A stretch of 23,751 nucleotides of DNA, taken from a virus. Within the stretch, counting starts at the first letter, position 1. Each line of letters starts with the position of its first letter. Below the pieces are notes generated by a model, which worked only from the letters and a program-made list of their open reading frames with translations, was not told where the DNA came from and did no database searches. The stretch lies in IMG/VR virus record IMGVR_UViG_3300030102_003732, positions 1 through 23,751 of that record; one strand, given 5' to 3'. Positions 1 through 23,751 of this stretch are shown here, one piece after another. The translations under genes and the position numbers were made by a program.

Positions 1-52
1 GCTCGAAAGTACCCGACTAGCGCACGCAAAAAAAGAACCTAGTACTAAAACG

Positions 53-68
53 TGTAACATATGTTACA
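53..68. promoter_or_regulatory. 16-bp perfect palindrome, possible operator
   Basis: TGTAACATATGTTACA reads the same on both strands, the usual form of a dimeric repressor site. It lies in the 263-base gene-free left edge. No promoter is obvious beside it. Function is inferred only from symmetry. Confidence 0.3.
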
Positions 69-91
69 ACTAGACAAGGTGCAATATGTGC

Positions 92-123
92 CACTAATTA
101 ACAATTAACCGGCCTAATTAGTG
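92..123. repeat. Inverted repeat in the left non-coding edge
   Basis: CACTAATTA (92-100) and TAATTAGTG (115-123) are exact inverted copies separated by 14 bases. There is no T-run on either side, so it is not a clear terminator. The rest of 1-263 is A+T-rich and I see no gene in it. Confidence 0.35.
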
Positions 124-217
124 CCTGGTAAAATCATTTTATATATTTGTTAAATGTTATTTAGTCAGCTACTAAATATTATTTAGTGTATTTATTTTTA
201 TATTAATTTTAGGCACT

Positions 218-241
218 AAAAAAGCCCATATTTTGGGCTTT
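218..241 (-). terminator. Hairpin terminator after the gp88-like gene
   Basis: AAAGCCCA (221-228) and TGGGCTTT (234-241) form an 8-bp stem with a 5-base loop. On the minus strand the hairpin is followed by a T-run (223-218). It lies 23 bases past the stop codon at 264, so it ends the leftward gene 264-980; it could also work in the other direction. Confidence 0.8.
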
Positions 242-263
242 AATAGTTGTTTTTAGTTGTATA

Positions 264-980
264 TTATTTGTTTATTTCGTTTAATATTTTATCTAATTTC
301 TTTCTGCCGCTTCCATGTGACTTAAAATATATTACTAAGTTTTTTGGCCTTTTATAACATAATTGACACGTTGCACAATCTATATTTGTGTTTGTTAGTT
401 GCGCTTTACATAATACAGCCCGCGCAATTGTTTTATTATTATTATCTTTTATATTAAATTGTTTTCTAGTTTCAGTACTAGGCACTGTCAAAACTGAATA
501 TATATTATTTTTTATACACTGTTTAACCTGGTTTATAGTTTCGCAACTTTTATTTATAGTAAAACCTTTATTAGTTGCGCGTTTTATAAGTTGAATGTTG
601 TTTCCCACGTCTAACGGATAATGGGTATATGTATATACTTTTAAATTTTTAGATGCTTTTATATATCCATTTATATAATGCGCACTTAATCTGTCTTTAG
701 TGCCTGGTAAATCACCCGCAGTGTTAACACGTATAAAACCATTAGGAAAATAAAAAGAATGTCTCTTAAATTCGATTTGTAATTGTTTAAAGCTTATAGC
801 GTGTTTATTGTTATCAACGTCTAACCAATTCTTTTTAACGTGGCCAGACTGAGCATAACAAGAAGTTAGATAAGGACAGGATGACGGGCAGCTATTAGAA
901 CTTGTATAAGTTGCGCCCATTCCTAAGCCTAGTTTTTTATTCTTCGTTTGACTAACAAATTTAAAATAAAATTTTTTCAT
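264..980 (-). CDS. gp88-like cysteine-rich phage protein
   Basis: The 238-aa product matches what I recall of the phage 'gene product 88' family, whose biochemical role is unknown to me. Two cysteine clusters stand out. The N-terminal one is C31-x3-C35-x5-C41 followed by YA. The C-terminal one is C191-K-A-Q, then C202-x2-C205-x2-C208, followed by a hydrophobic strand and a SHGSGRKK stretch. Seven conserved cysteines in two groups suggest a metal or iron-sulphur centre (inference). There is no signal peptide or membrane segment. It is the last leftward gene, bounded by terminators at 218-241 and 1004-1027. The start ATG at 980 has no purine-rich ribosome site; instead two tandem copies of TATCTCTTA precede it. 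Family assignment is fairly sure, function is not. Confidence 0.7.
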   Translation of the reverse strand: MKKFYFKFVSQTKNKKLGLGMGATYTSSNSCPSSCPYLTSCYAQSGHVKKNWLDVDNNKHAISFKQLQIEFKRHSFYFPNGFIRVNTAGDLPGTKDRLSAHYINGYIKASKNLKVYTYTHYPLDVGNNIQLIKRATNKGFTINKSCETINQVKQCIKNNIYSVLTVPSTETRKQFNIKDNNNKTIARAVLCKAQLTNTNIDCATCQLCYKRPKNLVIYFKSHGSGRKKLDKILNEINK

Positions 981-982
981 TT

Positions 983-1002
983 TAAGAGATAAATAAGAGA
1001 TA
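983..1002 (-). promoter_or_regulatory. Two tandem TATCTCTTA leader elements
   Basis: On the minus strand TATCTCTTA occurs at 1002-994 and again at 991-983, two bases apart, ending 2 bases before the ATG at 980. The T-run of the upstream terminator ends at 1004, so the element fills the whole gap between terminator and start codon. The same 9-mer precedes three other leftward operons (1798-1806, 2617-2625, 5625-5633). Confidence 0.55.
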
Positions 1003-1003
1003 T

Positions 1004-1027
1004 AAAAAAAGCCCTATTTTGTAGGGC
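1004..1027 (-). terminator. Hairpin terminator after the small-gene operon
   Basis: GCCCTA (1011-1016) and TAGGGC (1022-1027) form a 6-bp stem around a 5-base loop. The minus-strand reading continues into seven T (1010-1004). It is placed 25 bases after the stop of the leftward gene 1052-1363. Confidence 0.8.
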
Positions 1028-1051
1028 GTTTAAGTATTTAGTAATTTTTAA

Positions 1052-1363
1052 TTAATAATTAATTACTTGAATATGTCTGTTAATAAAATCATTATCTATT
1101 TTTAATGAATCTTTTTTTGTTTGTGATCCATTAATTAAACCTAACAAATAATAATAAGTTGTAATGTTAGATTGACTAGATAATGTTTTTTCAGGCTGTT
1201 TATTAAGATAATTTATATAAACATTATATAAATCCTTGTTTTCATACCTGGTAGAATTGCAGTCCAAAACAATTTGTACAGCATTTGAGAATAAGCCCAT
1301 ATTTTGCGCGGCCTGTTTAGCTAGACCGCGTAAAGCTTGATAACTTAAATTTGAATTAGACAT
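1052..1363 (-). CDS. Small protein of unknown function (103 aa)
   Basis: I do not recognise this product. It is polar, rich in Asn, Ser and Tyr, with a predicted helix near residues 5-35 and no membrane segment or cysteine motif. It is the last gene of the 1792-1052 operon: its ATG lies 2 bases after the stop codon of the 55-aa gene upstream, and the terminator at 1004-1027 follows it. Position among tiny leftward genes is typical of early phage genes that act on the host, but no role can be assigned. Confidence 0.6.
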   Translation of the reverse strand: MSNSNLSYQALRGLAKQAAQNMGLFSNAVQIVLDCNSTRYENKDLYNVYINYLNKQPEKTLSSQSNITTYYYLLGLINGSQTKKDSLKIDNDFINRHIQVINY

Positions 1364-1365
1364 AT

Positions 1366-1533
1366 TTATTTATTATTTAAACAATAAGATAAATAAAAGT
1401 CTGCTCTTTTAACATCGTTATTGTTAACGGCTGTTTTGAAGCATTGCCAAAATGTAGGACTTAATTGTTGTTTAAGTAGTTTTAAATTAGTTTTATACTT
1501 AATTAATAAGCCTAATAGTGTAATTTTTTTCAT
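1366..1533 (-). CDS. Small basic protein of unknown function (55 aa)
   Basis: This ORF begins MKKITLLGLLIKYK and ends with a TAA 2 bases before the next start. Its ATG overlaps the stop of the preceding 42-aa ORF as ATGA. A good ribosome site, AAGGA, lies 7 bases upstream of the ATG, inside the end of the preceding gene. The protein is basic and probably helical, with one Trp and two Cys and no known motif. Length is below common gene-calling cut-offs, but the ribosome site plus tight coupling on both sides make it credible. Confidence 0.6.
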   Translation of the reverse strand: MKKITLLGLLIKYKTNLKLLKQQLSPTFWQCFKTAVNNNDVKRADFYLSYCLNNK

Positions 1534-1658
1534 TTGATAATCCTTAATTGCTTTTTATCGTGTTCTAATGTAATTAAAAAACTAGGATTATTTTTAATTG
1601 TTTTAGTAGTTATTAACTTTTTATTAGTGTTAATAACTGGTAGTTGTGGTTTTTTCAT
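1530..1658 (-). CDS. Very small basic protein of unknown function (42 aa)
   Basis: The ORF encodes a short, Lys/Thr/Asn-rich peptide starting MKKPQLPVINTNKK. It is linked by ATGA overlaps to both neighbours: its ATG lies in the stop of the 45-aa gene and its TGA in the start of the 55-aa gene. AGAGG, about 10 bases before the ATG, can serve as ribosome site. No family is recognised. Evidence for translation is architectural only. Confidence 0.5.
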   Translation of the reverse strand: MKKPQLPVINTNKKLITTKTIKNNPSFLITLEHDKKQLRIIK

Positions 1659-1792
1659 TTGTTTACAGCCTCTAAATATGTGTTAAGGCGGTTTAAGTGC
1701 GCCTCTTGATAGCTGTATAACGTATTAAAAGCATTTACACTTGAGAATGTAATACAAATAATAAAACCAGTTAATGCGAATAATTTAATCAT
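1655..1792 (-). CDS. Tiny protein with signal-like hydrophobic N-terminus (45 aa)
   Basis: The product begins MIKLFALTGFIICITFSS and continues VNAF: a positive N-region, a hydrophobic core of about 14 residues and a plausible VNA cleavage site. That is the form of a signal peptide or a short membrane anchor. The remaining 24 residues are polar and helical. It is the first gene of a four-gene leftward operon. Its ATG follows TATCTCTTA by 5 bases, and a sigma70-like promoter lies at 1836-1864. The stop overlaps the next ATG as ATGA. A membrane-targeted early phage peptide is a reasonable inference; the target is unknown. Confidence 0.55.
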   Translation of the reverse strand: MIKLFALTGFIICITFSSVNAFNTLYSYQEAHLNRLNTYLEAVNK

Positions 1793-1797
1793 TTTGT

Positions 1798-1806
1798 TAA
1801 GAGATA
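1798..1806 (-). promoter_or_regulatory. TATCTCTTA leader element
   Basis: Exact copy of the 9-mer seen upstream of three other operons, 5 bases before the ATG at 1792 and about 25 bases after the predicted transcript start. Its CTCTTAA end (1804-1798) could pair with TTAAGAG (1830-1824) at the start of the transcript. Confidence 0.55.
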
Positions 1807-1815
1807 ACGAGACAT

Positions 1816-1875
1816 TAAAAAGCCTCTTAATTTATATATTAGTGCTATATATAACACTAGTCAAGGTTAAGAGGC
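1816..1875 (-). terminator. Large hairpin terminator that encloses a promoter
   Basis: GCCTCTTAA (1822-1830) and TTAAGAGGC (1867-1875) form a perfect 9-bp stem. On the minus strand it is followed by TTTTT (1821-1817). It is placed after the leftward genes 2594-1898. The 36-base loop holds a second inverted repeat and a complete -35/-10 promoter (1836-1864), so read-through transcript and new transcript differ in how this sequence can fold. Confidence 0.65.
1836..1864 (-). promoter_or_regulatory. Sigma70-like promoter with operator in its spacer
   Basis: Minus strand: TTGACT (1864-1859), 17-bp spacer (1858-1842), TAATAT (1841-1836). The spacer contains GTGTTATATATAGCAC, a near-perfect dyad that recurs in the promoter at 5643-5671 with two differences in 17 aligned bases. 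Transcription would start near 1829 and serve the four small genes 1792-1052. Confidence 0.6.
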
Positions 1876-1897
1876 GTATTTTATATAAATTTAATAT

Positions 1898-2125
1898 TTA
1901 TTTAGTTTCTTTATCTATTTCTTTATATATTTGTTTTAAATGATCCATATATTGTTTTTGAGCTTCAAATGCATAATAAGCAATTAATATTTCATAATCT
2001 GTTAACTCTTTTTTAGTCCTATAAATAGCATCTTCTATCATTTCAAGTTCAGATGGTTTAGTTGCTGCGCTTTTAGCTAATAAGCCGTGTATTAAGTGAA
2101 TCACTTCTTTATTTGTTTTAATCAT
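1898..2125 (-). CDS. Small helical protein of unknown function (75 aa)
   Basis: The product (MIKTNKEVIHLIHGLL...) is almost entirely helical with charged faces and no cysteines, as in small regulatory or inhibitor proteins, but I recognise no family. I chose the ATG at 2125 because AGAGG lies about 10 bases before it and the overlap with the upstream gene is then only 8 bases. A longer reading from 2188 would overlap that gene by 71 bases and lacks a good ribosome site. It is the last gene before the hairpin at 1816-1875. Confidence 0.6.
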   Translation of the reverse strand: MIKTNKEVIHLIHGLLAKSAATKPSELEMIEDAIYRTKKELTDYEILIAYYAFEAQKQYMDHLKQIYKEIDKETK

Positions 2126-2594
2126 TGTTTTTAACCTCTGATTCATTCCAGGTATTACCGTTAACAATGCTTTTTTTGTTTGTACCATCTACCAAGGAAT
2201 ATATTGTATCTTCTTTAGGCGTATTTTCTTTTATTGTATTTTGTTCTATTTCTTTATAATCCTGTTTAATATTATTTAAATCATTTTCTATTTTATCCTG
2301 GTATTTATATTCTTTGTTGTAGTGCTTTTTATGATTTTTAAATTGTTCTTCAGATAACACTCGAAACAAGTCAAATATATCCTCTGATTCAATTAATTTT
2401 TCTGCATGATCCTGATCTTCATGTTTATCACAGTCAATACCAAGATTATTTTTAAATAGACACCAGTGTCCATTCTCATCATGAAATAATTGATAAACAC
2501 CAAGCAAACCTAAAGTTGATTTTGTGTTGGATCTTGATTCATCATAAGCATCAAAAAATTTTGCGAAAATAAATTCTGATTCAGTTCTTTTCAT
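2118..2594 (-). CDS. Acidic protein of unknown function (158 aa)
   Basis: Residues 1-90 look like a folded domain with aromatic residues (FIFAKFFDAYDE near the start, a YQLFHDENGHWCLF segment near 35-48). The rest is a highly charged, Asn/Lys/Glu-rich tail that is probably extended. No known motif is recognised. It heads a two-gene leftward operon with 1898-2125. The promoter is likely at 2662-2690, with a leader hairpin at 2606-2641 that carries a TATCTCTTA element. No ribosome site precedes the ATG. Confidence 0.6.
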   Translation of the reverse strand: MKRTESEFIFAKFFDAYDESRSNTKSTLGLLGVYQLFHDENGHWCLFKNNLGIDCDKHEDQDHAEKLIESEDIFDLFRVLSEEQFKNHKKHYNKEYKYQDKIENDLNNIKQDYKEIEQNTIKENTPKEDTIYSLVDGTNKKSIVNGNTWNESEVKNND

Positions 2595-2605
2595 TTTAAA
2601 AAGTA

Positions 2606-2641
2606 ATAGTTAAAGATAAGAGATAAAAAAGTTTTAACTAT
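2606..2641 (-). promoter_or_regulatory. Leader hairpin displaying TATCTCTTA in its loop
   Basis: ATAGTTAAA (2606-2614) and TTTAACTAT (2633-2641) are exact inverted copies. The 18-base loop contains TATCTCTTA (minus strand, 2625-2617). The structure lies between the predicted promoter at 2662-2690 and the ATG at 2594, so it would be in the 5' leader of the mRNA. Confidence 0.5.
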
Positions 2642-2661
2642 CGTTTTATATATTAATAGAT

Positions 2662-2690
2662 AATTTATAAAAATACTAGTATTGTGTCAA
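2662..2690 (-). promoter_or_regulatory. Probable sigma70-like promoter
   Basis: Minus strand: TTGACA (2690-2685), then either TATAAA (2669-2664, spacing 15) or TAAATT (2667-2662, spacing 17). The spacer contains the palindrome AATACTAGTATT. It is oriented towards the gene at 2594. The -35 is perfect; the -10 is less certain. Confidence 0.45.
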
Positions 2691-2699
2691 TTTATATAT

Positions 2700-2735
2700 C
2701 GGCCTATGTTGTAACAACATAAGCCGCTTTTTTTT
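2700..2735 (+). terminator. Rightward hairpin terminator with no matching gene
   Basis: CGGC, one mismatch, then TATGTTGT and ACAACATA around a central A, mismatch, GCCG, followed by eight T (2728-2735) on the plus strand. All nearby genes run leftward, so this would end a transcript from the plus strand, for example one antisense to the start of the 2594 gene. The TATGTTGT/ACAACATA palindrome could instead be an operator. Confidence 0.5.
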
Positions 2736-2858
2736 AGTGGTACATTTACTTTTTTTTATTAATTAATTATATTTATTTTTAGATATCTTTTAAATATATT
2801 TTACCTGGGTAATTAATAAATAATTTTTATTATAAATTATTAGTTAATCTAACTTTTA

Positions 2859-3057
2859 TTTTTGTGTGTAATTTTATTTTTAAAATTATATATTTAATGT
2901 ATTAAATATTATTTATTATTTATATTTTTGTGTGTTTTTGTGTGTTTTATCCTGGAAATACTAAAAAAACGCTAAAATCCCTTGATATGACTAGGTTTTG
3001 TGTGTTTTTGTGTGTGTAATAGGTATAGAATGATACACAAAAAAGTACATTTTGTGT
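2859..3057 (+). repeat. Dispersed TTTTTGTGTG repeats in A+T-rich DNA
   Basis: Copies of TTTTTGTGTG occur at 2859-2868, in tandem at 2925-2934 and 2935-2944, and in tandem at 2995-3004 (first T replaced by G) and 3005-3014. An inverted pair ACACAAAA (3035-3042) / TTTTGTGT (3050-3057) follows. The region between and before them is nearly pure A/T. Together with 3096-3253 it fills the gene-free stretch 2595-3253 and looks like a replication origin or a protein-loading region (inference). Confidence 0.6.
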
Positions 3058-3095
3058 GAGACAAAGCCCAAAATCGAGCCTCACAAAAAGCCCCT

Positions 3096-3253
3096 TAAAC
3101 CGACCCCTTGCCAGAACTGCACTATAAACCGACCCTCTGCCAGAACTGCAACAAAAATCCAGGAAAAAATTTAGAAAAACAGAGAAAAAACAAAAACGCT
3201 ATAAACCAGACCCTTGCCAGAACTTTGCTATAAACCGATACCTTGCCAGAACT
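3096..3253 (+). repeat. Four 23-bp iteron-like repeats in two pairs
   Basis: The unit TAAACCGACCCTTGCCAGAACT (with small changes; 23 bp) occurs at 3096-3118, 3125-3147, 3202-3224 and 3231-3253. Within each pair the start-to-start distance is 29 bp, and both 6-base gaps end in CTA. The pairs are 77 bp apart. The last copy abuts the stop codon of the gene at 3254. Regular spacing near A+T-rich DNA is the usual form of replication iterons; a packaging or regulatory site is also possible. Confidence 0.7.
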
Positions 3254-4075
3254 TTAAAATTTTACTTCTTTTACTAAATTACGCCTAAATGATTCTTTTA
3301 CAGTGTCACCTGCTATCTCAAAGAAAGGTAATGTTTTTCTATATATAGGATCTTTATTGATACTAAACACTAAACCAATCTTACCTGCTCTATTTCTATA
3401 ATAAATTCCTTCTTTTTTACTTCTTAATCCAGGTCTATCTGCTGCCATGTTTTGTGTCATAAAAAAGTATGATTCAGTGCCTAGTTTTGTTTTACCTTTA
3501 CGCCTCTTCTTACGTTGCTCCTGTCTTTTCAATCTACGAGATTCTGCTCTCATTCTTGTTCTATCTGCACTACTGTTACCGCCACCAAGATCTGCAAGTA
3601 TTTTTGCGTAAACACCTTGAGACATACCACCATCAGATCTTCTTCTTACTAATTTAGTCTGTGTAGGTATAGCAACAGTATTTGGTGCTAATGCAGGTCT
3701 AAAACCAGACATTCCATCAGGATCTTGATCACCAACTGGTGTACGTTCTAATGCACGTTGAAATCTTGTTCTAAATATTTTACCTCCATATATCTGTGGT
3801 CTTAAATAATCAGATCTTGCATTACCTTTATTTCTATCCTCATTAATAAAAACAGATGCGACTAAAGTGTTACTGCCTTGCGGTTCTGGTTTTGTAAATC
3901 TAAAACCTCTTACAGAATAATCACGATATCCTCTTCTTTTACCAAACTCTCTAAGTTCTGTCATTGCATCGAACACTGCTCTGTTCAGTGCTATTTTTGA
4001 TGCTCTTGGTATTAATACTTTTTCAAGTTCATTTACTTTACCTAATATTTTATTTGCATCTAGTTTTACAGTCAT
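3254..4075 (-). CDS. Minor tail protein, lambda gpZ-like
   Basis: The 273-aa protein resembles the prophage minor tail protein Z family, which in lambda acts at tail completion and joining. Shared features are the N-terminal helix with IPRASKIALNRAVFDAM (compare the gpZ pattern of Ala-rich 'INR' helix), a very basic middle (residues about 175-205, many RRLKRQEQRKKRRK residues) and a C-terminal helix. It is longer than lambda gpZ (about 190 aa); the extra part is mainly around residues 60-150. It lies alone between the terminator at 4095-4135 and the iteron-like repeats, more than 8 kb from the other tail genes. It therefore needs its own, probably late, promoter, which I cannot identify. No ribosome site precedes the ATG. 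Family assignment is moderate. Confidence 0.55.
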   Translation of the reverse strand: MTVKLDANKILGKVNELEKVLIPRASKIALNRAVFDAMTELREFGKRRGYRDYSVRGFRFTKPEPQGSNTLVASVFINEDRNKGNARSDYLRPQIYGGKIFRTRFQRALERTPVGDQDPDGMSGFRPALAPNTVAIPTQTKLVRRRSDGGMSQGVYAKILADLGGGNSSADRTRMRAESRRLKRQEQRKKRRKGKTKLGTESYFFMTQNMAADRPGLRSKKEGIYYRNRAGKIGLVFSINKDPIYRKTLPFFEIAGDTVKESFRRNLVKEVKF

Positions 4076-4094
4076 AATTTAATCATACATACAC

Positions 4095-4135
4095 AAAAAA
4101 AATCGCCTTGTAAAATGAAATAAAACAAAGCGATT
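4095..4135 (-). terminator. Hairpin terminator after the RusA operon
   Basis: AATCGC (4101-4106) pairs with GCGATT (4130-4135), extended by a short TTG/CAA helix after one mismatch. On the minus strand a run of eight T follows (4102-4095). The stem overlaps the stop codon of the RusA-like gene, so it ends the leftward nuclease operon and separates it from the gpZ-like gene. Confidence 0.7.
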
Positions 4136-4598
4136 AAATATCTCTTAAATCTATATTAGCATGGTTTGTACAATCTGCGATAATTCCATAAACACCTGGT
4201 TGTTCTTTATCGCTACAGTACATTTTACGAGATAAGACAAGATAACAATTTGCATCGTCTTTAATAACACCAGAATATGTCATGGCATCCATTACAGCCC
4301 TGATAATCTTATCAAGATCAGGTTTGGATGTTTTATATATAGGTGCAGTTTCTTTTAACAGATGAGAATATTTACCACTTCTATAATGTGATTTAGGACG
4401 AGGAAATCTAAAATCTAAGGTAACATTTACACCTGCTTCAAACTTAATATTTTTTGCTGCTCTCTGTATGTCGTATATAAGTTGATTACGCCATGCAGGT
4501 AGCGTTGCAGACTGTTCTATCATTATGCCATTACCTACATGACGTTTTGAACCTTGCGGAACAGGAATACCAATACTAGTCCATCTAACTTCTGTCAT
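4134..4598 (-). CDS. rusA: RusA-type Holliday junction resolvase
   Basis: RusA enzymes cut four-way DNA junctions made during phage recombination and replication. The 154-aa product starts with the typical IPVPQGSKRH strand-turn. It has the catalytic signature KPDLDK (D94, D96), then a helix with D104 and a DD pair (D114, D115) in GVIKDDANC. These correspond to the acidic metal-binding residues of the E. coli enzyme; the position of its key Lys (four after the second Asp) is Arg (R100) here. Length is slightly above the 120 aa of E. coli RusA because of an N-terminal half insertion. The ATG overlaps the preceding stop by 4 bases. It is the last gene of the operon and ends in a terminator. Confidence 0.85.
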   Translation of the reverse strand: MTEVRWTSIGIPVPQGSKRHVGNGIMIEQSATLPAWRNQLIYDIQRAAKNIKFEAGVNVTLDFRFPRPKSHYRSGKYSHLLKETAPIYKTSKPDLDKIIRAVMDAMTYSGVIKDDANCYLVLSRKMYCSDKEQPGVYGIIADCTNHANIDLRDI

Positions 4599-4813
4599 TT
4601 TTTATGCAAATATTTTAAATAATATGTATCAGTGCTGTAAATTACATTTTGTAATTGATTCACATACTGCTTATATTGTTTTATCTCATTTTTATTTATA
4701 TCAACAAAAAGTTTATCTTCTAATTGTTTTATTAATTTTTGATTATTAGTTATTATATTTTTCATAATAGAATTAGCGTGTTCTAATTTATAAATATATT
4801 TATCTATATTCAT
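4595..4813 (-). CDS. Small coiled-coil protein of unknown function (72 aa)
   Basis: The sequence is a continuous charged helix with heptad-like Leu/Ile spacing (residues 5-60), followed by a Tyr-rich end. No family is recognised. Translation is coupled: its ATG overlaps the preceding stop as TAATG, and AAGGAG lies about 11 bases upstream. It sits between another helical protein and the RusA gene in the recombination operon. Confidence 0.6.
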   Translation of the reverse strand: MNIDKYIYKLEHANSIMKNIITNNQKLIKQLEDKLFVDINKNEIKQYKQYVNQLQNVIYSTDTYYLKYLHKK

Positions 4814-5073
4814 TATTTTTCTAACTCCTTAATTCTTGTATTAATCTTTTCCCATTGCACTACATATTCCCTATCAGACAAAGAACCGTCATCTTCTGTC
4901 CAAACCCTATTAAGCTCTGCTTTTTGTGTTTGTAAATCATCTATCAGTTGTTGTCTGCGTTGTTCTATCTGTTGATGTTCTTTATTAGTTGCTTTTTTAT
5001 TCCATAAGTTAACAAGAGTAAGCAACTCTTTAATACGATTAAATGCATTGTCGATCTTTTCTTTAGAGTTCAC
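4813..5073 (-). CDS. Small helical protein of unknown function, GTG start (86 aa)
   Basis: The product is highly charged and helical, with a likely two-helix coiled coil (residues 3-55 and 65-85). The only in-frame start near the N-terminus is GTG at 5073. It is supported by GGAG 8 bases upstream and an 11-base overlap with the preceding zinc-ribbon gene. No family recognised; possibly a structural partner of its neighbours. Confidence 0.6.
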   Translation of the reverse strand: MNSKEKIDNAFNRIKELLTLVNLWNKKATNKEHQQIEQRRQQLIDDLQTQKAELNRVWTEDDGSLSDREYVVQWEKINTRIKELEK

Positions 5074-5278
5074 TAGTAAGCTCCAGTTGTGATTGTTTGT
5101 TTTGTTCTACCCAATAATATTGACCAGGATTAAGTATGGTTTCTTTTGTAAAGAGGTTTTCTTTACAATGCTTACATTTTAGCCAACGTATGATGTAATC
5201 TTTTTTAGGAAAAGTTCTGCGTACATAAAACCCAGTTTTATTGCATGCATCACACTTCCAGTTCTTTCTAGTTGTCAT
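5063..5278 (-). CDS. Small zinc-ribbon protein (71 aa)
   Basis: Two CxxC knuckles, C9-x2-C12 (CDAC) and C35-x2-C38 (CKHC), are separated by 22 residues of beta-type sequence, the classic zinc-ribbon arrangement. Such small ribbons in phages bind nucleic acid or proteins; no substrate can be named here. The gene overlaps both neighbours by 11 bases (5268-5278 and 5063-5073) within the leftward operon. Confidence 0.65.
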   Translation of the reverse strand: MTTRKNWKCDACNKTGFYVRRTFPKKDYIIRWLKCKHCKENLFTKETILNPGQYYWVEQNKQSQLELTSEL

Positions 5279-5621
5279 TTGTTTCTATATTTTTTATACG
5301 CCAAGAATCAGCAGCATATTTTACTTCTGCTGTTCCTATAGTTTCTGCTACTTTTTTTAATTGCTTTAATTGTTTTTGCATTTGTTGTACATCAGCATCA
5401 GCAGTGTAGTCAAAAGTTTTTCTTCCCCTTACATGTATAAATTGCATTTGTTTATAAACAAGATGTCCTGTATCTGTTTTTAGATAATCAAGATGACCAT
5501 CATTAAGGTATTTTGTAAGTTTGTCATAGATTAGTTTTAACTCTAACTGACATTCTTCCATCTCCTTTTTTAGATGTATGAGGCGAGAAAGATATTCCTC
5601 TGCAAAAATTGGTGCGTTCAT
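5268..5621 (-). CDS. Helical phage protein of unknown function (117 aa)
   Basis: Layout: an N-terminal helix with a heptad pattern (residues 10-40), a small beta segment with LKTDTGHLVYKQMQF and a basic RGRKTF turn (45-70), then a second helix (75-95). This layout faintly recalls Gp157-type phage proteins, but the match is too weak to name it. It is the first gene after the strong promoter at 5643-5671 and its leader element, and leads the operon that ends with the RusA-like gene. No purine-rich ribosome site is present. Confidence 0.55.
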   Translation of the reverse strand: MNAPIFAEEYLSRLIHLKKEMEECQLELKLIYDKLTKYLNDGHLDYLKTDTGHLVYKQMQFIHVRGRKTFDYTADADVQQMQKQLKQLKKVAETIGTAEVKYAADSWRIKNIETNDN

Positions 5622-5624
5622 TTT

Positions 5625-5633
5625 TAAGAGATA
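5625..5633 (-). promoter_or_regulatory. TATCTCTTA leader element
   Basis: Exact copy of the shared 9-mer, 3 bases before the ATG at 5621. With the promoter at 5643-5671 the transcript would begin about 4-6 bases before the element, so here it would be the very 5' end of the mRNA. Confidence 0.55.
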
Positions 5634-5642
5634 ATATAAATT

Positions 5643-5671
5643 AGTATATGTGATACATATAGCACTGTCAA
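5643..5671 (-). promoter_or_regulatory. Strong sigma70-like promoter with operator in its spacer
   Basis: Minus strand: TTGACA (5671-5666), exactly 17 bp, TATACT (5648-5643). The spacer holds GTGCTATATGTATCAC (5665-5650), a near-dyad that matches the spacer of the promoter at 1836-1864. TATATGT/ACATATA (5645-5661) is an exact inverted repeat within it. It drives the 5621-4134 operon. Confidence 0.7.
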
Positions 5672-5677
5672 TAAAAT

Positions 5678-5896
5678 TTATAGTAATGGTTTTTTATAGT
5701 TGTAATATTCTTTCAATAACTCCTCATGATCCATTTTCATCTTTTCAAATATCTTGTTCATATAATTTAAATCCTTTGTACAAAGATTATTACTATCCTT
5801 ACTCATATTTTTTTTAAACTCTTCTTGGAACTCAAGCATTTTCTGTCGATGCTCCTTTAATTTTTTAAGTAATTCTTCTTTTCTTGTTATTGACAT
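5678..5896 (-). CDS. Small charged helical protein of unknown function (72 aa)
   Basis: The product (MSITRKEELLKKLKEHR...) is a Lys/Glu-rich helix throughout, likely a coiled coil. I chose the ATG at 5896, which overlaps the stop of the nuclease gene by 10 bases. A GTG at 5932 would add 12 residues and overlap by 46 bases; neither start has a good ribosome site. It is the last gene of the leftward RHH-nuclease operon; the next promoter begins 7 bases after its end. Confidence 0.5.
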   Translation of the reverse strand: MSITRKEELLKKLKEHRQKMLEFQEEFKKNMSKDSNNLCTKDLNYMNKIFEKMKMDHEELLKEYYNYKKPLL

Positions 5897-6576
5897 AATT
5901 GTTCTGCAAAACTCTTCAATCGTTTCTCCCACATGTTTGCATATGTAATTAAATCTTTGCCTGTCGCATATGCAGGGTATGCAGGTTGATCAGGGTAAAC
6001 ATACAATGCAATACATGTTTCTACATCAATATTGTAATTTTCTTTTAAACAGATGCGATATGCAGCCATCTGACATAATGCTTCACTTGTTATTGCATCT
6101 GTAGGTAAATTCTTCCCAGAATTTTTTGTCTTAAAATCAAACAGACATAATTTTTCTTTCATTATTAACAAGGCATCAAATGTACCAGCAAAAGGGATTA
6201 TACCTTTATCACTGCAAACCATAGATTCTGTTGACAACACCTGTGTTACATGTTTCCAGATTGTACAGGACTGTATATATTCTGCATATTGTTTATATGG
6301 TTCTGCTATCTCTTGTATCTCACCCTGCAAGAACATCTCTGCCCAGTTATGAATAATAGAACCACGTTCTGCTGCTTTGTTCAGTTCGACAACAGGATCT
6401 AAATTTTTATCAAGCTGCTGTTGTTTCCATATATCAATACCATATTTAACAGATTTAGATGCTGTTTTAGAGAGAATATTAGTAACAGAATAATATTTCA
6501 AAGATGGTTTGTCCTCGTTTCTATAATATCTTGCTTCATCTTTAGGATTTATCTGCACAAGAGGTAACTGTTTCAT
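5887..6576 (-). CDS. RecB/Cas4-family PD-(D/E)XK nuclease
   Basis: The 229-aa protein has the full motif set of RecB-type exonucleases. RGSIIHNWAE has H76 on the first helix, E117 follows in STESMV, and GTFD has D134. DFKT gives D147 and K149, and QMAAYR has Q169. Such phage enzymes resect double-strand ends and feed single strands to an annealing protein. The Sak3-like protein encoded just across the divergent promoter region is the obvious partner. Cysteines do not form a Cas4-type iron-sulphur cluster. The ATG overlaps the preceding stop as ATGA. Nuclease assignment is secure; exonuclease versus other activity is inference. Confidence 0.85.
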   Translation of the reverse strand: MKQLPLVQINPKDEARYYRNEDKPSLKYYSVTNILSKTASKSVKYGIDIWKQQQLDKNLDPVVELNKAAERGSIIHNWAEMFLQGEIQEIAEPYKQYAEYIQSCTIWKHVTQVLSTESMVCSDKGIIPFAGTFDALLIMKEKLCLFDFKTKNSGKNLPTDAITSEALCQMAAYRICLKENYNIDVETCIALYVYPDQPAYPAYATGKDLITYANMWEKRLKSFAEQLCQ

Positions 6577-7229
6577 TGCAAGAAACCATCCTTCGCAGTA
6601 AATATACGAGACTGAGGATGTTTTGTTATTTTCTTTTCCTGTACATCAGTATATTTAACAGTGCGGTTGTAATTTATCTGCTGCCACGTTCCTGACATAC
6701 ATGCCTGATCAAGTTGTTCTATTAAAACAGATTCACCTAAATTATCTAATATTTTTTCCAATTCAACCATCTGCAAACTCCACGCCAATCTATTTTTTGT
6801 ACCTTTTTTTACACGCCAGAACGCTGCAATCTTATCAACATAGCTTTTCAATTTATCAGGAATGCTTGTTTCAAAATCATACGGCAAAGGGGGGTTCTTA
6901 GGGTTTTCCTCAGACTCCTTTCCGACATCTTCCCCCAAAACGACGATTGAATTTTTTAAATTTTCTTTTTTAGAAGAAAAATTAGAATCTTCATAGCGTA
7001 CATCTGCTGCGTTTGCAGGTTTTGCACTTTTTGTATTTGTATCGGTATGAATAGATATGTTTTCCGCACCGACACGGTACGCGGGTAGTCTAACCTCCCT
7101 GTCAAGTTTGTCAAGATACTCATGTATTATTAATTTTATAAATGTAGTCATACTAAAGTCTTTGGGTTTTGCTTCGTCTATCCTTTTGGCTGTTTCTTCT
7201 GTAAAAGATACCGTAATTCGTCTGTTCAT
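6573..7229 (-). CDS. Ribbon-helix-helix protein with extra C-terminal domain
   Basis: Residues 1-45 form a ribbon-helix-helix DNA-binding fold: strand RRITVSF, helix ETAKRIDEAK, then a second helix with MTTFIKLIIHEYLDKL. A polar linker (about 60-120) leads to a second folded region (residues 125-218) with IAAFWRVKKGTKNRLAWSLQ and a long helix. This region resembles cyanobacterial proteins of unknown role that I recall (weak evidence). It is first in the leftward operon with the nuclease, opposite the recombinase gene. The 149-bp divergent region holds several dyads (7233-7291) and is the natural operator. A role as autoregulator or replication/recombination factor is inferred. Confidence 0.65.
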   Translation of the reverse strand: MNRRITVSFTEETAKRIDEAKPKDFSMTTFIKLIIHEYLDKLDREVRLPAYRVGAENISIHTDTNTKSAKPANAADVRYEDSNFSSKKENLKNSIVVLGEDVGKESEENPKNPPLPYDFETSIPDKLKSYVDKIAAFWRVKKGTKNRLAWSLQMVELEKILDNLGESVLIEQLDQACMSGTWQQINYNRTVKYTDVQEKKITKHPQSRIFTAKDGFLQ

Positions 7230-7232
7230 TTT

Positions 7233-7291
7233 TGATGCATTTTGATGTAATTTTTACGCATTTTTGTGCAGAAATGTGCGTTTTTGCATCA
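7233..7291. promoter_or_regulatory. Nested inverted repeats in the divergent promoter region
   Basis: TGATGCA (7233-7239) and TGCATCA (7285-7291) enclose ACGCA (7256-7260) and TGCGT (7277-7281). A further 13-bp palindrome, AACAAGTCTTGTT, lies at 7312-7324. The region separates the ribbon-helix-helix gene (left) from the recombinase gene (right), so these are candidate operators. Confidence 0.45.
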
Positions 7292-7343
7292 TTACTTATT
7301 AGCTGTGGAAAAACAAGTCTTGTTAACATATGAAAATATGATC

Positions 7344-7372
7344 TTGACATGATTGTTTGTATTAGAGATATT
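7344..7372 (+). promoter_or_regulatory. Possible promoter for the recombinase operon
   Basis: TTGACA (7344-7349), 17-bp spacer, GATATT (7367-7372, four of six consensus positions). Transcription would start about at the ATG at 7379, giving a nearly leaderless mRNA. The perfect -35 is persuasive, the -10 is weak. Confidence 0.4.
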
Positions 7373-7378
7373 TGTTTT

Positions 7379-8032
7379 ATGAAAATTAACAACCCTAATC
7401 TTGCAGGTGTCATCGAAATCAAAGATGTAAATGAATTACCTACAGGTTTCAAAGCAAAGTATATGGCATGGGCAAAAGTTGCCTCCATATTCAATGAAAA
7501 ATGTCCTGGATGGTCACATCATGTAAAAAGAAACGAACAGGATGGAACACCATTATTTGATGCTCCTGATGGTTCTATGTATTTTATTTTTTACTTTGTA
7601 GATCCAGAAGGTAACAAATATTCTGATTTTATTTATCCCATAATGGGTAATAACAAAAAAGCATTGAAACGTGATTACATTGATGCTAGAGAAGTATCAG
7701 ATTCACAACGCAGAGGTTTTGTAGCACATTGCGCCTTTCAGTTTTCTCTTGGCTATGAACTATGGGCAAAAGAGGAGATAGAGGACAATGAACCTCATTT
7801 GAAAATTGCAGAGGACAAAGTAATTAAAAAAACAAAATATGATTCTGGTGAACTGATTGAAAAAATTATGAACGAGATGAATCATAAAATGAAAAATGAT
7901 GAACAACGTAGATTATGGGTAGTATCAAAAGCTAACCAGTACAAATTACAGGGAGATGGATCTAAACTAAAACAAATGTCTGTTTTTCAACTACGCGACT
8001 GTTTAAAGGAGTTAGAAAATGGAAGGTTCTAA
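7379..8032 (+). CDS. DUF1071/Sak3-type single-strand annealing protein
   Basis: The 217-aa product resembles the DUF1071 (Sak3) group of phage annealing proteins, which coat single-stranded DNA and pair complementary strands. Visible family features are AKYMAWAKVASIFNE near residue 26 and a beta core with DAPDGSMYFIFYFVDPEG (61-78). They continue with IYPIMGNNKKAL (85-96) and the signature VSDSQRRGFVAHCAFQFSLG (106-125). The C-terminus is a charged helix. I start at the ATG at 7379; an ATG at 7349 lies inside the predicted -35. Downstream genes overlap or follow closely (8019, 8174), and the RecB-type nuclease is divergently encoded. This pairing is common in phage recombination systems. Confidence 0.75.
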   Translation: MKINNPNLAGVIEIKDVNELPTGFKAKYMAWAKVASIFNEKCPGWSHHVKRNEQDGTPLFDAPDGSMYFIFYFVDPEGNKYSDFIYPIMGNNKKALKRDYIDAREVSDSQRRGFVAHCAFQFSLGYELWAKEEIEDNEPHLKIAEDKVIKKTKYDSGELIEKIMNEMNHKMKNDEQRRLWVVSKANQYKLQGDGSKLKQMSVFQLRDCLKELENGRF

Positions 8033-8171
8033 AGTTCGTATAAATGCACTGATAGATTTTAAAACCTATATGCATATGCAGCGAGAAGTGCAACAACGAT
8101 ACATTAGTGACGATAAAGTTACTATGTCATCTCTAACAAATGAGATTCTTACAAAAAACTACAAGGATTAA
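8019..8171 (+). CDS. Small ribbon-helix-helix protein (50 aa)
   Basis: The ORF fits a minimal ribbon-helix-helix regulator: strand SKVRINALID, helix FKTYMHMQREVQQRY, turn, helix TMSSLTNEILTKNY. Its ATG lies within the end of the recombinase gene (14-base overlap), with AAAGGAG about 7 bases upstream, and its stop is 2 bases before the next ATG. It could bind the dyads of the divergent region at 7233-7324 as an operon autoregulator (inference). Confidence 0.65.
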   Translation: MEGSKVRINALIDFKTYMHMQREVQQRYISDDKVTMSSLTNEILTKNYKD

Positions 8172-8173
8172 TT

Positions 8174-8467
8174 ATGGCTTACGAAAATTTGTTTTCTGGA
8201 CGTTTAGTATTATTTAATAATGCTGAAAAAAAATCAGACAAATCACCTGATATGGGTGGTACTGTTGAATTTAGTTTGTCAGATGCTATGGCTTTTGCAG
8301 AATGGATTACAGGACAACCTGGTGAAGAAAATTATGCTGGTGATAAAGTTATAAAAGTTCCTGTAAGTGCATGGAATCGTGAGTCAAAAAAAGGAACAGA
8401 TTTTATCTCAGGTCAAATGTCAGTATCAAAACCTATACAAGAGGAACAAGATGATCTTCCGTTTTGA
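8174..8467 (+). CDS. 97-aa protein with SSB-like acidic tail
   Basis: The protein has beta segments (SGRLVLFNN near 8-16, VIKVPVSAW near 59-67, ISGQMSV near 78-84) and a helix (SLSDAMAFAEWI). It ends EEQDDLPF, which matches the acidic tip plus Pro-Phe by which bacterial SSB proteins recruit repair enzymes. It directly follows the annealing-protein gene and the small ribbon-helix-helix gene, with AAGGA before its ATG. A single-strand DNA-binding role is likely by context, but I cannot confirm an OB fold. It is shorter than bacterial SSB, and I recall similar proteins in marine cyanophages. Confidence 0.6.
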   Translation: MAYENLFSGRLVLFNNAEKKSDKSPDMGGTVEFSLSDAMAFAEWITGQPGEENYAGDKVIKVPVSAWNRESKKGTDFISGQMSVSKPIQEEQDDLPF

Positions 8468-8555
8468 TTTAAAGAATAAAATATATAAATTACTGACAAC
8501 AAAACAACAGCAAGCTGTAAAAAGACTTCAGACAAGGCGGTTAGATCCTAGTTAA
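8451..8555 (+). CDS. Possible tiny basic protein (34 aa)
   Basis: This ORF starts inside the end of the SSB-like gene (17-base overlap) in another frame, with AGAGGA 5 bases upstream of the ATG. It encodes a basic helix (MIFRFDLKNKIYKLL...). The ribosome site is good, but it coincides with codons for the acidic SSB-like tail, so it may be accidental. Its TAA overlaps the stop of the convergent gene at 8552. Confidence 0.35.
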   Translation: MIFRFDLKNKIYKLLTTKQQQAVKRLQTRRLDPS

Positions 8556-8689
8556 CTTTTTAATCTGGCTATTTCTGCTCTTAGTCTTTCATTGTCTAAG
8601 GCTAGAATAGCGGAAAGTTGGAATGGATCAGAACAAGTACGAACTTCTTGTCGTAGCTCTTGCAAACGTGTTTTTTCGGACTGCTTCAT
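8552..8689 (-). CDS. Small coiled-coil protein (45 aa)
   Basis: The product (MKQSEKTRLQELRQEVR...) is a charged helix whose C-terminal half, NERLRAEIARLKS, is leucine-zipper-like. GAGG lies 5 bases before the ATG. An upstream in-frame GTG at 8713 is possible but lacks a spaced ribosome site. It is a lone leftward gene convergent with the recombinase operon, the two stop codons sharing TTAA. Function unknown. Confidence 0.5.
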   Translation of the reverse strand: MKQSEKTRLQELRQEVRTCSDPFQLSAILALDNERLRAEIARLKS

Positions 8690-8746
8690 AGCATCCTCTA
8701 ATAACTTTTGCACCCTTATATTAACAAAATATTACACATATTTGTG

Positions 8747-8962
8747 ATGTATTGTCCTAAATGCAATGACCTGTCAAATATCGTTAGTGGTACAAGGCAT
8801 GTAACAAAAAATGTTATTGTAGAAAAAAATCATATTCTAAATATAAATGCAATACGCAGAATTAGAACATGTAAATGCGGTTTTAAATGGATTACATATG
8901 AGGCGATATCTGATGAACCTATAGGATCATTCAACGGTTTTATTCCTAATAAAAGTAAGTAA
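8747..8962 (+). CDS. NrdR-like zinc-ribbon protein without ATP-cone (71 aa)
   Basis: The start MYCPKC, the later RRIRTCKCGFKWITYEAI segment and the spacing between them strongly resemble the N-terminal zinc ribbon of NrdR. NrdR represses ribonucleotide reductase genes and has a CPxC, RRR, CxxC, TYE pattern. Here the cysteines are C3, C6, C42 and C44, so the second knuckle is CxC rather than CxxC. The ATP-cone domain of NrdR is absent. I chose the ATG at 8747 because the motif begins there; a TTG at 8708 would add 13 residues unlike the family. Transcription is rightward and its end overlaps the leftward gene at 8927 by 36 bases. DNA binding is likely, NrdR function is not established. Confidence 0.6.
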   Translation: MYCPKCNDLSNIVSGTRHVTKNVIVEKNHILNINAIRRIRTCKCGFKWITYEAISDEPIGSFNGFIPNKSK

Positions 8963-9271
8963 TGTATTTAATCTAATAACAAAGAACAATGCAATAGATA
9001 TTATTAAATCTTTTAGAATTCTTTTAAGCACCCACCAATGAAATATTTGTTCTTTTTCTTGTTTTGCAATAATTACATGAGCTTCTGCCAGTTCTTGAAG
9101 AGTTGCTGCAAGAATTGCATCTCGTTTTGTATTGTTTCTTACAAGACCTACACAATATTTTTTTAAATATTCAATATCTTCTAATTTTTGTATTTCTCTA
9201 CAACGCATCTCTGTAGAAAGTTGCAGTTCTACAGGAGGCTCTTCTTGAAAAATAATAAATCTATTTTCCAT
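8927..9271 (-). CDS. Helical protein with C-terminal membrane segment (114 aa)
   Basis: The sequence is largely helical (residues 15-80). One hydrophobic segment near the C-terminus (about 88-108, LIISIALFFVIRLNTLLTF) would anchor it in the membrane with a short basic tail. The ATG overlaps the stop of the gene at 9271 by one base (TAATG). Together the pair could be lysis accessory or membrane proteins, but no known holin or spanin family is recognised. Confidence 0.55.
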   Translation of the reverse strand: MENRFIIFQEEPPVELQLSTEMRCREIQKLEDIEYLKKYCVGLVRNNTKRDAILAATLQELAEAHVIIAKQEKEQIFHWWVLKRILKDLIISIALFFVIRLNTLLTFIRNKTVE

Positions 9272-9435
9272 TATGGTCTACCAGGAAACAGTTGTTTTTC
9301 TAAATAGTCAACAGCATGATCATCTAATGTATTTGAAGTCTGTTTACAAATAGATCGTAACAAATCTATTATTAGCTGTTTTACTGCTTTAGAAGAAAAA
9401 AACTTAAGCAGTATTGGTTTTAGTAGGTTTAGCAT
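9271..9435 (-). CDS. Small amphipathic helical protein (54 aa)
   Basis: The product (MLNLLKPILLKFFSSKAVKQ...) has an amphipathic hydrophobic N-terminal helix followed by helices ending LDDHAVDYLEKQLFPG. I recall similar small proteins in marine phages, without known function. AGAGGG lies 6 bases before the ATG at 9435, which fixes this start; a TTG at 9465 has no ribosome site. It leads a two-gene leftward unit divergent from the gene at 9545. Confidence 0.6.
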   Translation of the reverse strand: MLNLLKPILLKFFSSKAVKQLIIDLLRSICKQTSNTLDDHAVDYLEKQLFPGRP

Positions 9436-9482
9436 AAATCCCTCTATACTTTCCAACGATATCAAAATTTGCTAACTTAACA

Positions 9483-9541
9483 AATAACTGCCTTAATGCT
9501 TAGTTATTAACTACGCAATCCCCCATTGAAGGTAGTTATTA
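9483..9541. promoter_or_regulatory. Repeated TAGTTATTA elements between divergent genes
   Basis: AATAACT (9483-9489) and AGTTATT (9502-9508) form an inverted repeat, and TAGTTATTA occurs twice in direct orientation (9501-9509, 9533-9541). They lie in the 109-bp gap between the divergent genes 9435 and 9545 and may be operator sites. Confidence 0.35.
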
Positions 9542-9544
9542 CAT

Positions 9545-9811
9545 ATGGAAGAACAAGAAGAAAAACAAGGTCTAGGAATTATTGGTAACGCAGTGCAGTT
9601 AGTAATACTTGCCTGGTCACTTGGTGTTATTTCTTGGTCATATTTTAATCCAAATCCTATTCGTCAAATTGATACAACTTTTGCTGCTGGACTTCTTAGT
9701 GCCGTGATGTCAAATTATGGACTAAATGTTAAAAAGGCTACTGACAATAAGAAGTTAAAAGGTAAAGTAAACATAGTTGACAACAAGGATTCTAACGTAG
9801 GTATCAAATGA
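9545..9811 (+). CDS. Small membrane protein (88 aa)
   Basis: An acidic N-terminus (EEQEEKQ) is followed by a hydrophobic segment at about 11-33 (IIGNAVQLVILAWSLGVISW). A weaker one lies at about 44-60 (TFAAGLLSAVMSNYG), and the tail is polar. Two membrane spans, small size and a charged tail are holin-like, but no family signature proves this. Its stop overlaps the next ATG as ATGA, coupling it to the three secreted-type proteins downstream. The only upstream purine run, GAAGG, is about 14 bases away. Confidence 0.6.
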   Translation: MEEQEEKQGLGIIGNAVQLVILAWSLGVISWSYFNPNPIRQIDTTFAAGLLSAVMSNYGLNVKKATDNKKLKGKVNIVDNKDSNVGIK

Positions 9812-10323
9812 GAAAGCTTTTACCACTAATTTTATTACTACCAACAGTATCTTTTGCAGATATAACCCAGAAGTTCACAACATCTGCACAGATCACTGTA
9901 GATATGCCATATAGCGTTACGAATAAACTTGGTACGACTTATTCATTATCAGGAAATAATATTACTCCTTCTGTAACTTCTGGAGGATCTACAACATCTG
10001 GAGCTATTGGTGGCTTGAATGTTGGATCGTTAACTGATGGAGTTCCAGCTTTAATTCAAACTGATAAGGCTATTACAAGCGCAGGGTCAGCATTTAGTTT
10101 GACAGAATCAGTAACTATAGGTGACGCCACACCATCTGCTATAACACCATCATCAGGAATCTCTGCTTTACCTCATCTTGGAGGACAGACGACAGTAGGA
10201 TCAGGTGGTACAGCAGGAAATTTAGGCATGACAAGTTTATCCAGTGGAGTTCATACTTGTACAGCAGGGGGTAGTGGTACTAGTTGTATCGGACAAACAA
10301 CTGTAACGATCACCATTGACTAA
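9808..10323 (+). CDS. Secreted-type Gly/Ser/Thr-rich protein, cyanophage-like (171 aa)
   Basis: Residues 1-17 are a clear signal-type sequence (MRKLLPLILLLPTVSFA) with cleavage expected before DITQ. The rest is low in charge and rich in Gly, Ser and Thr, with predicted beta strands. It includes AGSAFSLTESVTIGDA and a C-terminal pair of cysteines (HTC...TSC) in a Gly-rich hairpin. I recall related proteins of unknown function in marine cyanophage genomes, next to structural genes. It may be a virion decoration or an envelope-targeted protein. Coupled by ATGA to the membrane protein upstream. Confidence 0.65.
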   Translation: MRKLLPLILLLPTVSFADITQKFTTSAQITVDMPYSVTNKLGTTYSLSGNNITPSVTSGGSTTSGAIGGLNVGSLTDGVPALIQTDKAITSAGSAFSLTESVTIGDATPSAITPSSGISALPHLGGQTTVGSGGTAGNLGMTSLSSGVHTCTAGGSGTSCIGQTTVTITID

Positions 10324-10753
10324 ATTGTTTTTGCTGATAATAATATTAATACCAGCAAGAACCCTTGCAAATCCTGTTGTGCCTACCTTTCGTACAGGAA
10401 GTCAGACAACAAACTCTACCTCACAAAGTATTATTAATGAGACGATTACAAGCCATCAATACAGAACAGGTTATACATATTCTGCAAGCGGAAATAATAT
10501 AAAAAGTAATGATACAAATGGTTATATCAATCCAACACCACAATCAGACGCAACTCAAACAATTAATAACGTCAACTTCTCTTTTACCAGCCCTACTTTG
10601 GAGAGTGTTCCTAGATGGCAGATAGTAACAGAAGGAGCACCATTTTCTCTACAGGAAACAATAATTTCTCCAGGATTAGACACGATAACTACAATAAATC
10701 GCACGATAAACACCACAACCACCGTAACCGTAGAAGCTACCTTTGGGCAATAG
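10316..10753 (+). CDS. Second secreted-type Thr/Asn-rich protein, TTG start (145 aa)
   Basis: The N-terminus (TKLFLLIIILIPARTLA, then NPVVP) is signal-like and close in style to its two neighbours. The mature part is Thr/Asn/Ser-rich beta sequence with a repetitive C-terminus (TITTINRTINTTTTVTV). No ATG exists near the start: TTG at 10316 (8-base overlap with the previous gene) or TTG at 10325 must serve. No family is recognised; the shared layout suggests the three genes arose or act together. Confidence 0.55.
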   Translation: MTKLFLLIIILIPARTLANPVVPTFRTGSQTTNSTSQSIINETITSHQYRTGYTYSASGNNIKSNDTNGYINPTPQSDATQTINNVNFSFTSPTLESVPRWQIVTEGAPFSLQETIISPGLDTITTINRTINTTTTVTVEATFGQ

Positions 10754-11328
10754 CTCTAATCCTCTGCCCTACAAGGGTTTTGGCTAATACAACTGTTGCA
10801 AGTCCTAGTTCAAATGCACAGGGTACAGTCAATAATAATGCAACGATGATCGCTCCACAATCAACACCTCAGTTTCGTATGTCACAGGGTATTGTCTGCT
10901 CTTCTCCTAGTCTTACAATTACTCCTTATGTGACAGATGCGTGGTCATTCAATCGACCCATAGAAACTGTTACCAGACAGAATATTTATGACGAAGATAC
11001 TGGAGCGATTAAGTATGTGCAGGAGACACCAAGATTTGAAAAAGATAATTATAACTTGAACTATGGGATTTCAGCACAGATTAGTATTCCGTTAGGTAAA
11101 GCACCTGACTTATGTTTAAAAGCAACAGAAGTAAATATAAAAAATCAAGAATTACTATACCAAAAACAGTTGCTTGAAGTTGCACTTTTTAGATTACAGG
11201 TGTGTGGAGAACAGGCAAGGAAAGGTGTTACTTTCGTTGGAAAATACGCAGAGATTTGTGAAGGGATAAAAGTAACAGTACCACCAAATCAAGTTATACC
11301 ACATACTCATAAAATAAATAAAAAGTAG
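10615..11328 (+). CDS. Third secreted-type protein with long overlapping N-terminus (237 aa)
   Basis: A signal-like segment (YLWAIALILCPTRVLA, residues 42-57) precedes the mature part. That part has strands (SLTITPYVTDAWSF; LNYGISAQISIPLGKAP), a helix (IKNQELLYQKQLLEVALFRLQ) and four cysteines. The strand followed by a helix and C-terminal cysteines could be an outer-membrane or envelope-associated fold, but I know no family. The only standard start giving this frame is the ATG at 10615, with GGAGAG 9 bases upstream. It adds a 41-residue His/Asn/Arg-rich extension and overlaps the previous gene by 139 bases. A non-standard start closer to residue 42, or a frameshift from the preceding gene, are alternatives. 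Confidence 0.55.
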   Translation: MADSNRRSTIFSTGNNNFSRIRHDNYNKSHDKHHNHRNRRSYLWAIALILCPTRVLANTTVASPSSNAQGTVNNNATMIAPQSTPQFRMSQGIVCSSPSLTITPYVTDAWSFNRPIETVTRQNIYDEDTGAIKYVQETPRFEKDNYNLNYGISAQISIPLGKAPDLCLKATEVNIKNQELLYQKQLLEVALFRLQVCGEQARKGVTFVGKYAEICEGIKVTVPPNQVIPHTHKINKK

Positions 11329-11359
11329 GCAAGGTTCACTAGAAAAACCAAGCCTACTT
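11317..11359. terminator. Two-part hairpin between convergent operons
   Basis: AAGTAGGC (11323-11330) and GCCTACTT (11352-11359) form the outer stem. Then come AA/AA and a GGTT/AACC inner stem around a 9-base loop. Reading leftward, TTTTTATTT follows, so it best serves the tail operon; its stem contains the stop codon of the rightward gene ending at 11328, so it may also end that transcript. Confidence 0.7.
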
Positions 11360-11391
11360 CCTGTTATTAATAACTTTAATATTATATAAGA

Positions 11392-12015
11392 TTATTTTTT
11401 TTTATTACCTTTAGATAATATTTTCTTAAAGATTGTTTTTGATGCACTTTTTATTAGCCCTAAAATCGCTGGTGATGTAGCAGCAATAAGGCTAATGGCA
11501 GCCACGTTAAGAGCAGCACTAGGAGAAGGAAGAAAGGAATCAATGAACGTGACTTGTTCGTATTCCGCGATACATTCAATGCCATCAGAACCTCTTTTGT
11601 ACGATTTTACTCTTTCTGTGCGTGCTTCTGAAGTATATTCTCCAATTCTGCGATCATTCTTATCAGGACAAGGTGGAACTATAGGTTTATCTTTTTTATC
11701 TTTTGGTATTTCTACTTGAGGTGGTTTACCTTCTAGTAGCTTTTGTTTTTCTTCTGTAGGTAATACTGTTTCTGTAATAATTAGTTGATCTGCCTGATAA
11801 TTCATCGGTATAAAAGACGGATATGGACAATCACTTACAACTCCGTTTGGATCGTCTATTAATAAGTTTCTGTTGCCTGTATTCTTCACATCTCGATGAA
11901 AATATTTACAACCTATAGTTTCTACATTTAAAGGTTTATATCCTGGTAAAGATACTTGTGGAATATATACATCAGGTATTTCTATGTCAGGTATATTTAT
12001 TTCTGGTATTTCCAC
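11392..12015 (-). CDS. Ile-Pro-repeat protein with C-terminal membrane helix (207 aa)
   Basis: Residues 2-25 are short repeats of the form (E/D)-I-x-I-P, ending in LPGYKPLN. The middle (30-155) has six cysteines in CKYFHRD, SDCPYPSF, PPCPDK and IECIAEY contexts. The end has a hydrophobic segment (about 170-190, NVAAISLIAATSPAILGLI) followed by a very basic tail. I recall similar proteins in cyanophages, with no firm function. GTG is the start; it overlaps the preceding stop by one base. Last gene of the tail block, followed by the hairpin at 11317-11359. Confidence 0.6.
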   Translation of the reverse strand: MEIPEINIPDIEIPDVYIPQVSLPGYKPLNVETIGCKYFHRDVKNTGNRNLLIDDPNGVVSDCPYPSFIPMNYQADQLIITETVLPTEEKQKLLEGKPPQVEIPKDKKDKPIVPPCPDKNDRRIGEYTSEARTERVKSYKRGSDGIECIAEYEQVTFIDSFLPSPSAALNVAAISLIAATSPAILGLIKSASKTIFKKILSKGNKKK

Positions 12016-12227
12016 TATAAAGGTAAAGATTCACCTGTAAAAGAAGGTAATTTTTTATTAATCTGTCCAGGCAATATACTTTGTACTTCTTTCATTATCT
12101 GACTCATAACCCTACTTTTAAATTGCTCTGACGTTACATATTTATAACCAAAGTATGCTCCACCACTCATCGAAGCTACCATTACAAATGAGATGACACT
12201 CAAAACATTAGCTATTTTTTGAAACAT
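12015..12227 (-). CDS. Small membrane-anchored protein (70 aa)
   Basis: A hydrophobic span at about 7-29 (ANVLSVISFVMVASMSGGAYFG) is followed by a helix with SEQFKSRVMSQIMKEVQSILPG and a short Pro-rich end. One-span topology with the C-terminal part outside is likely. It is translationally linked (stop/GTG overlap) to the Ile-Pro-repeat protein, which also has a membrane segment, so the two may form a complex. No lysis motif is recognised. Confidence 0.6.
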   Translation of the reverse strand: MFQKIANVLSVISFVMVASMSGGAYFGYKYVTSEQFKSRVMSQIMKEVQSILPGQINKKLPSFTGESLPL

Positions 12228-12244
12228 GTTAAAAGAAGTTCTTA

Positions 12245-12281
12245 ATAAAATAGTAGCACCACTTACATTTATGACGCTACT
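12245..12281 (-). terminator. Possible weak terminator
   Basis: AGTAGC (12252-12257) and GCTACT (12276-12281) form a 6-bp stem with an 18-base loop; leftward reading continues ATTTTATT. It overlaps the last codons of the 61-aa gene. The stem is short and the loop large, so termination would be partial at best. Confidence 0.35.
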
Positions 12282-12454
12282 TCTTCTAGTTGGGTTGATG
12301 CCTCTGTATTTAATGGCTGCAATGCTTCGGGTGTCTCTTGAATCTCCAAAATCTGCTGTTCCAGCAACTTCATCGCACCATTAATTTCATGTAAGGCAAT
12401 AGTCAAGTTCTGTCTTTCTATTGCCAGTTGTTGTAGTTTTTCCTGTAAATTCAT
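12269..12454 (-). CDS. Small coiled-coil protein (61 aa)
   Basis: Residues 1-40 form a heptad-patterned helix (LQEKLQQLAIERQNLTIALHE...) and the tail is acidic. It lies 3 bases after the preceding gene, in the group of small genes behind the fibre gene. Such genes are often chaperones or accessory structural proteins, but no family is recognised. Confidence 0.55.
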   Translation of the reverse strand: MNLQEKLQQLAIERQNLTIALHEINGAMKLLEQQILEIQETPEALQPLNTEASTQLEEVAS

Positions 12455-12457
12455 AAA

Positions 12458-12706
12458 TTAGTAAAGTTTTTTACCGTCAGTAATAGCTTTATCTATATCT
12501 GTAAATGATTCAGATGTCCAGATAGAAGTCGTTCCATCAACTTTTTTGTAAGCCTTGATAATTTCAAGATGTTCTACATTACGTTTAATCTTGTCTTTGT
12601 AATCATCATCAGTTTCATCTGATGTCTTGGCAGTATTAATGACAGTTACGCTATCACCAGCAGCAGAGTAGATTGCTGCGATTTCATCTGCGGTTCTTTC
12701 TTCCAT
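12458..12706 (-). CDS. Small acidic protein downstream of the fibre gene (82 aa)
   Basis: Starts MEERTADEIAAIYSAAGDS, with helix-strand character throughout and a central acidic stretch (SDETDDDYKDK). Location 25 bases after the fibre gene suggests a fibre-related accessory or assembly role, but this is only position-based. No catalytic or metal-binding motif is visible. Confidence 0.55.
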   Translation of the reverse strand: MEERTADEIAAIYSAAGDSVTVINTAKTSDETDDDYKDKIKRNVEHLEIIKAYKKVDGTTSIWTSESFTDIDKAITDGKKLY

Positions 12707-12731
12707 AATTAGAAATAGATTTGTATACAGT

Positions 12732-15128
12732 TTACCCTGCTTCGAGGGCTGTGACTTTTGCTGATAATTCTTTTATTGCATTTACTAAAACAGGAATTAG
12801 TTGATCTCCTTTAAATTTTAGATTATCTAAATCTTTATTATCAATAATTACACTGTCAGAACCTTCTAAAGCAAGAATATCTTGAGCATAGAATCCATAT
12901 CTTTTATCACCATGTTTTTCATCAGAATTACGATTCTTTCTAAACCAAAATGATTTTGGTTTTAGTTGATTTACAAAATCTAAACCATGAGAAACAACAC
13001 CATCTTCAATCTTGTCTCTCTGGTCTGAAGTGACTGTAAAAGCTACTTTTATGTAAGCATTACTTGAACTATTATTTCCCAAAACTATATTATTACTTCC
13101 AGTCGTAATTGATCCACTTGGAGAATCTGATCTTCCCGCAGCATTTCCTAAGCAAAGATTATTTGCACCAGTAGTAATGTCTATACCTGAACTTTCACCC
13201 ACAGCAGTGTTATCACCTCCTGTGGTAGAAACGTTTAAAGAACTAGCACCAATAGCTACATTTGCACTCGCAGTTGTATTAGCTTCTAAAGCACCCCTAC
13301 CAACAGCTACGTTTGAAGGCCCAGTTGTATTTGCTACAAGTGCTTCAACACCTATAGCAGTATTATTTGATGCAGTTGTGTTTGCTCCTAAAGCTGATTG
13401 TCCCATCGCTACATTAGCTGAACCTGTAGTATTAGCTCCAAGAGCATTTTTTCCTATTGCTATATTTTGATTTCCTGTAGTGTTTGCATCAAGAGCAATT
13501 GAACCTACTGCCACGTTGTCTGCTCCAGTTGTGTTTTGTTGTAGTGCAAGATGACCTACTGCGGTATTGTTAGAAGCCGTTGTATTTAGAGCTAAAGCTT
13601 CAAAACCTATAGCTGTGTTTTGACTTCCAGTTGTGTTAAATACTAAAGATTGTCTTCCTAAAGCAGCATTGCTATGTCCAGTTGTATTAGTAGTTAGTGA
13701 TTGATCTCCAACTGCTGTATTGTTAGATGCAGTAGTATTCGCATCTAATGCTTGACTACCCACAGCTACGTTCTGTGTTCCCGTTGTGTTTGCTACTAAA
13801 GCGTTATATCCAACTGCGGTGTTATTATCTGCCGTTGTGTTTGATTGTAAACAACTATGTCCCACCGCAGTGTTATTAGCTCCAGTTGAGTTGTTTTGTA
13901 AACTAACTGTACCCAAACCAGTGTTGTTATTTCCAGTTGTGTTTGCAGATAAAGCGTAAGCCCCTGCAGCTACGTTTCCAGCTCCAGTTGTCGTAGCTCC
14001 TAAAGATGTATAGCCAATAGCTGTATTAAAATCTGCTGTTGTATTGGCATCTAAAGCTAAAGCACCGATAGCCACGTTTTGAGTTCCAGTAGTGTTTGCA
14101 AATAAAGCACTCGTTCCAACTGCCGTATTATTACTTGCCGTAGTGTTTGAATATAAGGCAGCAGATCCTATCCCTGTATTGCTTGCTCCTGTAGTGTTTG
14201 TCAATAAAGCCTCTGTTCCTAAAGCAGCATTATTATCTGCAGTTGTATTTGCTTTTAAAGCATCTTTACCAACTCCTGTATTCGCTGCTCCAGTTGTGTT
14301 TGCATTTAATGATTGATAACCAACAGCAGTATTATTTGAAACAGTATTATTATTTAAAGCATTTCTTCCAACAGCAGTGTTCTGAGATCCAGTTGTATTA
14401 AGAAACATGGCAGCATAACCAACTACTGTATTATCTGCTCCAGTACTATTGGTATTTGAAGCAAAAGTTCCAATAGCAGTATTTTGTGCTCCAGTTGTGT
14501 TTGCTGTTAGTGCTGACCTACCAACAGCAGTATTGCTACTTGCCGTAGTATTAGCAAATAAAGCTCCTGAACCAAGAGCAGTGTTTTGCGCCCCAGTTGT
14601 GTTTGTATTTAAACTTAAGTCACCAGCAGCAGTATTGTTACTTGCAGTTGTGTTTGAACCTAAAGATCCTCTGCCCACAGAAACATTTGAAGTTCCAGTT
14701 GTATTTAAGGTTAATGAATTTGCTCCAATCGCAGTGTTGTTACTTGCTGAAGTGTTTGCTCCTAAAGCTCCTTTACCGATAGCAGTATTATTTCCACCAG
14801 AAACAGAAGCATCTAAAGCACTTTCTCCAAGAACAGTGTTACCAGCAACAGAGTTTGCTCCTTTACCTATATTTATACTATTTATAGTTCCATCTAAAGG
14901 AAAAGCAGGTGCGCCTGCAAGACTAAATAAATTTATATGAGCATTATTAGTAGTATTTCTTAGCTGCATCATGCTGGATGATGTATTAGCAAAAAATTGA
15001 CTTGCGTAATTTGTACTTGGTGCTGACGATCCAGAATTATTACTTGAAATTGCTAATAAAGCATTATTTATATCAGCCCTGACATTTGCTCCTGTGGAGT
15101 TATCTATAACATAATCGTGTTGTGCCAT
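12732..15128 (-). CDS. Tail fibre with 17-aa repeats and S74 chaperone domain
   Basis: The 798-aa protein is a probable trimeric fibre for host adsorption. Residues 1-80 resemble the N-terminal attachment region of cyanophage fibres as I recall it (MAQHDYVIDNSTGANVRADI). Residues 97-656 are 33 tandem 17-residue repeats of the pattern NTAVGxxALxxNTTGxx (one is 16). They resemble the Asn/Gly-capped beta-helix repeats of YadA-type heads. Two degenerate units follow, to about 690. Residues 691-798 are a peptidase-S74 intramolecular chaperone: the catalytic Ser-Asp in TSDQRDK (S701, D702), GFYAQDI, and a C-terminal helix LIPVLVNAIKELSAKV. Such domains trimerise and cut themselves off before S701. 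The gene directly follows J in the tail block. Strongest evidence is the S74 motif. Confidence 0.85.
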   Translation of the reverse strand: MAQHDYVIDNSTGANVRADINNALLAISSNNSGSSAPSTNYASQFFANTSSSMMQLRNTTNNAHINLFSLAGAPAFPLDGTINSINIGKGANSVAGNTVLGESALDASVSGGNNTAIGKGALGANTSASNNTAIGANSLTLNTTGTSNVSVGRGSLGSNTTASNNTAAGDLSLNTNTTGAQNTALGSGALFANTTASSNTAVGRSALTANTTGAQNTAIGTFASNTNSTGADNTVVGYAAMFLNTTGSQNTAVGRNALNNNTVSNNTAVGYQSLNANTTGAANTGVGKDALKANTTADNNAALGTEALLTNTTGASNTGIGSAALYSNTTASNNTAVGTSALFANTTGTQNVAIGALALDANTTADFNTAIGYTSLGATTTGAGNVAAGAYALSANTTGNNNTGLGTVSLQNNSTGANNTAVGHSCLQSNTTADNNTAVGYNALVANTTGTQNVAVGSQALDANTTASNNTAVGDQSLTTNTTGHSNAALGRQSLVFNTTGSQNTAIGFEALALNTTASNNTAVGHLALQQNTTGADNVAVGSIALDANTTGNQNIAIGKNALGANTTGSANVAMGQSALGANTTASNNTAIGVEALVANTTGPSNVAVGRGALEANTTASANVAIGASSLNVSTTGGDNTAVGESSGIDITTGANNLCLGNAAGRSDSPSGSITTGSNNIVLGNNSSSNAYIKVAFTVTSDQRDKIEDGVVSHGLDFVNQLKPKSFWFRKNRNSDEKHGDKRYGFYAQDILALEGSDSVIIDNKDLDNLKFKGDQLIPVLVNAIKELSAKVTALEAG
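13161..14840 (-). repeat. 33 tandem 51-bp coding repeats
   Basis: This is the DNA of the 17-residue repeats in the fibre. The unit is degenerate at the DNA level, with one 48-bp unit (the tenth). Many units alternate between NTTG and NTTA at positions 12-15, so a 102-bp double period is present. The repetition keeps the opposite strand free of stops over long stretches. Confidence 0.85.
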
Positions 15129-15170
15129 TTCCTAATCCAAAATTTTCTCTAAGTATATCCTAAACCAACA

Positions 15171-18100
15171 CTAACTACCACGTCCGAAACCTACAGCAGT
15201 ATAACTAAATGTTTTATTTTGAACAGCATTTCCAGCATTAGTAAATTTTATTGTAAAACCACTTCCTGATATGTTAGTTAATTCAAATTTATCAGTGCCA
15301 CCTAAATCATTTGCAGTAATACCAATACTAGGAAGTTGTGAACCTGCTGCAACATCAGTGCCAGTAGCACCTGTAAAAAACGCATGGTCAAAAGTAACAG
15401 CAAGACCAGATGATGATGTACCAGAACTTAAATTACTTTTCTGTTCAGTTCTTCTATCAAGTTCTGCTGTATAACCTAATTGATCTATTTCTATACTTTG
15501 TGCAGGGTCATCACTATCCATTTCACATCTAAACTTGAATCCTCTTCCTATATGAGTTCCATTTGCAAAAGTATTGAATGTTTTACCAGTAAAATCACTA
15601 TCTTGATAACTTGAACCATTTGAAGGTGCTGCTGAAGTCACTGCTACTGTCAGTTTTGCATTGACATCAAATGCAGTTGCTTGGTCAAAATCAGTCCAAG
15701 TATCTATATTTGCTGTTCTTTTATCAACTAAATCGTTAGGATAAAAACCTTGCGTAACAAAATGTCGTGTAAGTCTTAATGGGTGAACAGATCCTAAGTC
15801 TAAAATATTTGCAAAATCATAACTGCCACCTGTAATATCAACAGCCCCTAAGAAATCAAAATCAGCAATAGCATCAAAATCTGTTACATCATCTAAAGTT
15901 TCTAATGATCCAAGAACAAGACCATTAACATCTTCACTGAAAAAACAATCTACTTTTGTACCACCAAAAGGAGGAGAATCTGTATCTTCTCTATCTGTAA
16001 AAGCAACTAATTTTGGAAGAGGGTCTGGATTTACAACAACAACAGATGTTTCTCCACTGCTTAAACGTCCACCATCGTCTTTAAATTTTAATATATATTC
16101 TCCGTCAATTGCTGGCACTAGTGTTTCAGATACGTTGCCAGATAGGGCTGGTAATATATCAACAGAATTAGTAAAAGTACCAGTACCATCAGTCAAATTA
16201 CTATGCCTAATAACTACGTTTCCACCATGTATAACGTCAACATCTGTTGATTGATTAAAACGTAAACGTAATAATTGATCTGATATTGGTTCTACTAATA
16301 AACCTGTGACATCTGCTGGCAAAGCAGTTTTACCTACAGCTTTGAAATCATCTATTGATGCTGCTGTGGTGCTTAATATACCCAGTGCATTGTATGACTG
16401 CACTTTAAATTTATAACTTCCTAACCTAGATTCAAAAAGTTCAAAGTCTGGTCTTGATACTCTAAAAACTTCAACGCTATCATTTTCAAATTGTGATTCA
16501 ATTCTGTATTCTTTAACTCCTTGTATAGGTTCCCATGAAACAAATATTTTAGAGACAGCACGATTATTTAAAACAACAATCTGCTCTACAGCCGATAATC
16601 CTGAAGGTGGTGGCTTTACATCTAATAATGTTGTTACATTTCGAGGTTGTGCAGCAATAGTAGTATCTTCAACTTGAGTATATTTATTTACATCATGTAT
16701 TATCGCTGAGACTGTATATTCAGTTTCACTTGATTCTTCGATAGAAATTACTCTATATGTTTGAAATTCTACAGATGTATTTTCTATAGCCCAAACACTA
16801 TTAGCTTGTGGCACTGCTGAAAATGCTGATGACACAGTAATTGTTTTATCAGATATAGTACTTATTGATCTAGTTTCCATAGTCCCGTCAGGTAAAACAA
16901 CAGAAAGAGTTGCAGCATTTTCTGTAGTCAAATCTGTATTATTTGCATCATCAACAATAATCTGTGTACTAGAAACACCTGTGTTTATACGTCCACCTCT
17001 ACGAACACCAGCCCTCAAACTATCTGCAATTCCTATTATCATTGAAGGTCTAACAATAACACCAGCTTCTAATGTTGTTGTAAAGCTACATACTTCTGTT
17101 TCTCTTAAATTTGTATATAAGAACCAACGACCTAACCTGTTCGCTTGTCCTCTTGACGTACAGGCAAAAGCTTTAATTGTTTTTCTAGTCTTGCCATATT
17201 TTGAAGGAAAAGAGGATAATGCAGTTACATCACTAGCTGTTACTAATTCATAATCAATTTTCTGCGTGTCATTATCAAAGTAAGCTACTTCTACCTCTGT
17301 GAATTTTGTTCGCTGACCTGTTCCAGTATATGTAAATCCACTTTCAGTTACATTTGCATTTGTAAATAAATATTCTGCATCAGATGTATTCGTGTCTGTA
17401 TTTGTTGGTCTATCTTGCCCTATTTGTAATGTGCCAACACTATAAAAAGGCATAGCGTTCATAACAGAACATAAATCATTTATTACTGTATAAGCATCAT
17501 TCTTTTGATTTAAAATTACATTACAGCTAAATCTTGGCTCTGTTATTCCTGTTATTGGATCTGTAATTATCTCACTTGCATATTTAGATGCTTGGAAAAA
17601 AGAAAACACATCTAATGAATCTTCAGATACAACACCATCAGGGCCACCAAAACCTTTATCTGTTGTTAACAGATCATATAAAATCCAAGCTGGATCTGCA
17701 CTCCACTCTTTGTCAGTTTTAAACGTACCATTAAAAGTTCCTGTATAAGAAATAGCTCCATTATCCACATCTACAGTTCCGTTATGTGGAATTTTAATTT
17801 TTGTTCCTTTAACCCTATACATTCTTTTAGGAAAGGATTGAAAAGATTGTGCATTAAATCTTAGTGCTACATAAGCAAAGCCTTGATATGACTGTGATTC
17901 CGTAATTATTGTTGTGAATGATAAAAAATTAGTTGCATTTGCCAAAGTAGATACAGTACTGTCATCTGTATTTCTTATAACTGTGACAGTTAAAGGAAAT
18001 TGTAGATTTGAACTTTCTAAATCAATCTCATAATCTTTTACAAAAGGACTTGTAGCTTTACCATTAATAGAATTTTCTACAACTGGATTATGTACAGTTC

Positions 18101-18641
18101 CATCATTTTCTGTTATTCGTATTGATATTTTTACTTCTGTACCAACTATATCGCCATCAGATTGAAAATTTTGCAAAGCTGGAATCTGTATAGATACTCT
18201 TATAATTTTTATTAATTCATTACCATCTGTATCTTGAACACCTGTGATTGATCTTGAAACAGATGCACTTTTTGTTACTGGAACACCAACAGGAATTGTA
18301 TTTTCTATTCGATCAGGGCCAAACGTATCAAATGTACTTAAAGGTTGTTGATCATCAGTTCCATTTCTAAAAAAAACTTCTACATCTTCAAAATTTAAAT
18401 CTCCATTAGCATTTACTAAAGGAGTATTGTCTAAAAAAATATCTTTTCCAATATTTAAAGAATCTGTTGTAGATGGTAATGTATTTGTTGGACTTCTAAA
18501 ACCTTCAATTTCGCCATAACCTAATAAATCTATAACTGTTGCAAATTGTTTACTTCTTAAACCACCTTCTATTAAATCAGGGTCTAAGGCTCTGCTGTCA
18601 GGTCTCCTTCCAAATAATTCATCATCAACTAATCTAGGCAT
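15171..18641 (-). CDS. J: Tail tip / host specificity protein, lambda gpJ-like
   Basis: The 1156-aa length is close to lambda J (1132 aa), the central tip protein that binds the receptor. Family features: N-terminal LRSKQFATVIDLLGYGEIEGF, the GFAYVALRFNAQSFQSFPKR region (about 260-280), and a WILYDLLTTDKGFG segment (about 330). A tip-core region follows, with SFPSKYGKTRKTIKAFA and GQANRLGRWFL. A fibronectin type III domain lies at about 680-780 (VSWEPIQGVKEYRIESQ). The last 400 residues are beta-rich with less recognisable sequence, where host-range differences usually lie. It is placed right after I, as in lambda. No ribosome site is visible. Confidence 0.85.
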   Translation of the reverse strand: MPRLVDDELFGRRPDSRALDPDLIEGGLRSKQFATVIDLLGYGEIEGFRSPTNTLPSTTDSLNIGKDIFLDNTPLVNANGDLNFEDVEVFFRNGTDDQQPLSTFDTFGPDRIENTIPVGVPVTKSASVSRSITGVQDTDGNELIKIIRVSIQIPALQNFQSDGDIVGTEVKISIRITENDGTVHNPVVENSINGKATSPFVKDYEIDLESSNLQFPLTVTVIRNTDDSTVSTLANATNFLSFTTIITESQSYQGFAYVALRFNAQSFQSFPKRMYRVKGTKIKIPHNGTVDVDNGAISYTGTFNGTFKTDKEWSADPAWILYDLLTTDKGFGGPDGVVSEDSLDVFSFFQASKYASEIITDPITGITEPRFSCNVILNQKNDAYTVINDLCSVMNAMPFYSVGTLQIGQDRPTNTDTNTSDAEYLFTNANVTESGFTYTGTGQRTKFTEVEVAYFDNDTQKIDYELVTASDVTALSSFPSKYGKTRKTIKAFACTSRGQANRLGRWFLYTNLRETEVCSFTTTLEAGVIVRPSMIIGIADSLRAGVRRGGRINTGVSSTQIIVDDANNTDLTTENAATLSVVLPDGTMETRSISTISDKTITVSSAFSAVPQANSVWAIENTSVEFQTYRVISIEESSETEYTVSAIIHDVNKYTQVEDTTIAAQPRNVTTLLDVKPPPSGLSAVEQIVVLNNRAVSKIFVSWEPIQGVKEYRIESQFENDSVEVFRVSRPDFELFESRLGSYKFKVQSYNALGILSTTAASIDDFKAVGKTALPADVTGLLVEPISDQLLRLRFNQSTDVDVIHGGNVVIRHSNLTDGTGTFTNSVDILPALSGNVSETLVPAIDGEYILKFKDDGGRLSSGETSVVVVNPDPLPKLVAFTDREDTDSPPFGGTKVDCFFSEDVNGLVLGSLETLDDVTDFDAIADFDFLGAVDITGGSYDFANILDLGSVHPLRLTRHFVTQGFYPNDLVDKRTANIDTWTDFDQATAFDVNAKLTVAVTSAAPSNGSSYQDSDFTGKTFNTFANGTHIGRGFKFRCEMDSDDPAQSIEIDQLGYTAELDRRTEQKSNLSSGTSSSGLAVTFDHAFFTGATGTDVAAGSQLPSIGITANDLGGTDKFELTNISGSGFTIKFTNAGNAVQNKTFSYTAVGFGRGS

Positions 18642-18647
18642 AATAAA

Positions 18648-19487
18648 TTAATTTGGATTTCTTTCTGTAATTTTAACAGTGTTGTCTGCTGAATTTCCAT
18701 AACTTTGACTGTTCCACTGTCCAAGAGAAGCTTCAAAAGTATTTGTCATAACATTTTCAACACCAAATCTTGCTCCACCATCTACATTTGAACCAGCTAA
18801 AGGCCCTGTGAGAAAATCTAAACGAATACTTTCACCATTTGATAAACCGTGGTTATTAATATGTACAGTAATTCTATTACCAGATTGTCCATAAGTACCT
18901 TCATCAGTTATAAGTGACACTAACTGAACAGTATCAACACCTGCACTGATTAAAATTGATCCGCTATAAACATATCCATATAAAATTGGTACAGGCACAC
19001 CGCTAGTACTAACATTTTGTATGCCAGAAAAATTATATGATCCCCTTATATTTGGATCTGTATCACCAACAGAACTTTGATTATTTGTTGGTTTATTGTC
19101 ACTTAATAACTGTGAGGCTAATGATAAACCTGCTAACAATAAAACATTACTTAAACCACCAGTAGCAAAAGCTAAAACAAAAGGCAAAGCATTTGCAATA
19201 ACAAAATTAAAAGCATCACCAATAAAATCAAATACAAAATCACTTCCAACTGCAACTGGTATTATTTGTATCTCACCCTGACCTTTTAATGATAATAAAT
19301 CTTGTGTTATTACATTTCCATTCATTTTTACTTTATAAAAATTACTTTTCATGTGGCTTTCAAAACCAGCAAAATTAGCTTTTAAAAAATTAAAAGCCTG
19401 TTCTGGTGAACTAACAGCAGCTTCAAAAGTTGACTGACCTAAAAATTTTCTTAATTTTCCATATACCTTTATTGTTTTAAGCTGCAT
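18648..19487 (-). CDS. I: Tail assembly protein, lambda gpI-like, with extra domain
   Basis: Lambda gpI acts in tail-tip assembly. The N-terminal 80 residues have the ubiquitin-like beta-grasp sequence of the family (TIKVYGKLRKFLGQ ... IQIIPVAVGS). A Gly/Ala-rich hydrophobic stretch follows (residues 81-130) and then GVPVPILYGYVYSGSILISAG. The last 78 residues, from GTYGQSGNRI to the end, are the same beta domain found in the L- and M-like proteins. I chose the ATG at 19487 because AAGAGG lies about 10 bases upstream; the GTG at 19499 would leave no space for it. It overlaps the K gene by 11 bases. Confidence 0.8.
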   Translation of the reverse strand: MQLKTIKVYGKLRKFLGQSTFEAAVSSPEQAFNFLKANFAGFESHMKSNFYKVKMNGNVITQDLLSLKGQGEIQIIPVAVGSDFVFDFIGDAFNFVIANALPFVLAFATGGLSNVLLLAGLSLASQLLSDNKPTNNQSSVGDTDPNIRGSYNFSGIQNVSTSGVPVPILYGYVYSGSILISAGVDTVQLVSLITDEGTYGQSGNRITVHINNHGLSNGESIRLDFLTGPLAGSNVDGGARFGVENVMTNTFEASLGQWNSQSYGNSADNTVKITERNPN

Positions 19488-20184
19488 ATCTATAAACACC
19501 TCTTAGTGCTTTTTGGTATTTTAAACCATAAAATTCTCTACAACTTAAACGATAATAAGAATGATTTAAAATCATCATATCTCCAATATAAACAGCAACA
19601 TGAGATGGTTTTTTTAATGCACCGCTAAATAGTAATACATCACCTTTTTGTATATCATCATTTGTTTCTTGTTTTTTAAAATTAGATTCTGTCAATACTT
19701 TTTCAAAATATGGATTATCAGCAAACTCTTTTAATGTTTTTGGTCTAGGCCAATATTTTATATTAATATTTTTTGTTTCTTTAAACCAATCTGTTACTAC
19801 AGACCAACAATCATATTTTCCCCATATAAACTTACGTCCAATTAAAGAAGGGTTTTTCCAATTTTTTGGTTCTAATGTTATCCAATCATCAGTTTTTAAA
19901 CTGTAAATATAATAAGGAAATCCAATATGCTCACAAGATGCTTTATCTGCTTCTGAAGCAATCGCTGGGCCTTGAGGATGACTGTGAAAAACTCCTAATA
20001 TTTCTCCTGTATCCTCACATTCAGCCCAGTCTTCGGGATCTAACATAAAAAATTCATGGGTTGTTTCTGCTAAATTTTTACAAGGCCAGAAAGTTTGTTC
20101 GCCATTAATTATTGCTAATAAACCACAAGCTTCTTTTGGTGCTTGTTCTTTTGCATATTCAACAGCTTTAGCTTTCCAACTCAT
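19477..20184 (-). CDS. K: Tail tip peptidase, lambda gpK-like (JAMM + NlpC/P60)
   Basis: Residues 1-110 are a JAB/MPN metalloprotease domain: E18 in KEACGLL and the exact JAMM motif HSHPQGPAIASEAD (H67, H69, S77, D80), which binds zinc. Residues 115-235 are an NlpC/P60 cell-wall hydrolase domain: C126 in YDCWSVV and H195 in SHVAVYIG, with N207-H208 as the third catalytic position. In lambda-like tails this protein helps tail-tip maturation and local opening of peptidoglycan. Its ATG is 2 bases after the L stop, and the product is complete at 235 aa. Confidence 0.9.
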   Translation of the reverse strand: MSWKAKAVEYAKEQAPKEACGLLAIINGEQTFWPCKNLAETTHEFFMLDPEDWAECEDTGEILGVFHSHPQGPAIASEADKASCEHIGFPYYIYSLKTDDWITLEPKNWKNPSLIGRKFIWGKYDCWSVVTDWFKETKNINIKYWPRPKTLKEFADNPYFEKVLTESNFKKQETNDDIQKGDVLLFSGALKKPSHVAVYIGDMMILNHSYYRLSCREFYGLKYQKALRGVYRYAA

Positions 20185-20186
20185 AA

Positions 20187-21008
20187 CTAACCATTTACAA
20201 AAGTACCAACACCAATAAAATCTGCCCTTGTTACGAGTTTTTTAGGTGCGCCAATACCAGCTAAATCAAAAGTACTTATTAATTCAAATTGTACAATATC
20301 CCTATTTTCTGTAATTTTTCTTTCTATAAAATAAATTTCTTTTGGCATTTCAGCGGTAGGATCTACTGAACCGATTTTATATGGATTTATATTTGATGGA
20401 AAGTTTTCTTCATCTAAGAATCTTGCCAATGTACGCCTGCGTGTAACTTTTGCAGCCGATAAATCAGAAAAAGGTGTTGTTTGATTTACTAATAAAAGTA
20501 TAGTGGTAATTGTTCCAAGAAGATTTGAAAAAGTTAAGGTAGGTCTTGGAAGCTTACCTTCCCCAGAATATTTAAAACCTTTTGCCTCACAAGGCATCCT
20601 TGTATATGTATTAGATTGCCATACAATATCTAAACTATCTTTCATGTTATTTCCAGCATGAAAAAGATAAACTGTAGGTTCTGTAATCGTTGAATTTACA
20701 TTAAAAGAAACATTACCACTTGTAGATTGTGAAGCTGTTGCTGTGACTGTAAATGTATTTGCATCTGAAACTGTTTGAATAGTATAAATTCCATCAGTAG
20801 CATTACCAGATGTAAAATCAAGACTTAATATCAAACCGATTGAAAACCCATGACTGTTTAAAGTGATCGTTATGGTAGTGCCACTTTGAGAATATGTAGC
20901 TGTCTTTGCAACCTTTGTATAATGAACATCAGCTTTCAATTCAACAGAAAATAATTCAATGATTGATTTATTTGTAAGCTGTTGCAACTCAGGTACAGGA
21001 TTAGCCAT
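20187..21008 (-). CDS. L: Minor tail protein, lambda gpL-like, with inserted domain
   Basis: Family features are the N-terminal ELFSVELK strand, then VYLFHAGNN, IVWQSNTYTRMP and CEAKGFKYSGEGKLPRPTLTFSNLLG. The core ends with RRRTLARFLDEENF, followed by YFIERK and VQFELIST. A 73-residue beta domain (about 33-105) is inserted between the first strand and the YLFHAG strand. The protein stops after PKKLVTRADFIGVGTFVNG. The Cys-rich iron-sulphur C-terminal part of lambda L is missing, and the next gene begins at once, so this is not a simple frameshift. The ATG abuts the M stop. Confidence 0.8.
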   Translation of the reverse strand: MANPVPELQQLTNKSIIELFSVELKADVHYTKVAKTATYSQSGTTITITLNSHGFSIGLILSLDFTSGNATDGIYTIQTVSDANTFTVTATASQSTSGNVSFNVNSTITEPTVYLFHAGNNMKDSLDIVWQSNTYTRMPCEAKGFKYSGEGKLPRPTLTFSNLLGTITTILLLVNQTTPFSDLSAAKVTRRRTLARFLDEENFPSNINPYKIGSVDPTAEMPKEIYFIERKITENRDIVQFELISTFDLAGIGAPKKLVTRADFIGVGTFVNG

Positions 21009-21587
21009 TTATGGTTCAAATACCTCTCTGAATTTACAGTTTATAGTTGCTCTGTTTGCAAATTGTATGTTTTTTGTCCAAGAATCACAAACAAAATTTC
21101 CTTCACCAGACAAGGTTATGGAGACATCGCCAGAATCAGTTGCGCTATTACTCGTAGTTACTGTAAATACATTATCATTAGTAACTGATGCAACAACAAA
21201 AGACCCATCTGTAGGAGAACCACTAGCAGTTGAAGTGTAATCAATAGATAAAACATCACCTATTGCAACTCCATGATTATTAATAGTTATTGTTGCTGTT
21301 GTTGTTGATTGACTATATGTGCCTGTTTTCGTAAAACCTTCTCCTGGTGGTGTAAAAGTAAAACTTGCCTGATCGTTTAACCTGCTTCTTAAAAAGCCTT
21401 CAATTACATCGGACTCTTCTTCTGTAATATTTGTAAAAATTAAATCATACTCTTTAGGATCTTGCGAGAATGGTAGACCATATAAAGCTCTAAATTCATA
21501 TCCATCACCTAGCTTGCTAACTTTTACTTTAGGTTTACTTTGTTTGCGTAAGCCAAAGGATGGTTCTATTGATGGAAAAGTTGCCAT
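21009..21587 (-). CDS. M: Minor tail protein, lambda gpM-like, with inserted domain
   Basis: Lambda gpM takes part in tail-tip assembly. Residues 1-81 show the family pattern PSFGLRKQSKPKV, LGDGYEFR, EEESDVIEGFL and FTFTPPG. The pattern resumes at residues 164-192 with NFVCDSW and NCKFREVF. Between them, residues 86-160 are an added beta domain, flanked on both sides by GEG (82-84 and 161-163). Without the insert the protein would match the usual length of about 110-120 residues. The ATG overlaps the tape-measure stop by one base. Confidence 0.85.
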   Translation of the reverse strand: MATFPSIEPSFGLRKQSKPKVKVSKLGDGYEFRALYGLPFSQDPKEYDLIFTNITEEESDVIEGFLRSRLNDQASFTFTPPGEGFTKTGTYSQSTTTATITINNHGVAIGDVLSIDYTSTASGSPTDGSFVVASVTNDNVFTVTTSNSATDSGDVSITLSGEGNFVCDSWTKNIQFANRATINCKFREVFEP

Positions 21588-23647
21588 TATCTATTTAATA
21601 ACCCTCCTGATCTTTGCTCTTGTACTATTGTTGTTTGTACCACAGAAGCGATAAGTTGTCCAAGAGCTTGACCATCAGATTTATTACCTTGCACAGAAGA
21701 ACCAGTAGCATCTACATTTACAACAATATTATTAGAAGAACCAGAAGCTTCAACACCTAAGTTGCCAGAACGACTACGTTTTAAAGGTAGTATTGCCTCT
21801 GCACCAGCTTCTCCCATCAAGCCTATACCATCAGCAAAAGGAAATATTGTTGGTTTGTTTACAATTCCACCTTTTGCATAAGGTATTATTCCATTTGCTC
21901 CAAATGCGTTACCTTTTGCATTTAATTTCAAATCCAAACCAAACATATTATTTAATCCACCTAATATTGGTGCCATTACTTTTTGTCTTATAACAATTCT
22001 AGTAATATCAGCAAGAATAGAACGTGCTAAATCTTTAAAATTTAATTTACCTGTAAGAACAAACTGTACTAATGCATCTTCCATTCCTTTAAATGCATTT
22101 ACAAAAGCGTCTTGTATTTGTTTGCCTACATCTTTTATGGTATTTAAATAATCTTGCGCACCATTTTTCATACCAAGAAACACCTTATTAGCAGTATTAC
22201 CTAAATCCTCTGTAGAATCTGTTGTATTAGCTGTTTCTGTATTTAGACTTTCTATAGCTTCCTGTAATGCTTTAATTTTTATATTTATATCTTCTAATTG
22301 TGATTTTGATGCGTTTAATGCATTTTTTATACTGCCCTCAGAGATCGGAAAATCAAATTTGCCAAAAACCTTATCGTCTATAAGTTTTTGTGAGGCAGCA
22401 ATACTTTTTACAATTTTTTCTCTTTTTAACAATAATTCGTTTAATTTATCTTTTTTAAATTCTTCTCCAATATTAAAAAACTTTCTTAGTGCAAATGTAG
22501 CATCATTTATTGGTTTTATAATATTATTAGTAAATTCATTTTGAAAATCTGCACCAATAGGTTGTAGAAGTTGACCAACATTATCTTTCAATTCTGTTAA
22601 TGCTGTTTGTAGTCTATCTCCAGCAGCTTGAGGAGCTTGTGCAAGAATTTCTGCATTTTTACCATACTTATCAAATAAATGTTCAGCAAAACCCATAAAA
22701 TCATCTAATGTTACCTTGCCTTGCTCTAATGCCTTATCTAATTCAGCAGGTGTTTTGTTCATAGATTCCGCAAACAAAGTAAAAGCTCCAGGAAGTCTTT
22801 CACCAAGCTGTTGTCTAAGCTCTTCGGCCGATACCTTACCTTTACTAAATACCTGACTTGTAGCAACCATAGCTGCCTTCATATCTTCTAACGAGCCACC
22901 TGTACCTCTAATGCCTGATGCAATAGCTCTAAAGACTTCTTCTGCATCCGCAACAGATTTACCTGCACCAGTAACAGATGCAGTTAAAGATGTAAATTGT
23001 CTTGTTATAACATTTTGGGGTATAGCTAACTTTCTAGATGTAGTTAATAGAAATTCTTGAGATTTTTTAAATTTATCTGTGTCGTTGATAACTAATCTTA
23101 ATGCTTTTCTTTGCAATGCAAGCTGTGCAGAAAATTCTGCCAAACCACCAATTTGTTGCCTTGCCATTCCAACTTGCGCACCAACAGCAGAACCGACTAA
23201 TGCACCAGGCGCACCTCCAGCAATAAGTCCAATACCACCACCAATTGCACCTTCTGCACCACCAAAAATACCACCTGCTGCGACTGCTCCTAATCCTCTT
23301 GCGAATCCTCTTGCCCTGCTACCAAAACCTTTCTTAGAGGTCATCTGCATTTTTTTAAGTTGCGCATCAAGTCTTGCTGCTGCTGCCGTAGCTTCTTTAA
23401 ATTCCTGTGATCCAAACTCTACAGCGTTTGCTAATTCTTTATAAGAATTTGATAAAGCTCTTGTACCATTAATTGTTTTTGTTGCAGTTAGACTTTGTTT
23501 ATTTAGTTGCTGTAATAATTCTCTTGTACTTAAACTTGTATTTTTAGCAGTATTTTTTAAACCCTGTAATGAATTTGTTAAGCCACGAAGTTCTTTTACA
23601 CCTTTAACATTTAATATTACTTCTAATTGTGTTTTTTGATCAGCCAT
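21587..23647 (-). CDS. H: Tail tape measure protein
   Basis: The 686-aa protein sets tail length and occupies the tail tube. Residues 1-110 are a helical N-terminus. A Gly/Ala-rich hydrophobic segment lies at about 113-160 (GAVAAGGIFGGAEGAIGGG...). Next comes the tape-measure domain with LTASVTGAG, SGIRGTGGSLEDM, and SKGKVSAEELRQQLGERLPG (about 225-290). A long coiled-coil part follows, with FKGMEDALVQFVLTGKLNF and then ARSILADITRIVIR. The C-terminal motif is GEAGAEAILPLKR (from 612). The tail should be fairly short, as length scales with this protein. It overlaps the upstream gene as TAATG. Confidence 0.9.
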   Translation of the reverse strand: MADQKTQLEVILNVKGVKELRGLTNSLQGLKNTAKNTSLSTRELLQQLNKQSLTATKTINGTRALSNSYKELANAVEFGSQEFKEATAAAARLDAQLKKMQMTSKKGFGSRARGFARGLGAVAAGGIFGGAEGAIGGGIGLIAGGAPGALVGSAVGAQVGMARQQIGGLAEFSAQLALQRKALRLVINDTDKFKKSQEFLLTTSRKLAIPQNVITRQFTSLTASVTGAGKSVADAEEVFRAIASGIRGTGGSLEDMKAAMVATSQVFSKGKVSAEELRQQLGERLPGAFTLFAESMNKTPAELDKALEQGKVTLDDFMGFAEHLFDKYGKNAEILAQAPQAAGDRLQTALTELKDNVGQLLQPIGADFQNEFTNNIIKPINDATFALRKFFNIGEEFKKDKLNELLLKREKIVKSIAASQKLIDDKVFGKFDFPISEGSIKNALNASKSQLEDINIKIKALQEAIESLNTETANTTDSTEDLGNTANKVFLGMKNGAQDYLNTIKDVGKQIQDAFVNAFKGMEDALVQFVLTGKLNFKDLARSILADITRIVIRQKVMAPILGGLNNMFGLDLKLNAKGNAFGANGIIPYAKGGIVNKPTIFPFADGIGLMGEAGAEAILPLKRSRSGNLGVEASGSSNNIVVNVDATGSSVQGNKSDGQALGQLIASVVQTTIVQEQRSGGLLNR

Positions 23648-23751
23648 TATTTCTTATCCTTTTGCATCATTCTAAGTGCAGCATATTCCATTGTCTGTAT
23701 TCCTTCAAACATAGAGACAGGATCTTCTACTGAATATAGTTTACACAGATA
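23647..23751 (-). CDS. C-terminal end of the gene before the tape measure (partial)
   Basis: The reading frame is open from the window edge to a TAA that overlaps the tape-measure ATG, giving 34 residues that end EYAALRMMQKDKK. Position directly upstream of the tape measure is that of the tail assembly chaperone (lambda G/GT), but the fragment has no diagnostic motif. No slippery sequence is visible in this short piece. Confidence 0.5.
   Translation of the reverse strand, partial: YLCKLYSVEDPVSMFEGIQTMEYAALRMMQKDKK

Follow-up and report, generated by a model that had tools for sequence, protein, structure and literature searches.

Little is known of what sets the host range of uncultured marine siphophages, and a 23.75-kb viral record with a GC content of 33% (23,751 nucleotides, analysed whole and called the window here) raises the question of why similar beta domains occur in several proteins of a single phage tail tip, how they came to be there and what they might do. 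The minus strand of the window encodes a lambda-type tail operon in the order tape measure H, M, L, K, I and J, followed by an S74-domain protein, and both gene order and homology match the lambda-type tail-tip operon H-M-L-K-I-J (Table 1). A preliminary description of this DNA had reported a shared segment of about 75 residues in three consecutive tail-tip genes, M, L and I. All three do belong to the tail tip, but they are not consecutive, as K intervenes between L and I. The M model superimposes on lambda gpM (8iyk) with a TMt of 0.86 and an rmsd of 2.2. By its Cys count the window L is without the C-terminal four-cysteine [4Fe-4S] domain that has been termed universal among gpL homologues (PMC10721106). 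Complete L proteins of marine clades A, B and C have zero to two Cys, and those of S-H1, S-CBS4 and KBS-S-2A have five or six.

Table 1. Tail-tip genes of the window and the barrel sites within them
Feature	Position	Strand	Details
gpM-like distal tail (Dit ring) protein	21009..21587	-	192 aa; PF05939 Phage_min_tail, 6e-12
Barrel in M, residues 88-158	21114..21326	-	between FTPPG and FVCDSW; AlphaFold model and endosialidase matches
gpL-like hub protein (HDI)	20187..21008	-	273 aa; PF05100, 1e-27
Barrel in L, residues 36-103	20700..20903	-	between strands 1 and 2 of the HDI sandwich
K-like protein (JAB + NlpC/P60)	19477..20184	-	separates L from I; without barrel
gpI-like plug/tail assembly protein	18648..19499	-	283 aa; phrog_32, E 5e-28, residues 6-192; MoaD-like N-terminus
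Barrel appended to I, residues 200-276	18672..18902	-	sequence/profile match; AlphaFold and Foldseek
gpJ-like hub/central fibre protein	15171..18641	-	1156 aa; phrog_31, 1.5e-164; barrel absent
J site empty or deleted here, residues ~997-1023	15575..15653	-	further barrel in close relatives L012, L018, L023 and L030 (protein and DNA alignment)

Sequence and profile comparisons agree that the domains in M, L and I are homologous and lie where they had been reported. Over 70 residues, identity between the M and L copies is 53% (Z 20.5 in a Smith-Waterman comparison with shuffles), and the relationship of the I copy is weaker but clear (Z 11.5 for M-I and 10.9 for L-I). Profile-profile comparison unites all three, with E-values of 4.6e-23 for M-L, 6.4e-14 for I-L and 3.2e-13 for I-M, which is at odds with three unrelated folds. 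The common core measures 68-77 residues, a range that replaces the initial single estimate. Nucleotide identity among the three copies is just 58, 50 and 52%, so the copies have diverged at the DNA level and any spread is not recent, as had been suggested. No fourth barrel copy was found elsewhere in the window. Candidate barrel calls at J residues ~120-205, which overlap the FNIII-A region, were dismissed as instances of the same domain on account of a weak profile match (probability 11-47%).

The nearest structural relatives are endosialidases. M was modelled with AlphaFold from 44 sequences (mean pLDDT 84), and in this model the lambda gpM core is interrupted by a barrel with pLDDT block means of 79-92; the I model is poor overall (mean pLDDT 52), with block means of 79-90 for residues 201-280. 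The best Foldseek match of the I model is the phi92 endosialidase 4hiz, and the M model matches 4hiz, endoNF 1v0e, 3gvj and 3ju4 in addition to lambda gpM. Searched by sequence against structure chains, the M profile recovers 4hiz (E 6e-7) and 1v0e (6.5e-4). Fold (4hiz, 1v0e, 3ju4) and homology thus agree in assigning the domain to the endosialidase beta barrel (Pfam PF12195, End_beta_barrel): it is the fold that both M and I copies adopt in the models, and the L copy belongs to the same barrel family as judged from its sequence. Against the PF12195 model itself, with its curated cut-off of 35 bits, M scores 31.9 bits, L scores 19.3 and I gives no match, whereas the barrel of the P-SSP2 major capsid protein passes with 36.4 bits. 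Foldseek also returns look-alikes without known sugar binding, namely the Uba1 FCCH domain and the F1-ATPase barrel.

The related barrel of the K1F endosialidase binds polysialic acid and is a hotspot of host discrimination (PMC12632334). The phi92 (4hiz) and K1F (1v0e) barrels have an HG-x3-GD turn in common with the window copies. They differ in setting, as the endosialidase barrel is part of an enzyme and the window barrels are inserts in tail-ring, hub and plug proteins, and in the presumed binding residues: the polysialic-acid residues of K1F are Ser, whereas marine copies have a conserved Asp at those positions, and each of the three window copies has Asp opposite S460 and S468 (numbering inferred from the Ser spacing). 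The ligand is therefore probably not sialate.

The distribution of the barrel was scored at ~300 loci in three clades, an AG-345-A17-like clade, a Prochlorococcus MED4-184/P-HS2-like clade and the window clade. The first has no barrel in M (81/81) and none in L; the second has the M copy in 80/80 and lacks the L copy save at one locus; the window clade carries the M copy in 130/130 and the L copy in 138/140 of those scored. The pattern across clades is therefore stepwise: none, M alone, M and L. Aligned with the window gene, the empty M site of AG-345-A17 reads FDFEAPGE-SASQKFVCETW, and at the empty L site of MED4-184 strand 1 runs straight into strand 2; the L site is also empty in AG-345-A17 and S-H1. 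Since barrel-free homologues of M, L and I all exist, the barrels are true inserts and not normal parts of these families, in line with the preliminary description. Target-site duplication was considered for the GEG flanks of the M barrel; relatives have A-E-G, G-A-G and T-A-N at these sites, and the flanks, being unconserved, do not represent a duplicated target site.

Several loci of the other two clades depart from the common architecture. The sole barrel-bearing L of the MED4-184-like clade (L208:5570-6388) lies on a contig found with an MED4-184-type M query, which is possibly a mosaic. The 330-aa L of AG-345-A17 (L085:5893-6885) has an unrelated insert at a different site, with a cupredoxin-like pattern HPLRI...YYCSTHGNSM and no Pfam match. 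MED4-184 has its JAB (K-like) domain fused to a ThiS-like I (L084:5881-6849), and a separate K is absent.

The preliminary description also proposed that a single module had spread inside the tip. The homologous fold accords with this idea, but the spread itself does not follow from the relationships among copies. In a tree of 68 columns, copies sort according to the protein and site that they occupy and not according to genome, and of ~500 copies just one finds its best match at a different site. M-L similarity is the same within a genome as between genomes (0.468 vs 0.468, p=0.53), and concerted evolution between M and L leaves no signal in this comparison; co-occurrence of the GSGGAG loop motif in the M and L copies of one genome is just suggestive (Fisher p=0.056). 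Related barrels are also found outside the tip: unrelated phages, cyanophages among them, have them in capsid, tail-tube (phrog_457), fibre and baseplate proteins and in proteins annotated as internal virion proteins. In P-SSP2-like podoviruses, for example, residues 288-356 of the major capsid protein (L089:643-1956, P-SSP2) form this barrel. A search of cellular genomes with the L core found no relative.

A history in which M was the source of the L, I and J barrels by copying within the genome in this lineage, with subsequent divergence, would account for the mutual identity of 43-47% among the M, L and C-terminal J copies, and for the clade pattern, by which M seems older than L and I. We nevertheless consider it unlikely, given that M and L lack excess similarity inside genomes, that cross-site best matches are so rare, that I copies group (with weak support) beside podovirus tail-tube copies, and that the few capsid, tube and fibre copies are as near to M and L as M is to L. 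The AU test does not reject one clade for the M, L and I copies (p=0.38), so spread may still have been their origin, but the proposal of a single module spreading inside the tip is unsupported in its original wording.

The barrels behave differently from the genes that carry them. In some pairs of M, L or I genes the cores are over 90% identical but the barrels only about 40-50%. In DNA windows along the I genes of L012 and L005, identity is 97-100% at the gene start, ~85-93% nearing the domain and 35-57% inside it, and M and L show comparable drops at the barrel. Over the divergent pairs as a whole, flanking DNA is mostly 75-100% identical and the domain ~33-65%; sharp divergence is confined to the barrel. 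Such pairs are a minority of those sampled with close upstream DNA (18/351 for M, 16/177 for L and 8/37 for I). Mean identity is lower in the domain than in the core for M (73 vs 86%) and I (55 vs 64%), hence the barrel evolves faster than the core in these two proteins. Identities of core and domain are poorly correlated (0.26 for M, 0.32 for L), and the domain tree resolves discrete, highly supported allele clades.

Rapid point evolution in place, with no cassette exchange, could also yield divergent alleles. The generally higher variability of the barrel fits this explanation, as does the search for a donor of the divergent L allele (L108/L147), which found identical copies alone and none outside L. 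It is hard to reconcile with the fairly sharp boundaries, the discrete allele clades and the low correlation between core and domain in M and L, and we regard it as quite improbable. Recombination between viruses is the simplest reading of the allele replacement. What is new here is the occasional replacement of the barrel as a unit, in the manner of a cassette, at the M, L and I sites alike; a limited search of open-access text found no description of cassette behaviour across several tip proteins.

The I and J sites differ by gain and loss. The I copy is present in 22/86 de-duplicated window-clade genomes, and mapped on the L-core tree its presence or absence requires 11 changes, of which well-supported branches force no fewer than 5; it is labile within the clade. 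A search for the source of the window I allele found only seven close copies, 68-99% identical. A C-terminal copy occurs in all but 4 of 38 distinct complete window-clade J proteins, and 5/38 have a second copy near residue 290. The C-terminal copy is missing from the window J itself and from its lineage (L004, L009, L011 and L014). The J of L012 has this copy, and its first 900 residues are 97% identical to those of the copy-less L011. The I copy is present in all four cases that lack the J copy; because these four share one lineage, the association is a mere observation. The I proteins of L031 (3356-4495) and L104 (1967-3151) have an extra domain with the pattern GTGYxxxPxxxxxGGGG ahead of the barrel, and the C-terminal end of I seems to be a place where domains are added.

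The lambda tip has a ring of six gpM and a hub built from three gpL and gpJ, with gpI as the plug of the lumen (PMC10721106, PMC11101478). By homology, and by analogy with evolved Dits, surface decoration or glycan binding by the barrels is plausible, and our favoured explanation is that exchangeable PF12195-like barrel modules probably decorate the tip of marine lambda-type siphophages as outward host-glycan adhesins; the parts of it that we infer are the outward position, the glycan binding and recombination as the cause of replacement. The barrels would occupy tolerant spots, in a hairpin of the M ring, in the first hairpin of the L HDI sandwich and after the last hub-threading strand of I. 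Those in the M hairpin and first L hairpin may project from the ring, and the appended I barrel could lie outside because the strands of lambda gpI thread gaps between gpJ hub domains (PMC11101478). With lambda copy numbers of six M, three L and three I, up to 12 barrels might surround the tip and bind weakly and multivalently to the host glycan coat before J engages its receptor. Variation of host surfaces would then favour gain and loss in I and J, and allele replacement in M, L and I through recombination between viruses.

The barrels could instead be structural inserts that brace the rings of the tip or set their spacing (M on L/J, L on M) with no host binding. Fixation, or near fixation, of the M and L copies in the window clade is what an assembly role predicts, and the look-alike folds lie inside large protein machines. 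However, close clades manage assembly with no copy in L or in M, the I and J copies are gained and lost, and the alleles are replaced and diverge faster than the core, and a purely structural role appears rather unlikely to us. On the other hand, surface adhesion alone is hard to square with the presence of similar barrels in annotated internal virion proteins of other phages.

Decorated tail tips are already known as a kind, to which the barrel case adds a variant. The closest parallel for M is the evolved Dit of Gram-positive siphophages, in which inserted CBMs promote adsorption (PMC10688798, PMC7291167). Both are Dit-type ring proteins with an internal, clade-variable beta module and presumed glycan adhesion, and the flanks of the M insertion match the classical form. 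They differ in that evolved Dits have a BppA CBM inserted in loops of a peripheral galectin domain, whereas M consists of a gpM-type ring domain and the endosialidase barrel alone, without a galectin-loop insertion; unlike in evolved Dits, the module of the window type recurs in L, I and J, and its glycan binding is only presumed. T5 pb9 and DT57C Dit align with the M model over most of its length, each with a ring domain and an extra barrel; in T5 pb9 the latter is an OB fold, with a different relative orientation (rmsd ~9 A) and ~10% identity to M. Ig/FNIII-like domains are promiscuous in phage virions, and weak surface binding has been proposed for them. As with the barrel, they are small beta domains dispersed among capsid, tail and fibre proteins that are unrelated to one another, but their fold is different, and the barrel is repeated within one tail tip with alleles replaced at orthologous sites.

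A broader proposal, which we put forward tentatively, is that the M, L, I and J barrels form a multi-site cassette system in marine lambda-type siphophages, in which every site has a separate pool of recombining alleles and the combination of alleles sets the host surface that is recognised. If so, barrel cassettes at fixed sites that are easy to recognise in these four proteins would be candidate host-binding alleles readable from metagenomes, the evolved-Dit idea would reach from phages of Gram-positive bacteria to the lambda-type tail tip, and hub and plug proteins could bear decoration besides Dit and fibre. As to fibres, window positions 12732-15128 encode a 798-aa protein with NTTGxxNTAVGxxAL-type repeats and an endosialidase-chaperone (S74) domain near its end, which is probably a side fibre or spike.
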